Shown here piece by piece: positions 1-64,000 of a DNA stretch of 64,000 nucleotides. The DNA lies in assembly GCA_019686135.1 (NCBI GenBank), contig JADGHL010000012.1:1-64000 (forward strand). The letters run 5' to 3'. The notes beneath the pieces were generated by a model. It was not told the DNA's origin. It did not search any database and saw only the letters and a program-made list of their open reading frames with translations. Position 1 is the stretch's first letter; every line of letters begins with the position of its first letter. This DNA comes from Myxococcaceae bacterium (GTDB lineage Bacteria > Myxococcota > Myxococcia > Myxococcales > Myxococcaceae). The translations under genes and the position numbers were made by a program.

Positions 1-933
1 GGACCCTACAGCGGAGGCACCATTGAGAGCTCACCTGGAGTCTTCTCTCCACAGGTTCAGGGGGAAGCACCGCTTGAGACTGCCGCTTTTGTCATCAATT
101 ACCCGGGGGGAGGGGGAGGATTACTGGTCGGGTTTCGTCCCGGCGGAAATTCGGCAACCGACTGCGTGGACATCGCCAATGCAGGCAATGTGAGGACATT
201 GGGCGGCGTTGCCATCGAGGGGTCGAACGTCTATTTCGGTACCGAGGCCACCAACGGATTCGAGGACCAGGTAACAAGCTACGCATTCGTTGACACGCCT
301 GGCTGGACGGTTCGAAGCGGTTGGCCGGTGACGACGGGCGCATACGTCCACGCCCTCGCACTGACCGGGACCGACGTCATCGGAGCCGGAGTTCCCGGTG
401 GCCCGGGTGGTGTCTTTGCAATCCCCTACACAGCAGGGATGCCGTGGACTTCTGGTGGTGGTGGTGTGGAGTCATGGAACCCGTCGGTGGGAGCGGGTGA
501 CGTCGTCTTCATTGGGGACAAAGGGGACAAACTCACCCGAATCGTCGTCGGTGCATCAACCCCCCTCGTTGCCACTACCTCAGGCTCCGTCCATGGCGCG
601 CCGCTGGTCGGCGAAAGTGGCTGGCTCTACACGGCGAGTACGACCGGATTTGTAGAGGCTTGGAGCGCGTCCACACTCGACTTGCGCTGGAGCGTGGACA
701 AGCTCGGCGCTATCGAGGCCTCGCCGAACATCGACTGCACGCGGGACTCCACCGGCGCCGCCCTCAAGGGTCTGCCGGGTGTCCTGTACGTCGGCTCCAA
801 CAGCGGAAAGCTATACGCCTTCGTGGTGGACAGCCGCGGCATCGACACGAGCGCGCCTTGGCCGAAGTACCAGCATGACCCGCGCAACACGGGGAACGCG
901 GACACCGACCTGTCGCAGTTCACCTGCCCGTGA
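1..933 (+). CDS. Beta-propeller (PQQ-like) protein, C-terminal part
   Basis: The reading frame is open from the first base, so the gene begins left of the window and only the last 310 residues are seen. The sequence is rich in Gly, Val, Ser and Thr and repeats short strand-turn units such as GALYVGSN-like and SGWLYTAS stretches (LYVGSNSGKLYAFVVD near the end), which is typical of PQQ/WD40-like beta-propeller outer-surface proteins of myxobacteria. The tail contains KYQHDPRNTGN, a common closing motif of PQQ-like propeller proteins. No catalytic residues are visible. It is convergent with the next gene, 12 bp away. An enzymatic role cannot be excluded because the N-terminus is missing. Confidence 0.75.
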   Translation, partial: GPYSGGTIESSPGVFSPQVQGEAPLETAAFVINYPGGGGGLLVGFRPGGNSATDCVDIANAGNVRTLGGVAIEGSNVYFGTEATNGFEDQVTSYAFVDTPGWTVRSGWPVTTGAYVHALALTGTDVIGAGVPGGPGGVFAIPYTAGMPWTSGGGGVESWNPSVGAGDVVFIGDKGDKLTRIVVGASTPLVATTSGSVHGAPLVGESGWLYTASTTGFVEAWSASTLDLRWSVDKLGAIEASPNIDCTRDSTGAALKGLPGVLYVGSNSGKLYAFVVDSRGIDTSAPWPKYQHDPRNTGNADTDLSQFTCP

Positions 934-945
934 TGGGGGTGCTTC

Positions 946-1773
946 TTACGCCATGGGCGGTGTGGGAACGGGTGTCGCTGCAGCGAGCGCCGCCGCTTTG
1001 AGGATCTCCTCGAACGCCGGCTGATCCGGCCCCACAAAAGGTGGGGCGTCCGGCGCGCTGCCGAGGTTCCGGCACAGCGTGCTGGTCATCGCCCGCGCCG
1101 GCGGAAGGTGCGAGGAGAGGACCCACGCGGGATCGAGCCGGTCGAGCTCCGCCAGCTGCGCGTCGAAACGGTCGCGGTCGATCGAGTGGATCCACGGCGC
1201 GTCCACCGCGGCCCACAGCCTCTGGCTCCCGGCGAGGCGCTCCTCCGAAAGCTCGTTCGCCAACATCACCGGCGCCTGCTGTGGGCCGCCGAAGCAGTCG
1301 GCGGAGAAGAGCGCGTCCAGCCGGCTGTCGTAGACCATCGTCGTCTCCGGCGAGTCGAACACCGGCGGCGCCATCGCCACCAGCGTACGGTCGCCGAGAT
1401 CGATCTGCGCGCCGGGGTTCAACAGGTGGATGCGATCCGGCGGCAGCGCCCGCAACCCGAGCTGGAGCTTCGCCACGGCGATGAAGGTGGTGATCACCTT
1501 GGCCCGCGGGGCCAGCTCCAGCAGCGGCAACAGCGCGCCGATGTGATCCGGATCGGTGTGGGTCAGGTAGATGAGCTCCAGCTCCGCGGGATCGATCACC
1601 GCCTCGACCTCGCGCACGAAGGCCTCTCCCTCGGTGAGCACGCCCGTGTCAACGAGGTACGGCCGCTCCGCATTCACCAGGAACGCGTTCGCCGGCAGAA
1701 GCCCAATCGTCGGGACCGGAATCCACGACGTGAGCACGTAAAGGCCGTCATCCAATTCGTAAGCGCGTTCCAT
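946..1773 (-). CDS. Metallo-beta-lactamase-fold (flavodiiron/ODP-like) protein
   Basis: This 275-residue protein has the metal-binding motif HTDPDH of the MBL fold near residue 92, the second-sphere Asp in LFSADCFGG and a late His in VLSSHLPP, the arrangement of oxygen-binding di-iron (ODP) domains of flavodiiron proteins. No flavodoxin domain follows. Where flavodiiron proteins usually have a His (PMxHxP-like), this one reads PPVFDSPET, so that ligand looks replaced by Asp. It lies 70 bp behind two sensor kinase genes on the same strand and may belong to their transcript. ODP domains are known both as reductases and as O2/NO sensors coupled to signalling; a sensor role here is inference. Confidence 0.72.
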   Translation of the reverse strand: MERAYELDDGLYVLTSWIPVPTIGLLPANAFLVNAERPYLVDTGVLTEGEAFVREVEAVIDPAELELIYLTHTDPDHIGALLPLLELAPRAKVITTFIAVAKLQLGLRALPPDRIHLLNPGAQIDLGDRTLVAMAPPVFDSPETTMVYDSRLDALFSADCFGGPQQAPVMLANELSEERLAGSQRLWAAVDAPWIHSIDRDRFDAQLAELDRLDPAWVLSSHLPPARAMTSTLCRNLGSAPDAPPFVGPDQPAFEEILKAAALAAATPVPTPPMA

Positions 1774-1843
1774 GATCCCCCCGGCGGAATGTCCTCACCT
1801 TCACCGTGGGGATGGCGCGCTCGCATCGCCAGCCGGGCGCAGC

Positions 1844-3802
1844 TCATCCGGCGTCGTTCTTCCGACGGCTGGAGCCACCCGCCTGAGCGGGCAACCGGAT
1901 GGTGAAGGTAGTGCCTCGGCCGACTTCGCTCTCCACGGTGATCTCCCCGCCGTGGTTCTCGACGATCCCCTGGACGATCGACAGCCCCAGGCCGGTGCCC
2001 TTCCCGTCCGGCTTGGTGGTGAAGAACGGCTCGAATATCCGGCCGAGGTGCTCGGGCTTGATCCCGTGCCCGGTGTCCGAGACGCGGATGATGACCTCGT
2101 CGCCTTCGGTGGTCGTCACCAGCCGCACCTTCCCGCCCGGCGTCATCGCGTGGCAGGCGTTGGTGATGAGGTTCACGAACACCTGCACCATGTTGCCCTT
2201 CACCGCCGGAATCCGCGGGAGCGACCCGTAGCTCCGCTCCACGGTGATGCCGTGCTGTGAGAGCACGTGGTCGCAGAAACTCACGGCGGTGTCGAGCAGC
2301 TGGTGGAGGTCGACCATCTCCGCGCGGTCCTGCGCGGGACGCGCGTAGCTCACCAGGTCGCGGGTGAACTTCAGGATCCGCTCGGCGCTGGCGAGGATCT
2401 TCTTCAGCTTGTCCTGATCGCCCGCGTCCGCGGCGGGGTTGCCGGTGAGCCGCGCCAGCATCGCGTGCGCGTAGGTGGCCACCGCGGTCATCGGGTTGTT
2501 GATCTCGTGCACCACGGATGCGGCCAGCTGCCCGAGCGTGGCCAGCTTCTCGGCGTGGATGACCCGTCGCTCGAGATCCCGCACCACGGTGAGGTCCTGG
2601 CCGATGGCGATGACCCCTTCCACCTCGCCTTCGGCGGTCATCACCGACGAGGTGGCGAAGGACACCCGCACCTCCTTGCCGCCGGGCCCCAGGATGCGCG
2701 TCTCGAAGTTGCTCACCGACTCGCCCTTGAGCGACGTGGCGATCACCCGCATCACCCGCATCCGTTCGCTTTCGGGGACCAGGTCCAATAGCTCGCGCCC
2801 CAGCACCTCGCTGCGCGAGTAGCCGGTGAGCTTCGCCAGCAGCTTGTTGAACACCACGATCCGCCCTTCGCGGTTGGCCACGAGGATGAGCGCGTTGGCG
2901 TGCTCCAGCAGCTCCTCGAGGTACTTGCGGACGAAGGTCAGCTCGTCGATCAGCTTGGCGTTCCGGATCGCCACCGCCACCTGGTTCACGAGCTGGTGCA
3001 ACAGCCGCTCGTCCACCACCAGGTCCGCGTCGAGCCCCTCGGGGTACTCGACGTTGATCATCCCGAACAGCTGCCCGGACGCGACCAACGGCGCGGAGAT
3101 CCCCCGCACGGTGTTCTCGAACAGAAGCGGCGCCTGCCCGTCGATGAGCTTGACGCGCTTCTCGTCGATCGCCGCGGCGTCGAGGTGGATCTTCTTTAGC
3201 GCGCTGCGCTTGAGCACCATCACCTCGCGGTCGCCATCCCGGAGGCGGCCCTCCGCGTACAGCGAGGTCAAGCCGCGGGTGCGGTGATCGGCGATCCGGA
3301 TGCAGAAGTGGCGCTGCGGGAACAGGCGCTTCACCGCGTCGGCCACCACCGCCACGAGCTCCTCTTCGCTGGTGGCGCCGGCGACCTGCCGCCCCAGCTC
3401 CAGAAGGAGCTGCTCGTGGCGCTCCTGGTACGCCTGCGCCGCGCGCAGCGCTTCGATCGCCGAGTCGGGGATCTCCCGCGCCAGCACGGCGATGGTCTCG
3501 CCCCGCCGAGACAGCGTGAGCGTGAGCGGCTGGCCGTTGGCGAGCTCCACCGCGACCTCCGCGGCCCCACCGTCCGGCGGCGGCTCGTCCACCGCGCCCT
3601 TCAACAATTCGCCCAGCGGCCTGCCCTGCAGCGCCCGGTCTCCCACCAGCGCGCTGAATGCGGGGTTCGCCACCACCAGCCGCAGCTGCGCGTCGCACAC
3701 CGCCGCCGGGTTCTTCAACGTATCGAAGAAGGCCTGGAACGGAGGAGATGCGAAGGACGCCTGGGAGCGGCCGCCGGCCGGCCGTTCGGGCTCAGTCTTC
3801 AT
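1844..3802 (-). CDS. Sensor histidine kinase (PAS-GAF-PAS-HisKA-HATPase)
   Basis: A 652-residue cytoplasmic-looking kinase with no membrane segment. In order: PAS (about 20-105), GAF (130-285), a second PAS (295-405), HisKA with the H-box His near residue 432 in VVHEINNP, and a complete HATPase domain: N-box NLITNACHAM, G1 DTGHGI, F-box FEPFFTTK, G2 GTGLGL. The ATG at 3802 was chosen over one 13 codons upstream because it overlaps the end of the preceding kinase gene by 11 bp, suggesting translational coupling. No response regulator is adjacent. It may supply ATP-dependent kinase activity missing from the upstream partner. Confidence 0.88.
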   Translation of the reverse strand: MKTEPERPAGGRSQASFASPPFQAFFDTLKNPAAVCDAQLRLVVANPAFSALVGDRALQGRPLGELLKGAVDEPPPDGGAAEVAVELANGQPLTLTLSRRGETIAVLAREIPDSAIEALRAAQAYQERHEQLLLELGRQVAGATSEEELVAVVADAVKRLFPQRHFCIRIADHRTRGLTSLYAEGRLRDGDREVMVLKRSALKKIHLDAAAIDEKRVKLIDGQAPLLFENTVRGISAPLVASGQLFGMINVEYPEGLDADLVVDERLLHQLVNQVAVAIRNAKLIDELTFVRKYLEELLEHANALILVANREGRIVVFNKLLAKLTGYSRSEVLGRELLDLVPESERMRVMRVIATSLKGESVSNFETRILGPGGKEVRVSFATSSVMTAEGEVEGVIAIGQDLTVVRDLERRVIHAEKLATLGQLAASVVHEINNPMTAVATYAHAMLARLTGNPAADAGDQDKLKKILASAERILKFTRDLVSYARPAQDRAEMVDLHQLLDTAVSFCDHVLSQHGITVERSYGSLPRIPAVKGNMVQVFVNLITNACHAMTPGGKVRLVTTTEGDEVIIRVSDTGHGIKPEHLGRIFEPFFTTKPDGKGTGLGLSIVQGIVENHGGEITVESEVGRGTTFTIRLPAQAGGSSRRKNDAG

Positions 3803-5786
3803 GCGAGGACGCCTTGTCGAGGTCGAGAATCCTGGCAGCACCGATGTACGACTTCGTCTCGTAGCGGGTGATCTTTCCGATCTTCCGGACGATCTCCGCC
3901 ATCCGCTCCGCCTCGCGGTAGATGATGTCCACCGGCCGCCAGGCGAAGTCCCCCTCTTTGAGGCGCCGCTTCAGAAGCTCGGCGTAGCCCATCACCGAGG
4001 TGAGCGGCTGATTCAACTCGTGCGCCGCGGTCCCCGCCAGCGCCACGATCACCGCGTTCTTCTCCGAGGCCTCGAGCCGCTCCTCCGCGGTGGAGAGCTT
4101 GGCCTCTAGCTCCATCCGGTCGCGCAGGTCGGTGAAGATGCCCACCGTCGCCACCTCGCGGTGGCCCTCGTAGACGATGGACGCGGTCATGTTCACCGGC
4201 ACACGCTCGCCGTTCTTGTTGATGACCTCCTGCCGGGTGATGGAGAGCTGCCCGCGCGGATCCGCGCGCAGCTTTCTCATCACCTCCCGCGCCACCCCGG
4301 GCGGATACAGATCGCGGACGTTGAGCTTCTCCTTCGCCTCCTCCGCGGTGTAGCCGCAGATCGCCTCCGCGCCCTTGTTGAAGACGATGATCCGCCCCTT
4401 GAGGTCGGCGGCGATGATCGCGTCCACCGAGGAGTCGATGACCCGCTCGAGGAAGTCCTTCGTCTGCCGCAGCTCCTCGGCCAGCTCGCGCTGCTGGGTG
4501 ACGTCGCGGAAGGAGAGGATGGTGGCACCGGCGCCCTCCCGCATCGGCGCGCCGGAGACGCTCAGGATGAGCCGCCGCCCGGCCAAGGTCCGCACCGGAA
4601 GCTCCACCGAGTGCATCACCTCGCCGTGGGACACCTTGAGCAACAGCTCCATCAGATGCCCGTCGTCCACCGGGTTGGTGAGCGCGTTGATGTGGCGGCC
4701 GCGCGCCTCCTGCGGTTGCACGTCCAACAACTGCGCGCCGGCGGGGTTGAGCGACAGCACGCAGGACTTCTCGTCGAGGATGGCGATCCCCTCGGAGATG
4801 TGGGCGAAGTAGCCCTCGTACCGAGCCAGGTCCGCCGCGCGCTCCTCCGCGAGGATGCGCGCGTGCTTCTCGCGCTTGGTGAGCCCGCGCTCGGTCTCCA
4901 GCAGCTGCACGTTCCGCAGCGCCACCGCGGTGGCGTGGCCCACGGTGGACAGAAAGTCCACCTCCCGCCGGGTGAACGCCTTGCGCCGCGCGCTGCTGCG
5001 TACGAGGAGCACCCCCAGCAGCTTGCCCTGCACGCTCAGCGGCACCGCGGCGATGGCGTGGATGTTCTTCGACGAGACGTGCTCCTTCACGTCCTCCAGC
5101 AAAGGATGCGACGGCGCGTCCTCCACGATCACCGGTTGGCCGGTGCGGACCACCTCGCGGATCTCCGGGTAGCGGGACAGGTCGATCCGCAGGTCCTTCA
5201 CCGACGCGTCGTCGGAGGCGGCGATGATGAAGCCGTGCTCCTGCCGTTCGTCGAGCGCCACCAGCGCCGCGCGCTCGATGTCCATCTGTTCCGCGAGCCG
5301 GCGGGTGACGTCGTGGAGCAGCCGGACGACATCCAGCGACGCGGCGAAGTCCGCGGTGATCTGCAGCAGGTTGGAGAGCTCCTTCTCGCGCTGCCGCACC
5401 TCCTCGCGCGCGGTGTGGCGGCGCAGCGCCTTGCAGATCCGCGCCGGCAGCTCCTGCTCCAAGTTCGCCGGCGTGATGAACTCGGGGAGATCCAGCCGCT
5501 CCACCTCCTCCCGCGTGGGCGACGCCAGCACCGCGAGGGTGGCGATGCTCCCGTGCGGCCCGAGCTGTTCCCGGAGCCGCCCGAGCGCGCTCTCTCCCTC
5601 CGGGTGGGTGAGGTCGACGACCGCCAGCGCGGCCTCCTCGAACGAGCTGGCGAAGGTGACACCGGCGCGCTCGAGCGCGGCGCGAAGCCGCGGGCTGCTC
5701 CCTTCCGAGGGAAGGACGAGGACCGGAAGCTGTGCGGTCAGCGTGGACAAGGTGGGGTGGAGCGACAGCTTAGAGCGATCGGTCAC
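3792..5786 (-). CDS. Receiver-like/GAF/PAS/PAS/HisKA protein lacking an ATPase domain
   Basis: The 664-residue product starts with a degenerate receiver-like domain (about 14-125; Asp in VVDLTHPEG but no N-terminal acidic pair), then GAF (150-290), two PAS domains (325-440 and 450-570) and a HisKA dimerisation helix with H-box AAHELNQP (His 589). It ends about 75 residues later, so there is no N-box, G1, F or G2 box. The stop codon is real and the next kinase gene begins inside it, so this is not an obvious frameshift. The GTG start at 5786 is a choice: the frame stays open far upstream but that part is antisense to the aminotransferase gene. Phosphorylation in trans by the downstream kinase is inference. 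Confidence 0.78.
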   Translation of the reverse strand: MTDRSKLSLHPTLSTLTAQLPVLVLPSEGSSPRLRAALERAGVTFASSFEEAALAVVDLTHPEGESALGRLREQLGPHGSIATLAVLASPTREEVERLDLPEFITPANLEQELPARICKALRRHTAREEVRQREKELSNLLQITADFAASLDVVRLLHDVTRRLAEQMDIERAALVALDERQEHGFIIAASDDASVKDLRIDLSRYPEIREVVRTGQPVIVEDAPSHPLLEDVKEHVSSKNIHAIAAVPLSVQGKLLGVLLVRSSARRKAFTRREVDFLSTVGHATAVALRNVQLLETERGLTKREKHARILAEERAADLARYEGYFAHISEGIAILDEKSCVLSLNPAGAQLLDVQPQEARGRHINALTNPVDDGHLMELLLKVSHGEVMHSVELPVRTLAGRRLILSVSGAPMREGAGATILSFRDVTQQRELAEELRQTKDFLERVIDSSVDAIIAADLKGRIIVFNKGAEAICGYTAEEAKEKLNVRDLYPPGVAREVMRKLRADPRGQLSITRQEVINKNGERVPVNMTASIVYEGHREVATVGIFTDLRDRMELEAKLSTAEERLEASEKNAVIVALAGTAAHELNQPLTSVMGYAELLKRRLKEGDFAWRPVDIIYREAERMAEIVRKIGKITRYETKSYIGAARILDLDKASSHED

Positions 5787-5864
5787 TCCACCGGAAGGCG
5801 CGTGCCGGGCTGGGCAGCCGCTGCGAGGATCATTAGGTTCACCCACCTTCGAACAGGAGCCCCC

Positions 5865-7028
5865 GTGAACGAACGCGAGCTGTTGATGATCCCCGGCCCG
5901 GTGGCCTTCGACCCCGCCGTCCTTCGTGCGCTCTCCGCGCCTTCGCGCAGCCACGTCAGCCCCGAATTCATCGCCACTTTCGGAAACGTGCTCCGCCAGC
6001 TTCGGCAGGTGTGCCTCGCGCCCAGCGCCCAGCCGTTCGTGGTGGCCGGCAGCGGCACGCTGGCGATGGAGATGGCGGTGGCCAACCTCGTCGAACCGGG
6101 CCAGCACGCGCTGGTGGTGAACACCGGCTACTTCAGCGACCGGATGGGGATGCTGCTGGAGCGCCACGGCGCCCAGGTGACGCACCTCCGCGCGCCGGTG
6201 GGAGACGCCCCCACGGCCGAACAGCTCCGCGCGGCCCTGACGGAGCGCCCGTACGCGGTGGTGACCCTCACCCACGTGGACACCTCCACCGGCGTGCGCG
6301 CGCCGGTGAAAGCGCTGCTCGAGGCGCTGCGCGGGACCGGGGTGCTGTCGATCGTCGACGGCGTGTGCGCGACGGCGGGCGAGGAGTTCCGCCAGGACGA
6401 CTGGGGCGCGGACGTCTACCTCACCGCCAGCCAGAAGGCGGTCGGCGTGCCGCCGGGCCTCGCGCTGCTCACCGTGAGCCCGCGCGCGATCGAGGCGTGG
6501 CGCCAGCGGAAGACCCCGGTGCGCTCGCTCTACGCCGACTTCGGCGAGTGGCTGCCGATCCACGAGGCCTACGCGGCCGGCAGGCCGGCGTACTTCGCCA
6601 CGCCGGCGGTGAACCTCGTCTGCGCGCTGGAGGTGAGCCTGGGGCAGATCCTCGCCGAAGGGATGGAGCGGAGGTTCGCGCGTCACCGCGAGATGGCCCG
6701 CGCCTTCCGCGCCGCGTGGGCGGCGATGGGCCTCGAGCTCGTGCCCCGCTCCGAGGAACTGGCCGCGAACACGTTGAGCGCGCTGCGTCTGCCCGAAGGC
6801 GTGGACGGCGCGCTGCTCGGGCGGATCCGCGACGAGGGCGTGGTGGTCGCGGGCGGCCTGCACCCCGAGCTGAAGGCGCGCTCGTTCCGGGTGGGCCACA
6901 TGAACGCCATCACCCCCGCGGATGTGCTGGCCACGGTCGGCGCGGTGGAGCGCGCGCTGGTGCGCTGCGGGATGAAGCTGGAGCCCGGCGTGGGCGTGGC
7001 GGCCGCACAGAGGGCGCTGTTGTCGTGA
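5865..7028 (+). CDS. Class V aminotransferase (alanine-glyoxylate/serine-pyruvate type)
   Basis: A 387-residue fold type I PLP enzyme. The start MIPGP..FDPAVLRALS, the VAGSGTLAMEMAVANL cofactor loop, the Asp of SIVDGVCA and the Schiff-base lysine (K191 in ASQKAVGVPPG) match the alanine-glyoxylate/serine-pyruvate aminotransferase family. The expected reaction is amino transfer between alanine or serine and glyoxylate or pyruvate. The GTG at 5865 follows an AGGAG box by about 5 nt; the frame is open upstream only as antisense of the kinase gene. The 3' end overlaps the next gene by 4 bp (GTGA). Exact substrate is not decidable from sequence alone. Confidence 0.9.
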   Translation: MNERELLMIPGPVAFDPAVLRALSAPSRSHVSPEFIATFGNVLRQLRQVCLAPSAQPFVVAGSGTLAMEMAVANLVEPGQHALVVNTGYFSDRMGMLLERHGAQVTHLRAPVGDAPTAEQLRAALTERPYAVVTLTHVDTSTGVRAPVKALLEALRGTGVLSIVDGVCATAGEEFRQDDWGADVYLTASQKAVGVPPGLALLTVSPRAIEAWRQRKTPVRSLYADFGEWLPIHEAYAAGRPAYFATPAVNLVCALEVSLGQILAEGMERRFARHREMARAFRAAWAAMGLELVPRSEELAANTLSALRLPEGVDGALLGRIRDEGVVVAGGLHPELKARSFRVGHMNAITPADVLATVGAVERALVRCGMKLEPGVGVAAAQRALLS

Positions 7029-7357
7029 CCTCGAAATTCGAACGCGCACGCCTCGCGGATCTGCGCAAGCAGCTCAGGGACGATCTCGAGCTGTACCTGA
7101 TGCTCCAGCAGGCGCAGGACGGCGACGTGGAGGCGCTGCCGGAGCTGATCCGGATCGCTCACGCGGCGCTTCAGGAGAGCGCCCGCGCCTACCGCGAAGC
7201 CGGCGGCGCGCTCATCGCCCCACCGCCCGAACCACCGCCGACCACCGCCTCCTTCGCGCTGCGCACCGCCCGGCTGAAGGCGCGCGCCGAACCCTCCGGC
7301 GAGGAGATGCGCACCGAAGATCTGATGAAGCTCTTCGACGACGACGAGCCCAAGTAG
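7025..7357 (+). CDS. Small hypothetical protein coupled to the aminotransferase
   Basis: A 110-residue protein whose GTG start overlaps the aminotransferase stop (GTGA), a sign of translational coupling. The N-terminal half is a charged helix (ARLADLRKQLRDDLELYLML, then a second helix with EALPELIRIAHAAL); the C-terminal half is Pro/Ala rich and ends in the acidic tail LMKLFDDDEPK. No signal peptide, membrane segment or known motif. It could be a small accessory or regulatory protein; function unknown. Confidence 0.7.
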   Translation: MTSKFERARLADLRKQLRDDLELYLMLQQAQDGDVEALPELIRIAHAALQESARAYREAGGALIAPPPEPPPTTASFALRTARLKARAEPSGEEMRTEDLMKLFDDDEPK

Positions 7358-7382
7358 CCGAGCACCCGCCGTAGACATGCGA

Positions 7383-7410
7383 ACGCCCCGGGCGAAGGTG
7401 CCCGAGGCGT
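7383..7410. terminator. Hairpin between convergent genes
   Basis: ACGCC-C-CGGGC, loop GAAGGT, GCCCG-A-GGCGT forms a 10-bp GC stem with one C/A mismatch. It lies between the ends of two convergent genes (stops at 7357 and 7456) and can fold on either strand. There is no T-tract, so this is a probable bidirectional terminator rather than a textbook intrinsic one. Confidence 0.55.
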
Positions 7411-7455
7411 CCGTCGTGCTCGCGCGCCACCCACGCGCGGCATCAGCTTTTCGCG

Positions 7456-7872
7456 CTACCAGCGGGCCGTGGCCTGCCAGTACGGACCATTCACCGTCAC
7501 CTGCCCGGTGGGGTATGCCCGCGAGGGGACCGGATCCGGGACGAACACCCACTCCTCCCTGTTCTCGTAGTGCCCGTCGACCCAGCGCTTCATGTAGTGC
7601 GCGGGCGTGCAGGAGGTCACCGTGCGGCGGCCATGCCGGCCCTTGTGGCGGGTGACGCAGCGCTCGGGGACGTAGTCCTGAACCCAGCGGCCATCGACCC
7701 AGGTCTGTACCGTGCGGACCTCGTAGTGGCCCCCCGGGCGCGCCGCCGGCATCGGGCCGTGGGTGCAGCTCGCGGAGTGGTGGTGGACGCCCCAGTCGTG
7801 CGCGAAAGCGGCGGCGGGGACGAACATCGCGGCGGCCATCGCGACTCCGAGAATCTTCCGTTTCAGGTCCAT
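7456..7872 (-). CDS. Secreted hypothetical protein
   Basis: A 138-residue protein with a clear Sec signal peptide (KRKILGVAMAAAMFVPAAAFA, cleaved before HDWGVHH). The mature part holds two related segments built around WVDGRWVQDYVPERC and RWVDGHYENREEWVFVP, the W-V-x-G-x-[WY] pattern seen in small exported proteins of Gram-negative bacteria. Two Cys follow each other at similar spacing (SCTHG, ERCVT, TSCTP). The start is fixed by an AAGGAG box 8 to 9 nt before ATG. Function unknown; periplasmic location is likely. Confidence 0.75.
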   Translation of the reverse strand: MDLKRKILGVAMAAAMFVPAAAFAHDWGVHHHSASCTHGPMPAARPGGHYEVRTVQTWVDGRWVQDYVPERCVTRHKGRHGRRTVTSCTPAHYMKRWVDGHYENREEWVFVPDPVPSRAYPTGQVTVNGPYWQATARW

Positions 7873-7974
7873 CTGTCGGGCTCCTTGTTGCTGTTGCCGG
7901 AGCAGACGGACCGGTTCCCGTTCTATTCATCCACCGCCACGGGACGGTGAGCCCAGGGCAGGCAGCCAGACGGG

Positions 7975-9150
7975 CTAGTGCGGCTGGACCTCGAGGCAGC
8001 TCAGCCCGTCGCTGGGCGCGCAGTTGGAGCCGATCCAGCAGCCGCCCACGCCGTTGAACTCGACGCAGCGGATGGAGTGGCAGTCGTCGGAGGTGATGCA
8101 GGGCTTGCGTGAGATGGAGCACTCGCCGGCGCTGCAGCTCTCCTGACCGCAGTCGGCGTCGGTGAGGCAGGTGCAGTAGCCCACTGGATCGCCTTCGTCG
8201 AGCGCGCAGCGCCCCATGCAGAAGCCGGTCTGCTGTCCGGCCTGCTTCGCGCAGACGCCGCCCAAGGGGCAGTCACTGTCTTCGGCGCAGGGCATGTTGG
8301 GGTTGGGGTTGCACGCCGGCGCGGCCGCGGAGCACTGCTGCGTCCCGGGCAACCCCACCACGATCACATCCTGACACGCATAGCCGCGCGGGCAGGTCTG
8401 GCCCTCCGAGCAGTCCGCGCCGCAGTACGAATTGCCGGGGTGCTGGGTGTCGACGAGGCAGTAGTTCGGCCCCTTCCCGCACACCTGGACGCCGCCGCCG
8501 AAGGAGCAGTTGTCGCAGTACGGCCGGCGCTCGGGGTCGTAGTCGCTGTAGCAGGTGTTCTGCGTGACGCCTGCGTCCGGCGGGATGCCGCAGGTCTCGC
8601 CGTACTTGCAGAACGTGTCGTTGGAGCAGAATTGCGGATCGCACACGCCGATCTCGCAGGCCTGGATCTCCTCCTGCGTGGTGCCGGTGCACGCGCACGG
8701 CTCATCGCCGCAGCGGCAGGAGATGCCCGGGCAGTCGCCATCGCGCCGGCAGCCTTCCACGCACTGGCGCCGCGCGGTGTCGCACACCTGGCCCTGCGGG
8801 CAGTGCAGGTCCATCGTGCACTGGCCTTTGGCGATGCACGAACCGGTGCCGGTGTCGCAGAACAGATCCGCACCCAGGCAGTCCGAGTTCTTCTCGCAAC
8901 CGGACTTGTCCTGGCAGTAGCCCGCGGAGTTGCAGAACTCGCGCGGCGTGCAGCCGTCGTTGGTGCGGCAGTAGCAGATGCCCGTCTGTGTGTCGCAGCG
9001 GAACCCCGAGGCGGGCTCGCCGCAGTCGGAGTCCTGCGAGCACCCCGTGCCCTGGGTCTTCGTCCTGTCCGGACAGCCGGCCAGCGTCGCCACTCCCAGC
9101 GCCACCGCCGCTCCCAACGCAGCACAGCGGGCGATGCGATCGATGCTCAC
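7975..9150 (-). CDS. Cys-rich lipoprotein (last gene of surface operon)
   Basis: A 391-residue lipoprotein: signal peptide with lipobox TLAGC, then more than 45 Cys in repeated C-x6-DCG/CxxGQxCD-like units (NSDCLGADLFCDTG, DLHCPQGQVCD, DADCGQESCSAGEC), resembling Dickkopf/EGF-like extracellular repeats common in myxobacterial surface proteins. A GTG start is used, preceded by GGAG at 7 nt spacing. The gene begins 18 bp after the six-TIG gene, so it is the likely distal member of a five-gene transcript. Disulfide-stabilised adhesion or ligand-binding function is inferred from repeat type only. Confidence 0.82.
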   Translation of the reverse strand: MSIDRIARCAALGAAVALGVATLAGCPDRTKTQGTGCSQDSDCGEPASGFRCDTQTGICYCRTNDGCTPREFCNSAGYCQDKSGCEKNSDCLGADLFCDTGTGSCIAKGQCTMDLHCPQGQVCDTARRQCVEGCRRDGDCPGISCRCGDEPCACTGTTQEEIQACEIGVCDPQFCSNDTFCKYGETCGIPPDAGVTQNTCYSDYDPERRPYCDNCSFGGGVQVCGKGPNYCLVDTQHPGNSYCGADCSEGQTCPRGYACQDVIVVGLPGTQQCSAAAPACNPNPNMPCAEDSDCPLGGVCAKQAGQQTGFCMGRCALDEGDPVGYCTCLTDADCGQESCSAGECSISRKPCITSDDCHSIRCVEFNGVGGCWIGSNCAPSDGLSCLEVQPH

Positions 9151-9168
9151 GAGGGATCTCCGGTCATC

Positions 9169-12100
9169 TCAGGGGGTGAAGGCGGTGCTCAGCGCGAACG
9201 TGTAGGAGGACCACGTCAGCTGGGAGAGCGTCTCGTAGGTCCACTGGTTGTAGCTGAACTTCGGCGACCGGCTGCTGACCACCTGGGCGAACAGCGGCGT
9301 GTTCGGCTCATCGTTGCGGAGCTTCTGCACCGCCGCGGGCGGCAGCGTCACGCTGGTCTCCGTGCCGGGCAGGACGATCGACCACAGCGTGACGGGCCCG
9401 AGCAGCGTCAGCTTGAAGATCGACACCTGGGTGATGTCCGGCGTGGGCCCCGGATCCGTGACCCAGGAGACCTTCCCGTTGAAGACGGGCTGGTCTGGAG
9501 GGGGCTCGGTGATTGTGGGGATGGGCAACATCGGACCGATGGTCACCCCGCCCCCCGCGCTGCTGATGTCGCCGGGCTGGCGGCGGAAGAAGATGCTCTG
9601 CGTGCCCATGACGGTGTCCTGGGCGACGTTCATGAACACGAAGTTCGACCCGTCGAGCTGCGGGAAGTTCGGGAAGGCGACCTGCGTGCCGGTGGTTCCG
9701 ATGGAGGAGATGCTCCCCTCACCGCTCGCCCAGTTGTTCGGGTTGGGGATGAACCCCTCGGCGCCGAGATCCAACCACGCGTAGAGGTAGTTCATCGCCG
9801 GCACGCCGCCGGGGCTGATCGGATCCTGGATGGTGACCGGCACGGTCATGTCCAGGTGCATGTCGAGGATGATGTCCTGATTGGTGGCGGGCTGATCCGG
9901 CGTGACGGTGATGCCGCGCTTGATGCCCATGAGGTAGGGCTCGAAGGACTTGGCCTGGTTGTTGGCGATCCCGAGGATCGCGTACACCGCGTGCAGGCCG
10001 CTGTTGGTGGCGAGCAGGTATTCACCGCCATCCTTCACCACCTGCCACTTCTGGCCCGTGCGGTTGGGCGGGTTCGCGAACGGCGCCATGTAGTAGGGCG
10101 AGGGCATCGCCAGGAACACCCGCGCCTCGAGCTTTTCGTTGGGCCCCAGCGGCCGCGGCGCTTTGAAGCCCGTCACGTGCCCCGAGATGATGGACGGCGG
10201 CGGGCCGGGCGGCGGAGGCGCCGGGCTTCCATCCCCGCCGGTCCGCGCGATGAAGACCGTGAGGTTCTCCGCGTTGACGTTGGTGACCGTGGCGGTCTGG
10301 TAGCCCTCCTTGAACACCGTCACCGTCTGCGCCTTCACCAGGGCTGGATCGGAGAAGGTGATCTGCCCGCGCTGGTCGGTGACGCCCTGGTACGGCGTGA
10401 ACGGGTCGGTGCCCAGCATCACCGTGGCCAGCTCCACCGGGAGCCCGTAGGTGGCCTGGGAGGTGTTGTCGAGCACGGTGACGTTCAGCGTCCCGGAGAG
10501 CGGACCGCCGGAGAGCCCGCCGGAGATGCTGCGCGGATCGAAGTAGGCGAAGCCGCCGGGGAGCGGATCGCTCGCGCCGAGGCGCTCCACCTGCACGTCC
10601 ACCGCGCCGATGTCGTCGGCCTTCGGGGTGCGGCAGGTGAGCGTGTGCGCGTCGACGACCTTGATGTCCTTGGCGACGTACTTTCCGAACCGGACGATGG
10701 TGTCTTCGCCGAACCCGGTGCCGAGCACGCTCACCAGCGTCCCGCCGGCGATCGCTCCGCGGTCCGGCTGCACCCGGCCGATGGTCAAGACCTCGTCATA
10801 GGTGAACGCGTCCTTCAGGACCGCCTCGTTCTCCGGGTCCGCGGCCTCGCGCACCCAGACGTCGGTGGGCGCGCCGCCCTGCCCCTTCGGCGTGAGCAGC
10901 GCGATCGACGTCTCCGACGGCGCGCCCTGGACCTCGGCCGCGAGCGCCCCGACGTTGACCTGCGCGTCCGCGGGGATTCCGGTCCCGGTGACGGTGGCCG
11001 CGGTGCCTCCGGTGATTGGCCCGCGCGCCGGAGCGATCGCCGTCAGCTCGATGCGGTACGTGTACCCGTCGGCGAGCGTCTGGGTGTTGGTGCCGTCGGT
11101 GAGGGTGACGTCCGCGAGGCGGGCACCGTTTCGCGGCGGGACGATCACCTGCACTTCGTTCGCGGAGGCGCTGACGATCGACGCCGGCTGCCCGCCGATG
11201 GTGACGGACACGTTGCCGGGATCGAACCCCTCGCCGAAGAGGGTGACGGTGTTGCCGCCGGCCGCGGGCCCCACGTGCGGCGCGACTCCGCCGAGCACGA
11301 ACCCGGCGCCGCCCTCGTAGTAGAAGCCGTCGCGCACGGTCCACTGATCGCGCGTGGTGGTGATGGTGATGGGCACCTTCCCCGCCGCCATCCCCGGGGG
11401 CGTCACCGCGGTAAGCTGGTCGTCGTCGACGACGGTGAACGACGCCGCCTCGACGCCGCCGAACTTCACGCTCATGGTGCCGAAGAACCCGGTGCCAGAG
11501 AGGGTCACCTGCGTGCCGCCGGCCAGGGGTCCGCTGAGCGGCGTCACCGACGAGACGCGCAGGTCCGGGTAGTAGCGGAAGACGTTCCGCAGCACGCCCA
11601 CGCCGTTCTTCGAGAAGACGGTGATGTCCACCGGCCCCGGCGCGGTGGCCCGCGGCGCGACGACGGTCAGCTCCTTGGAGTCGACCACCGTGATCTGCGG
11701 CGCGGAGAGCCCGCCGAAGAGCACCTGCACGTCCGGCGTCAGCCCGCCGCCGGTGACGGTCACCTCGGTCCCGCCGCGCAGCGGCCCCTCCTTCGGGGTG
11801 GCGGTCTTGATGAACAGCTCCTCGAAGTAGGTGAAGCACGCCTCGCAGACGAAGATCCCGTTGGCGTTCTCGACGGTGATGTTGGCCAGCCCGGCCTTGC
11901 CCGGCGGCACCCGCACGTCGAGTGTGCCGTCGTCGATCACCTGGAAGTCCTGGGCCGGGTTGGAGCCGAACTTCACCTGGGTGTTCTTCGTGGCGGCGGT
12001 GGCGCGATCGGCGACGCCACGGAGGAACCCGGATCCGCGCAGCGTGACGCGCACGCCCCCGGTGGTCGGGCCGCGCGGCGGGAGCACCTGGTCGATCTTC

Positions 12101-12309
12101 AGCTCGGGCGGCGGTCCGGCGTCCTGATCTTCGCCGGCGTCGGTGGGCCCGGCGTCCGGGGGCTCGCCCGCATCCGTCCCGGCGTCCTCCACCACGCCCG
12201 CGTCGACCCCCGCGTCCTCACCTGACGGCTGCCCTCCGCAGTTGCAGCCCCCGTACAAGGCGGCGGAGAGCAGCAGCGCACCCAGCACAAGACTCCGGTT
12301 GGCTCGCAT
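9169..12309 (-). CDS. Six IPT/TIG-domain lipoprotein
   Basis: A 1046-residue surface lipoprotein. After the signal peptide (lipobox LYGGC) comes an Asp/Ala-Gly linker (DAGVDAGVVEDAGTDAGE) and six consecutive IPT/TIG immunoglobulin-like domains, each opening with a P-x-x-G-[PA]-x-x-GG motif (for example VLPPRGPTTGG, ATPKEGPLRGG, VTPLSGPLAGG, VAPHVGPAAGG, IAPARGPITGG, VQPDRGAIAGG). The C-terminal ~400 residues look like carboxypeptidase-regulatory-like beta domains. ATG at 12309 was chosen because AGGAG sits 7 nt upstream. TIG domains are typical of adhesion and carbohydrate-contacting proteins; the ligand is unknown. Confidence 0.87.
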   Translation of the reverse strand: MRANRSLVLGALLLSAALYGGCNCGGQPSGEDAGVDAGVVEDAGTDAGEPPDAGPTDAGEDQDAGPPPELKIDQVLPPRGPTTGGVRVTLRGSGFLRGVADRATAATKNTQVKFGSNPAQDFQVIDDGTLDVRVPPGKAGLANITVENANGIFVCEACFTYFEELFIKTATPKEGPLRGGTEVTVTGGGLTPDVQVLFGGLSAPQITVVDSKELTVVAPRATAPGPVDITVFSKNGVGVLRNVFRYYPDLRVSSVTPLSGPLAGGTQVTLSGTGFFGTMSVKFGGVEAASFTVVDDDQLTAVTPPGMAAGKVPITITTTRDQWTVRDGFYYEGGAGFVLGGVAPHVGPAAGGNTVTLFGEGFDPGNVSVTIGGQPASIVSASANEVQVIVPPRNGARLADVTLTDGTNTQTLADGYTYRIELTAIAPARGPITGGTAATVTGTGIPADAQVNVGALAAEVQGAPSETSIALLTPKGQGGAPTDVWVREAADPENEAVLKDAFTYDEVLTIGRVQPDRGAIAGGTLVSVLGTGFGEDTIVRFGKYVAKDIKVVDAHTLTCRTPKADDIGAVDVQVERLGASDPLPGGFAYFDPRSISGGLSGGPLSGTLNVTVLDNTSQATYGLPVELATVMLGTDPFTPYQGVTDQRGQITFSDPALVKAQTVTVFKEGYQTATVTNVNAENLTVFIARTGGDGSPAPPPPGPPPSIISGHVTGFKAPRPLGPNEKLEARVFLAMPSPYYMAPFANPPNRTGQKWQVVKDGGEYLLATNSGLHAVYAILGIANNQAKSFEPYLMGIKRGITVTPDQPATNQDIILDMHLDMTVPVTIQDPISPGGVPAMNYLYAWLDLGAEGFIPNPNNWASGEGSISSIGTTGTQVAFPNFPQLDGSNFVFMNVAQDTVMGTQSIFFRRQPGDISSAGGGVTIGPMLPIPTITEPPPDQPVFNGKVSWVTDPGPTPDITQVSIFKLTLLGPVTLWSIVLPGTETSVTLPPAAVQKLRNDEPNTPLFAQVVSSRSPKFSYNQWTYETLSQLTWSSYTFALSTAFTP

Positions 12310-12332
12310 CGCGTCGCTCCTCATCGGGGCAC

Positions 12333-13808
12333 TCACTGGACCTGCACTTCGATCGTGTACGTGTTGCTGGTGCGCTCGTCCGGCGCATCCACCCTCAAGA
12401 GCACCGTCTTCCCGCCCACGTCCGCCGCGGGCGCGCTGACCGTGGGCGCCTGCGGATCGTCCGAACAGGTCTCGCTGGCGCCGTTCAGAAGGCACAGGCG
12501 CAGAAGGCCCTTGCCCGAGTCGTAGTCGGTCAACGTCGCGGTGACGCCCTTGCCGGCGGGCAGCGCGAGCGAGAAGTGGTCACGGTCCTGCGGGCAGATG
12601 ACACCGTCCACCAGCCCCGAGGAGTTCAGCTCCGTGGGCTGGCCGGGCAGATCGTTCGGCTCCCACGTGTCGTCGTCGCACGGGATGCCACGCGAGAGCA
12701 GGAAGTTCACGTCGTACGGCTGGTATTTGTCGGTGGTGGTGATGACCACGTAGTAGTTGTCCGGCGTGGGCGCCACGTAGCTGGTGAGAAGCTTCCCGGC
12801 CGCCAGCGTCCGGCCACTGGAGTCCTGCACCGCGGTGGTGAAGGTGTTCTCCGCGAACGGGTCCGCCTCCACGTTGACGCCCAGCTGGTCCCCGCGCGAG
12901 AGCGTGAACACGTAGTAATCGACGTCGTTCTGACAGAGCGTGAGCCCGGTGAACAGGCCCGGCGTCAGCGACTTCGCCTGGGAGACGTCATCGTCCGGCT
13001 CGAAGCGGTCCGGCTGGCAGTCGCGCGGGACGCACTTGCCGGTGCCCACGTTGCAGCGCTCGTCCGGCGCGCAGTTCTCGTCGGAGACGCACGGCGGCGG
13101 CTTCTCCACGCACTGGCCGGTCTGCTGGTAGCAGACCAACGGCACCTTGCAGTCGCGGTCCTGGTAGCAGCGCGCCTTCGCCACGCAGCGGCCCGCGGGA
13201 TCGCACAGAAGCCCGAGGCCGCACTCCTCGTTGGAGGCGCACTGCACGCAGTGCTCGTCGACGCACTTCTCGCCGCCCGCGCAGACCTGCGCCGCGGTCT
13301 CCGGGGTGCACTTCGGCACGCACGAGTGCAGCCCGACGTTGCACACCTCCAGCGCGCTGCAGTCGAAGTCGCTCGTGCAGCCGAGATCCTCTTCGCAGAC
13401 CAAGTTCACCGTGTTGCAGCGTTCGTGCTGCAGGCACTCCTCGTTGGTGCCGTTGGGGCACAGCCGCACCTGGTCCTCGGGCGTGCAGAGGCCCTGCATG
13501 CACCACTGGCCGGCGGTGCAGTCCGAGTTCGTCTCGCACTCGGTGCCCCAGCCCTCGCGCAGCTCGCAGCGCTGCGTCCCCGCGTCGGCGTCGATCCGGC
13601 ACTCCTCCTTCAGCCGGCACTCGCCAGAGGACTCGCAGTCCGCGCAGCGGTGATCGGTGGTGCAGATCTGCCCGGGGATCTGGCAGTCCTCGCGCACCTC
13701 GCAGTGGAGCGGGTCGACGCCGCCGTCTTCGTTGGACGGTCCGGAGCTGGGACAGCCGGCGAGCGCCGCGGCCAGAAGCAGTGGAGGGATGAAGAGCGCG
13801 CGGGTCAT
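12333..13808 (-). CDS. Cys-rich lipoprotein with two pre-peptidase (PPC)-like domains
   Basis: A 491-residue lipoprotein (ALAGC lipobox). Residues ~30-260 form a Cys-rich repeat region similar to that of the last gene of this cluster (CETNSDCTAGQWCMQG-type units). Residues ~270-490 hold two bacterial pre-peptidase C-terminal-like beta domains, marked by DRFEPDDDVSQAKSLTPG...DVDYYVFTL and DTWEPNDLPGQPTEL...DRDHFSLALPAG. Its ATG overlaps the stop of the upstream gene (ATGA), so the two are translationally coupled. Such PPC domains usually accompany secreted proteases, but no protease domain is present; a structural or binding role is likely. Confidence 0.85.
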   Translation of the reverse strand: MTRALFIPPLLLAAALAGCPSSGPSNEDGGVDPLHCEVREDCQIPGQICTTDHRCADCESSGECRLKEECRIDADAGTQRCELREGWGTECETNSDCTAGQWCMQGLCTPEDQVRLCPNGTNEECLQHERCNTVNLVCEEDLGCTSDFDCSALEVCNVGLHSCVPKCTPETAAQVCAGGEKCVDEHCVQCASNEECGLGLLCDPAGRCVAKARCYQDRDCKVPLVCYQQTGQCVEKPPPCVSDENCAPDERCNVGTGKCVPRDCQPDRFEPDDDVSQAKSLTPGLFTGLTLCQNDVDYYVFTLSRGDQLGVNVEADPFAENTFTTAVQDSSGRTLAAGKLLTSYVAPTPDNYYVVITTTDKYQPYDVNFLLSRGIPCDDDTWEPNDLPGQPTELNSSGLVDGVICPQDRDHFSLALPAGKGVTATLTDYDSGKGLLRLCLLNGASETCSDDPQAPTVSAPAADVGGKTVLLRVDAPDERTSNTYTIEVQVQ

Positions 13809-15274
13809 TGCAGGGGTTTGATCTTTCCGCTCGGCCAATCGATGTCAGCGACGCCGAAGACCTCGCCTTTCTCGTTGAGGGTGAAGGTCTTCTCGTACTG
13901 GACCTTGCCGTACTCGTAGATGCGGACGGTGACCGCGCTCGCCGGATTGGCCGCGCCGTGGTCGTGGGCGAACTCGGCGAACACGCGGTAGGTCTTGTTC
14001 TCCGGCGGGTTCACGTAGCCGATGACCTCGGGCCCGTAGCCGGTGAGGGCGTCGCGGATCAACGTCGGATCGTCGGTGGGGTCACCCTGGACGCCCCAGT
14101 CGGGGTTGGGGTTCTGGTAGAAGCAGTCGCCCGGGATCGTCCCGAAGGTCACCGACGGATCCTCCAGAAGGTGGAGGTCGATGTCGGTGACGGTGTTGTC
14201 CCAGAACATCTCCACCAGGAGCTTCTCCGCCGGCGCGGCGACGATGCTCGCACGGGCCGGGGTGAGGCTCGTGGCGCCGGCGGCGTCGGTGACCTCGAGC
14301 TCCACCACGTACTCGCCGGGGAGCTTCGGATCGAGCGTCATGGTGGTGACCGGCTGTTCGGGGCCGGCGATGGTGGTCATGGCGCCCAGCGGCTTCGAGC
14401 GCAGCACCCAATGGTAGCTGAGCGGCACGTCGCCGTCCGGATCCGTCGACGCCGATCCGTCGAGGGTCACCTCCATCCCCGGCGCGCCCACGCCGAGGTC
14501 GGCGATGACCGGAATCGGCGCGCGGTTGACCGTGCCGGTGATCGCCACCGTCTTCTCGCGCTGGTCGGGGTCGGTGCCGCGGATGCGCACGACGGCGTTG
14601 TTCACGTCCGGCGCGCCCGGCTCCACGGTGTAGCGGACGGTGACCTTGATCTCCCCCGGCAGCCCGTTCTCCTTCCGGTGCGGCACGGTGGCGGGCGTGG
14701 TCACCGAACCGAGGAACTGGAACGCGGGCGAGCTGCCCTCGGCGAAGGCGATCTCCTCGAGGATCAGATCGGCGGTCCCGGTGGAGCGAACGGTGATCGC
14801 CTGCACCGCGGCGTCACCCTCGGCCACGCGGCCGAAGTCGATCGCATCCGGTTCGACCTCCATGACCGCCCGCGTGCTGCCCTTGCCGACGAGGTGCACG
14901 TCCACGAGCGGCGATTCCGGATCGTCCGTAGCCAGGGTGAGCGTGGCCGAGTAGTCCTGTTCGGCGGGCGGGCGGAAGACCACGTCGATCGGCGCGGACT
15001 CGCTGGCGCCGAGCTCGTCCGGGTGACTGACGATTTCGAAGGGGACGTTGTCCTCCCTCAGGGTGACGCTGAACACCTTGAGGCTGGCTCTGCCCACGTT
15101 GAGCACGTCAATCCCGAGGTGCTTCTCGTTGAGCACGGGCACCGGACCGAAGTCGGCGGTGTCCGGCGGCGGCACGAGCTGGGGCTGGACCTGGCTGGTC
15201 TGGTCCGGACCACAGGCGGCGAAGGCGCCCGCGAGCGCCGAGGCGAACAGCAGTGCACGGCTCACGCGGAACAT
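13805..15274 (-). CDS. ASH/choice-of-anchor, PKD-like and YfaP-like lipoprotein
   Basis: A 489-residue lipoprotein (FAACG lipobox). The N-terminal part has two ASH-type (SPD-2/Hydin) beta domains, recognised by DFGPVPVLNEKHLGIDVLN and IDFGRVAEGDAAVQAITVRS. A PKD-like domain follows (LDGSASTDPDGDVPLSYHW). The C-terminus (about 390-489) has the MFWDNTVTDIDLHLLEDP signature and YRVFAEF of the YfaP/DUF2135-like fold. ATG was chosen because it shares bases with the upstream stop (TGATG) and follows GGAAGGG. All domains are extracellular beta-sandwiches, fitting an adhesion or scaffold role. Confidence 0.84.
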   Translation of the reverse strand: MFRVSRALLFASALAGAFAACGPDQTSQVQPQLVPPPDTADFGPVPVLNEKHLGIDVLNVGRASLKVFSVTLREDNVPFEIVSHPDELGASESAPIDVVFRPPAEQDYSATLTLATDDPESPLVDVHLVGKGSTRAVMEVEPDAIDFGRVAEGDAAVQAITVRSTGTADLILEEIAFAEGSSPAFQFLGSVTTPATVPHRKENGLPGEIKVTVRYTVEPGAPDVNNAVVRIRGTDPDQREKTVAITGTVNRAPIPVIADLGVGAPGMEVTLDGSASTDPDGDVPLSYHWVLRSKPLGAMTTIAGPEQPVTTMTLDPKLPGEYVVELEVTDAAGATSLTPARASIVAAPAEKLLVEMFWDNTVTDIDLHLLEDPSVTFGTIPGDCFYQNPNPDWGVQGDPTDDPTLIRDALTGYGPEVIGYVNPPENKTYRVFAEFAHDHGAANPASAVTVRIYEYGKVQYEKTFTLNEKGEVFGVADIDWPSGKIKPLQ

Positions 15275-16395
15275 CACGGTCCCTTCCCTTCTTCGTAGTA
15301 CTCGACGTCGATCTGCGCGTTGAGGCCGGGGACGGATTCGCCGGCGAAGAAGATGACGTTGGTCTCCGGCTCGTACTGCCAGCCGTCCGGCCCGCCCTGC
15401 TTCGGGGTGCACACCAGCGCGAGCGCATCCGGCGCCACGTCGTCGCCGCACGCACTGTCGTCCACCGACTGGCAGGCGCGGGTGAAGTCCGAGGGCGCGT
15501 TGCAGGGATAGGTGAGCGTGACCTTCAGCGTCTCGACGTTCGGCTTACGGGTGAGCGCGAACTTGCGCTTCAGGCCCACCGCGTTGTTGGCGAGCTTGCG
15601 CAGCGTGACCGAGAAGTTGCTGTCGCAGATGCTACCGATCTCCCCGCTGGTGCGTTCGGTGAGCGCGATGTAGCGCGACCCGTAGGTAGCGTTGCAGGTG
15701 TTGTCCTTCGGCCCGACGATGGCCGCGGCGTTGACGGTCCCGTCATTGCCGATGCCGTTGGCGATCTCGTAGGCGCGCCAGTAGTAGAGGACGTCGTAGT
15801 CGCTCTTGTCCTCTTCGTCGGAGACGAAGATCAGATAGAGGTAGGCGTCCGGGCGGAGGAAGTCGATCGGCGTCTTCTCCGGGCAGTCCTGGATGCACGC
15901 CGCGTCCGAACCGCACTTCGTCTTGCACAGCTCGATCGCCTCCAGCTTCGGCTGGTTGATCTGCTGCTGACGCTCCAGCGCCATCAACGCCGCTTCGAGC
16001 CCGCGCTCGTTGGGGCTGCCGTTGATGCCGACCTTGATGTTGGAGGCGAACGCCGCCTCCACGTTGCCGGTCTGGGGCGTGAGGATCTTCGGGTTGCCGC
16101 GGAACTGCCCCTTGTCCTTGAAGGTGTCGGTGGTCGTGACGGCGATCCGGTAATCAATGCTCCCACGCGTGAACAGGTTGATGAACGCGCCGAAGTTCTT
16201 CGCCAGGTTCTCCTGCTCGTCCGCCATCGACCCGGAGTTGTCGACCACCCAGAGCACGTCGACCTTCGTGGCGGACTGCTGCGAGAAGGTGTCGACGAAG
16301 ACGTCCGGCGGACGGGTCTTCACAACCCGGTCGTCGGGGCAACCCGCAAGGAGGATCACGAGGACGACGCCGATGGGGGGAAGGGCGCGGCGCAT
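15274..16395 (-). CDS. VWA-domain lipoprotein (first gene of surface operon)
   Basis: A 373-residue lipoprotein (lipobox LLAGC) with a von Willebrand factor A domain. The MIDAS metal site is intact in VDVLWVVDNSGSMADEQ (DxSxS). Several Cys (LCKTKCGSDAACIQDC, NTCNATYG, YPCNAPSDFTRACQSVD) suggest disulfides in the mature part. VWA domains bind proteins through a divalent metal. It heads a five-gene minus-strand cluster with overlaps of 1 to 4 bp and short gaps, and the HAD gene diverges 257 bp away, so the promoter should lie in 16396-16652. No convincing promoter box was seen there. Confidence 0.88.
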   Translation of the reverse strand: MRRALPPIGVVLVILLAGCPDDRVVKTRPPDVFVDTFSQQSATKVDVLWVVDNSGSMADEQENLAKNFGAFINLFTRGSIDYRIAVTTTDTFKDKGQFRGNPKILTPQTGNVEAAFASNIKVGINGSPNERGLEAALMALERQQQINQPKLEAIELCKTKCGSDAACIQDCPEKTPIDFLRPDAYLYLIFVSDEEDKSDYDVLYYWRAYEIANGIGNDGTVNAAAIVGPKDNTCNATYGSRYIALTERTSGEIGSICDSNFSVTLRKLANNAVGLKRKFALTRKPNVETLKVTLTYPCNAPSDFTRACQSVDDSACGDDVAPDALALVCTPKQGGPDGWQYEPETNVIFFAGESVPGLNAQIDVEYYEEGKGP

Positions 16396-16652
16396 GGTTC
16401 GGAACGGTAGATCAACAGCCGGGCCAGAGGCAGCGCTGGGGAAGCCGGCCGGCCGATGCTCCCTCCTACATGACAGCTCTGCCAGTACCTGATGGGAACC
16501 TGTCGGAAGCTTCATGGCTGCCGCCTTGCAGGGCGCGGTGTGCAGCGGGAGGCGGAGAGGGTGGTGCTCGAGGCCTGCCCGGTCAACTCCGGCCCCCGGT
16601 GCAGCGCTCCGATGGCGGCGGCCCACGGGGGCATTCGTGGTATTCCGGTCGC

Positions 16653-17537
16653 GTGCCGATCCGCCTCGTCGTCACCGACATGGACAACACGCTGTATTCG
16701 TGGGTGAACTACATCGTCCCCGCGGTCGAGGCGATGGTCGAGGCGGTGGTGCAGGCCACCGGCTTCCCGAAAATCAAGGTCATCCAGTCGCTCAAGGCCG
16801 TCTACGAGAAGTACGAATCCAACGAGTATCCGTTCGCGCTGCAGGAGAGCTCGCTCTTCAAGGAGTTCCCCGAGTTCGGCAGCTTCGACAAGCTGGTCAT
16901 CCAGCCTGCGCAGGCGGCCTTCGCCACCGCGCGCCGGCGCTACCTCGAGCCGTTCCCGGGCGTGATGGAGACCCTGGTGGAGCTCCGGCGCCGCGGCATC
17001 CCAGTGGTGGCGCTCACCGACGCGCCGCGGAACCCCGCCGAACAGCGCGCGCGGCGGATGGAGCTCGATCAGCACCTCGCCGCGCTGTACACGCTGCCCG
17101 GCTTCGTGTTCCCCACCAACGAGGCGGGTGAAACGCTGGTCTCGAAGACCATTCAGGCGCGCGAGCGCGAGGGCCGTTACCGCGCCAAGTGCCCGGTGGT
17201 GGAGCTGCCGCGCGAGTTCGAGAAGCCGAACGAACAGGGCTACCTGCGGATCTGCGCGGACTTCAAGGTCGACCCGCGCGACACGCTGTTTGTCGGCGAC
17301 TCACTCAAGAAGGACATCGCGGTGGCGAAGAAGGTCGGCGCCATAGACGCCTTCGCCGAGTACGGGACCTACTACTCGCGCGAGTACCGCGAGCGCCTCG
17401 ACATCGTCTCCGCCGACTCCATCACCCGCCGCCACGCGGCGTCAGTCACCGAGGGCGAGACCCACGTGCCACAGGCGGCGACGCACCACCTATCGAATTT
17501 CAGTCAGGTGCTGCGGATCGTCGACGCGAGTCGGTAA
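16653..17537 (+). CDS. HAD-superfamily hydrolase
   Basis: A 294-residue haloacid-dehalogenase-type phosphatase. Motif I is DMDNTLYS (nucleophile and acid/base Asp), motif II VVALTDAP, a conserved Lys follows in EKPNEQGYL, and motif IV is DTLFVGDSLKKDI. A helical cap lies between motifs I and II (about residues 20-110). The GTG start gives an N-terminus MPIRLVVTDMDN typical of the family; upstream residues in frame are not conserved-looking. Substrate is unknown; a small phosphorylated metabolite is usual. A CGTCTNC heptamer array begins 2 nt after the stop. Confidence 0.85.
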   Translation: MPIRLVVTDMDNTLYSWVNYIVPAVEAMVEAVVQATGFPKIKVIQSLKAVYEKYESNEYPFALQESSLFKEFPEFGSFDKLVIQPAQAAFATARRRYLEPFPGVMETLVELRRRGIPVVALTDAPRNPAEQRARRMELDQHLAALYTLPGFVFPTNEAGETLVSKTIQAREREGRYRAKCPVVELPREFEKPNEQGYLRICADFKVDPRDTLFVGDSLKKDIAVAKKVGAIDAFAEYGTYYSREYRERLDIVSADSITRRHAASVTEGETHVPQAATHHLSNFSQVLRIVDASR

Positions 17538-17538
17538 C

Positions 17539-17580
17539 GGTCTGCCGTCTACCGTGTTCCGTCTACTTTTGGCCGTCTGC
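17539..17580 (+). repeat. CGTCTNC heptamer array 1
   Basis: Imperfect 7-bp units GGTCTGC, CGTCTAC, CGTGTTC, CGTCTAC, TTTTGGC, CGTCTGC run in phase directly after the HAD hydrolase stop codon. The same heptamer array sits after the stop codons at 19722 and 62961, so position as well as sequence is shared. Confidence 0.7.
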
Positions 17581-17640
17581 GGCTTGACGCTCCGGGACCC
17601 GGCTGCGATGAGGGGCGCGGACCTGCCGAGGAGCTCCCCG

Positions 17641-18108
17641 ATGGCCACGCCCCAGAAGATTACGCCCTTCCTCTGGTTCAACGATCAGGCCGAGGAGGCG
17701 GCGAAGTTCTACGTCACGCTCTTCGACGACTCGAAGATCCTCTCGGTGATGCCCGGCCCCCAGGGCAAGGCGATGGGCGTGCAGTTCCAGCTCGCCGGCA
17801 TCGTCTTCCAGGCGCTCAACGGCGGACCCGCCCACCAGCTCAACGAGGCCTTCTCGCTCTTCGTCACCTGCGAGGATCAACAGGAGGTGGATTCGCTCTG
17901 GGCCCGGCTCACCGCGAACGGCGGTCAGGAGTCGCGCTGCGGCTGGCTCAAGGATCGCTTCGGACTCTCCTGGCAGATCGTCCCGCGGCGCTTCATGGAG
18001 CTGGTGGGCGATCCCGACCGCACGAAGGCGGGCCGGGTGATGGAGGCGATGCTGAAGATGACGAAGTTCGACATCGCCGCGCTGGAGCGGGCGTACGCGG
18101 GCACCTGA
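17641..18108 (+). CDS. PhnB-like VOC-superfamily protein
   Basis: A 155-residue protein of the 3-demethylubiquinone-9 3-methyltransferase-like/PhnB branch of the glyoxalase (VOC) fold. Diagnostic stretches are TPFLWFNDQAEEAAKFYVTLF at the start, FQLAGIVFQALNGGP, and GWLKDRFGLSWQIVPRRF. ATG follows GAGGAG by 9 nt. Despite the family name, most members are uncharacterised, and no methyltransferase SAM site is present. It stands alone between the HAD and PHP genes on the same strand. Confidence 0.85.
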   Translation: MATPQKITPFLWFNDQAEEAAKFYVTLFDDSKILSVMPGPQGKAMGVQFQLAGIVFQALNGGPAHQLNEAFSLFVTCEDQQEVDSLWARLTANGGQESRCGWLKDRFGLSWQIVPRRFMELVGDPDRTKAGRVMEAMLKMTKFDIAALERAYAGT

Positions 18109-18153
18109 CGCGCGCGCCTTGGAGCCACTCACGCACCGGGGCACACTCGCCTC

Positions 18154-19722
18154 GTGAGCCGCGCACCGACTGCCTTCCGCTCCCTTCTTCCCATCGCCGT
18201 CGCGTTCACCCTGATCGCCCGCACCGGGAACGCCGAGCCGCTCGTCCTGGAGGGCGAAGTGCCCGACGACGGCGCGGCGTTCTTCTCCTTGCCCTTCGAG
18301 GTCCCGGCCGGGACGAAGGAGATCGAAGTCCGTCACGACGATCTCTCCGACCAGAACATCCTCGACTGGGGGCTCGAAGACCCAAAGCGCTTCCGGGGCT
18401 GGGGTGGTGGGAACACCGAGCCGGCGATCGTCGGAGAGGCGGCGGCGTCGCGCAGCTATCTGCCGGGGCCGCTGCCGGCGGGCACGTGGAAGGTGATCGT
18501 GGGCAAGGCGAAGATCGTCGACCCGCCCGCGCGCTACCACGTCGAAGTCGAGTTGCGCGGTGCGCCCACCCTCGCTCCCCAAACGGAACGCACGCCCTAT
18601 GTGCCTTCGCCACCGCTGAAGACCGGCGCGCGCTGGTACGCGGGCGACTTCCACGTCCACTCCTGGCAGAGCGGCGACGCGCACCCCACGCTGGATGAGA
18701 TCGCCGCGTTCGCGAAGAGCCGCGGGCTCGACTTCGTGGCGATCTCGGATCACAACACCGTCGCGCAGCTGGACTACCTGGTCGACGCGCAGTCACGCAG
18801 CCCCGATGTGCTGTTGATGCCCTCGGTGGAGTTCACCACCTACGCGGGCCACGCCAACGGGATCGGCGCCACGCGCTTCGTCGACTTCCGGCTGGCCGCG
18901 CAGGACGGCGGAATCGATGAGGCCGTGCGCCAGTTCCACGAGATGGGCGCGCTGTTCTCCGTGAACCACCCCGCGCTCGACCTCGGGACGCTGTGCATCG
19001 GGTGCAAGTGGGACCAGCCGCTCGATCCGCGGCAGATCGACGCGGTGGAGATCGAGACCGGCGGCTACGAGCAGGCGGGCGTGATCTTCCTGATTCCTGC
19101 GATGCAGTTCTGGGAGTCCGTGCTCCGGGTGAGGCCGCACACGCCGGCGATCGGCGGGAGCGACGATCACCTGGGCGGCGCGGGGGCCGATCCCGGCGAC
19201 AGCCCGATCGGCTCGCCCACGACGCTGGTGTGGGCCTCCGAGCTGTCGGCGGAGGCGATCCTCGATGGGATCCGCGCGGGGCGGACCGTCGTGAAGACGC
19301 AGGGCCCGGACGACCCGATGGTCGACCTTCGCGCCGGCGACGCGCGCGTGGGCGACACGGTGACGGGCAACGCTGCGCGGGGAGATCAAATCAAGCTCAC
19401 TGCGGTCATCACCGGCGCCGCCGGGCAACAGGCGCGCCTGGTCCGGAACGGCAAGGCGGAAGCGCCATTCGACGTGACGAGCGATCCGTTCACGTGGGAG
19501 CAGGAGGTAAGCCCGCCGGACTCCGGGGGTCAGGAGGATCGCTACCGGATCGAAGTGCTGGTCGACGGGAAGCCGCGGACGATCACCAGCCACCTCTACG
19601 TGGCGGCCGCGCCGCCCGAACCGGAACCGGGCTCCGAGGGCTGCGGGTGCGGCGTCGCGCCCGGCACGGCGATGGGCTGGGCGGTGGTGATGATGTTGAT
19701 GCGACGGCGGCGGGCGAGCTGA
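18154..19722 (+). CDS. CehA/McbA-type PHP metallohydrolase with MYXO-CTERM-like tail
   Basis: A 522-residue exported protein. After a signal peptide (FRSLLPIAVAFTLIARTGNA) comes a beta domain, then a PHP phosphoesterase-type domain with metal ligands in GDFHVHS, AISDHNT, SVNHPA and GGSDDHLG. It resembles CehA/McbA family hydrolases. The C-terminus has a Pro/Glu linker, GCGCG, a hydrophobic segment (GTAMGWAVVMMLM) and RRRR, the layout of a MYXO-CTERM sorting signal, so the protein is probably processed and anchored at the outer surface. GTG start. A heptamer array begins 2 nt after the stop. Confidence 0.85.
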   Translation: MSRAPTAFRSLLPIAVAFTLIARTGNAEPLVLEGEVPDDGAAFFSLPFEVPAGTKEIEVRHDDLSDQNILDWGLEDPKRFRGWGGGNTEPAIVGEAAASRSYLPGPLPAGTWKVIVGKAKIVDPPARYHVEVELRGAPTLAPQTERTPYVPSPPLKTGARWYAGDFHVHSWQSGDAHPTLDEIAAFAKSRGLDFVAISDHNTVAQLDYLVDAQSRSPDVLLMPSVEFTTYAGHANGIGATRFVDFRLAAQDGGIDEAVRQFHEMGALFSVNHPALDLGTLCIGCKWDQPLDPRQIDAVEIETGGYEQAGVIFLIPAMQFWESVLRVRPHTPAIGGSDDHLGGAGADPGDSPIGSPTTLVWASELSAEAILDGIRAGRTVVKTQGPDDPMVDLRAGDARVGDTVTGNAARGDQIKLTAVITGAAGQQARLVRNGKAEAPFDVTSDPFTWEQEVSPPDSGGQEDRYRIEVLVDGKPRTITSHLYVAAAPPEPEPGSEGCGCGVAPGTAMGWAVVMMLMRRRRAS

Positions 19723-19723
19723 C

Positions 19724-19751
19724 GGCCTGCCGTCTTCCGTCTACCGTCTGC
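19724..19751 (+). repeat. CGTCTNC heptamer array 2
   Basis: Four in-phase units GGCCTGC, CGTCTTC, CGTCTAC, CGTCTGC begin 2 nt after the PHP hydrolase stop codon. They match the arrays at 17539 and 62966 in unit, orientation and position relative to a stop codon. Confidence 0.72.
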
Positions 19752-19858
19752 AGCAAACCGCGCGGTGTTGGCTCTGGGGCGCGGCCACCTGGGTACGGAC
19801 GCTGGATCGCCGCGCGGCGCTGCGGGCTTTGTCCCGCGGGGAGCCGCAAAGCGTGACC

Positions 19859-19937
19859 GGCAACAAGTCTTCCCCGGGTGGCGGACCCTTCATGTGCAAG
19901 CTCCTGGGTCCTGGCACCCCGGGGAAGATTTGTCGCC
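19859..19937 (-). repeat. ~80-bp inverted-end element, copy A
   Basis: The ends GGCAACAAGTCTTCCCC and GGGGAAGATTTGTCGCC are near-perfect inverted repeats. The interior, read on the minus strand, shares TTGCACATGAAGG-GTCCGCC-ACC with copy C. It sits between the ends of a plus-strand and a minus-strand gene. Copies B and C are at 48902 and 60816. It could be a miniature mobile element or a structured RNA. Confidence 0.65.
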
Positions 19938-20181
19938 AGCATGTCCAGCCACCGGGGACCGTCACGCCCATTGAGCTGGCTCGATCGCATCCTCGAATTC
20001 GTGCGCCACCTGTTGGCCGGTTCCGATGCCGGACTGGCGCGCCCTCCCCTGCCGAGCGCGGCGGGTCCACCATCCCTTACCGGCTCGCGAGTGTACGCGT
20101 TGCTGTTGCGCCGGTGAGCCGCACCGAGCCTGCGACCGTGAGGGACGGCGGGCTGACGCGGTCGCCGGTACGTCCTTGCCG
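19938..20181. other. Intergenic sequence without a convincing gene
   Basis: Between copy A of the inverted-end element and the zinc-ribbon gene no gene was accepted. A plus-strand frame from 19941 to 20117 could encode a 58-residue peptide with a helical stretch (SWLDRILEFVRHLLAG), but it has no ribosome binding site and begins at the element edge. Confidence 0.4.
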
Positions 20182-20544
20182 CTATGAGAGTCCCTGGCCG
20201 GCGGCTCCGAAGTCGAGCTCGAGGACCTGGACGTCCCGGCGCGGCGCTTTCGCCCGGGTGGTCTCGGCGCGGCAGCTCCGGCACCAGGACTGCGGGCGCA
20301 CCTCGCCGTTCACCTTCCGGGTCCCGAAATCGCGATCGACCGGCCCGGAGTGACCGCAGCGGGGACAGGTCGTCCACTTCGGACGCACCGCCTGAAGCTG
20401 CTTCATCGCCTCCGCCCGCCGCCCGTACTCGATGACCAGCGCGAGCGCCCGGTGGAAGGCGGAGACGTTCGGCCTCCGCGAAGGCCGCTTCCGCGCGGTC
20501 CGCTTCGCCCAGCTGAACAGGTCCTCTCCCTGCGTCGTGTGCAT
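20182..20544 (-). CDS. Small zinc-ribbon protein
   Basis: A 120-residue basic protein. The N-terminal half is helical (GRRAEAMKQLQAVRPKW); the C-terminal half has a four-Cys zinc ribbon, CPRCGH and WCRSCR, about 30 residues apart. Signal peptide and membrane segments are absent. Zinc ribbons of this size usually bind nucleic acid or act in protein contacts; nothing points to a specific role. No operon partner is evident, though the beta-barrel gene lies 67 bp upstream on the same strand. Confidence 0.62.
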   Translation of the reverse strand: MHTTQGEDLFSWAKRTARKRPSRRPNVSAFHRALALVIEYGRRAEAMKQLQAVRPKWTTCPRCGHSGPVDRDFGTRKVNGEVRPQSWCRSCRAETTRAKAPRRDVQVLELDFGAAGQGLS

Positions 20545-20611
20545 GCCGCCTCCTGTCGACCAGGAGACGAATACAACGCAGGGCTGACACTGAACGGATG
20601 TTGCGCCGGGA

Positions 20612-21208
20612 TCAGGGCGTGTAGAGCGTGACCGCCAGCTGCGGGTTGACCGTCCCGAAGGTGATGACCGTCTGGGAGGTGGACCCGAACTGGCCGGCGT
20701 TGGCGCTCACGCTGGCGATCGACACGCCCGCTGCCATCGACCCGCTCACCGAGAGGAAGCGGACGGGCCAGTACTCCAGCCCAGCGCCACCGTTGATCCC
20801 CACCTGCAGGGATTCGCCGATCACGACCTGGTTCAGGTAGCTGTACGGCAGCCACCCGAAGTTGAGGCGGCCGACGCCGAACGGACGCACCGGCCAGCTG
20901 GCGGTGCCGAAGTAGTACTGCCCCGCCGCACCGAAGCCGAGGGAGATCGACGTGGTGCTCGCCGCATGCGAGAGGCTGAGCCCGGCGTCGAGGTCGAGCG
21001 CCAGCGCGTCGGACGCGAAGAACCGCAGGCCCACCGAGGGGACCTGGATGCTGTCGCCCTTCATGGCGAAGCGCAGCCCCCACTTGCCCGCCACGGGACC
21101 CGGAAGGTTCGCGGTCGCCTCCGCGTCCGAAGCCGCCAGCGCGCTCGAGCCAGCGAAAAGAGAGCACCCCACCGCGAGGGACATCACCAACCGGGGAAAA
21201 GTTTGCAT
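20612..21208 (-). CDS. Outer-membrane beta-barrel protein
   Basis: A 198-residue protein with a Sec signal peptide (MSLAVGCSLFAGSSALA). The mature chain alternates hydrophobic and polar residues in about eight strands (SVGLRFFASDALALDLDAGL, SISLGFGAAGQYYFG, GVGRLNFGWLPYSYLN) and ends in VTLYTP. This matches small OmpW/OmpX-like or myxobacterial outer-membrane barrels. It follows the M20 peptidase gene by 24 bp on the same strand and may be co-transcribed. Ligand or function unknown. Confidence 0.72.
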   Translation of the reverse strand: MQTFPRLVMSLAVGCSLFAGSSALAASDAEATANLPGPVAGKWGLRFAMKGDSIQVPSVGLRFFASDALALDLDAGLSLSHAASTTSISLGFGAAGQYYFGTASWPVRPFGVGRLNFGWLPYSYLNQVVIGESLQVGINGGAGLEYWPVRFLSVSGSMAAGVSIASVSANAGQFGSTSQTVITFGTVNPQLAVTLYTP

Positions 21209-21232
21209 ACCCCGGTTCAGGCCGCCGACGCC

Positions 21233-22849
21233 TCAGGGCTGTACCGCGAGCCGGAGCACCGCTTCGGACAGCATCTGCGCGAGCAGCCCGAGGTGGTCGA
21301 CCGAAATCCACTCGTCCGCCCCGTGCGCCGTGACCGGATCGCCCGGGAACCCGGGGCCGAAGTCGACGGCGCCGTCGAAGAGGCGCGCGTAGGTGCCGCC
21401 GCGGATCGACCTGGGCTTCGCGTCTTCTCCACCGCGGTACTGCTTGTAGATGGCGGTCAGCGTCTCCACGAGCGGGCCGCTCGTGTCGGCGAGGTGCGGA
21501 TCGCCGATGTGGCGTGAACCGACCACCTCCGTCACCGCGCCGGCGGTGTGGTCGGAGATCGCCTTCGCCGCCGCGTCGAGCGACGCCGCGAACGTGGCGT
21601 TGTCCCGTCCCTGCGGCCTCCGCATGTTGACGGCGAGGGTGGCCACCGCCTCGTTCGTCCCCGGCTTGCGCTCCACGCGCAGCACGTTCGGCGAGACGAC
21701 CAGGGGGCCCATGAATTCGTCCTCGTAGAAGACGCCGAGCTTCTTTCCGCGGTGATCGCCGTCGAAGTGCTCGGCCACCTCGCGGAGGAGGCGCCCGAAC
21801 GGCGTCTCGCGCACGTCCAGCTTCACCGCGAGCGCGGCGAGATCCCACAGCGCATTGTGACCCTGCTCGGCGACCGACGAGTGCACCGGCTTTCCGTGGG
21901 TGGTGACGATCAGCTCGCCGTCCTTCAGCGCCACGTCCGCGTGGAAGTCCTGGCGCGACCGGCTGAGTTCGTCGATCGCGGTGTGCACCCGTTTCAGCGC
22001 CGCGTCCTCCTTCAGCCCGGACAAAAACAGCGTCATCCTCGCCTCGCCCGGCACCTGGGTGAGGAACTCGCCGGCGGCCATGTCCGTCACGGTGAAGCGC
22101 CCGTCCTTCGGGCCCGCTTCGTTCTTCTGGGTCGCCGTCAGCGTCCACGCGACGAACCCCGACTGGCCGGCGATGACCGGGAAGCCCGCGTCGACCGAGA
22201 TGGTGTGCTCGGCCTTCGGCGCGGATTTCGCGTACGCCATCATCGCGTCCCAGCCGTTCTCCTCGCTGGTGCCGATGATGATCCGCACTTGTCCGTCCGG
22301 CGTCACGCCCGCCGCCTTCGCCGCCGCGAGAGAGACCAGCGCCGCCGCCAACGGGCCCTTGTCGTCGTCCGCGCCACGGCCGATCAGCTTCCCGTCCTCG
22401 ACCACGGCGTCGAACGGATCGTGCGTCCACTCGTGCCGGGGCGCCGGCACCACGTCGCCGTGGAACACGAACGCCAGCTTCACCGGCCCCTTTCCCCGGG
22501 CGAGCTCGAAGACGTCGTTCTTCCCGATCGCGCGGAAGGAGAAGCCGTGCTGCGCTGCCCAGCGGCGGAGGAAGGCGCTCATCTTCTTCAGCTCGACCGG
22601 GTGGCGCTGCGAGTCCGCGCTCACGGTCTGAAAAGAGATGAGCGTCTTCGCCAGCGGCACGATCTCGTCCTGCGCGCAGGTCTTCACCAGCGTCTGGTAA
22701 CGCTGCTGCGGCGTAGTGGTGCCGTCCGCCCCAAGGCGCTTCGCGGCAGCGGCGATCCCGCCCCGGCACAGGGGATCGGACGAAGCGGAGGCGGTGAACG
22801 AGAGCAACGGGAGGAGGACGAGCGCGGCGCGGAGCATGAGCTGCTTCAT
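21233..22849 (-). CDS. Exported M20-family dipeptidase-like metallopeptidase
   Basis: A 538-residue protein with a signal peptide (MLRAALVLLPLLSFTASASS). The M20 di-zinc site is visible: His in FVFHGDVVPA, bridging Asp in GRGADDDKGP, the Glu-Glu pair in GTSEENGW, Asp in SVDAGFPV, and the late His in TAHGADEW. The length and inserted lid domain fit the PepV/Sapep branch rather than ArgE/DapE. It should cleave dipeptides or small amidated substrates in the periplasm. The ATG at 22849 gives the signal peptide; longer upstream reading lacks one. Confidence 0.85.
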   Translation of the reverse strand: MKQLMLRAALVLLPLLSFTASASSDPLCRGGIAAAAKRLGADGTTTPQQRYQTLVKTCAQDEIVPLAKTLISFQTVSADSQRHPVELKKMSAFLRRWAAQHGFSFRAIGKNDVFELARGKGPVKLAFVFHGDVVPAPRHEWTHDPFDAVVEDGKLIGRGADDDKGPLAAALVSLAAAKAAGVTPDGQVRIIIGTSEENGWDAMMAYAKSAPKAEHTISVDAGFPVIAGQSGFVAWTLTATQKNEAGPKDGRFTVTDMAAGEFLTQVPGEARMTLFLSGLKEDAALKRVHTAIDELSRSRQDFHADVALKDGELIVTTHGKPVHSSVAEQGHNALWDLAALAVKLDVRETPFGRLLREVAEHFDGDHRGKKLGVFYEDEFMGPLVVSPNVLRVERKPGTNEAVATLAVNMRRPQGRDNATFAASLDAAAKAISDHTAGAVTEVVGSRHIGDPHLADTSGPLVETLTAIYKQYRGGEDAKPRSIRGGTYARLFDGAVDFGPGFPGDPVTAHGADEWISVDHLGLLAQMLSEAVLRLAVQP

Positions 22850-22986
22850 ATGTGATCCGCGCCGACACCGCGCCACCGGACACGCAGAGCACCGGTTCGT
22901 TCGGGGGGCCACCGGGCGGACGCGCACCGGGAAGAGAACCTCGAGCTGCCGATGCGCTCCGCGATGGCGAGCGCCCCACAACTACT

Positions 22987-23961
22987 TCAGCGCGCGCTCT
23001 CCAGCAGCTTGACGAGGCGGTCCATCTTCCGGGAGTCCCGATCCATCATCCTGCGGAGCTGTTCATCAGCACGCAGCTGGATGACCTCCCACGCCCGGCG
23101 GATCGCCCGGGCTTCGGCGATCGCCTCAGCGCGCTGGGTGGGATCGGCGTCCTCCTCCATCGCCTCCTCCAGGTTGTTGCAGGTGGTGCCTACCTGAGCG
23201 AACAGGTTGCGGGCGAATCGATCGGCCATGTAGTCCGAGAGGTCGATCGGTGCGATCTTCTTCGCCTCGAGATCCATCGCCCAGTCCCGGAGTTGATTGA
23301 GGAACTGGATCGACGCTTCGAAGTCGTCGCGCTCGTCGTCGTCGAGCTTGCTTCCGAGCTCGTCGATCTTCGCAAAGAGCGACCGGCCCACGTCCAGAGC
23401 CGCCGCGCGCTCCTCGTCGGTGGCAGACGGATCGCGCGCGAAGAAGAGCAACGCGCTCGCGCGCCATGTGGAACCAAGCGCCTCGACCGCATCGTCGACG
23501 CTGCTGATCTCGCCGCCGTCCTCCCCGTCTGAATCGCCCTCCTCTTCATCATCCCCGCCGCCGGACCACTTGTTTTTGACCGCGGCGTACCAGCGATCGA
23601 ACACGTCGCTGGTGGGCTTCTTGATGGCATCGAGCGCGGCCCGGGCCTCGTTCCGCAGCTCCTGCGCCTTCTCCGCGTCGCCGCCTTCGTCGTGATCCGG
23701 GTGTTCTTCGAAGTCCTCCAGCGCCAGCTCCGCGGCGTACATCATCAACCGGAGGAGCGCCTCTTCGTCGCGGACCTTCTTGCGCTTGCCGCTCTTTTTG
23801 CGCAGCGCCGTCGCCGCGCGAAGCACCGCGTGCGGATCCCAGCGCACCGCACCGTAGAGCGTGCGCAGCGTGTCATCCTTGATGTGCGCGAGCTCCGGCG
23901 CGTCGGGAGAGGCCATCTCGGAGAGCTCATCCAGCAGATTCTCCAGTTCCTGATCGTCCAT
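22987..23961 (-). CDS. Acidic hypothetical protein
   Basis: A 324-residue soluble protein that is strongly acidic and helical. A very acidic linker (GGGDDEEEGDSDGEDGGE) separates an N-terminal helical part from a C-terminal helical part ending in ADEQLRRMMDRDSRKMDRLVKLLESAR. There are no membrane segments or catalytic motifs. An AGGAGGA box 5 nt before ATG fixes the start. It has no same-strand neighbour closer than the M20 gene 137 bp downstream. Function unknown. Confidence 0.72.
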   Translation of the reverse strand: MDDQELENLLDELSEMASPDAPELAHIKDDTLRTLYGAVRWDPHAVLRAATALRKKSGKRKKVRDEEALLRLMMYAAELALEDFEEHPDHDEGGDAEKAQELRNEARAALDAIKKPTSDVFDRWYAAVKNKWSGGGDDEEEGDSDGEDGGEISSVDDAVEALGSTWRASALLFFARDPSATDEERAAALDVGRSLFAKIDELGSKLDDDERDDFEASIQFLNQLRDWAMDLEAKKIAPIDLSDYMADRFARNLFAQVGTTCNNLEEAMEEDADPTQRAEAIAEARAIRRAWEVIQLRADEQLRRMMDRDSRKMDRLVKLLESAR

Positions 23962-24115
23962 GGGTCCTCCTGAGGACGCCGCGACCATAGCAGAGCCCCT
24001 CACACCCGACCTCGGGAATCCGGGAACAAGGCTCCCTTCCGCGTGTTCACCGGATCAGCGAAGGTTGACGGATGAGCCCCCGTCTGAAACGGGTGTCCTC
24101 GAAGGAGAACGCGAC

Positions 24116-24817
24116 GTGATTCCCCAGGTGAATCCCTCCCAGGCGGTCGCCACGCACGTGGAGCGCTCGGTCGCGAGGTTCATGGCCGGCGTGTACCGAT
24201 GGATGTTCGCCGGGCTGGTCGTCACCGCGGGTGTGGCGCTCTACACGGCGAGCAGCCTCGCCGTGCTCCAGTTCGTCTACAACCTGCGCTGGGTGTTCTA
24301 CCTCGCCACGTTCGCGTTGGTGGTTGTGCTCTCCGCGTTGGCGCACCGGCTTTCAGGTTTTGTGGCCGGCGTATTGTTCCTCGCCTACGCGGCGCTGACC
24401 GGGCTCATCTTCTCGTTCATCTTCGTCGTCTACGAGCTGGGCTCGGTGTGGCAGGCGTTCTTGCTCACCGGCGGCGCGTTCCTCGCGCTCAGCATCTATG
24501 GGACGGTGACGAAGCGGAACCTCGACGCGTGGAGCACCTTCCTGGTGATGGGGCTGATCGGCGTGGTGCTCGCCGGCCTGGTGCAGTTGTTCTGGACCAG
24601 CCCGGGGTTCTCCTTCGTGGTGTCCTGCGCCTGCGTGGTCGTCTTCGCGGGCCTCACCGCGTGGGACACGCAGAAGCTCCGCACCTGGGCCGCGATGACG
24701 GCGATGGAGGGCAGGGAGGGCACGGCGGCGCTCCCGGTCGCGGGCGCGCTGGTCCTCTATCTGGACTTCGTGAACCTCTTCCTCGCGCTGCTGCGGCTGT
24801 TCGGGCGGCGGCGGTAG
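24116..24817 (+). CDS. Bax inhibitor-1/YccA-family membrane protein
   Basis: A 233-residue protein with seven predicted membrane helices and the family signatures: a short N-terminal tail (VERSVARFMAGVYRWMFAGL), SIYGTVTKRNL after helix four, FAGLTAWDTQKLR and the C-terminal LYLDFVNLFLALLRLFG. BI-1/YccA proteins are inner-membrane calcium-leak channels or FtsH modulators. GTG at 24116 follows GAAGGAG at 8 nt spacing. Confidence 0.92.
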   Translation: MIPQVNPSQAVATHVERSVARFMAGVYRWMFAGLVVTAGVALYTASSLAVLQFVYNLRWVFYLATFALVVVLSALAHRLSGFVAGVLFLAYAALTGLIFSFIFVVYELGSVWQAFLLTGGAFLALSIYGTVTKRNLDAWSTFLVMGLIGVVLAGLVQLFWTSPGFSFVVSCACVVVFAGLTAWDTQKLRTWAAMTAMEGREGTAALPVAGALVLYLDFVNLFLALLRLFGRRR

Positions 24818-25071
24818 CGACCGCGAAGAGTGCGCTGGCTTCGTGCCGGCGCGTGGCGGCGTGCTGCGCTCGGATCCCGCGCTGTCGCGGTCGTGGTGCC
24901 GGAGGGCGCGCGGCCTCCCGATGCTCTCCAGGCCCCGGGGTATCGCCGTCGGTCGACGATGGTTCCCGCTGGGTGAAGCGGACGGGCCGGACGAGCGGGT
25001 TTGTGCCGGTGATGGCTGGGGGCCCCGGGGTCGGACATTGAGAGCACGCGGTTCTACGCACGGGACGACGA
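24818..25071. other. Intergenic sequence, nothing recognised
   Basis: No gene, tRNA or repeat was recognised. The stretch precedes two decayed reading frames and may itself be eroded sequence. Confidence 0.4.
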
Positions 25072-25421
25072 ATGCGGCTGCCCCGGCGCCCGATCGCAGC
25101 ACGGGTCGCCGCGGCCCTGGCGCTGGCGGCGTGTAAACGGAGCGGCGGCTCACCCAAGCCTCCGCAGCCTCCGCCCCCGGCCCAACGGCCAACGAACCCG
25201 GCCCGTGCGCCGTTACGCGGGCGCCCCTCTGCGCGGGCGTCCTCAGCCGGGACGATGGTCTCGCGCATTGGAAGGATGCCGCGCGCACGGCATGGCGCCG
25301 CCAGCTCCGTCATGCGCCGGAGCTGCTCCCGGCCGAGGTCGAGCTCTTGCGCGCCCTGGACGAGATGGACCGCGGACGCGATGCGAATCCCGCCTGTCGA
25401 TTGAGCTGCGCGGCGAAGTGA
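25072..25421 (+). pseudogene. Frameshifted small lipoprotein
   Basis: The first frame gives a good lipoprotein signal (MRLPRRPIAARVAAALALAAC) and a Pro-rich linker, then becomes Arg/Ser-rich nonsense. From about 25160 another frame (one base deleted relative to the first) reads APGPTANEPGPC, CAGVLSRDDGLAHWKDAA, AEVELLRALDEMDRG and ends at a stop, a much more protein-like sequence that has no start codon of its own. A one-base loss near the C-run at about 25168 would join them. It could also be a sequencing indel. Confidence 0.35.
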
Positions 25422-25520
25422 CACGGGACAGCGCGCCCGTCCGGGGACGCCGAAGGTCCCCACCCGATTCCACCTACGCTGAGCCGTGCCGCGGCTGCTC
25501 CAACGCTTTGGGATCACGTC

Positions 25521-25855
25521 ATGCTCATCACCTACGAGGGTCGCTGTCACTGCGGTGACGTCCGCTTCCGGTTCCGGAGCGAGCCGGTCACAACCGGGAT
25601 CACGTGCAACTGCACCTTCTGCGACCGGAGGGGCCTGGTGATGTCCACGCGCTGGTACCCGCGCGGCCAAGCTCACTGTGTACCTGTGGGGCGACAGGAT
25701 GGTGAACCACTCCTTCTGTTCGCGCTGCGGCGTGTATCCGTTCATCGACGGGACGAGCGAGCGCACGAACGAATTCCGCATCAACCTGGGCTCGCGTGGA
25801 GGGCATCGACCTGCGGGCGCTCGAGATCACGCGGGTCGACGGGCGCTCGTACTGA
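25521..25855 (+). pseudogene. Frameshifted GFA-family (Mss4-like) protein
   Basis: Three frames together spell a GFA/Mss4-like zinc protein. Frame one gives MLITYEGRCHCGDVRFRF and TCNCTFCDRRG (zinc Cys pairs); frame two gives LTVYLWGDRMVNHSFCSRCG, VYPFIDGTSERTNEFRINLG; frame three gives VEGIDLRALEITRVDGRSY and a stop. The breaks are near 25665 and near 25790 (an extra C in GGCTCGCGTGG). All zinc ligands survive, so decay is recent, or the indels are sequencing errors. Intact homologues are glutathione-dependent formaldehyde-activating-like proteins of mostly unknown substrate. Confidence 0.72.
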
Positions 25856-25896
25856 CGGAGCCCGCGCGCCTGCGACGAAGCTGGACCCCAGAGCAG

Positions 25897-25925
25897 GGCC
25901 CGGGGATGGGTCTCATCCCCGAGCC
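25897..25925. terminator. Hairpin downstream of lipoprotein copy 1
   Basis: GGCCCGGGGAT, loop, ATCCCCGAGCC makes an 11-bp stem with one mismatch, 22 bp past the stop of the first lipoprotein copy. Its counterpart lies at 26453, so it belongs to the duplicated unit. No T-tract follows on the gene strand. Confidence 0.5.
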
Positions 25926-25946
25926 GCTTCGTTCATCGATCGCGCG

Positions 25947-26321
25947 TCACGGGTGACACTGCCCGTCGAGCCCGCACATGCCGTGGCTCGGATCCTGACA
26001 GGCCACCATCGGGCAGAAGTACTTGCACTGGTCCTTGTACGTGGCCACCGCCTTCTGGAACTCCTCGACCGGCCCCCCTGACGCAGAGATCGGGCAGCAG
26101 ACGTCGTCGAGCACGAGCCTGCACTGCAGCATGCTGCCCGCCGGGTTGCAGGACTTCACCACTTCCCGGAGCTTGTCGATGGTCTCCCTCAGGGTCGTGC
26201 AGTCATCGGCCAGCGCCTGCGTCGTGGTCCCGGTCCGGGACGGCACCGCTTCGCTGCCACCACAGGCAGTGAGGAACAGCGCAGCCGCCGAGATCGCCAC
26301 TGACATCGTTGTCTTCATCAT
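25947..26321 (-). CDS. Small Cys-containing lipoprotein, duplicate copy 1
   Basis: A 124-residue lipoprotein (lipobox FLTACGG). The mature part is helical (TLRETIDKLREVVKSCNPAG) with eight further Cys, including DDVCCPIS and a C-terminal MCGLDGQCHP. GGAGGAA lies 7 nt before ATG. It is a close paralogue of the gene just upstream, and both the leader (GGCAAG-CAAGTCTGTCTTTC) and the downstream hairpin are shared, so the whole unit was duplicated in tandem. Function unknown. Confidence 0.8.
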   Translation of the reverse strand: MMKTTMSVAISAAALFLTACGGSEAVPSRTGTTTQALADDCTTLRETIDKLREVVKSCNPAGSMLQCRLVLDDVCCPISASGGPVEEFQKAVATYKDQCKYFCPMVACQDPSHGMCGLDGQCHP

Positions 26322-26452
26322 CGTTGTCTTCCTCCGGGTTCGCGCCGGATGGCTGCCTGCACCGGCGCGCGCCGGAGGATCGGCAAGGCAAGTCTGTCTT
26401 TCGATGTAAGATTTCATGAACAGTCCGGGAGCAGCTTTGCGACATCGACGAA

Positions 26453-26479
26453 GCCCGGGGATGGGTCTCATCCCCGGGC
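26453..26479. terminator. Hairpin downstream of lipoprotein copy 2
   Basis: GCCCGGGGAT, 7-nt loop, ATCCCCGGGC is a perfect 10-bp stem located 22 bp past the stop of the second lipoprotein copy. On the plus strand it is followed by CGTTTTG. Same unit as the hairpin at 25897. Confidence 0.55.
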
Positions 26480-26501
26480 CGTTTTGCTCATCGATTGCGC
26501 G

Positions 26502-26882
26502 CTACGGGTGACACTGCCCGTCGAGCCCGCACTTGCCCTGGCTCGGATCCTGGCACATCACCGCCGTGCAGGCGTAGTTGCACTGATCCTTGTACTTCGC
26601 CACCGCGTCCTTGAATTCCTGGACCGGACCGCCCGACGCGGAGATCGGGCAGCAGACGTCCTCGAGCACGAGGTTGCACTGGTTCATGGTGCCCGCCGGG
26701 TTGCAGGACTTCACCTCTTCCCGGAGCTTGTTGATGGTCTCCCTCAGGATGGTGCAGTCGTCGTCGGTCAGCGCCTGCGTCGTGGTCCCGGTCCGCGTCG
26801 GCACCGCCTCGCTCCCGCCGCAGGCAGAGAAGAACAGCGCAGCCGCCGCCGAGATCACCACTGACATCGTTGTCTTCATCAT
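26502..26882 (-). CDS. Small Cys-containing lipoprotein, duplicate copy 2
   Basis: A 126-residue lipoprotein (lipobox FFSACGG), about three-quarters identical to its downstream neighbour by eye; Cys positions are almost all kept (SCNPAG, EDVCCPIS, KCGLDGQCHP). Start chosen by GGAGGAA upstream of a double ATG, as in the paralogue. Changes are spread over the whole length and mostly conservative, so both copies look intact. Function unknown. Confidence 0.8.
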   Translation of the reverse strand: MMKTTMSVVISAAAALFFSACGGSEAVPTRTGTTTQALTDDDCTILRETINKLREEVKSCNPAGTMNQCNLVLEDVCCPISASGGPVQEFKDAVAKYKDQCNYACTAVMCQDPSQGKCGLDGQCHP

Positions 26883-27162
26883 TGTTGTCTTTCCTCCGGG
26901 TTCACGCCGATGCCTGCTTGCACCGGCGCGCGGGAGGATCGGCAAGTCAAGTCTGTCTTTCTATGTACGAATTCAGGAACAGTCCGGGAGCGGACGCTGT
27001 AAATAGCTACTGATACCGACCGGGCGCAGGTTTGCGGCGTCAGTGTTTATGTTTTCGTCGTGGCTGCCAGGCGGTGCCCAGATCAGCGGGGAGGAAGTCG
27101 TCAGCCTCGACGAGCGCGCACGGACTTCGCCATCGAAATCATCGCGGTCGGTCCGCGGGGCG
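26883..27162. other. Leader of the lipoprotein pair and gene-free sequence
   Basis: The first ~110 bp repeat the leader of the neighbouring paralogue and should hold its promoter; no clear -35/-10 pair was recognised. The rest shows no gene. Confidence 0.4.
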
Positions 27163-27248
27163 CTTGAATGCGCGGCCAATTCCTTGCGCACCAATGGACA
27201 ACCCTCTACTGTCCGAATTGGCCTTTCAAGCCATCGAAGAGGGTTGTC
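27163..27248. other. Interleaved inverted repeats (possible pseudoknot)
   Basis: Arm A (CTTGAA and GGCCAATT, 27163-27181) pairs with AATTGGCC and TTCAAG (27216-27230). Arm B (GACAACCCTCT, 27197-27207) pairs perfectly with AGAGGGTTGTC (27238-27248). The order A, B, A', B' is that of a pseudoknot or of two mutually exclusive stems. A third alternative hairpin, CCAATGGACA with TGTCCGAATTGG, uses bases of both. No gene is near, so this is a candidate non-coding RNA or recombination site. Confidence 0.55.
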
Positions 27249-27499
27249 CCCCCCTTGCGGAGCAAAAAGGGAGGCCAGGCGCCGCCCACCCGCAGCCACC
27301 AGAAAGATTTGTTGGGGGCGCCTCCGTCACACCCCGTAGAGCGCCGAGCGCTGATCGGCCGGACGACGCCCGACAGCACCGCTCCGACCTCTTCGGTCAC
27401 GGCTCAGTCGGATGATCACCTCACCGTCTCTACCCGGGCATCGGTTTGGAGCGGCGTTATCGTCGCGCAGCCGCCAGAGGCCCTCGCTCAGTTGACTGT

Positions 27500-28100
27500 T
27501 CGCATCCGAGGCCCCTCATCAGGTTGCCCGTCGAATCCGGTGGGCGATCGAGCCGCGCGGGCGCGGGCTCATTCAGACGGGTGTGATCTCGGCGGTGCCC
27601 GACTCGCCTGGCGGCGCCAACCTCCGCCATCGAGCGGCGCACCGTGGGCGACTCGGGCCGGCTCGCGCGCTACGAGGCGAAAACGTCGGCCGCTTGCCTC
27701 AACGTTGATTCGGATGCTGTCAGGCCGGGCCTCGCTCCTTCAGCTGCCCGTCGCATTCGGCGGGCGCTTAAAAGTCGTTGGCACGGACCGCATCCCGGGC
27801 GGGCCTCCCGCAAACGCGCCTGACTCGTCCAGCTGCGCCACATCTGCCACCCTGAGCAGCGCGCAGTGGGTGACCCTGCCCGCCTCGCGCGCGTCGTGAG
27901 GCGATCACGCAAGGTCGATCGCACCCATCGTTGTTCGATGCTCGATGCGCGGCTTCATCATGGTGCCCATCGCATCCGGTGGGCGATTGAGCGCGCAGGC
28001 GTGCGGTGCATCTCGGGCGGGCAGGACGCCGACGCCCTCGACTCGTTCAGCTCCGGCCCGGCTCGCGCGCGTCATATGCCGACAACGTTGCACACCTCCT
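27500..28100. repeat. Degenerate ~220-bp tandem repeat, three units
   Basis: Units are anchored by GCCCGTCGAATCCGGTGGGC (27526), GCCCGTCGCATTCGGCGGGC (27746) and GCCCATCGCATCCGGTGGGC (27965), spaced 220 and 219 bp. Further shared blocks are a GTGGGCGAC/GTGGGTGAC segment, CTCGCGCGC, a GAGGCGA block and an (A/G)TCTCGGGCGG block; unit three is shorter inside. The anchor can fold as a hairpin, with changes that keep pairing between units. No open frame runs through the units. Confidence 0.6.
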
Positions 28101-28580
28101 TCACGCTCGAGCGCCCACCGTCGTGGGGTCGCGACAACGGACGACGCCTGCCAAAAGGACCGGCGCGACGTGCTGCACGGTCGTGGGCGTGAGCGGCTCA
28201 ATGGAGCGTCGACGCGCGCGCTCCTCACGCTCGACGGCGAGTCCCCGGCAACTGGGTGCGCAGTCGCACTCTTCGCGCGATGGCCCTCGTGCTGGAGACC
28301 CGTGACGGCCCCGGCTGTCGCACCACGACATCGGCAATCCCACGACCGGCCAGGTCGCGTGACGCGGCTCCGCCTGCCCGCCTGCGTCCTCCACTGCGCG
28401 CGGCTGATTCGGCAACCGGGCGTGGCCTCCCTCCTCCGCCGCCCGGAATGCGGTCCGTTTCGTGCTGTCTCCTGCTCCCGCGCCGTGCGTTCGCGCGTTG
28501 CCCTGCACGCAATGCGAGTGCTCGGCGCGATTGGCGCGCGGTCGCGCACCGCAGTGTCGCGGCCACGGACAGGAGGCTGT
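28101..28580. other. Gene-free sequence upstream of the protease gene
   Basis: The frame of the protease is open here but codes for an Arg/Cys-rich sequence without a signal peptide or domain, unlike the real protein. No start with a ribosome binding site, tRNA or clear repeat was found; a weak echo of the 220-bp anchor may lie near 28180. Confidence 0.4.
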
Positions 28581-30818
28581 GTGGCAAGCAAGCTCGCTCC
28601 GGTGGCGATGGCTCTCGGCGTCGCCGCCGTGGTCGGCGGTTGTGGTGACGTGCAGCGCGATGGAGCACCCAGCGCGCCTCCGCTCGCGGTTTCGACGCCT
28701 GCGCCCACGCCGGCGGCCAGGCGAGCCCCGCCTCGTGCGGCCGATCCGGGGCACCCTCCCGGAAACCGTGCGCCGGAGATCGTCACGTTCAACTGCACGC
28801 CTTCGACCGGCACGGTGCCGCTCGACGTGACCTGCACCTGGGCGGTGCGCGATGCCGACGACGACCCGCTCACCTGTTCCTTCGATGGCGGCCGCGCGAA
28901 GCCGTGCGTAACGAACCGATCGGCGTCGCTTAGGATCTCCACTTCGGGCCAGCGCCACCTCACACTCCGCGTCGAAGACGGCCGCGGCGGCCAGGCGGAG
29001 GGCGACGTTCTCGTGGAGACCCGCGCCCCCAGTCAGCCGCCGGTCATCGCTTCGTTCACCGCGACGCCGGCCAGCGCCTTGGTGCCCTTCGAGGTGACAT
29101 TCTCCTGGCAAATCTCCGACCCCGAGGGCGACGCGCTCACCTGTCGCCTCGATCGGGACGGGGACGGCGTGGACGACGTCACCCTCTCCGACTGCACCTC
29201 CACGTCCACGACGCGCTTCACCTTCTCCACCGCGGGGAGCTGGCAGGCCCGGCTCACGGTTCTGGATTCGGCCGGCGGCCTGGCGACCCGCACCGTTTCC
29301 ATCACGGGAACGACGGCCCCGGCACTTTCGGTCGATGTCTCGATCGCTCGCGTCGACTGGGGCCAGAGCGTCATCTCCGAAACGCCGCGCCTCGTGGCAG
29401 GCAAGCCGGCGCTGCTCCGCGTCCACGTCCTCTCCAACGCCAGCCACACCTCGGGCATCACCGTTCGCGCCACCGGCACGCGCAACGGGACGCCGCTGGG
29501 CACGCTCACGCTCGCCGGGCCCACGACGCTGCCCACCGCCATCCAGGAGAGCTCTCTCTCGAAGAGCTTCACCGCGACGGTGCCAGCTTCCTGGATCGAA
29601 CCGGGACTCGAGCTCCAGGTACTGGCGGACGCAGACGGGGCGATCTCGGAGACGGATGAGACGAACAACGCCCGTGTGCTCACGCCGGACGTAGGCGCCG
29701 GGACGATCCTCTATTTCACGGCGGTGCCGGTCGTGCACCAGGGGACGACCGCGACGGTGCCATCGTCGTACGACTCCGATCTGGTGCGGTTCTGGCCCCT
29801 CCAATCCGTGCAGGGCACCACGCGCGCGCCGTACACCTGGACGGGGACGCTGAGCGGATCCAACTCCTCCGCGTGGAGCTCGCTGCTGCAGCAGATCGCC
29901 GCGGTGAGCGCCGCCGACGGGAGCCAGCGCTACTACTACGGCTTCGTCCACGTGGCGTACGGTTCGGGGATCGCAGGCATCGGATACATCGGTTCGCCTG
30001 CGGCGACCGGACGCGACGACTCGCTGGAGACGATGGTCCACGAGCTGGGCCACAACTTCGGCCGCCCGCACGCGCCCTGCGGCACCAGCGGCGATCCCAA
30101 CTTCCCGTACGCGGGCGGACGCATCGGCAGCTGGGGCTACGACGCGCAGACCGGCGCGCTCGTCTCGCCGTCCAGCCACTACGACCTGATGTCGTACTGC
30201 GACCCGGCCTGGATCTCCGACTACAACTACCGCGCGGCACAGAGCGCGCTCGAAGCGCATCCGCCCACCGCGTTCGCGATCGCCGGCAGCGGCCAGGCGC
30301 TCCTGCTCGTCAGCGGCCGAGTGATGGCGGACGGGACGATCGACCTGAGCCCGCTGGTCCGCTTCCACGGCCCGCTCGAGCACCACGTCGACGGGGAGTG
30401 GACGCTGCGGCTGCACACGGCCGACGGCACGGTGCGCGAGACGCGCTTCGGCACCGAACGGATCGATGAGATCGACGAGTCCCACTTCACGCTCGTCGTG
30501 CCCGATCCGGGGCCGCTGCGCGCCATCGAGATCGCCCGTCCCGGCGCCCCGCCCTTTCGCCGCGACGCGCCCGACACGCCGAAGGCTCTGTTCGAGCCCC
30601 GGGTGATCGAGACGGCGGAGGCGATCTCGCTCGAGTGGGACGTGGTGAATTGGCCGTATGCCAGCGTCGCCCACCTCGGCAAAACACGCACCACGCTCGC
30701 GCTGTGGCTCACCGGCGGCCGCGCCACGCTCCCCACCCACGGTTTGCCGCCCGACGGCGCGCTGGAGATCTCCCTCTCCGACGGCGTGAGCTCCATCACG
30801 CAGATCGTCGAGCGCTGA
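28581..30818 (+). CDS. Secreted metzincin-like metalloprotease with PKD and CARDB domains
   Basis: A 745-residue lipoprotein-like export (VVGGC). Two PKD-like domains (about 60-240), with WAVRDADDDPLTCSFDGG and WQISDPEGDALTCRLD, are followed by a CARDB-type domain (SIARVDWGQ...DADGAISETDETNN) and a protease domain with the zinc motif HELGHNFGRPH and a Met-turn-like SYDLMSYCD. The GTG at 28581 follows AGGAGG by only 4 nt; it was preferred because the signal peptide begins there. Expected role: extracellular protein degradation, fitting a predatory lifestyle. The C-terminal ~200 residues are beta-rich without a recognised domain. Confidence 0.85.
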   Translation: MASKLAPVAMALGVAAVVGGCGDVQRDGAPSAPPLAVSTPAPTPAARRAPPRAADPGHPPGNRAPEIVTFNCTPSTGTVPLDVTCTWAVRDADDDPLTCSFDGGRAKPCVTNRSASLRISTSGQRHLTLRVEDGRGGQAEGDVLVETRAPSQPPVIASFTATPASALVPFEVTFSWQISDPEGDALTCRLDRDGDGVDDVTLSDCTSTSTTRFTFSTAGSWQARLTVLDSAGGLATRTVSITGTTAPALSVDVSIARVDWGQSVISETPRLVAGKPALLRVHVLSNASHTSGITVRATGTRNGTPLGTLTLAGPTTLPTAIQESSLSKSFTATVPASWIEPGLELQVLADADGAISETDETNNARVLTPDVGAGTILYFTAVPVVHQGTTATVPSSYDSDLVRFWPLQSVQGTTRAPYTWTGTLSGSNSSAWSSLLQQIAAVSAADGSQRYYYGFVHVAYGSGIAGIGYIGSPAATGRDDSLETMVHELGHNFGRPHAPCGTSGDPNFPYAGGRIGSWGYDAQTGALVSPSSHYDLMSYCDPAWISDYNYRAAQSALEAHPPTAFAIAGSGQALLLVSGRVMADGTIDLSPLVRFHGPLEHHVDGEWTLRLHTADGTVRETRFGTERIDEIDESHFTLVVPDPGPLRAIEIARPGAPPFRRDAPDTPKALFEPRVIETAEAISLEWDVVNWPYASVAHLGKTRTTLALWLTGGRATLPTHGLPPDGALEISLSDGVSSITQIVER

Positions 30819-31000
30819 CGAATTCCGGCGACTGGTGTGCGCATGCTCCACCCGGCGATCGCTCGGCCGGCGCCGCTTCCCTCGGAGCGCCTCGCGCTTT
30901 GTAAACGGCACCGACACCCACATCCGCACACAGAAACAGCGGCTCTCTCCTTCCGAGAATCACCCTGGATTTTCTTTCGACTCCGAGGGGAGAGAACGCG

Positions 31001-32182
31001 ATGAAGGTCACCACCTCCAGCACCCCGGTGATTTCGTCCGGCTCGTCCGGCGCGGCGGTGCGCGAGCTCCAACAGCTCCTCAAGGCGCGCGGCTTCAACC
31101 CGGGACCGATCGACGGCGTCTACGGCCCGAAGACCCGCGCGGCGGTCATCGCCTTCCAGAAGGCGAACGGTCTGGTGGCCGACGGCATCGCGGGCCCGAA
31201 GACCTGGGCCGCGCTTCGAAGCACTTCCACTTCGGCGAAGTCGAGCTCGGGCGGCGCGCAGCCGATGCTTCAGATGGGCTCGAAGGGCTCCGCGGTGGTC
31301 ACGCTCCAGAAGGCGCTCAAGGCGCAGGGGTTCAACCCGGGGGCGGCCGATGGCATCTTCGGCCCGAACACGCGCGCGGCGGTCATCGCGTTTCAGCGTG
31401 CGCGCGGGCTGACGGTGGACGGCATCGTGGGGCCGCAGACGTGGAAGGCGCTCGGCGCGTCGTCGGCATCGTCGTCGAAGCCGGCCGGTTCCTCCAAATC
31501 CAGCGGCTCGCAGCCGACGCTGAAGTACGGCTCCAAGGGCGCGGCGGTGGTGACGCTGCAGAAGACGCTGAAGGCGCGCGGGTTCGATCCCGGCCCGGCC
31601 GATGGAATCTTCGGCGCGAACACGCGCGCGGCGGTGCTGGCGTTCCAGGCGTCGCGTGGGATCGCCGTCGACGGCGTCGTGGGACCGCAGACGTGGAAGG
31701 AGCTCGCGAAGGCGGGGCCGGTCTCGGGGAACCCAAACATCGGCGGGTCCACGCTGCGCGAGAAGATCCTCAACCTGGCGCGCTCGCAGATCGGCACGCT
31801 CGAGTACGGGAACAACGGCGGGCCGGCGCTCAAGTACCAGAACTTCTTCGGCCGCGGCTACGAGCCGTGGTGCGCCGACTTCGTCTCGTGGGTGTTCACC
31901 AACGCCGGCAAGCCGTTCAATGACCCGTACTGCCCGTCGATCGTCAACAAGCTCAAGGCGATGGGGCACTGGAAGGGCAAGAGCAACCCGCAGCCGGGCG
32001 ACATGGTGATCTTCGACTGGGACGGCGGCCTGGCCGACCACATCGGCATCGTGGAGAAGGTGAACCCGGACGGCAGCATCGTCACCATCGAGGGCAACAC
32101 CACCAACCCGTCCACGGGCCAGCAGGGCGTGTGGCGGCGCACGCGCTACCTGTCGCAGATCGAAGGCTTCGGCTTCCCCTGA
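31001..32182 (+). CDS. Three PG-binding domains plus CHAP hydrolase
   Basis: A 393-residue cell-wall hydrolase. Three PG_binding_1 domains (about 14-70, 88-145, 170-225) share LK(A/T)(R/Q)GFxPGxxDGxFGxxTRAAVxAFQ; Ser-rich linkers (STSTSAKSSSGG, SSASSSKPAGSSKSSGS) separate them. The C-terminal CHAP domain has Cys in EPWCADFVSW, His in LADHIGIVE and an Asn/Glu in VTIEGNT. There is no N-terminal signal peptide, so export would need a non-Sec route or lysis. GAGGGGAGAGAACGCG precedes the ATG. It could act in self-lysis, sporulation or attack on other bacteria. Confidence 0.87.
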   Translation: MKVTTSSTPVISSGSSGAAVRELQQLLKARGFNPGPIDGVYGPKTRAAVIAFQKANGLVADGIAGPKTWAALRSTSTSAKSSSGGAQPMLQMGSKGSAVVTLQKALKAQGFNPGAADGIFGPNTRAAVIAFQRARGLTVDGIVGPQTWKALGASSASSSKPAGSSKSSGSQPTLKYGSKGAAVVTLQKTLKARGFDPGPADGIFGANTRAAVLAFQASRGIAVDGVVGPQTWKELAKAGPVSGNPNIGGSTLREKILNLARSQIGTLEYGNNGGPALKYQNFFGRGYEPWCADFVSWVFTNAGKPFNDPYCPSIVNKLKAMGHWKGKSNPQPGDMVIFDWDGGLADHIGIVEKVNPDGSIVTIEGNTTNPSTGQQGVWRRTRYLSQIEGFGFP

Positions 32183-32231
32183 GCGACTGCCGGGTTGGAC
32201 GGCCCGGGCCCGCTTGATAGGGGATCGGGCC

Positions 32232-32879
32232 ATGCCCCACCCGGATTGGAACGAGAGCTACCTGTCCGCGGCGCCTCCGCCGTGGGACACCGGCAGCGTC
32301 GAACCACAGCTGCTCGAGCTGTGGAACGCTCAGCGGCTCCCGCGCGGCCGCGCGCTGGAGGTGGGCTGCGACACGGGCACCAACGCGGTGTGGTTGGCGC
32401 AGCAAGGCTACGACGTGGTGGCCGTGGACATCGCGCCCGCGGCGATCGAACGGGCCAGGCGACGCGCCGCCGCGGCGAACGTCCGCTGCCGCTTCGCCGC
32501 GCTGGACTTTCTGAGCGATCGCATCGACGAGAGGCCGTTCGACCTGGTGTTCGACCTCGGCTGCTTCCACGTCTTCGACACGCCACAGGAGCAGCGCCGC
32601 TTCGCCGAACGCGTCGCCGGGCTGCTCGCGCCGAAGGGGCTGTGGGTGAGCCTCATCGGCAGCACCGAAGGTGGGCCGCGCGAAATGGGGCCGCCGCGCC
32701 GCTCCGCCCGGGACGTGGTGAACGCGATTGAGCCTTCACTGGAAATCCGTGAGCTGTCCGCGACGCACTTCGAGCTCGGACCGCTCGGGAACCCGGCCGC
32801 CTGGCGCTGCATCAGCGCGCGCCGCGAGGTGCCGGCGCAGCCCTCCACCGCGGACCGGATGGACGGGCCCCGCACTTGA
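32232..32879 (+). CDS. Class I SAM-dependent methyltransferase
   Basis: A 215-residue methyltransferase. Motif I is ALEVGCDTGTNAVWLAQQG, motif II VVAVDIAPAAIERAR, followed by ALDFLSD and LVFDLGCFHVFD. The opening DWNESYLSAAPPPWDTG resembles the thiopurine/tellurite-type methyltransferases (TPMT/TehB-like), which often have a P-W-D-x-G near the start. GCD replaces the usual GCG in motif I. The stop overlaps the next start by 4 bp, so it is probably co-translated with the polymerase-like gene. Substrate unknown. Confidence 0.82.
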   Translation: MPHPDWNESYLSAAPPPWDTGSVEPQLLELWNAQRLPRGRALEVGCDTGTNAVWLAQQGYDVVAVDIAPAAIERARRRAAAANVRCRFAALDFLSDRIDERPFDLVFDLGCFHVFDTPQEQRRFAERVAGLLAPKGLWVSLIGSTEGGPREMGPPRRSARDVVNAIEPSLEIRELSATHFELGPLGNPAAWRCISARREVPAQPSTADRMDGPRT

Positions 32880-35434
32880 GCGCCGCGCGGACCCTCATCG
32901 TCTCCGCCACGAACCTGCTCGCGCGCGGGTTCCTCGTCGTCCCCACGGATCGCAGGTCGCGCACCGGCGCGCCGGTGAACGGCCTCTATGCGGTGGCGCG
33001 CGCGGTGCTGCACGTCTTCGGCTGGAAGCAGCCGGCGCGCGCGGTGGCGATCGTCGATCGCGCCGGGCGCACCTGGCCCGAGCTGCTCGTGCCGCAGCTC
33101 GACGCGCTGCCTGTGCTGCTGCGGGCGCTCGGGCTCCATGTGGTGGAGGCCGCCGACGAACCGCACCTCGTCGCCAGCTACACGCGCGCGGCGCTGGATG
33201 CGGGCGACGACGTGGTGATCGCCGGCGTGGACAAGCGCTACGCCCAGCTCGTGAGTGAGCGGGTGTGGTGGTACGACGCCAACAAGGACGTCCGCTACAC
33301 GCCGGAGATCGTCCGAAAGCGCTTCGGCGTGGAGCCGGCCCGCGTGGGCGACTGGCTGGCGCTGGTGGGCGACGAGGACCAGGTCCCCGGCATCAGCGGC
33401 ATCGGCGCGAAGGGGGCGACCGGCCTGCTCACCGCCTTCGGCAACGTGGAGGAGGCGCTGGAGCATCTTTCCGAGCTGGACACGCGCGCACGCAAGGCGC
33501 TGGAGGCCGCGCGCGCCGAGCTGCCTCGCCACCTCGCGCACGCACGGCTCGGATCGCGGCCGCTCCCCGTGCCGCTTGCCGATTGCGCCTTCACGCCTCC
33601 CGACGCGCGCGCGCTCAACGCCGAGCTCGACAAGCTGGGCTTCGTCGAGCTTCTGTTGTCGACGGCGGCGACGACGCAGGTGACCGTCTGTGACACGCCC
33701 GATGCGTTGACCCCGGCGCTGGCCGCGTTCGGCGACGCGGCGGTGAGCGTGAACGCGCTCCTCGAAGATCAGGACGAGCAGGGACGGGAGGCGATCGAGG
33801 GCGTCGGGCTCTCCACGGGCGATGGCACCGCCGTCTACGTCCCGCGGCAGAGCGCCGCGTGGCCGACGCTGGTGGCCTGGCTGCAGGACGCCTCGGCGCC
33901 CAAAGCGGGACACGACCTCGGACCGATGCGGGTGGCCCTCCACCACGAGGGCGTGCAGATGGCGGGGCTGCGCGGCGACTCCGCCCATGCGTCCCACCTC
34001 ACGCAGCCGAGCGCCTGGGCGCCGCACGAGCTGCCGCTGGTCGCCCGGCACGTGCTGGGGCGTTCGCTCCCCGACGACGAGCAGATCCGCGCCACCGGAA
34101 CGCAGCGTCGGTCGTGGCACGCGCTCGGGACGCATGCCGCCGCGAAGGTGGCGGGCGAACGCGCCGATGCGTCGGCGGCGATCCTCCGGGCGCTGACGCC
34201 GAACATCGAGCGGCGGCTCATCGACGAGTACCTCGAACTCTCGGACACCCTGGTGCGGATGGAGCTGCACGGCGTCCAGGTGGACCTGGCGCAGCTCGAC
34301 CGTGCGGAGGTGGCGTTCGAACGGATCGGCCGCGAGCTGCAGGCGGAGATCGAGGCGCTCGCCGGACACCCGTTCAACATCAACTCCTCCGCGCAGCTCG
34401 GGCGCGTGCTGTTCGAGGAGCTGAAGCTGCCGGTGGTGAGCCACACCCGGACCGGGTTCAGCACCTCGAACGAGGCGCTCGAGCGCATCGAGCACGCGCA
34501 TCCGATCGTCGGGCTCGTTCTGCGCTGGCGGCTGTTGCGGCGGCTGGGCGACAACTGGGTGCGCGCGCTGCGCCGGAACGTGCACCCCGACGGCCGCGTG
34601 CACGCACGGTTTCATCCGGCGCGTTCGTTCTCCGGGCAGATCGTCTGCACCAACCCGGATTTGAGCCGCGTCCCCGGCCGCACGCCGGAGATGGCGGAGA
34701 TCCGCCGGGCCTTCGTGGCGCCGCCAGGGCGGCTGTTGATGTCGGTCGACTTCAACCAGCTCGGGCTCCATGTGCTGGCGCACCTCACGCGCGATCCCGC
34801 GCTGGTGGAGCCCTTGCGGCAGGGCGCGGACATGCACCGCCTCACCGCCGCCGCGGTGCTGGAGAAGCCCCCCGAATCGCTCACCGACGACGAGCGGCAG
34901 CTGGGCAAGGTCATCAACTTCGCCACCTTCGCAGGTCAGGGCGCGAGCGCGCTCGCGCTGCAGCTCGGCGTGAGCGCGGCGGAGGCGAAGGAGTACCTCG
35001 CGCGGTTCGATCGCCGTTACGCGAAGGTGCGCGCGTTCCAGGACGAACAGCTCAGGCTGGCGAAGGAACGCGGCTACATCGTCACGCTCGCCGGGCGCCG
35101 CTGGCCGATCGGCGGGCTCGAGTCGCTGGATCCGATGCTGCGCTCCTACGCGGAGCGGATGGCGCGGCGGGGCACGCACGAGGGCTCGGTGGCGGACGTC
35201 TCGCGCCGCGCCCTGCTGGAGGCGGACCGCGCCATCCGCAAGGCCGGCCTCTCCGCGTCTCCCATCGTGGAGGTCTTCGACGAGGTGCTCTTCGAAGTCG
35301 CGGAGGCGGAGCTGGAGGCGTGCGCGCGGGTCTGTTCGCACGCGATGCGCCACGCCTTCGAGCTGGAGGTCCCGCTCAAGGTCGGCGTCGAAGCCGGGCG
35401 CTCGTGGGCGGATCTGCAACCGCTGAAGCTGTGA
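32876..35434 (+). CDS. Divergent DNA polymerase I paralogue
   Basis: An 852-residue protein with the full Pol I plan: FEN/5'-nuclease-like (1-270), a degenerate 3'-exonuclease-like part (270-430) and a family A polymerase domain (430-852). Catalytic Asp are kept (D625 in VDFNQLGLH; D802-E803 in VFDEVLFEV), as are R674, K678 and F682 of motif B. However, motif A Glu and Arg are G630 and H632, motif B Tyr is A686 (NFATFAGQ), and motif C His is F801. In the nuclease, the first Asp is Ser10 (LIVSATN), DKD is DKR, and the paired acids are ADEP. It is unlikely to be the housekeeping enzyme; a second polA should exist. Altered or structural function is inferred. Confidence 0.85.
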   Translation: MSAARTLIVSATNLLARGFLVVPTDRRSRTGAPVNGLYAVARAVLHVFGWKQPARAVAIVDRAGRTWPELLVPQLDALPVLLRALGLHVVEAADEPHLVASYTRAALDAGDDVVIAGVDKRYAQLVSERVWWYDANKDVRYTPEIVRKRFGVEPARVGDWLALVGDEDQVPGISGIGAKGATGLLTAFGNVEEALEHLSELDTRARKALEAARAELPRHLAHARLGSRPLPVPLADCAFTPPDARALNAELDKLGFVELLLSTAATTQVTVCDTPDALTPALAAFGDAAVSVNALLEDQDEQGREAIEGVGLSTGDGTAVYVPRQSAAWPTLVAWLQDASAPKAGHDLGPMRVALHHEGVQMAGLRGDSAHASHLTQPSAWAPHELPLVARHVLGRSLPDDEQIRATGTQRRSWHALGTHAAAKVAGERADASAAILRALTPNIERRLIDEYLELSDTLVRMELHGVQVDLAQLDRAEVAFERIGRELQAEIEALAGHPFNINSSAQLGRVLFEELKLPVVSHTRTGFSTSNEALERIEHAHPIVGLVLRWRLLRRLGDNWVRALRRNVHPDGRVHARFHPARSFSGQIVCTNPDLSRVPGRTPEMAEIRRAFVAPPGRLLMSVDFNQLGLHVLAHLTRDPALVEPLRQGADMHRLTAAAVLEKPPESLTDDERQLGKVINFATFAGQGASALALQLGVSAAEAKEYLARFDRRYAKVRAFQDEQLRLAKERGYIVTLAGRRWPIGGLESLDPMLRSYAERMARRGTHEGSVADVSRRALLEADRAIRKAGLSASPIVEVFDEVLFEVAEAELEACARVCSHAMRHAFELEVPLKVGVEAGRSWADLQPLKL

Positions 35435-35541
35435 GCGCCGCTCCGCGCGAGGTGCAGAGCTCCCGCTGGCTCGAATGGTGGGGCAGAGACCACCTGCCCG
35501 CGCACGATGGAGCCCACCGCGCGGGTCCTTAGCCTTGCTGC

Positions 35542-36405
35542 ATGAGCTACCTGAAACTGAGGGATGGGGCGCGCCTCTTCTACAAGGACTGGGGCGCAGG
35601 ACAGCCGGTGGTGTTCTCGCACGGCTGGCCGCTGTGCGCGGATGCGTGGGACAACCAGATGATGTTCCTCGCCCGGCGCGGCTACCGGGTGATCGCCCAC
35701 GACCGCCGGGGCCATGGACGCTCGCAGCAGACCTGGCGCGGGCACGACATGGACACCTACGCGGACGATCTCGCGGAGCTGTTCGACCAGCTCGACCTGC
35801 AGGACGCGGTGCTGGTCGGCCACTCCACGGGCGGCGGCGAGGTCACCCGCTACATCGGCCGCCGCGGGACCCGGCGCGTCTCACGGGTGGTGCTGCTCAG
35901 CGCGGTGCCGCCGCTGATGCTCAAGACGGACGAGAACCCCGGCGGCTTGCCGCTCTCCTTGTTCGACGAGCTGCGCGCGAGCGTGCTTCGCAATCGCTCG
36001 CAGTTCCTCCGGGAGTTCGCGGTGCCCTTCTTCGGCTTCAACCGCCCGGGCGCGCAGGTGTCGCAGGCGCTGATCGACGCCTTCTGGTTCCTCGGGATGA
36101 TGGCGGGCGTCAACGCGGTCCACGACTGCATCCGCGCGTTCTCCGAGACGGACTTCCACGAGGACCTGAAGAAGATCGACGTCCCCACGCTGATCGCCCA
36201 CGGCGACGACGATCAGATCGTCCCCATCGCCGCGTCCGCAGAGCTGTCCGCGAAGATCATCCCCGGGGCGGTCCTCAAGGTCTACCCGGGCGCGCCGCAC
36301 GGCCTCGCCCAGACGATGCCGGACACCTTCAACCAGGACCTGCTTCAGTTCATCGAAGCCGGCCAGGTGGCGCCCACGGCGGAGGCGCCCGCCACGGTTC
36401 AGTAG
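35542..36405 (+). CDS. Alpha/beta hydrolase (cofactor-free haloperoxidase/esterase type)
   Basis: A 287-residue alpha/beta hydrolase. The triad is visible: nucleophile in [12 protein letters not shown], acid in [10 protein letters not shown], His in GAPHGLAQT. The oxyanion segment [15 protein letters not shown] and DRRGHGRS match the non-haem chloroperoxidase/aryl esterase group, most of which are esterases or perhydrolases. No signal peptide, so cytoplasmic. Its end overlaps the convergent next gene by 7 bp. Confidence 0.9.
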
Positions 36406-37694
36406 CTGAACCGAAGCATCGCCGCGCCGCCGGTGTACTGGTCCACGGCGCCAGACGCGTTGAACGTCGCGCCCTCCGCCGGCCGGAAGGTCAGGCGGTA
36501 GCGCGTGTAGTGGACCACGACGCGCAGCTCGAGGTGCCGGAGCAGCTTGTAGCCGAGCCCGCCCTGCGCCTCGAACGCGTTGCCGCCGTGGTCGGGGAAG
36601 AAGGCGTCGCTGCCGAGCTCGCCCAGCCCGAGCAGCTGCAGGTACGAGAGCCGCGCGAACAGCACGAACGGCCCGAGGTCGTCGAGCTCGGCCTCGGCCC
36701 CGGCGGTGAGCGCGCCGTAGCGGATGTTCGGCATCCCGGACAGCCGGGTCCCGTCCGGCGCCGCTCCGACTTCGAAGGTCGCCGCGCGGTAGCCGACGAT
36801 CGGCGCGAGCATCAGCTGGTCGCCGGGCCAGAAGTTCAACCGCGCCGCGAGGTCCAGCCGCGTCACGCGCGTGTCGTGGGCCACGTCGTTCTCGTCGATC
36901 GATCGCAGGAGCACCGCCTGCGCGTAGTCCGCCTCGATCCCCAGCCCGCCGGGCACCCCGCTGAAGATCGGCCGCAGCGGGTAGAGTTCCAGGTGCACCC
37001 GGGGCGCGAAGAACACCGGCTGCGTCTCGTAGGAGCGGAGGTTCGGCGCGCGCAGGTCCGTGTACTGATAGGAGCGGTGCACGAAGTCCGCCCCCGCCGC
37101 GGCGACGATGGTCGGGCGCGACGGCCGGCGGCGGTGCGCAGGCTCCGGCTCCTCTTCGGCCTGCTCCATTTCCCGCGGCGGCGGCGCTGGCTCCTCCACC
37201 ACGCGCGGCTTCTCCTCCTCTTTCGGAGGTTCCGGTGGCGGTTCGGGCGGTGGCTGCGGCGGCTCTTCGCGCCGGGTCACCTCGGGCGGCTGCTCTTCCT
37301 CCTCCTGTACGAAGTGCGCGGTGAGCGTCCGGAGGTTCCGGCGCGAGAGCATCCCGTTGCGCGCCAGCGGCAGCTTCTCCTGCCACAGCCGGCGGCCGCG
37401 GCGATCGAACGCGTCCACCCAGAGCACCCGCTTCGCCTTCGGGCCCTTCACCGCCGCCGTCAGCACGACATCGACGTCCTCGCGGCGCACCTTCTTCCAG
37501 TCCGGCCGTCCGCGGCGGGTGACCTTGCTTGCACTCACGCAGGTCTGCAGCGCGCAGACCGCGTCGGCGATCTGGTTGCGCGGGATGTTCGCGCGCGGGC
37601 CGGTGAAGGGAAGAACGCTGACCCTGGCCGCGCTCGCCGTGCCGCCGGCGAGGACCGCGAGGATCCCGAGCAGAAGGACGCCTGGTCGTTTCAC
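36399..37694 (-). CDS. Exported protein with Pro/Glu linker and C-terminal beta-barrel
   Basis: A 431-residue protein: signal peptide ([17 protein letters not shown]), an N-terminal domain starting [13 protein letters not shown] that recalls the TolB-N/FlgT-like fold seen in myxobacterial envelope proteins, a long Glu/Pro linker (about 130-190; [18 protein letters not shown]), and a C-terminal outer-membrane-barrel-like region ending in a terminal aromatic (AAMLRFSY). The GTG at 37694 is chosen for the signal peptide; an ATG 24 codons upstream would lie inside the preceding gene. The ThrE-like gene ends 40 bp upstream. The linker may span periplasm or peptidoglycan. Function unknown. Confidence 0.75.
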
Positions 37695-37734
37695 CCGCGC
37701 GAGGATAGAGCACCCCCGGCACGGAGGCGCGGAT

Positions 37735-38997
37735 TCAGAGCGCACGTTTCGCAGGGAGGATGGCATTCGCCAGCAGCAGCCCGGCCACCAGCGCCACCGC
37801 CACCAGCACCATGGTGAAGGCGGTCTGCACGCCGGAGACGACGTCGTGGGCCATCAGTGAAGAGAGGCTTCGAAAGCCGATGCTCCCCGGCACGAGCAGC
37901 ATAATGCCGGGGAACAGCGGCACGACCGTGGGCCGGTTGAGCACGCGCGCGTACAGGTTGCTGCAGAGCGTGACCACCAACGCGCCCAGGAACACGCCCA
38001 GCTCGGGCCCGAGGAACGCGCTGCCCACGCGGGCGCCGCAGAATCCGAGCACCGAGACGATGAGGATGTAGGGCAGGTCCTCCCGCCGCGCCCGGAAGAC
38101 GACGCCGAATGTCGCCGACGCACATCCCAGCGCCAGCGCCTGCACCCACAGCGGCAGCGCCACGGGCTCGACCGTGGGCGCGACGCCGAAGAACAGCTCG
38201 GTGCAGCGGTTGCCCAGCGCCACGCCGAAACCGAGCGTGAGGAACACCATGAACGCGGCGGTGATCCGCGCCGATCCGGAGGCGAGGTGTCCGTTGGCGA
38301 GCTCGGCGATCGCCACCACCAGGGTGTACCCGGGCAGAAGGGCGATGAGCCCGGCGAGCACCGCCACGTGCACCGACACCGGCCCGAACCGCAGCGCCGC
38401 GAGCGTGCTCACCACCGCCGCGCAGAACGCCGCCACCGGCTCGAACGCGCGCCAGCCGGTGCCGGAGCGGCTCCCCACCAGCGAGAGCAACCCGCTGATC
38501 AACCCGAGCACGCCCGCGGTGGCCACCTCGCGCCAGCCGCCGTTGAAGAAGACCGACGCGGCGGCGGAGTTGATGGCGTAGCAGGCGGTGGTGATCGCCG
38601 GGCCGTAGCGCGGCGGCGCGGCCTCGATCCGATCGATCCGCGCCATGCCCTCGTCGTGGGTGATCTCCCCGTGCGAGACCTGCATCGAGACCTGGTCGAG
38701 GTCAGTGAGCTTGCCGAGATCGGACGAAGCGCCGGTGACCCGCAGCAGGTACACATCCGGCCGGCTGCCGCGATCGAACTGCGCGAACAGCGCGGTGGGC
38801 GTGGAGAAGAAGGACGCGGTCAGTCCGAGCCGACGGCAGAGCGCCTCGAGGTGCTCTTCGAGCCGGTGCGCGGGCACGCCGCGGCGGTGGAGCGCGCGGC
38901 CGAGCCGCAAGAGGAAGGCTTCGGCGGACAGCTGCGGCGCGTCGCCATCGTCCTCGACGGCGTCGATCCTGGCGGAGGTCGGAGCGGGGGTGTTCAT
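37735..38997 (-). CDS. ThrE-family threonine/serine exporter
   Basis: A 420-residue inner-membrane protein with a soluble N-terminal DUF1212-like part (LGRALHRRGVPAHRLEEHLEALCRRLGL, TPTALFAQFD, and the DLGKLTDLDQV segment) followed by about ten membrane helices. The C-terminal DUF3815-like half carries RPTVVPLFPGIMLLVPGSIGF, a family hallmark. Members export threonine and serine or small peptides by proton antiport. The start was set at 38997, 17 bp after the M23 peptidase stop; a longer reading would overlap that gene. Confidence 0.9.
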   Translation of the reverse strand: MNTPAPTSARIDAVEDDGDAPQLSAEAFLLRLGRALHRRGVPAHRLEEHLEALCRRLGLTASFFSTPTALFAQFDRGSRPDVYLLRVTGASSDLGKLTDLDQVSMQVSHGEITHDEGMARIDRIEAAPPRYGPAITTACYAINSAAASVFFNGGWREVATAGVLGLISGLLSLVGSRSGTGWRAFEPVAAFCAAVVSTLAALRFGPVSVHVAVLAGLIALLPGYTLVVAIAELANGHLASGSARITAAFMVFLTLGFGVALGNRCTELFFGVAPTVEPVALPLWVQALALGCASATFGVVFRARREDLPYILIVSVLGFCGARVGSAFLGPELGVFLGALVVTLCSNLYARVLNRPTVVPLFPGIMLLVPGSIGFRSLSSLMAHDVVSGVQTAFTMVLVAVALVAGLLLANAILPAKRAL

Positions 38998-39013
38998 CGG
39001 ACCGGCGCGGCGG

Positions 39014-39829
39014 CTACTTCGCCGCGTTCGCGCCCGCCGTGTACCCCGCAGTTCCATCCGGCGCCACGTCGGTCGATGTGGGCGCAGCGGTGGCCTCGTT
39101 GCCGGCGGCGTGCGCCGGGCCGCTCGCGGGGAGCACGGTGCGATCGGCCTGGTGCGCCGCCTGGATCGCCTGGGTCGTCGGCGCGCCCTGGACCACCGCC
39201 GCCGTCGCGGGCTTCGGAGCCACCACGTCCTGCGCCGGGTGCGCGTCCGCCTGGATCACATCCGGCGCGGGCTTCGGGCAGGTCGGCGCGCGGACCAGCG
39301 TGGCCACCTGCGGATCGCCGTAGCCTTCGATGGCCGCGGGGATGCTGGGGTTGTTCCAACCGTCGTGCACGTGCTTGGCGATCTTGAAGTGCAGGTGCGA
39401 TCCGCACGCCCAGCCGGTCTTGCCCGAGTACCCGAGCAGCTCGCCCGCATTGACCTTCTGGCCGGCCTGCACCACCACGCTGCTGAAGTGGAGGTACTGC
39501 GCCTCGGTGCCGTCGCCGTGGTCGATGACCACGTAGTTCGCGTCGGCGGCGAACTTCGGATCGCAGCCGCCGCGCGTCGAGTCTCCGCGCGCCATGCGCA
39601 CCACACCGGCGCGCGCTGCGACGATCGGGACGCCCTCCGGCATCCGGAAGTCCCACGCCCACTCGTCGTTGTCGAGGTGGCTGCCCACGTTGTGCGCCTG
39701 CGACACCTCGAAGGAGAGGCCGCAGCCGAACGGGACGTGGACCACCGGGACCGCCTGCATGGACGGCCCCGCTTCAGCCGGGTGGGAGAGCAACAACCCC
39801 AGGGTTGCCAGCAGAGTGATCAATGACAA
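39014..39829 (-). CDS. Secreted M23-family (LysM-less) endopeptidase
   Basis: A 271-residue protein with a signal peptide (LITLLATLGLLLSHPAEA). The lytic M23 domain (about 25-165) shows H-x(8)-D in SHLDNDEWAWDF, YVVIDHGDG, YLHFSS and the HxH motif GSHLHFKI. The C-terminal ~100 residues are Ala/Thr/Pro-rich and may tether it. M23 enzymes cleave peptide crosslinks in peptidoglycan. The first metal motif is less usual than HxxxD. It is the first gene of a same-strand run with the ThrE-like exporter. Confidence 0.85.
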   Translation of the reverse strand: MSLITLLATLGLLLSHPAEAGPSMQAVPVVHVPFGCGLSFEVSQAHNVGSHLDNDEWAWDFRMPEGVPIVAARAGVVRMARGDSTRGGCDPKFAADANYVVIDHGDGTEAQYLHFSSVVVQAGQKVNAGELLGYSGKTGWACGSHLHFKIAKHVHDGWNNPSIPAAIEGYGDPQVATLVRAPTCPKPAPDVIQADAHPAQDVVAPKPATAAVVQGAPTTQAIQAAHQADRTVLPASGPAHAAGNEATAAPTSTDVAPDGTAGYTAGANAAK

Positions 39830-40036
39830 AGCGGCTCGGAAACGTTGGATGCCGGCCAGTATTTCCAGGCGGTCGTTGCGCCTGTCCGGCCGGTGCCCAT
39901 TCAGGCCACGGCGTCACGCTCTGCCGACCAGTGGGCACCGCGCCGGAGCGTGCGTCAGCGTGCTGACACATCGCAGGGTGATTGCGGCGAGTCGGGTTGC
40001 TGCAAGTCCGTTCGATGCCTCTATTCGCCGGCACCC

Positions 40037-40702
40037 ATGAGCGGCGCGTCAGTCGAAGTCCGAGTCGCAATCCTTGCACCCCAGGCGCTGTTTCGAGAAT
40101 GCCTCGGGCGGGTGCTCGCGTCCGCCGGCGTACAGTTGGCGGGAGAGAGCGGCGACCCGTCCGAGCTGATCCCACACATCGACCAGAACCGTCCCCGGGT
40201 CGCGTTGATCGACGTGGGCGGACGGCTGGAGGAGTCCGTCGCGCTGGTGGAACGGCTCCATCAGCTCCACCCCGACGTCGCCATCCTGGTGCTCGCCGAC
40301 GACATCGGCCCCGGCGTGGTGGATCGCTTCTTCCAGAACGGCGCGTCGGGTTGCCTCGACAAACGGACGACCTCGTGCGAGGCGCTGGTGGACGCGGTGG
40401 GCTCGGTCGCGCGCGGCGCGAGCATCTTCCCCGCCCAGTCGTTCGAGTCTCTCCTCCAGAAGCGGCCGGAGCCGGACGCGCGGGTCCGCATGCTGGGGAT
40501 GCTCTCGGTGCGCGAGCGCGAGGTGCTGGCGTACATCTCCGCCGGCGCGGACAACCTGAAGATCGCCTCGCACCTGGGGATCTCCGAGCGCACGGTGAAG
40601 GCGCACGTGAGCAGCCTCTACCGCAAGCTCAACCAGGAGAACCGGACGCAGATCGCCCTGCTCGCGCGCGAGCTCGGCGTGCGCCCGCCGTCGGCGGTCT
40701 AG
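40037..40702 (+). CDS. NarL/LuxR-type response regulator
   Basis: A 221-residue regulator. The N-terminal receiver starts VRVAILAPQALFRECLGRVL; the likely phosphoacceptor Asp is in VALIDVGGRL and the conserved Lys in CLDKRTTS, but the usual acidic pair after strand one is replaced by AP, so phosphorylation may be weak or absent. The C-terminal HTH (LSVREREVLAYISAG...IASHLGISERTVKAHVSSLYRKL) is a standard LuxR DNA-binding domain. No kinase is adjacent; orphan regulators are common in myxobacteria. Confidence 0.88.
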   Translation: MSGASVEVRVAILAPQALFRECLGRVLASAGVQLAGESGDPSELIPHIDQNRPRVALIDVGGRLEESVALVERLHQLHPDVAILVLADDIGPGVVDRFFQNGASGCLDKRTTSCEALVDAVGSVARGASIFPAQSFESLLQKRPEPDARVRMLGMLSVREREVLAYISAGADNLKIASHLGISERTVKAHVSSLYRKLNQENRTQIALLARELGVRPPSAV

Positions 40703-40751
40703 CCGGGCGGGATTGTTGACTCGGCGGGTCGCTTCTCTACGCTTCGCGGCG

Positions 40752-41348
40752 ATGCGCCCGCTTTTCGCCGCTCTCCTCCTTCTGGGCCCTGCCCTCGCCT
40801 TCGCCCACGCCGGAACACACGACGCCTGCATCACGCACGATCCGGCAACGGGCGAGCACATCCACGACGTGTCCTGCGATCAACCGAAGGGCCCGTTCAG
40901 CCAGGGCCGCGTCGTGCTGCGCGGCGGGGCGGACTTCGACCTCAACCAGTCGATCAATCTGGGAGGCTCGAACCCGAACGGCCCGGCGGTGGTGGGCGGC
41001 ATCAACGTCGGCGCAGGCTACTTCCTCATCGACAACCTCTCGCTGGACATCGACACGCAGTCCCACCTGCAGCTTTCGCCCGGATTCGCGGTCCAGGACC
41101 TCGGGCTGACGCCCGGCGCGCGCTATCAGTTCATCCCTCAGGCGTTCATCCGCGCCGGCGTGCCGATCCTGCTGGTGCCGGACTTCGGCCTCGGCGTGCT
41201 GGGCGGCGCCGGCTACTACCAGCCGCTCGGCAGTCACGCCGCGTTCGTGCTCGGCGCCGACTACACGTATTACCTGACCGAGGCGTACCGGCGGACCTCT
41301 CCGCTCGGGCGCGTGGATCTCCACGCCGGCGTGCAGACCTGGTTCTGA
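40752..41348 (+). CDS. Outer-membrane beta-barrel protein
   Basis: A 198-residue exported protein: signal peptide (LFAALLLLGPALAFA), a short His/Cys segment (HAGTHDACITHDPATGEHIH) that could bind metal, then barrel strands (VVGGINVGAGYFLIDNLSLD, LTPGARYQFIPQAFIRAG, AAFVLGADYTYYL) ending with a terminal Phe (HAGVQTWF), the usual OMP end. It lies 49 bp after the response regulator on the same strand. Function unknown. Confidence 0.75.
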   Translation: MRPLFAALLLLGPALAFAHAGTHDACITHDPATGEHIHDVSCDQPKGPFSQGRVVLRGGADFDLNQSINLGGSNPNGPAVVGGINVGAGYFLIDNLSLDIDTQSHLQLSPGFAVQDLGLTPGARYQFIPQAFIRAGVPILLVPDFGLGVLGGAGYYQPLGSHAAFVLGADYTYYLTEAYRRTSPLGRVDLHAGVQTWF

Positions 41349-41718
41349 CGACCGGCTCCGCGTGCGGGCCACAGGACGGCGACCGGTTCGCGTCGCTGGA
41401 GCAAGCCCGTGGCGAAGTGCGCGACACGCAGCGACGTGTTCCGGGTGGCGTGATGTCACACGAGCTGCTCACCGGCCTCGCACGCGACAGCTCGGTGGCG
41501 TACCGCGCCGGGGGCCCCGAGCTGTGGCGGAGCCGCGCTCGCGCACGCTCGACATGGACCTCCACGCCGTGTGCGGACTTCGTTCTGACCGTCGGCTTCG
41601 CGTCGGCGTGAAGCGCAGCGAGCTCACCTCGCACGCGACGGCTCTGCGCCGCCTGGGAGAAGCCGTGCGGTAGCGGAGTGTCGACCGCGCACGGAGACTC
41701 ACGGAGACGCGCAAACAA
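41349..41718. other. Gene-free stretch between convergent genes
   Basis: No gene or RNA was recognised. GTTCTGAC-G-CCGGCT-CGCGT near 41344 recurs loosely near 41580 (GTTCTGACCGTCGGCTTCGCGT), with later partial matches, which hints at an old duplication. Confidence 0.35.
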
Positions 41719-42117
41719 TCAGCCGACCACGCGCGTGGCGATCCGACGCGCGAGCTGGTTCGCCACGGTCGTGGCGACCGACAGCAGCACCTTCGCGCCC
41801 GCGTCGGAGACGCCCGGCCGGCGCTCGGGGGCCAACCACTCCGGGTGACGCCATGCCCGGCGGCCGGCATCGATTCGCCGCGCAACCCGGCGCCGCGCCT
41901 CGCGCCGGCGCCCCTGCCGCTTGAGGAGCACGCCGGCGACGATCGCTACGGCCACCACGCCACCCGCCGCGGCGAGCAGCCGCCAGTGCGACCGGAGCTG
42001 CAGCCTCCAGTCCATCGCGAGGTGACGCCTCCGGTCGAGCTCGTCCAGTGTCCGGAACAGCTCCGCGCGGATCCGATCCGCGGTGTGCTCGGCCTGGGTC
42101 AGCGCTTCGGTCTTCAT
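41719..42117 (-). CDS. Small membrane protein behind holin-like gene
   Basis: A 132-residue protein: helical N-terminus (HTADRIRAELFRTLDELDRR), one membrane helix (LLAAAGGVVAVAIVAGVLL), then a very basic segment (KRQGRRREARRRVARR) and a C-terminal helix. It is translationally coupled (ATGA) to the holin-like gene. The pairing resembles YqjD/YqjE-type inner-membrane pairs. Function unknown. Confidence 0.72.
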   Translation of the reverse strand: MKTEALTQAEHTADRIRAELFRTLDELDRRRHLAMDWRLQLRSHWRLLAAAGGVVAVAIVAGVLLKRQGRRREARRRVARRIDAGRRAWRHPEWLAPERRPGVSDAGAKVLLSVATTVANQLARRIATRVVG

Positions 42118-42506
42118 GCGAACCGCTCCCGCGTCAGCTTCACGTCCGACAGCAACCGCTCCCTCGTGCGCTCCATCGGCTTCTTCGGCACGCGGCGCGC
42201 GCCCACCAGCGCGGCGATCCCCGCGACGATCAGCAGGACGATCCCCACCAGCAGCGCGCCGGCCGCGTCCGACATCGGCAGCACGAGGGCGAGCGCGACG
42301 AAGAGGACCGCGAGGCCACACAGCGCCAGCACCGCGCCCACCCCGAACGCGATGGCCGCCGTCCGCGCCTCGCGCAGCTCCGCCTTCAGCTCGAGCCGCG
42401 CGTGTTCGATCTCGGCGCGGGCGAGCAACTTCGCCTCGGTGATGGCGTGCTGGACCAGCTCCCTGGTCGACAGCTCCGACTCCGGTTCCCGAATCTCCGC
42501 GGCCAC
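42114..42506 (-). CDS. Phage_holin_3_6/YqjE-like membrane protein
   Basis: A 130-residue protein with an amphipathic N-terminal helix (HAITEAKLLARAEIEHARLE) and two adjacent membrane helices (AIAFGVGAVLALCGLAVLFV and LLVGIVLLIVAGIAALVGAR). This is the layout of the YqjE/putative actinobacterial holin-X family, which despite the name is widespread outside prophages. GTG start with GGGAGG upstream. No phage genes surround it. Confidence 0.78.
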   Translation of the reverse strand: MAAEIREPESELSTRELVQHAITEAKLLARAEIEHARLELKAELREARTAAIAFGVGAVLALCGLAVLFVALALVLPMSDAAGALLVGIVLLIVAGIAALVGARRVPKKPMERTRERLLSDVKLTRERFA

Positions 42507-42637
42507 CCCGCACCTCCCACTCGCGCGTTCGCGCGTGCCCGACGAGGAAGGTGGGGCGTGTGCCGCGCGGACGACATCGGCCCGCGGGATTGGCGCGCCC
42601 GGCCGCCCGCCCGGCAGGCGCCGGGAAGAGCGCACGC

Positions 42638-43768
42638 CTAGCGGTGCAGGAGCGGAAGGACGCGCGGCAGCCAGAGCGGGTGGAACCACACCGCCGCGGC
42701 GATCGCCCCGAGCAAGAGGAGCGCGGTGAACCACCGCAACCCGCTTCGGCGATCCACTTCGAGCGGGATGTCCACGGACGCGGAGGAGGTCACCGGGACG
42801 TCGAAGACCTTGCCCAGATCCAGCTCGCGGGCGGTGAGCCGCGCCAAAGCCTCGCTCTCGGAGATCTTGTTCTTGTGCCGGAGGAAGGCGATCAGAAGAC
42901 TGTTCGGGGAGACCTTCAGGTGGCTGGAGAGGTACTGCTCCAGATCGCGCCGGAGCTCGCTCGCGTCGAAGTAGCGGTTGTTCGGGTTGGTCTGCATCGC
43001 CCGCTTGACGATCTTCGCCAGCGCGGACGGCACGTGCGGCGCGACCCGGGGCAGCGCCTTGAAGCGGCCATCCCGCACGCGGGCGAACACCTCGCCGGGG
43101 GTGGCGGCGGTGAAGGCGCGCTCGCCGGCGAGGCACTCGTAGAGCACCACGCCCAGCGAATAGATGTCCGTGCGCGCGTCCAGCGGCGAGCCGGTGACCT
43201 GCTCGGGCGACATGTACGACGGCGTGCCCACCGCCATCCCGGTCTTCGTCAGCGGGCCCAGGTCCTCATCGCGGGCGATCCCGAAGTCCATCAGCTTCAC
43301 CTCGCCGGTGCGGGTGAGCATCACGTTGGCGGGCTTCAGATCGCGGTGGATGATCCGGTGGAAGTGGGCGTGCTCGAGCGCGGAGGCGAGCTGCGCGCCG
43401 ACCACCGCGGCCACCAGCGGCGGCAACGGGCCGTCCCGGAGCAGCTCCTGCAGCGTGGGCCCGTCGACGAACTCGAGGATGAGGAACTGCGAGCCCGTCT
43501 TCTCCACCAGGTCGTAGACGGTGACGATGTTCTGGTGGCGGAAGGACGCCAGCGCCAGCGCCTCACGCCGGAAGCGCGAGAGCGCGTCCTTGTCCGCCGC
43601 AGCGTGGGGGAGCAGCTCCTTGACCGCGACCTCGCGCTGCAGCGTCTCGTGCAGGCCCCGGTAGACCTGCGCCATGCCGCCTTTGCCGAGCTCGCCGAGA
43701 ATGCGGTAGGGGCCCACCTTGCGAGGGCGCGAGGGGACCTTCTCCTCTTTCTCTTTCGCCGCCGCCAC
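42638..43768 (-). CDS. Ser/Thr protein kinase with C-terminal membrane anchor
   Basis: A 376-residue Hanks-type kinase. G-loop LGKGGMAQVYRG, Lys in VAVKELLP, catalytic HRDLKPANV, DFGIARDED and the APE-equivalent SPEQVTG are all present, so it should be active. After the kinase domain come an amphipathic region and one membrane helix (FTALLLLGAIAAAVWF) with a short periplasmic tail, unusual only in lacking a sensor domain. GTG at 43768 is the best start; there is no ATG before the SDR gene diverges. Myxobacteria encode large sets of such kinases. Confidence 0.9.
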   Translation of the reverse strand: MAAAKEKEEKVPSRPRKVGPYRILGELGKGGMAQVYRGLHETLQREVAVKELLPHAAADKDALSRFRREALALASFRHQNIVTVYDLVEKTGSQFLILEFVDGPTLQELLRDGPLPPLVAAVVGAQLASALEHAHFHRIIHRDLKPANVMLTRTGEVKLMDFGIARDEDLGPLTKTGMAVGTPSYMSPEQVTGSPLDARTDIYSLGVVLYECLAGERAFTAATPGEVFARVRDGRFKALPRVAPHVPSALAKIVKRAMQTNPNNRYFDASELRRDLEQYLSSHLKVSPNSLLIAFLRHKNKISESEALARLTARELDLGKVFDVPVTSSASVDIPLEVDRRSGLRWFTALLLLGAIAAAVWFHPLWLPRVLPLLHR

Positions 43769-43889
43769 GGCCCGGGAGGGTATGACGCGGGTGGGTGGTC
43801 CGTCACCCCCACACAGAGCGATCAGGCGTGCATCGCCGGTCGCATTCCCTGCTGTGGGATAACGTGAACGACAAGCGAGGGAGGCTGGG

Positions 43890-44600
43890 ATGGCGGAGCG
43901 CGGAAGACCCGTCTGTGTCGTGGTGGGCGTGGGGCCGGGCAACGGTGCAGCGTTCGCGCGCCGTTTCGCCGCCGAAGGTTACGCGGTGGCGCTGCTGGCG
44001 AGGACCACCCATTTCTCCGAGGAGCTCGCGAAGACCCTGCCCGGGGCGCGCGCGTACGCGTGCGACGTCACCGACCCGGACGCGGTGACGCGGACGTTCG
44101 CGGCGATCGCCCGGGACCTCGGAGACGCCGAGGTGATGGTCTACAACGCCGGCTCCGGCGTGTGGGGCACGGTGGAGGAGGTGACGCCGGCAGACTTCGA
44201 GGCCTCCTGGCGGGTGAACGCGCTGGGCGCGCTGGTGGCGTCGCAGCAGGTCATCCCGGCGATGAAGCGCAAGGGCCACGGGAACATCGTGTTCATCGGG
44301 GCCACCGCCTCCCGGCGCGGCGGGCCGAAGTCGGCGGCGTTCGCGGCGGCGAAGGCCGCCGAGCGGAACCTCGCCGAGTCGATGGCGCGCCACCTCTGGC
44401 CGGCCGGGATCCACGTCGCGTTGATCGTCATCGACGGCGTCGTCGACCTTCCCCGCACGCGCGAACGGATGCCGGACAAGCCGGACTCGTTCTTCATCCA
44501 GCCGGACGACGTCGCGTCGATCGCCTTCGACCTGACGCGGCAGAAGCCATCGGCCTGGTCGTTCGAGGTCGAAGCGAGGCCATTCGGAGAGAAGTGGTAG
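43890..44600 (+). CDS. Short-chain dehydrogenase-fold protein with Tyr to Phe change
   Basis: A 236-residue SDR. Cofactor motif GVGPGNGAAFARRF, NAG in VYNAGSGVWG and the catalytic-region FIGATASRRGG...AAFAAAKAA are clear. The canonical Tyr of YxxxK is Phe here (FAAAK), as in some SDRs of uncertain activity. The product starts at an ATG with GAGGCTGGG upstream. It diverges from the kinase gene. Likely NADP-binding; catalysis by the usual route is doubtful. Confidence 0.83.
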   Translation: MAERGRPVCVVVGVGPGNGAAFARRFAAEGYAVALLARTTHFSEELAKTLPGARAYACDVTDPDAVTRTFAAIARDLGDAEVMVYNAGSGVWGTVEEVTPADFEASWRVNALGALVASQQVIPAMKRKGHGNIVFIGATASRRGGPKSAAFAAAKAAERNLAESMARHLWPAGIHVALIVIDGVVDLPRTRERMPDKPDSFFIQPDDVASIAFDLTRQKPSAWSFEVEARPFGEKW

Positions 44601-44601
44601 C

Positions 44602-44877
44602 TCAGCCCTCTCGGCCGAGGTTCACGAGCGTCTGCAGCCGCGCGATGACCGCCTCCGCGCCTTCATAGAGATCGCGACCGTCCCACAGCGCAGGAAGGCT
44701 CTCACCCGATCCACCGCGCTCTCGGAGCGCCTGCGCATGGGACTCGAACCCGACGTTGCGGAACTCGATGCGGTCCTCGAGCGCGTTGTCGGTGACATAC
44801 CGCCGCGCCCGGGCCGAAGGCGGATGCGCGATGGCATGAAACAACTCCCAGACCGGAGGCGAAGACGCCGGACTCAT
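44602..44877 (-). CDS. Small glutaredoxin-fold-like protein
   Basis: A 91-residue protein. The pattern SPPVWELFHAIAHPPSARAR, then IEFRNVGFESHAQALRERGG, SLPALWDGRDLYEGAEAVIARL resembles a glutaredoxin/GST N-terminal fold, including the cis-Pro (LPALW) and the G-x-x-L-x-G-x-x-x-x-x-x-x-L end, but no CxxC: redox activity is not expected. The start is uncertain, with no clear ribosome binding site. It ends 2 bp past the SDR stop on the other strand. Confidence 0.55.
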   Translation of the reverse strand: MSPASSPPVWELFHAIAHPPSARARRYVTDNALEDRIEFRNVGFESHAQALRERGGSGESLPALWDGRDLYEGAEAVIARLQTLVNLGREG

Positions 44878-44960
44878 GAGCGCACGAATGATGCGACCGC
44901 GCCGGAAGGCAGGGTGCACCACTCACTTCTCACCAGTCACCACGAACATCGCGAGGCGCC

Positions 44961-45362
44961 TCAGCGCTTCGCGATCGCCATGCGAGCGGTTTCGCGCCTC
45001 ACGGTGGCCGCTTCGACCTGGTAGCGCGCGTCTTCCGCGGTCATGCCTTTCATGCGCGCCTGCGCTTCCTCCAGCCGGCGCTTCGCCGCTTCGACGTCGA
45101 TGTTCGCCGCCGGTTCCGCCTGATCGGCGAGGACGCGGACCGTGTCGTTGGCGACCTGCACGAAGCCGCCGGCCACGAACCAGACTTGCTGGCTGCCGCC
45201 CTCGCGGACGGTCAGCGGGCCCGGCTCCACGAGGGAGAGGAACGGGGTGTGTCCGGGGCGCACGCCGAAGAGGCCCTCGCCACCGGGGACGATCGCCTCG
45301 TCCGCCTGGACCTGCAGCATCCGCCGCTCGGGGGTGACGATCTCGACGGTGATCTTCGCCAT
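44961..45362 (-). CDS. atpC: ATP synthase F1 epsilon subunit
   Basis: A 133-residue epsilon subunit: beta-sandwich N-terminus (ITVEIVTPERRMLQVQADEA, VPGGEGLFGVRPGHTPFL, FVAGGFVQVANDTVRVLAD) and a two-helix C-terminal hairpin (VEAAKRRLEEAQARMKGM, ATVRRETARMAIAKR). It links rotation to catalysis in F1. The ATG lies 1 bp after the stop of the exported-protein gene, which separates it from atpD. Confidence 0.95.
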   Translation of the reverse strand: MAKITVEIVTPERRMLQVQADEAIVPGGEGLFGVRPGHTPFLSLVEPGPLTVREGGSQQVWFVAGGFVQVANDTVRVLADQAEPAANIDVEAAKRRLEEAQARMKGMTAEDARYQVEAATVRRETARMAIAKR

Positions 45363-45363
45363 G

Positions 45364-45924
45364 TCAAAACTCCAGCGTGTGCGTCTTGTGGTCGAGCGTG
45401 ACGAGCTCGACCTTGCCCTGCTCGTTCAGTTTCGGCGGGATTCCCCGCACCCCGGCCACGCCCTCCAGCCACTTGAAGTGCTTCTCGTACTGCCGCACGT
45501 CCTCCAGCGACTCCCGCGTCCGCATCAGCTGGTTCAGCACGAGCCGCCGATCCGCCTCTCCGTCCCGCCCATAGCGCGCCGCCACCACCGCATACGTCCA
45601 CGCCGCCCGCTTCGCCTTCCGCGACGGCCGCCGCACAGGCTTCTTCGGCAGCGTGTACAGCACCCAGACCTTCTCGCCGTCGTCCGAGGCGAAATACAGA
45701 TCGTCCGCGGTGCCTACGCACCGCTCCAGCGTCCAGTGCGGCGCGTCCTCCTTGAGCACCTCGAGGCGGCACTTCCCCTCGCCCAGTTCCACCAACCTCA
45801 CGCCATAGCGACCGCTGTGGGACAGCCGCACGCGCGAGGACTTCGGCTCTTCGGCCCGGGCGCACAGAGCGAGACCGAGCGCCGCGACGGCTGCCCAGGC
45901 GACGGTGCGCGTGTGCAGCCTCAC
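45364..45924 (-). CDS. Exported protein encoded between atpD and atpC
   Basis: A 186-residue protein with a signal peptide (TVAWAAVAALGLALCARA). The mature part is a beta-rich segment (SGRYGVRLVELGEGKCRLEVL, DLYFASDDGEKVWVLYTLP), a basic linker (KKPVRRPSRKAKRA) and a helical stretch rich in Arg/Glu. No known motif. It starts 4 bp after atpD and ends 1 bp before atpC, so all three share a transcript. A periplasmic protein in an F1 gene pair is unusual. Function unknown. Confidence 0.8.
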   Translation of the reverse strand: MRLHTRTVAWAAVAALGLALCARAEEPKSSRVRLSHSGRYGVRLVELGEGKCRLEVLKEDAPHWTLERCVGTADDLYFASDDGEKVWVLYTLPKKPVRRPSRKAKRAAWTYAVVAARYGRDGEADRRLVLNQLMRTRESLEDVRQYEKHFKWLEGVAGVRGIPPKLNEQGKVELVTLDHKTHTLEF

Positions 45925-45928
45925 GGGT

Positions 45929-47695
<1,767 letters not shown>

Positions 47696-48574
47696 ATGAA
47701 GATGTGTCTGGAGAGGAAAAGCCGGATCGCCGTCGCGGTGGGCTGGGTGGCCGCGCAAGCGTTGATCGGACTGGCGTGCGGTCAGAGCCACAGCGGCGAC
47801 GACCCGGGTGCCAGGCCTCCATCGCAACAGGCGCACGAGGAGCCGGTGCCGGCGCAGAGCGGGCAAAACCCGCAGCTTCTCGCCGGGCGGCTCGCCGCGG
47901 ATCGCCTGGCGCGTGTGCCGTCGGAGTGGGAGCCGTCGGATCGGGACGGGGGCGCACTCGCCGACTCGGACTGGGACGGCGTGCCCGACGGCGACGACCA
48001 CTGCCCCTGGGTCCCCAATGAAGATCAATGCGACACCGACGGCGACGGGCTCGGGGATGTGTGTGACAACTGCCCCGAGGTCCTCAACCCGGATCAGCGC
48101 GACAGCGACTGGGACGGCGCGGGCGACGCGTGCGAGTACCCGCCGGAGAAGCCCGACGCGGGTCGGCCGCAGGAAGGCCGGATGACCGGCGGCGGCAGCG
48201 TGTTCACGGCCGCGGGGGCGCGGGTGACGCACGGCTTCCAGCTCCGCTGCGACGCGGACGATCCGAGGCAGAACCTGGAGGTGAACTGGGGCGGTGGCAA
48301 CCGCTTCCACCTCACCGATCTGGACACTGCGGTCTGCGAGGACACCGGACTGGACGAAGCGCCACCCGAGGCGGGCTTCGACACGTTCCGCGGTACCGGC
48401 ACCGGCCGGTACAACGGCGAGGACGGCGCCACCATCGTCTTCACCTTCACAGACGATGGCGAGCCCGGCGTGGACGACACGGCAACCCTGGAGATCCGCG
48501 ACGCGGCCGGGAATCTCGTGCTGCAGGTGTCCGGCGAGGTCGACCGCGGGAACCATCAGGCACACCGGCGGTGA
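47696..48574 (+). CDS. Lipoprotein with thrombospondin type 3-like repeats
   Basis: A 292-residue lipoprotein (GLACGQ lipobox). Calcium-binding type 3 repeats appear in the middle: [40 protein letters not shown] and [14 protein letters not shown]. The C-terminal ~125 residues begin [10 protein letters not shown] and form a beta domain with Cys and a [11 protein letters not shown] segment, similar to post-anchor domains of secreted myxobacterial and actinobacterial proteins. AAGGAG lies 8 nt before ATG. Calcium-stabilised surface protein; ligand unknown. Confidence 0.85.
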
Positions 48575-48901
48575 AGTCCTGAGCACCTCCGCCAGCAGCT
48601 CCCGGGCCCGCGGAGGTCCCCCGGCGCGGTGTGGTCGGCTCGCGCCGGCATCGCGGTTTCGGGGAGGTCACGTCGACCGGCTCGGAGCAGGTGCGGCCCG
48701 ACACGCCGTGCCTTTGCACGTAGCGGCTGTGCTCGCGCCGAAGAACGGGTGCGCCTGCCTCGTCGGCTCGAATCGAGCCAACCAGACCGGAACGCGCCGG
48801 AGGCGCGATTCAGCGGAGGACGGCGGTCACGTGCGTCCCCGGCGCCGCGGCGGCGGAAGACGAAGGGGACCCGGGTGGCTGACCTCGTCGGATCCGGCGA
48901 C
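48575..48901. other. Gene-free sequence before element copy B
   Basis: No gene was accepted; GCCTCGTCGGCTCGAATCGAGCC near 48760 contains a short inverted repeat (GGCTCGAATCGAGCC). Confidence 0.4.
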
Positions 48902-48978
48902 GCAACAATTCTTCCCCGGTGCGGTAGTCGCCGGTCCTTAAACGTGCTGAGGCACGCACCCGAGGAAGAATCGTTGCC
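48902..48978 (-). repeat. ~80-bp inverted-end element, copy B
   Basis: The ends GCAACAATTCTTCCCCGG and CGAGGAAGAATCGTTGCC are inverted repeats. Read on the minus strand, the interior has AAGGACCGGCGACTACCGCAC, nearly the same as AAGGACCATCGACCACCGCAC in copy C. It lies upstream of the CxxCH lipoprotein gene. Confidence 0.68.
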
Positions 48979-49090
48979 GGCCGTCCCGGCGCGGCGCCTA
49001 GCTGCTTCGCCCACCGAGCAGGCCGGATCCGGCGTATCCGTCCCCGCACCCCGTCGGGTCGCGGTCGTGGTACACGACTCCACGTCCAAG

Positions 49091-49816
49091 ATGCGCGCGA
49101 TGCGACTGCATGCCCTCGCCCCCCTGGCGCTGGTGTTGCTCCTCGCCGGATGCGGCGGGAGCTCGTCGGAGCCCGATGGTGGGACGCCGGCTTCGGGCTG
49201 TCGCGCGCCGTCTGGGGTCAACGCGGCGCCGCAGTCGATCGACGAGACGGTCACGCTCATCAACGCGCTGCCGAAGCCGCTGACGCTCTCCTGCTTCCTG
49301 GAGAGCCTCGATCGCCCGCTGCGGATCTCCGCCTCGGAGAGCACCTTCAGCGCGCAGCCTGCGAACGGCACGCGGAGCCCGCGGGTCTTCCTCTTCTCCG
49401 GTCCGCTGGTCGTCTCGGTCGTGCCCGAAGGTCCGGGGCTCCCGCTGCTCGAGTTGAGCGAGCTCGGTCCGAACGCGCGCTCGGTGAAGGCGGAGATCCA
49501 CTTCCCGGTGGAGGGGCCGCTCGCGCCCGAGGCGCCGTTCGCCCGCGTGGTGCAGAACGGCTCCGGCACGAGCTGCGGGACCTGCCACGGTCAGGAACAG
49601 CCGGAGCGGACCCTCAACGGGACCACGGTCTACTCGTCGCGCGCGCTCCAGCCGGCACCGCAGGAGCTGGTTCCGGTGGAGTCGGTGCGCGGCGAAGCGC
49701 AGAAGTGTGACGAGGCCGCGGAGCCGGAGCGCTGCGTACTTCTGAAGGCGATCTTCTCGCACGGCGCGGTGGAGCATCAGCCGTTCCCTGCGGACCTGCC
49801 CACCATCTACGACTGA
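49091..49816 (+). CDS. Lipoprotein with a single CxxCH haem-type motif
   Basis: A 241-residue lipoprotein (LLAGCGG). A beta-rich N-terminal part contains LTLSCFLESLDRPLRISASE and VFLFSGPLVVSVVPEG; near residue 160 comes GTSCGTCHGQEQPERT, a c-type haem-binding CxxCH. Two more Cys follow (KCDEAAEPERC). The motif suggests a mono-haem cytochrome-like domain, though a distal Met is not obvious. The first of two near ATG codons was used; neither has a strong ribosome binding site. Confidence 0.75.
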   Translation: MRAMRLHALAPLALVLLLAGCGGSSSEPDGGTPASGCRAPSGVNAAPQSIDETVTLINALPKPLTLSCFLESLDRPLRISASESTFSAQPANGTRSPRVFLFSGPLVVSVVPEGPGLPLLELSELGPNARSVKAEIHFPVEGPLAPEAPFARVVQNGSGTSCGTCHGQEQPERTLNGTTVYSSRALQPAPQELVPVESVRGEAQKCDEAAEPERCVLLKAIFSHGAVEHQPFPADLPTIYD

Positions 49817-49845
49817 GCACCGGCGCAGCGTGCTAGACGGGCGGC

Positions 49846-50607
49846 GTGGACGCGCTGCTCTCCGTTTTCGCCTGGGCGATGATGGTGGTGATCGTCATCG
49901 CCGGCTTCTTCATCCAGCTCGTGCTCTTCGTGCTCACCGCGCCGTTCGACCGCGGGCGGCGCATCAGCGGGCGGTGGCTGCGGCTGATGGCGGTGGGCTT
50001 CGCGAAGGTGAGCCCGTTCTGGCACTTCCGCATCCACGGCGAGGCGCCCGCGCGGCCCACGCGCCGGACGGTGGTGGTCAGCAACCACGTCTCGAACGCC
50101 GACGTGTTCCTCATCTCGCTGCTCCCCTGGGAGATGAAGTGGCTGGCGAAGTCGGAGCTCTTCAAGGTGCCCTTCGTCGGGTGGTCGCTGTGGCTTGCAG
50201 GAGATGTCCCGGTGACGCGTGGGCAGAAGGCGTCCGGGCACCACGCGCTGGAGCTGTGCAAGCGCTGGCTGGAGCGCGGCGTCCCGGTGGCGATCTTCCC
50301 CGAGGGCACGCGCTCGGCGTCCGGCGAGCTGGGCGCCTTCAAGGAGGGCGCCTTCAAGCTGGCGATCGACGCGCACGCCGACATCCTCCCGGTGGCGGTG
50401 GCGGGCACGCGCCGCGCGCTGCCCAAGCACAGCTGGAAGTTCGGGCGCGCGCGCGGGCTTCTGGCGGTGGGTCAGCCGCTCTCCACCGAGGGGCTCGGGC
50501 CGGGTGACGTGGAGGCGCTCAAGGCAAAGGCCCGGGCGGCGATCGAATCGCTGCGCGCGACGATCGTCCCGCTCACGGAGATCGACGAGGATCGGGCGAC
50601 GACATGA
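49846..50607 (+). CDS. plsC: 1-acyl-sn-glycerol-3-phosphate acyltransferase-like (PlsC)
   Basis: A 253-residue acyltransferase: membrane-anchoring N-terminal helix (VIVIAGFFIQLVLFVLTAPF), the HX4D motif in VVSNHVSNADVF, a glycerol-phosphate-binding segment in FVGWSLWLAGDVPVTRG and FPEGTRS. It should transfer an acyl chain to lysophosphatidic acid in phospholipid synthesis. GTG start; ATGA overlap with the next gene. Confidence 0.88.
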   Translation: MDALLSVFAWAMMVVIVIAGFFIQLVLFVLTAPFDRGRRISGRWLRLMAVGFAKVSPFWHFRIHGEAPARPTRRTVVVSNHVSNADVFLISLLPWEMKWLAKSELFKVPFVGWSLWLAGDVPVTRGQKASGHHALELCKRWLERGVPVAIFPEGTRSASGELGAFKEGAFKLAIDAHADILPVAVAGTRRALPKHSWKFGRARGLLAVGQPLSTEGLGPGDVEALKAKARAAIESLRATIVPLTEIDEDRATT

Positions 50608-51281
50608 ACGCTCCCGCCGTGCATCCCGACTACCTTCGCCCCACCACGTTCGTAGATGCCGATCACCCCGCGGTGATCGCCTTCGCCGAACGCCACCGTT
50701 CGCCCGAAGGCCCGGTCGCCACCGCGGTGGCGCTCTTCTACGCCGTGCGCGACGGCTACCGATACAACCCGTACGACGTCAGCCTCGAACCCGCGGGCTA
50801 CCGCGCCAGCGGGACGTTGCAGCGATCGTTCGAACGCGGCGGACATTGCATCGACAAGGCGCTGTTGCTCGCGGCCGCCGCGCGCGCGGTGGGGATCCCC
50901 AGCAGGCTGCACTTCGCCAACGTCCGCAACCACATCGGCACGGCGAAGCTGGAGGCGGTCCTGGGGACCGACCTGCTGGTCTTCCACGGGTACACCGAGC
51001 TCTACCTCGAGGGCCGCTGGGTCGCCGCGACGCCCGCGTTCAACAAGGAGCTGTGCGCGAAGCTCGGCGTGCCGCCGCTGGACTGGGACGGCCGGTCCGA
51101 CGCCATCTTCCAGGCGTTCGCTCCCGGCGGCACGAAGTTCATGGAGTACGTCGAGGACCACGGCACCTTCGCCGACCTCCCGTTCGCGCGGATGATCGCC
51201 GAGTGGCAGAAGCACTACCCGAAGGTCCGATCCGGCACCTGGCCACAGCGGATGGAAGCCCTCGCCGCGACGGAGAGCTGA
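50604..51281 (+). CDS. Transglutaminase-like protein
   Basis: A 225-residue protein of the transglutaminase/NlpC-like superfamily. Catalytic Cys in GGHCIDKALLLAAAARAVGIP and His in VFHGYTELYLEGRWVAATPAFN are in the expected order; the Asp is less clear (TPAFN). No signal peptide. Start overlaps plsC (ATGA), implying joint translation. Homologues act as peptidases or amide hydrolases, but substrate is unknown. Confidence 0.85.
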   Translation: MNAPAVHPDYLRPTTFVDADHPAVIAFAERHRSPEGPVATAVALFYAVRDGYRYNPYDVSLEPAGYRASGTLQRSFERGGHCIDKALLLAAAARAVGIPSRLHFANVRNHIGTAKLEAVLGTDLLVFHGYTELYLEGRWVAATPAFNKELCAKLGVPPLDWDGRSDAIFQAFAPGGTKFMEYVEDHGTFADLPFARMIAEWQKHYPKVRSGTWPQRMEALAATES

Positions 51282-51360
51282 CGTTCGCGCCGCCCACTAC
51301 CTTGCGAAGGACACCAACTTCGCGTGGCGGCGGCGGCGCGGAACCGGCAAGCTGCGCCGG

Positions 51361-52632
<1,272 letters not shown>

Positions 52633-52639
52633 ACCCAGG

Positions 52640-53629
52640 ATGCCCACAGGTCGACCGCGGATGGACCGCGCGGTGCTGGACCTCGCCGCGGACGTACGCG
52701 AGGGATTGTCCGCCAACCCGAGGCGGCTGCCGCCGCGGCTGTTCTACGACGCCGAGGGCAGCGCGCTCTTCGAGGAGATCACCCGGCTGCCGGAGTACTA
52801 CCTGACCCGCACCGAGGAGGCGCTGCTCGAGCGGCACGCGGGCGAGATGATCGCCGCGGCCTCGCAGGGCGAACGCCTCACCGCGGTCGAGCTGGGCGCG
52901 GGCAGCGCACGGAAGACAGTGCACCTGTTGCGCGCGCTGGTGCAGGCGCAAGGTGGCGGCGTGTTCGTCCCGGTGGATGTCTCCCCCGCGGCGCTGGAGC
53001 TGGCGCGCGCGTCGGTGACCGCGGCGGTGCCCGGGCTCAGCGTAGAACCGCTGGAGGGCCGCTACCGGATCGCGCTCGAAGCGTTGCGCCACCGCCCCGG
53101 CCGCAAGCTGGTGCTGTTCATCGGCTCGTCGATCGGCAACTTCGATCCCGACGAGGCGCTGGAGCTGTTGCGCGACTTTCGCGCCGGCCTGTCCGAGGGG
53201 GATTCGCTTTTGCTCGGCACCGACCTCGCCAAGGATCCGGCAATCCTCCAGCGCGCCTACGACGACGACGCCGGCGTGACGGCGCGGTTCAACAAGAACG
53301 TGCTCGCGCGCATCAACCGCGAGCTGGGCGGCAACTTCGACCTGGATGCCTTCCGCCACGTCGCGCTCTGGAACCTGGAGCGCTCGCGGATCGAGATGCA
53401 CCTGGAGAGCACCCGCGAACAGGATGTCACCATCGCCGCGCTGGACCTCACGGTGCACTTCGCGCAGGGCGAGCGGCTGCACACCGAGAACAGCTACAAG
53501 TTCGACCCCGCCCGGGTGGACGCGCTCTTGACCGCCGCCGGCTTTTCGCCCCGGCAGCGGTGGACGGATCCGCCGGGCTGGTTTGCGCTCACCCTGGCCT
53601 CGCCGGGCGTGACGACCGACGACCGATGA
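52640..53629 (+). CDS. egtD: L-histidine N-alpha-methyltransferase EgtD
   Basis: A 329-residue SAM-dependent enzyme with FYDAEGSALFEEITRLPEYYLTRTE, SAM motif VELGAGSARKT, FIGSSIGNFDP and FNKNVLARINRELGGNFD, all EgtD hallmarks. It makes hercynine from histidine, the step before EgtB. A short basic start (MPTGRPRMDRAVLDLAADVREG) and AAAGGAG upstream support the ATG. Its stop overlaps the next start (ATGA). Confidence 0.95.
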   Translation: MPTGRPRMDRAVLDLAADVREGLSANPRRLPPRLFYDAEGSALFEEITRLPEYYLTRTEEALLERHAGEMIAAASQGERLTAVELGAGSARKTVHLLRALVQAQGGGVFVPVDVSPAALELARASVTAAVPGLSVEPLEGRYRIALEALRHRPGRKLVLFIGSSIGNFDPDEALELLRDFRAGLSEGDSLLLGTDLAKDPAILQRAYDDDAGVTARFNKNVLARINRELGGNFDLDAFRHVALWNLERSRIEMHLESTREQDVTIAALDLTVHFAQGERLHTENSYKFDPARVDALLTAAGFSPRQRWTDPPGWFALTLASPGVTTDDR

Positions 53630-54345
53630 CGAAAATCCTCATCGTCTACACGCGGCTGTACACGAGCTGCCTGACCGCGGCGCTCCGCGGAATCGCCAGA
53701 AACCCCTGGACGCTGCTTCTGCCCATCGGGCTGGCGGTGACCTTCAACCTGGTGGTGCTCCCGCTGGTGGGATCGCTCGGGGTTTTGGGCGGCATCGCCC
53801 TCGCGCTCGCGTTCGATGCGCTCTACAGCTGCTACCTCTATTTCACCGGCGAGGTGGTGGCGTCCTCGCGCGTGACGCTGCGGGAGCTCAAGGCCAGCTT
53901 CGGCGCCTACTTCTGGTCGCTGATGAACCTGTTCTTCGTGCTCTGGGTGGTGGACCTGCTGCTGGGCCTTCTGGTCCGCGGCAGTCCCAATGGCGCGTTG
54001 ATCGCCAACGCGGTGTGGCTGGTGCTGCTCATCCTCCTCAACCCCGCGCCGGAGATCATCTACGTGCGCCGCACGCACAACGGCCTTGAGACCGTGCAGG
54101 CGTCGATCCGCTTCCTGCAGGAGCAGTGGATCGAATGGTTCGTGCCGAACCTGCTGCTCCTCCTGGGCGCGTATCTCCTCGTCACGCGCGTGCTGTCCCG
54201 GCTGCCGCCCGGGCTGACGCTCCTCGCCCTGCTTGTCGCGGGCGCGCTCTTCCACGTGGCAATGGTCTTCCGTGGGCACCTCTTCCGCGCGCTCGACGGC
54301 AGCAGCCACCGCCAGCGGATGTTCCGCTACCGAAATGCTGGCTGA
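53626..54345 (+). CDS. Membrane protein coupled to egtD
   Basis: A 239-residue polytopic inner-membrane protein with about five helices (LLLPIGLAVTFNLVVLPLVG, VLGGIALALAFDALYSCYLY, LFFVLWVVDLLLGLLV, NAVWLVLLILL, NLLLLLGAYLLV). No transporter signature is evident. Because its ATG overlaps the egtD stop it is probably co-translated; a role in ergothioneine export or unrelated envelope function are both open. Confidence 0.72.
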   Translation: MTKILIVYTRLYTSCLTAALRGIARNPWTLLLPIGLAVTFNLVVLPLVGSLGVLGGIALALAFDALYSCYLYFTGEVVASSRVTLRELKASFGAYFWSLMNLFFVLWVVDLLLGLLVRGSPNGALIANAVWLVLLILLNPAPEIIYVRRTHNGLETVQASIRFLQEQWIEWFVPNLLLLLGAYLLVTRVLSRLPPGLTLLALLVAGALFHVAMVFRGHLFRALDGSSHRQRMFRYRNAG

Positions 54346-54403
54346 TCCGGATTTCAGGCTTCATCCGGAGCGGCATTGCTGCTAGAAGGGCGCCGCTCCC
54401 AAC

Positions 54404-55894
54404 ATGGATGCTGCATCGCCTTCTGACATCCACGGCGCGTCCGCGCCGGGAACGAAATCGTTGTGGCGAGAGGATGCCGTCTGGCTAACGCTTGCGTTCG
54501 CTTTCGGCCTGCACCTGTGGGTGGCGGTCACCTGGCCCACCGAGGTGTGGCGGGATGAGATCTTCCAGACCCTGGAACAGGCGCACCGCCTCGCGTTCGG
54601 CTACGGGATCGTCCCCTGGGAGTTCCGCACCGGGATCCGTTCGTGGCTCGTGCCGGGGCTGCTCGCCGGCGTGATGAAGCTCGCGCCGGAGTCCACCGGC
54701 AGCCGGGGCGTGCTCTTCCTCGTGAACGTCGCGCTCTGCTTCGCCTCGCTGGCACCGGTGGCGACGGCGATCGCCTGGGCGCGGCGGGCGGGCATCCGCG
54801 CGGCGTGGGTCGCGGGCCTTGTGTGCGCGATCTGGTTCGAGCTGGTGTTCTTCTCCAGCAAGGCGCTCACCGAGGTGTTCGCCGGCTACGCGCTGGCGGC
54901 GGCGCTCTTGTGGACGGTGCGCGCGCGCGAGGAGAAAGGGCGGCGGCCGCTGCTTGTCGCCGGCGCGCTGCTGGGCCTCGTGCTGGGCCTTCGCTTCCAC
55001 CTCGCCCCCGCAGCGCTGGTGGCCTTCTGGTGGGCGTGCCGGGACGACTGGAAGCGCTGGGGCTGGATGGCGCTGGGCGCGGGTGCGGTGCTGCTGGGGT
55101 TCGGGCTTCTGGACGCGGTGACCTGGTCGTGGCCGTTCCAGTCGATCCTCCTCAACTTCTGGATCAACGTGGTGGAGCACAAAGCCGAGAGCTTCGGCGA
55201 GAGCCCGGTCTGGGAGTACCCGGTGTCGCTGGCGCGGGTGTGGGGCTGGGGGGCGATTCCCCTGCTCGTCCTCGGCGCTCTCGGTGCGCGGCGGGCGCCG
55301 GTGCTGGCGTGGGCCGCGCTGGCGATTCTCGTCAGCCACTCCTTCGTCTCGCACAAGGAGTACCGCTTCCTCTTCCCGCTGCTGGTGCTGGTGGTGCTGG
55401 CGGCGGCGCTGGGGATCGTCGAGCTTCTGCGGACGCGACGGCGGCTCGGGCTCTTGGGCGCCCTGGCCTTCCTCTTCGCGTCCGCCAGCGGCGCCCTCCG
55501 GTACGATTTCCGCGACATGGCGCCGCTGGCGGAGAACGCCGACAAGAAGGAACCCATGAACGTGTGGACCTTCCGGCGCGGCGAGCTGGAGGTGATGCGC
55601 CTGGCCGGCATGCAGCCGGACCTCTGCGGGCTGGGCATCTTCGTGCTCGGCTGGGGCGACACCGGCGGCTACACGTGGCTGCATCGCGACGTGCCCTTCC
55701 TCGAGTTCCGCCCCGAGCACCCGCCGGAGCGGGTCCTCTACGCCAACTACGCGATCGGCCCCCGGTCGCTGGGCGAGAGCTGGGGGCCCTACAGCGTGGT
55801 GCGATGCGAGTACGACGCCTGCCTGCTGAAGCGGCCGGGCGGGTGCTCGGGCCAGTACGACCTCAACGTCGAGCTCGCGCGGACGGGGCACTGA
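54404..55894 (+). CDS. GT22-like (Alg9/PIG-B-type) mannosyltransferase
   Basis: A 496-residue polytopic glycosyltransferase. WRDEIFQTLEQAHRLAFGYG, then VPWEFRTGIRSWLVPG, is the Asp-Glu loop and second loop of GT22 dolichol/polyprenol-dependent mannosyltransferases, and SHKEYRFLFPLL is their HKE-x-RF signature. Ten or so helices follow. In eukaryotes the family builds N-glycan and GPI cores; bacterial members decorate lipids or cell-surface glycans from a polyprenyl donor. Substrate here is unknown. It stands alone between two unrelated genes. Confidence 0.85.
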   Translation: MDAASPSDIHGASAPGTKSLWREDAVWLTLAFAFGLHLWVAVTWPTEVWRDEIFQTLEQAHRLAFGYGIVPWEFRTGIRSWLVPGLLAGVMKLAPESTGSRGVLFLVNVALCFASLAPVATAIAWARRAGIRAAWVAGLVCAIWFELVFFSSKALTEVFAGYALAAALLWTVRAREEKGRRPLLVAGALLGLVLGLRFHLAPAALVAFWWACRDDWKRWGWMALGAGAVLLGFGLLDAVTWSWPFQSILLNFWINVVEHKAESFGESPVWEYPVSLARVWGWGAIPLLVLGALGARRAPVLAWAALAILVSHSFVSHKEYRFLFPLLVLVVLAAALGIVELLRTRRRLGLLGALAFLFASASGALRYDFRDMAPLAENADKKEPMNVWTFRRGELEVMRLAGMQPDLCGLGIFVLGWGDTGGYTWLHRDVPFLEFRPEHPPERVLYANYAIGPRSLGESWGPYSVVRCEYDACLLKRPGGCSGQYDLNVELARTGH

Positions 55895-55970
55895 GCCTTC
55901 CGGCGCGCCGGGCAGGCCGCCGCCCGCCGGCTCGTTGTTGGGATTTGACGCGCATCCCGACATTTCGCGG

Positions 55971-58247
55971 GTGCCGTCCGTTTCAACTACGTCGGTCGAA
56001 GACTCGGCCCGGAGGAATCTGCTGCGCTACCAGTCCGTGCTGCTCCAGCTTGGGGCGGAGCAGGACACCGACTTCGGGACCTTCCTCAACCGGTTGCTCA
56101 AGTCGGACTCGGCGATCCTCGGCGTGGACCGGGTCAGCTTCTGGACCTTCGAGCCGGACCTCAGCGTCATCCGCTGCACCACGCTGTACTGCGCCCACGA
56201 GGATCGCTTCTCCGGCGGAGAGGAGTTCAGCGAGCCCGAGACGCCCCGCTACTTCCGCGCGCTCCGCGAGGACCTCGTCATCTCCGCGGACGACGCGCTG
56301 CGGGACGAGCGCACCGCCGAGTTCGCCGACACCTATCTGGCCGAGCATGGCATCTCCTCCATGCTCGACGTGCCGGTGTGGCGCGACGGACGGCTGAGCG
56401 GCGTGCTCTGCCACGAGCACGTCGGCCCGCAACGCATCTGGCAGCCGGAGGAGCAGACCTTCGCGCTCGCGGTGGGGCAGTTCATCTCCATGGGCCTGGA
56501 GCGCGACGAGCGGCGCAAGACCGAGGAGGCGTTGAACGAGAGCGAGGCCCGCTTCGCGGCGCTGGTGGAGTCCGCCAAGGACCTCTCGCTGCTGTTGCTG
56601 GATCCCGACGGCCGGGTCCGCACCGGTACGCACCGCGTCCACGGCTTCCCGGTGCAGGAGCTCGCCGGTCAGCCCCTCTCGAGCCTCTTCACCCCGCAGG
56701 ACATCGAGGAGGGACGTCTGGAGCGCGCGCTGGAGGTGGCCTGCCGCGAGGGGAAGTTCGAGAGCGAGGGCTGGCTGCTGCGCAAGGATGGCTCCCGCTA
56801 CTGGGGGCGCATCGTCCTGATGCCGCTGTACCGGCAGGATGGGACACTGCGCGGTTTCGTCACCATCACGCGCGATCTCACCGAGCAGCGGCTGGCGCGG
56901 GACAAGGAGCGCCTTCTGGAGGAGACGCGCCGGTCCGAGGAGCGGCAGCGGCTCCTCGCGGACGTGTCGGCGATCGTGAACGCGTCGCTGAGCGCGCAGC
57001 GGATCATCCGTCCCGCCGCCCACGTGATGGTGAACAACTTCGCCCAGGGGTGCGTGCTCACCGCCCCGCGCCCGCTGCGCTCCAGCGGACGCGCCCCCAC
57101 GGAGCGGCGGGTGGTGGCGGCGCGGGGAGAGCGCCTGCGCGAAGAGCTGGAGCGGCTCTCGGAGGTGTTCTCCCAGCGCGGCAACTGGGGCGCGTGGGTG
57201 CCGGAGGTCTCCAGACGCGGGCGGTCGCTGCTCATCCCGAAGCTCGGCGATACGGAGATCAACCGGCTCGCCGGCGCGGAGCCCGCGCGTGCGCTCCTGC
57301 GCGAGCTGGGCCCGGGCTCCCTTCTGGTGGTGCCGCTCTCCGCGCGACGGCGCGTGCTGGGCAGCCTGGTCTTGTTCCGCGGCCCCGGCGAGACGCCGTT
57401 CGGCGCGGCGGATCTCCAGCTCGCGGAGGAGGTGGGGCGGCGGATTGCGTTCGCCGCGGACAACGCCCGCCTCTACGACCTGGCGCGCGAGTCGATCCGC
57501 GTCCGCGACCAGTTCCTCTCCATCGCCGCGCACGAGTTCCGCACGCCGCTGACGACGCTCAAGCTTCAGCTCCAGTTGGTGGAGCGGACGCTGCGCGCGG
57601 TGCCGGAGGCGGCGGTCCCGATGAGCGAGCGCCGGCACGTCGCGCTCGCGTTGCGGCAGGTGACGCGCCTGGGCGGGCTGGTGCAGGAGCTGCTCGACGT
57701 CTCGCGCGTCTCCGCGGGGATGCTGGATCTGCGGCGCGATTCCATCGACCTCAGCGCGCTGGTGCGCGAGGTGGCGGAGATCTTCGAATCCGAAGCTGCC
57801 CGCGCCGGTTCCACCATCTCGCTGAGCATCGACGAGAACGTCATCGGCCAGTGGGACCGCGGCCGCCTCGAGCAGGTGCTGACCAACCTGCTCTCCAACG
57901 CCCTGCGCTACGGCGCGGGCAAGCCGGTGGAGATTCTTCTGCGCGGCGGGCCCGAGGAGGTGTTCCTCATCGTGCGGGATCGCGGCATCGGAATCGCCCC
58001 GGAGGACCAGCAGCGCATCTTCGGCCGCTTCGAACGGGCGGCCTCGGCGCGGCACTTCGGCGGGCTGGGGCTGGGGCTCTTCATCACGCGGCGGATCGTC
58101 GAAGCGCACCGCGGGACGATCGAGGTCAGCAGCCAGCCCGGCGAAGGGTCCACCTTCGTGGTGCGGCTGCCGCGCTGGGCGGCGACGGCCGGTTCCCGCG
58201 AACGGGTAGCGCTCGGCACAGAGACGACGCAGCCGGCGCCGCACTGA
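55971..58247 (+). CDS. Sensor histidine kinase (GAF-PAS-GAF-HisKA-HATPase)
   Basis: A 758-residue kinase without membrane segments. In order: GAF (about 15-180), PAS/PAC (190-315), a second GAF-like domain (335-490), HisKA with His 521 in SIAAHEFRTPLTTL, and HATPase with NLLSNALRYG, VRDRGIGI, FGRFERA and GLGLGLF. The GTG at 55971 is preferred; a TTG 12 codons upstream lacks a ribosome binding site. No partner regulator is adjacent. Confidence 0.85.
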   Translation: MPSVSTTSVEDSARRNLLRYQSVLLQLGAEQDTDFGTFLNRLLKSDSAILGVDRVSFWTFEPDLSVIRCTTLYCAHEDRFSGGEEFSEPETPRYFRALREDLVISADDALRDERTAEFADTYLAEHGISSMLDVPVWRDGRLSGVLCHEHVGPQRIWQPEEQTFALAVGQFISMGLERDERRKTEEALNESEARFAALVESAKDLSLLLLDPDGRVRTGTHRVHGFPVQELAGQPLSSLFTPQDIEEGRLERALEVACREGKFESEGWLLRKDGSRYWGRIVLMPLYRQDGTLRGFVTITRDLTEQRLARDKERLLEETRRSEERQRLLADVSAIVNASLSAQRIIRPAAHVMVNNFAQGCVLTAPRPLRSSGRAPTERRVVAARGERLREELERLSEVFSQRGNWGAWVPEVSRRGRSLLIPKLGDTEINRLAGAEPARALLRELGPGSLLVVPLSARRRVLGSLVLFRGPGETPFGAADLQLAEEVGRRIAFAADNARLYDLARESIRVRDQFLSIAAHEFRTPLTTLKLQLQLVERTLRAVPEAAVPMSERRHVALALRQVTRLGGLVQELLDVSRVSAGMLDLRRDSIDLSALVREVAEIFESEAARAGSTISLSIDENVIGQWDRGRLEQVLTNLLSNALRYGAGKPVEILLRGGPEEVFLIVRDRGIGIAPEDQQRIFGRFERAASARHFGGLGLGLFITRRIVEAHRGTIEVSSQPGEGSTFVVRLPRWAATAGSRERVALGTETTQPAPH

Positions 58248-58280
58248 GGCAGCGCCGGTGCGTGGTCGGAACCGTGCGGG

Positions 58281-60362
58281 CTACAACCCGGTGTCGGTCA
58301 GGCCCGGGACGCCGCAATTGAGGCGGAGCAGCTCCCAGCCGCCGTCCGGATCCAGGTTCATCGGGTTGGCGGTGCCGACGTAGAGGTTGTCGCCCTCCTT
58401 CGTGAGGGTGCGCACACCGTAGTTGGTGTCATTGCCCAACCCGCTCAGGGATTCGGCGATCGCCCCCTGCGCGCGTTTGGAGATGCGGAACAGATCCGCG
58501 CCCTCACGCGGGAGGATGGTCGACCCCAGGCTGTCGAGCGTGAGCGTGGCGGCGGTGGCGCGCGTGGTGTTGAGCGTGGTCACCGGGTCCAGCAGCGCGA
58601 CGCGGGCCAGCTGGCTCCAGTCGAACGTGCCCACGAAGAGCTCGCCCTTCTGGACCTCCATCGCCCAAGTGTAGGCGTTGAAGAAGTTGCCCAGGCCGGA
58701 GGCGCCCCACACCGGGTTCGACTGCGGGAGCCGGTTCTGGAACAAGTCAATGGGCGCCACCGCGTAGCGCCGGTACTGCGCCACGTACCGCGGCAGGAAC
58801 CGTTCGCCGTACAGCAGGGTGACGTCCTCTTTCGAGTCCGAGTCCAGCGGGATGGCGAAGAGGCTGATCGACCGGTGCGTGCCCAGCGCGGTGGCGAGGA
58901 TCTCCTCCGGGCCCAGCTGCCCGTCGCGGTTGCAGTCGAGGTCGATGACGCCCTCCCGGTGCAGCTCGAGGGCGACATCGGTCCCCACGAAGGGCACGTT
59001 CATGGTGCCGAAGTAGAGCCGCCCGTCGAACGCCTCCAGGTCGCCCATCCCGGTCACCGCCGCGGCGACCGGATCCGGGTCGTAGTCGTCGATCCGCCAC
59101 AGCTGCTTCCAGAAGGGCGCCGCCGCCGAGGTGAGGACGCCGCCCAACAGCTCGGGGCTGCGCCACAGTCCGGCCAGCCGGGTCTGTCCGCCCTGGGTGA
59201 CGGGCCAGCCGGTGACGAAGAGCCGGCGTCCGTCGGAGGCCAGGTTCGCCGCCTCCTCGCGGGTCTCGCCGACGACCTCGAACTGGAAGAGCACGTTCGG
59301 ATCGGTGGAGTTCTGGCCCACCCAGCGGAGGATGCTCCCGCCCGGCGCTTGCGCGTTGGGGACGTCGGCGTTCTTCACCGCGGCGTAGAGCGCGCCGTTG
59401 ACGGTGACCCAGCTGCGAATGTCGTCCCACTGCTGAAGGTTGACGGCGCCGAGCAGGTTGCCGGACGCCTGATCGAACGCGAAGACGTTGATGCCGTTCA
59501 GCCCGGGCACGCCGGGGCCGGCGATGAACACGACACCGCCCGCCGCGCCCGCCGACCGCAGACCGAGCGTCAGCGTGCGGAGGATGCCCGCGGGGGTCGC
59601 GGCCGGCGGGTTCTTCATCTCCAGCGTGTTGGTGGCGAGGTCATAGCGATAGAGGTTGGGCGGCCGGAAGTCGCCGGTGCCCGAGGTGCTGGCGTTGAAC
59701 TCGCAGACCCACTTCGAGGTGCTCTGCGGGGTGTTGACGCCGAGGAAGCCCGCCTCCACCAGGCAGTGGGTGTTGGAGATGGTGCCGAACCACACCGCGT
59801 CGCCGGTGTTCACCTGGCCCCAGACGTAGGCGTCGTTCGTCTTCGGCTGGCCGCTGTCGGGGAACGCACCGGTGCAGGGCGGATGGCCGATCGGCTGGCC
59901 GATGCCGTTGAAGCACTCATCCGGCTGCGCTTTGGCCAGCAGCTCAACGTCGTACTTCGGCGAGTACGGCACGGGCTTATGGTTGTCGAACTTGAAGCGG
60001 TCCGCGACCCAGAAGCGGATCAGATCGAGCGGGTGGCACGACTCGCAGCTCTCGCAACGGTCGTGATCGTCACGCTTGTCCTGTTCGCAGGTGCCACCCT
60101 CGTGGCATGAGCCGTCGTGGCCGTGGCCGTCGTCCGGCATTCCGCCGTCGGCCACCGGGCCCGCGTCGGGTGACATGCCACCGTCCACGTCGATGTCGAT
60201 GGGCGAGCGGTCGTACACCGGCGGCCGGCGGTGACTCTGCGTGTTGCCACCGCCAGAGGGAGATCCCCGACCCGGTCCGGGGTCACCATCCCCCGACGGT
60301 GCTCCGCCGCACGCCCACATCGCCAACGCCACTCCGGCGACCCACCACGCTCGCCGCCGCAT
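58281..60362 (-). CDS. Large lipoprotein with CxxCH motif and beta-propeller-like body
   Basis: A 693-residue lipoprotein (MWACGG). After an Asp/Gly linker, HDRCESCESCHPLDLIRFW gives a CxxCH haem-type site near residue 95. The body repeats strand-turn units (GALYAAVKNADV, GDLEAFDGRLYFGTM, KGELFVGTFDWSQL, DNLYVGTANPM), like beta-propeller surface proteins. A GGGAG box sits 7 nt before ATG; an in-frame GTG six codons upstream has its own GGGAGG. A one-haem surface redox protein or a structural protein are both possible. Confidence 0.75.
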   Translation of the reverse strand: MRRRAWWVAGVALAMWACGGAPSGDGDPGPGRGSPSGGGNTQSHRRPPVYDRSPIDIDVDGGMSPDAGPVADGGMPDDGHGHDGSCHEGGTCEQDKRDDHDRCESCESCHPLDLIRFWVADRFKFDNHKPVPYSPKYDVELLAKAQPDECFNGIGQPIGHPPCTGAFPDSGQPKTNDAYVWGQVNTGDAVWFGTISNTHCLVEAGFLGVNTPQSTSKWVCEFNASTSGTGDFRPPNLYRYDLATNTLEMKNPPAATPAGILRTLTLGLRSAGAAGGVVFIAGPGVPGLNGINVFAFDQASGNLLGAVNLQQWDDIRSWVTVNGALYAAVKNADVPNAQAPGGSILRWVGQNSTDPNVLFQFEVVGETREEAANLASDGRRLFVTGWPVTQGGQTRLAGLWRSPELLGGVLTSAAAPFWKQLWRIDDYDPDPVAAAVTGMGDLEAFDGRLYFGTMNVPFVGTDVALELHREGVIDLDCNRDGQLGPEEILATALGTHRSISLFAIPLDSDSKEDVTLLYGERFLPRYVAQYRRYAVAPIDLFQNRLPQSNPVWGASGLGNFFNAYTWAMEVQKGELFVGTFDWSQLARVALLDPVTTLNTTRATAATLTLDSLGSTILPREGADLFRISKRAQGAIAESLSGLGNDTNYGVRTLTKEGDNLYVGTANPMNLDPDGGWELLRLNCGVPGLTDTGL

Positions 60363-60380
60363 CCGGATTCTCCCATTCAC

Positions 60381-60815
60381 AGTCGCCTCCCTGGCCCGTC
60401 CGGGGCCGCGCCACCCGCGCAGCCATGGGCCACGGTGGCGGTTCGGAAAGCATGCGGGGGACCAACCGGCTGCCTTGGTCCGAAGGCGGAGTCGAAGGGC
60501 GAAGCGCCACGAAAAAGAGAAGCGCGCGTCACCTCGCGCGGAAACGAAGGGCCACATGTGCGCAGCACAGGCGCCAGCCACATCCCCGCGCCACCCAGCG
60601 GCTCGTCCCGCGGAGGGAGTTGACCGGAGTCGGAGACACGCTCACGCAGCGGACATCGACAGGCACGCTGGGACGAGCGATGCGGTCCGGAGCAGCCCAC
60701 CCGTCACCGCGGGCAGCACCGGCTCCGCGGGTTGCGGGGTACGCGGTGGCAGCCTCCCGCGACGCGACGCCTCACCCGGACGACTCGCGCGCGTCGAGCG
60801 CAGCGCCCAGAGGCC
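60381..60815. other. Gene-free sequence upstream of the large lipoprotein
   Basis: Presumed promoter region of the large lipoprotein. It also holds a 9-bp inverted repeat listed separately; no gene was accepted. Confidence 0.4.
60601..60678. repeat. Inverted repeat with 60-nt interior
   Basis: GCTCGTCCC (60601-60609) pairs perfectly with GGGACGAGC (60670-60678). The interior holds TTGACCGGAGTCGGAG. Could be a hairpin or operator; isolated observation. Confidence 0.35.
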
Positions 60816-60897
60816 GGCAGCAATGATTCTTCCCCGAGTGCCCCCATCGCGGTGTGCAAGGACCATCGACCACCGCACATGGGGAAGAATTGTTGCC
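60816..60897 (+). repeat. ~80-bp inverted-end element, copy C
   Basis: The ends GGCAGCAATGATTCTTCCCC and GGGGAAGAATTGTTGCC are inverted repeats. The interior AAGGACCATCGACCACCGCAC matches copy B in inverse orientation. It is in a divergent intergenic region. Confidence 0.68.
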
Positions 60898-61260
60898 GCC
60901 GACAAATCCCGAAGTGCCGGCGGGCGAGAGGCGCGAGCCATCTAGGGCTCGACCCGGTGACGCTCGGAGCAACCGGAGTGCGCGCATGGGCTCTCCCCGG
61001 TGGTGACAGCCGCACACGCACTGCCGAGCGCGAGGATGCTCCCGCGCCACAGACCATGCCGCAGCAGCGCATTCAGCGCGTACACCGAGCACGACGGATG
61101 GAAGCGGCACGCGCGCGGAAGCAGCCCAATGCGCCCTGCCCCAGGCAGCCTCCACCCTGAACGCTTCCGGCGCCCGATGCCCTCTCGTCACCCCGTCAGA
61201 AAGTTGCAGGCCTGCAGTCCCTGTTTGACTCCCATCCGAAACCATCCGAACGATCGCCCC
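60898..61260. other. Gene-free leader of the fibro-slime gene
   Basis: No gene was accepted. A palindrome GCAGGCCTGC (near 61206) and a CATCCGAAACCATCCGAACG direct repeat lie shortly before the start codon; either could be regulatory. Confidence 0.4.
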
Positions 61261-62961
61261 ATGACTCCGACGCATGGACACCCCCTGGCGCGCCCGCTGG
61301 CGCTGGTGGGAGTGCTGGCGCTGTTCTTCGCGTGCAGCAGCGCGACGCCACAGCTCCCGGACGGCGGGACGGACAACCCGGGCGATGGCGGAGGCGGCGG
61401 GGTCTGCGGCAATGGCGTGCGCGAGCCGCCCGAGCAATGCGACGACGGCAACCTCCTCGACGGGGATGGCTGCAGCGCCGGGTGCACCAACGAGGTCCCT
61501 CCGGTGGACGGAGGCTGCACCGGCACCGGCTGCGACACCCAGGCCGTGTGCGGCAACGGGATCAAGGAGGGCGCCGAGGGGTGTGACGATCACAACCTCG
61601 ACCCGGACGATGGCTGCAGCCCCACCTGCACTTTAGAGCCGGGCTGGACCTGCACGGCGGCGGGCGTGTGCAGCGCGGCGCTGTGCGGCGATCACATCGT
61701 GGCCGGCAACGAGGAGTGCGACGACGACGACGATCCGCCCGCCTCGGGCGACGGCTGCAGCGCCTCCTGCAAGCTGGAGAAGGGCTTCAAATGCCCTACC
61801 CCGGGCGCTCCCTGCGAACCGACCGTGTGCGGCGACGGCATCGCCGAAGGCCTCGAGCAGTGTGACGACGCGAACTCGGACCTGGGCGACGGCTGCTCGC
61901 CCACGTGCGAACGCGAACCCGTGTGCTCGAACGGCGTCTGCACGCCGGTGTGCGGCGACGGGCTCATCCTCCCCAACGACACCACCGAGGCGTGCGACGA
62001 CGGGAACACCCGTGCGCACGACGGGTGCTCGCCCACCTGCACCTTGGAGCCGGGCTTCGCCTGCGAGAACGTCACGCTGACGCCCCCGGACGAGATCGCC
62101 CTGACCATCGTGTACCGCGACTTCCGCGGGCACGATCTGCCGGACGGTCACCCCGACTTCGAGAACGCCAACGGCGCCGAGACAGGCATCGTCACCGACA
62201 CGCTCGGGCCGGACGGAAAGCCCGTGTACGCCGGGCCGACGTCGACGACCCACGGACAGCTCGCGTTCGACCAGTGGTACCGCGACACGCCGGGCGTGAA
62301 CAAGACGGTGATCGGCACGCTGACGCTCACCCGCCAGGGCGACTCCTACGTCTTCGACGACCAGAGCTTCTTCCCGCTGGACGACGCGGGCTGGGTGGCG
62401 TCCGGCGACGAACCGCTGCGCAACGACGGCTCGGGCACGCCGCACAACTTCCACTTCACGAGCGAGGTCCGCTACTGGTTCGAATACAAGGGCACCGAGG
62501 TCCTCTCGTTCCGCGGCGACGACGACGTCTGGGTGTTCATCAACCGGCGGCTCGCGCTGGACCTCGGCGGCGTGCATGCCGCCACCAGCGGAACCGTGAC
62601 CCTGGCCAGCCTCGCAAATCAGCTCGGGCTCACCGTGGGCGGCATCTACGAGGTGGCGGTGTTCCAGGCCGAGCGCCACACCTCCGCGTCCTCCTACCGG
62701 CTGACGCTGACCAACTTCGTCGCCAGCCGAAGCATCTGCCAGTCGCTCAGCACCTGCGGCAACGGCGTCACCGAGCCGCCCAACGAGGAGTGCGACGACG
62801 GCATCAACGCCGGCGGCTACGGGATGTGCGCACCCGGCTGCATCTTCGGTCCCAGGTGTGGCGACGGCATCGTGCAGAGCGAGTTCGGCGAGTCGTGCGA
62901 CGACGGGAACACGGTGGACGACGCGACGTGCCCGGCGGATTGCCGGGTGCAGATCAACTGA
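61261..62961 (+). CDS. Myxococcus Cys-rich repeat (DUF4215) and fibro-slime protein
   Basis: A 566-residue lipoprotein-like export (FFACSS). Repeats of CGNGxxExxEQCDDGN...GDGCSxxC (DUF4215, Myxococcus Cys-rich type) lie at about 45-280 and 500-566, flanking a fibro-slime domain (LTIVYRDFRGHDLPDGHPDF, FTSEVRYWFEYKGTEVLSF, DDDVWVFINRRLALDLGGVH). Such proteins form extracellular matrix or adhesion structures; the fibro-slime domain was first defined in fibrolytic bacteria. ATG 61261 begins the signal peptide. A heptamer array begins 4 nt after the stop. Confidence 0.9.
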   Translation: MTPTHGHPLARPLALVGVLALFFACSSATPQLPDGGTDNPGDGGGGGVCGNGVREPPEQCDDGNLLDGDGCSAGCTNEVPPVDGGCTGTGCDTQAVCGNGIKEGAEGCDDHNLDPDDGCSPTCTLEPGWTCTAAGVCSAALCGDHIVAGNEECDDDDDPPASGDGCSASCKLEKGFKCPTPGAPCEPTVCGDGIAEGLEQCDDANSDLGDGCSPTCEREPVCSNGVCTPVCGDGLILPNDTTEACDDGNTRAHDGCSPTCTLEPGFACENVTLTPPDEIALTIVYRDFRGHDLPDGHPDFENANGAETGIVTDTLGPDGKPVYAGPTSTTHGQLAFDQWYRDTPGVNKTVIGTLTLTRQGDSYVFDDQSFFPLDDAGWVASGDEPLRNDGSGTPHNFHFTSEVRYWFEYKGTEVLSFRGDDDVWVFINRRLALDLGGVHAATSGTVTLASLANQLGLTVGGIYEVAVFQAERHTSASSYRLTLTNFVASRSICQSLSTCGNGVTEPPNEECDDGINAGGYGMCAPGCIFGPRCGDGIVQSEFGESCDDGNTVDDATCPADCRVQIN

Positions 62962-62965
62962 CGTC

Positions 62966-62993
62966 CGTCTGCCGTCTACCGTCTTCCGCCTGC
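62966..62993 (+). repeat. CGTCTNC heptamer array 3
   Basis: CGTCTGC, CGTCTAC, CGTCTTC, CGCCTGC, four exact-phase units, begin 4 nt after the fibro-slime gene stop. It is the most regular of three such arrays, all directly after stop codons. Confidence 0.75.
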
Positions 62994-63006
62994 AGTGGGC
63001 CGGCTC

Positions 63007-63019
63007 GGGCCTTCGGCCC
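63007..63019 (+). terminator. GC hairpin after fibro-slime gene
   Basis: GGGCC-TTC-GGCCC, a 5-bp GC stem shortly after the heptamer array; no T-tract, so a weak terminator candidate. Confidence 0.35.
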
Positions 63020-63108
63020 TCGCGGGGTGCTGCCTTTGCTTGCGGACGGCGATCCGGGCCATCCTGTTCTGCGCAGCGATGGTCGCGGATTCGACGAGGG
63101 GGCACAGC

Positions 63109-63756
63109 GTGAAAACAATCATGCTGGGTGCGGCAGCGGCTCTTCTTCTGGCCGGGTGCGGCGGACCGGAGGCACATCCGCTGGTCGTGGCCTGGTCCTT
63201 CGAGAGCGGGGACTGCGCGACCAACGGCGTGGAAACGGTCCACGTCAAGGTCACGCCCGACGCGGGCGAGCCGAAGGAGGCGGACGCCGCCTGCGCGGAC
63301 GGCCGCGTCGACATGGGCGTGTTCGGCGCGGGCACCTATGGCATCACCGTCGACGGCCGCGACGCATCCGGCAAGGTCGTGGCGATCAACTTCGGCACCA
63401 GCACCACCTTCGGCGAGACCGGCCCGTTCGGGGACCTGGAGGTGACGCTGCACCCGAAGCCGGCGGACGTGATCGTCACCTGGGAGCTGTCGAACGGCTC
63501 GGGCTGTCCGACCGGCGTGGTGCTGCCCTACTACATCGCCATCTACCGGAAGCCGGCAGAGCAGAACGGTCCGCTCACCGACAAGGTGAAGGAGGTCCAG
63601 GAGTCGTGCTCGGCGAAAACCGCCACGCTCGAGGACGTCGCGCCCGGAGATTACGTGGTGGAGCTCGACTCGCGCGCGGTGACGCCGAAGGTGAGGGGCA
63701 CCGCGCCGGTGACGGTGACGCCGGGCACCGACGCGCACGTCGACCTGCAGTTCTGA
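63109..63756 (+). CDS. Beta-sandwich lipoprotein
   Basis: A 215-residue lipoprotein (LLLAGCGG). Two similar beta domains are visible, opening VVAWSFESGDCATNGVETVHV and VIVTWELSNGSGCPTGVVLPY and each with a Cys pair; the first closes with GAGTYGITVDGRDASG, the second with APGDYVVELDSRA. This repeat suggests an internal duplication. GTG at 63109 follows GAGGGGG; an ATG 10 codons upstream is possible. Its 3' end is 6 bp from the end of atpG on the opposite strand, with no terminator between. Confidence 0.75.
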   Translation: MKTIMLGAAAALLLAGCGGPEAHPLVVAWSFESGDCATNGVETVHVKVTPDAGEPKEADAACADGRVDMGVFGAGTYGITVDGRDASGKVVAINFGTSTTFGETGPFGDLEVTLHPKPADVIVTWELSNGSGCPTGVVLPYYIAIYRKPAEQNGPLTDKVKEVQESCSAKTATLEDVAPGDYVVELDSRAVTPKVRGTAPVTVTPGTDAHVDLQF

Positions 63757-63762
63757 TGGCGG

Positions 63763-64000
63763 CTACTTGAGCGCTTCCGCGCCCGAGACGATCTCCATCA
63801 GCTCCTTGGTGATGGCCGCCTGGCGCGTGCGGTTGTAGTAGAGCGTCAGCCGGCCGATCATGTCCGACGCGTTGTTGGTCGCGTTGTCCATGGCGCTCAT
63901 GCGCGCGCCGTGCTCGGAGGCCACGCTCTCGAGCAACGCCCGGTAGACCTTGATGGCGATCGCCTGCGGCATCAACCGGTCCAGCACCTGCCGACGATCC
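63763..64000 (-). CDS. atpG: ATP synthase F1 gamma subunit, C-terminal end
   Basis: Only the last ~79 residues are in the window. [31 protein letters not shown] and [27 protein letters not shown] are the highly conserved C-terminal helix of gamma, the rotor that turns inside the alpha/beta ring. The gene continues right of the window; the rest of the atp operon is presumably there. Downstream on this strand comes unrelated sequence instead of atpD. Confidence 0.95.

Follow-up and report, generated by a model that had tools for sequence, protein, structure and literature searches.

A diverged copy of DNA polymerase I (Pol I) was found in the window (the whole 64,000-nucleotide stretch of Myxococcaceae DNA analyzed here), and its active-site residues suggested a possible natural polymerase that is error prone and tolerates ribonucleotides. 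In our best reading, to which we assign a probability of about 0.55, the protein would be a catalytically competent, nuclease-free A-family polymerase that arose from a duplicated Pol I and that has an open, permissive, low-fidelity, ribonucleotide-tolerant pocket. Because the E710G, Y766A, N845R, and Q849E replacements (Escherichia coli PolA numbering) occur with the nucleotidyl-transfer residues kept, we predicted that the enzyme is active but checks sugar and geometry less strictly. Nature here supplies a whole clade whose steric gate and base-pair checks are swapped for fixed alternatives, and thus a natural experiment on fidelity and sugar selection. The protein is also a candidate enzyme for repair synthesis with ribonucleotides in living bacteria and a possible starting scaffold for nucleotide-analogue polymerases.

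Domain layout and the canonical polA

The open reading frame had a GC3 of 0.92, as in a real gene. Pfam matches to 5_3_exonuc_N, 5_3_exonuc, DNA_polI_exo1, and DNA_pol_A made up the complete Pol I layout. This layout and the retention of the catalytic D625 and D802 had been proposed in an initial annotation of the DNA, and both were confirmed by Pfam and by alignment with E. coli PolA. The features, numbered by residues of the window copy and with their E. coli PolA counterparts in E. coli numbering, were as follows.

32876..35434, + strand: diverged DNA polymerase I paralog, 852 aa (ORF, Pfam)
32876..33328, + strand: N-terminal 5' nuclease (FEN-like) domain, residues 1-151, predicted to be inactivated (Pfam 5_3_exonuc_N, alignment)
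33329..33661, + strand: SAM-fold half of the 5' nuclease domain, residues 152-262 (Pfam 5_3_exonuc)
33662..34210, + strand: vestigial 3'-5' exonuclease-like domain, residues 263-445 (Pfam DNA_polI_exo1, alignment)
34295..35413, + strand: polymerase domain, DNA_pol_A (Pfam, AF2 model match to the Bacillus Pol I large fragment)
34748..34771, + strand: motif A, DFNQLGLH, residues 625-632; D625 kept, steric-gate Glu replaced by G630 and Arg by H632
34895..34936, + strand: motif B/O helix, residues 674-687; R674, K678, and F682 kept, G763 replaced by A683 and Y766 by A686
35156..35182, + strand: minor-groove helix, RMARRGTHE, residues 761-769; R841 kept (R761), N845 replaced by R765, P847 by T767, M848 by H768, and Q849 by E769
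35273..35284, + strand: motif C, VFDE, residues 800-803; H881 replaced by F801, catalytic D802 and E803 kept

The DNA_pol_A profile match scored 323.5 bits (E value, 2.2e-96; cut-off, 34.3 bits). An AlphaFold2 (AF2) model built from a 15-member family alignment had a mean pLDDT of 86, and the PDB entries that it matched best were those of full-length Pol I (6vde, Taq) and of the Bacillus large fragment; the TMt was ~0.9 over the polymerase part. The model indicated that the Pol I fold is kept. Its matches included a complex of the Bacillus E658A variant with rCTP (4dqq), in which we take E658 to be the steric-gate position. The profile match, the catalytic D705, R754, K758, and D882, and the fold placed the paralog in polymerase family A. 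The SAM-fold half kept the GDEDQ-PG-GIGAKGA helical DNA-binding region, as indicated by the invariant residues of the family alignment, and is probably a DNA-binding module.

A second, canonical polA was located in the same genome (G000:C225; PF00476 match at 17418-18539, 527 bits, against 326 bits for the window copy), which supported the view that the gene in the window is an additional copy. A canonical polA accompanied the paralog in all nine of the carriers inspected first. The paralog scored below the cut-offs of both NCBIfam Pol I equivalog models, TIGR00593 and NF004397, with 534.7 bits against 720 and 436.9 bits against 600, and the canonical PolA of the same genome passed both (1006 and 907 bits, respectively).

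Residues kept and replaced

Residues were counted in 38 full-length paralog proteins, including that of the window, with E. coli PolA numbering, and 18 canonical PolA proteins of the same order were used for comparison. D705, Q708, H734, R754, K758, F762, R841, and D882 were kept in all 38 paralogs and E883 in 37. E710G, Y766A, N845R, P847T, M848H, and Q849E were fixed in every one; the R712 position held Tyr, His, or Phe, and R668 was variable. The replacements at G630, H632, and A686 of the window copy had been recognized in the initial annotation, and the alignment bore them out. It had overlooked N845R, P847T, M848H, and Q849E, as well as a deletion of the Y77-R81 segment that was present in all 38 proteins. 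The minor-groove helix carried a signature specific to the paralog, [AG]THE[GA]SV. Since a single turn of this helix separates R765 from E769, a salt bridge between them could replace the lost minor-groove contacts. In the case of motif C, the reported loss of His held for the window copy (F801) but was not uniform, as the H881 position was Leu in 24, His in 9, Val in 4, and Phe in 1 of the proteins.

In the 5' nuclease domain, D13 and D115 were lost, E113 and D116 were mostly lost, and D140 was Arg in all 38 paralogs; D138 was thus the only universal residue of the metal site found in an active 5'-3' nuclease (D13, E113, D115, D116, D138, and D140). The corresponding residues of the window copy were S10, D94, P96, H97, D119, and R121, and the S10, ADEP (93-96), and DKR (119-121) previously listed for this domain were each correct. 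These residues pointed to a dead 5' nuclease. The acids D355, E357, D424, and D501 of the 3' exonuclease were also missing from the window copy, as had been claimed, with N, L, M, and R in their places. However, the full set was likewise not kept in the 18 canonical PolA proteins, and the loss is therefore, by alignment, not part of the paralog's novelty. The earlier description of a protein altered in all three domains thus stands for the 5' nuclease and polymerase domains, but the canonical PolA of the lineage has a dead 3' exonuclease as well. Across the window's order, the 3'-5' exonuclease acids were absent from most canonical PolA proteins (e.g., L001 and L012-L032).

Compared to bacterial Pol I (PolA1; E. 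coli PolA, Taq, and Bacillus), the paralog had the same layout, fold, and catalytic Asp, Lys, and Arg residues, but it lacked the 5' nuclease metal site, and the conserved E710 and Y766 pocket was replaced along with N845 and Q849. Because its 5' nuclease domain appears dead in form and its scores fell below both equivalog thresholds, the paralog is, by these function-defining features, an A-family polymerase yet not a Pol I. The name DNA polymerase I, which homology would give it, would mislead.

The paralogs differed from one another by pairwise dS values of 0.43-0.78 and dN values of 0.11-0.29, with dN/dS roughly 0.14-0.39. In a roughly matched genome set, palm/fingers identity was 0.76 for the paralog and 0.72 for canonical PolA, and nuclease identity was 0.64 and 0.72, respectively. 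Constraint on the polymerase site is therefore at least as strong as in normal Pol I, whereas that on the nuclease is weaker, a pattern unlike general decay. The earlier suggestion of a selected, changed activity was well supported by these values, by the invariant residues, and by the palm/fingers being the most conserved part of the protein.

Predicted activity and alternatives

In the preferred reading, the kept nucleotidyl-transfer residues would allow template-directed primer extension, and the dismantling of the sugar check (E710) and of the checks on the shape of nascent and terminal base pairs (Y766, N845, and Q849) would leave an open pocket. Such a pocket would be expected to lower fidelity, to accept damaged or mismatched termini, and to permit substantial ribonucleotide incorporation, and the former 5' nuclease domain would act as a DNA-binding clamp. 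A likely use would be gap filling or lesion bypass under dNTP scarcity, alongside normal Pol I. The initial annotation had anticipated a changed activity, with lesion bypass, template handling, or DNA binding as examples, and the changed activity itself was supported, but it had overlooked that the motif A Glu is the steric gate of the A family, which makes ribonucleotide use a specific prediction.

Previous work on the replaced positions bears on this idea. Universal conservation across the A family has been ascribed to E710 and Y766; hydrogen bonded to each other, these residues shape the pocket for the nascent base pair, and changing them to Ala gives mutator enzymes with lower fidelity (PMC4882331). 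The N845A substitution lowers selectivity, and N845 has been suggested to sense the terminal base pair; R668 and Q849 make minor-groove contacts to the bases of that pair, and motif C His to Leu, Val, or Phe changes were selected in mismatch-discriminating Taq and Klenow variants (PMC3347538). Taq E615G, which is located at the E710 position, is a recurrent steric-gate mutation in polymerases evolved for rNTPs or 2'-O-methyl NTPs (PMC4215692, PMC9738464). The paralogs likewise have a small residue at the gate, as in ribonucleotide-incorporating polymerases. The engineered Taq E615G variants (AA40 and SFM19) share the Gly but are laboratory-made, and the listed variants lack an equivalent of Y766A, which the paralog has. 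Two positions count against the preferred reading: R668 varies among the paralogs, and the F762 position is Phe in many DNA polymerases and is also Phe here, so adaptation to rNTPs is not seen at every sugar-facing site. Among natural enzymes, mycobacterial DinB2 (Y family) is a gate-less polymerase for which ribonucleotide incorporation was measured (PMC4176160). The gate has been naturally lost in both proteins, but the polymerase families are unrelated.

It is possible, although we lean away from this idea, that the protein is a dNTP-using translesion or mismatch-extending polymerase whose pocket widened to take in damaged templates or distorted termini, with ribonucleotide tolerance incidental or absent. 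Y766, N845, and R668 are classical fidelity residues, a translesion enzyme would be expected to lack the acids of the 3' exonuclease and the 5' nuclease, as this one does, and Pol I without proofreading is described as joining translesion synthesis in other bacteria in a survey published in 2026 (PMC12926913). However, the sugar gate has been changed to the smallest residue in every ortholog, and a simple translesion role needs no such change.

We considered it unlikely that a cellular paralog evolved into a DNA-templated polymerase that prefers or freely uses ribonucleotides (i.e., an RNA-patch or priming polymerase). If this were true, natural evolution would have reached the steric-gate change that was engineered in Taq and is apparently present in T7-type RNA polymerases. 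The single-subunit T7-type enzymes are alike in having Gly at the steric-gate position, which we take to be G542 in T7 RNA polymerase; T7 RNA polymerase departs from the paralog in its motif B and in its apparatus for promoter binding.

A more doubtful proposal is that a dead or nearly dead Pol I copy persists because it serves as a scaffold, either DNA binding or regulatory, that might shield nicks or gaps. It would fit a nuclease domain that is non-catalytic by sequence yet retained and moderately conserved, as well as the retained helical DNA-binding region. In addition, the closed state of an E710A/Y766A double mutant was destabilized in simulations, and E710G with Y766A should destabilize the closed form in a similar way (PMC4882331); by this analogy, which also counts against the preferred reading, the paralog might have little or no activity if N845R and Q849E do not compensate. 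A scaffold, however, has no need for metal-binding aspartates and triphosphate-binding Arg and Lys residues, and D705, D882, K758, R754, and H734 were invariant in the 38 orthologs, with palm/fingers conservation above that of active PolA. Finally, a decaying pseudogene or an assembly or sequencing artifact has the many lost motifs as its sole point in favor and could be dismissed, given an intact frame and identical substitutions in 38 orthologs (from 15 genomes of the family, own genome included, and beyond), low dN/dS values, and a single clade with 100% support.

Phylogeny, distribution, and genomic context

The paralogs formed a single clade (100/100) on a stem of ~1.6 substitutions per site. 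A first tree, in which the sister group was absent, carried a long-branch warning, and the clade was then placed by adding the sister group and using a mixture model. The sister (pair support, 100/100) was an intact additional Pol I, with DWSQIELR as motif A, from other Myxococcota (L134-L139); the tested member passed the Pol I equivalog models. In this DW-type Pol I, the 5' nuclease acids, E710, Y766, N845, Q849, and H881 were intact. It shared N675D and G763A with the paralog, and these two changes were thus rejected as paralog specific and considered ancestral. We infer that a Pol I duplication was followed by N675D and G763A and then by loss of the nuclease acids, steric gate, and fidelity residues.

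The intact-looking DW-type Pol I (G161, G164, G163, G182, G162, and G185) was accompanied by a different PolA of full strength in several families of Myxococcota. Two of these genomes (G162 and G182) had a DW-type PolA, the altered paralog, and a third Pol I-like protein whose DNA_pol_A match was of full strength.

The paralog was present in 15 of the 96 genomes searched in its GTDB family, its own included, with 61-73% identity to the window copy, and a scan of ~85,000 species yielded 44 loci, which together with the window copy supplied the 38 full-length proteins tabulated. The carriers were labeled almost entirely as Myxococcota or Deltaproteobacteria (Archangium, Myxococcaceae, Labilithrix, Kofleriaceae, Polyangiaceae, and Sandaracinaceae), and a few had vaguer labels, such as "Proteobacteria bacterium." Profile searches at the class and phylum levels found nothing else at comparable scores beyond carriers of the same gene and the sister group. 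Within the window's class the paralog was scattered, which suggests that it was transferred or was lost more than once. A phage, plasmid, or viral origin was rejected: no relative was confirmed in viral contigs, and the phage and plasmid matches were all below 60% identity to the paralog (~27-32% among the matches listed).

In a survey of 3,070 complete genomes, the A-family polymerases of bacteria fall into four groups, PolA1, PolA2/APEX, PolA3, and a minor group resembling PolA1, with the 5' nuclease domain separating PolA1 from the other groups; a group like the paralog is not described in its main text (PMC12926913). As described there, PolA2/APEX of Actinobacteria is likewise a second A-family polymerase with a dead proofreading domain and is proposed to be of low fidelity, but it has no 5' nuclease domain and has a QxxLF beta-clamp motif in the exonuclease domain. 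In contrast, the paralog kept a nuclease domain, dead in form, had no conserved QxxLF in its exonuclease-like domain, and came from Myxococcota. No beta-clamp motif was conserved elsewhere; QLGLF in five orthologs was motif A. Shorter DNA_pol_A proteins (ORFs of 544-730 aa; match from approximately position 30-60) were observed at G182:C3:84536, G164:C52:78064, G161:C113:40683, and G185:C53:64979 (L154-L157) and are possibly PolA3-like.

Ku was found in 14 of 15 carriers and 39 of 81 non-carriers of the family (P = 0.0013) and, by genus, in 8 of 8 and 12 of 18 (P = 0.13); a Ku match was missing in 6 of 21 other carriers, and the named carriers were metagenome-assembled genomes throughout, whose completeness limits such co-occurrence statements. 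Enriched by genome but not significant by genus, a link to Ku and NHEJ is only suggestive, a lead and not evidence. Y-family (IMS) matches were uninformative because they were near-universal (91 of 96 family genomes). An anti-phage defense role was rejected, as the only match, to the DRT-associated PolA model RTasPolA, was weak.

There was no conserved neighbor around the 44 loci, and the surrounding genes thus offered no clue to function. In the window, the TTG start codon of the paralog overlapped the stop codon of a TPMT-like methyltransferase gene (32214-32879; TTGA), which suggests translational coupling in this genome; the overlapping gene was not found at the eight other loci compared. 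Downstream, a 780-aa ORF (35475-37817) matched nothing in Pfam and its GC3 profile was not that of a gene, and a real alpha/beta-hydrolase gene was located in another frame of that region (35542-36405). Upstream were genes for a protein with peptidoglycan-binding repeats and a CHAP domain (31001-32182) and an M66-like peptidase with PKD-like repeats (27945-30818), both probably secreted lytic enzymes.
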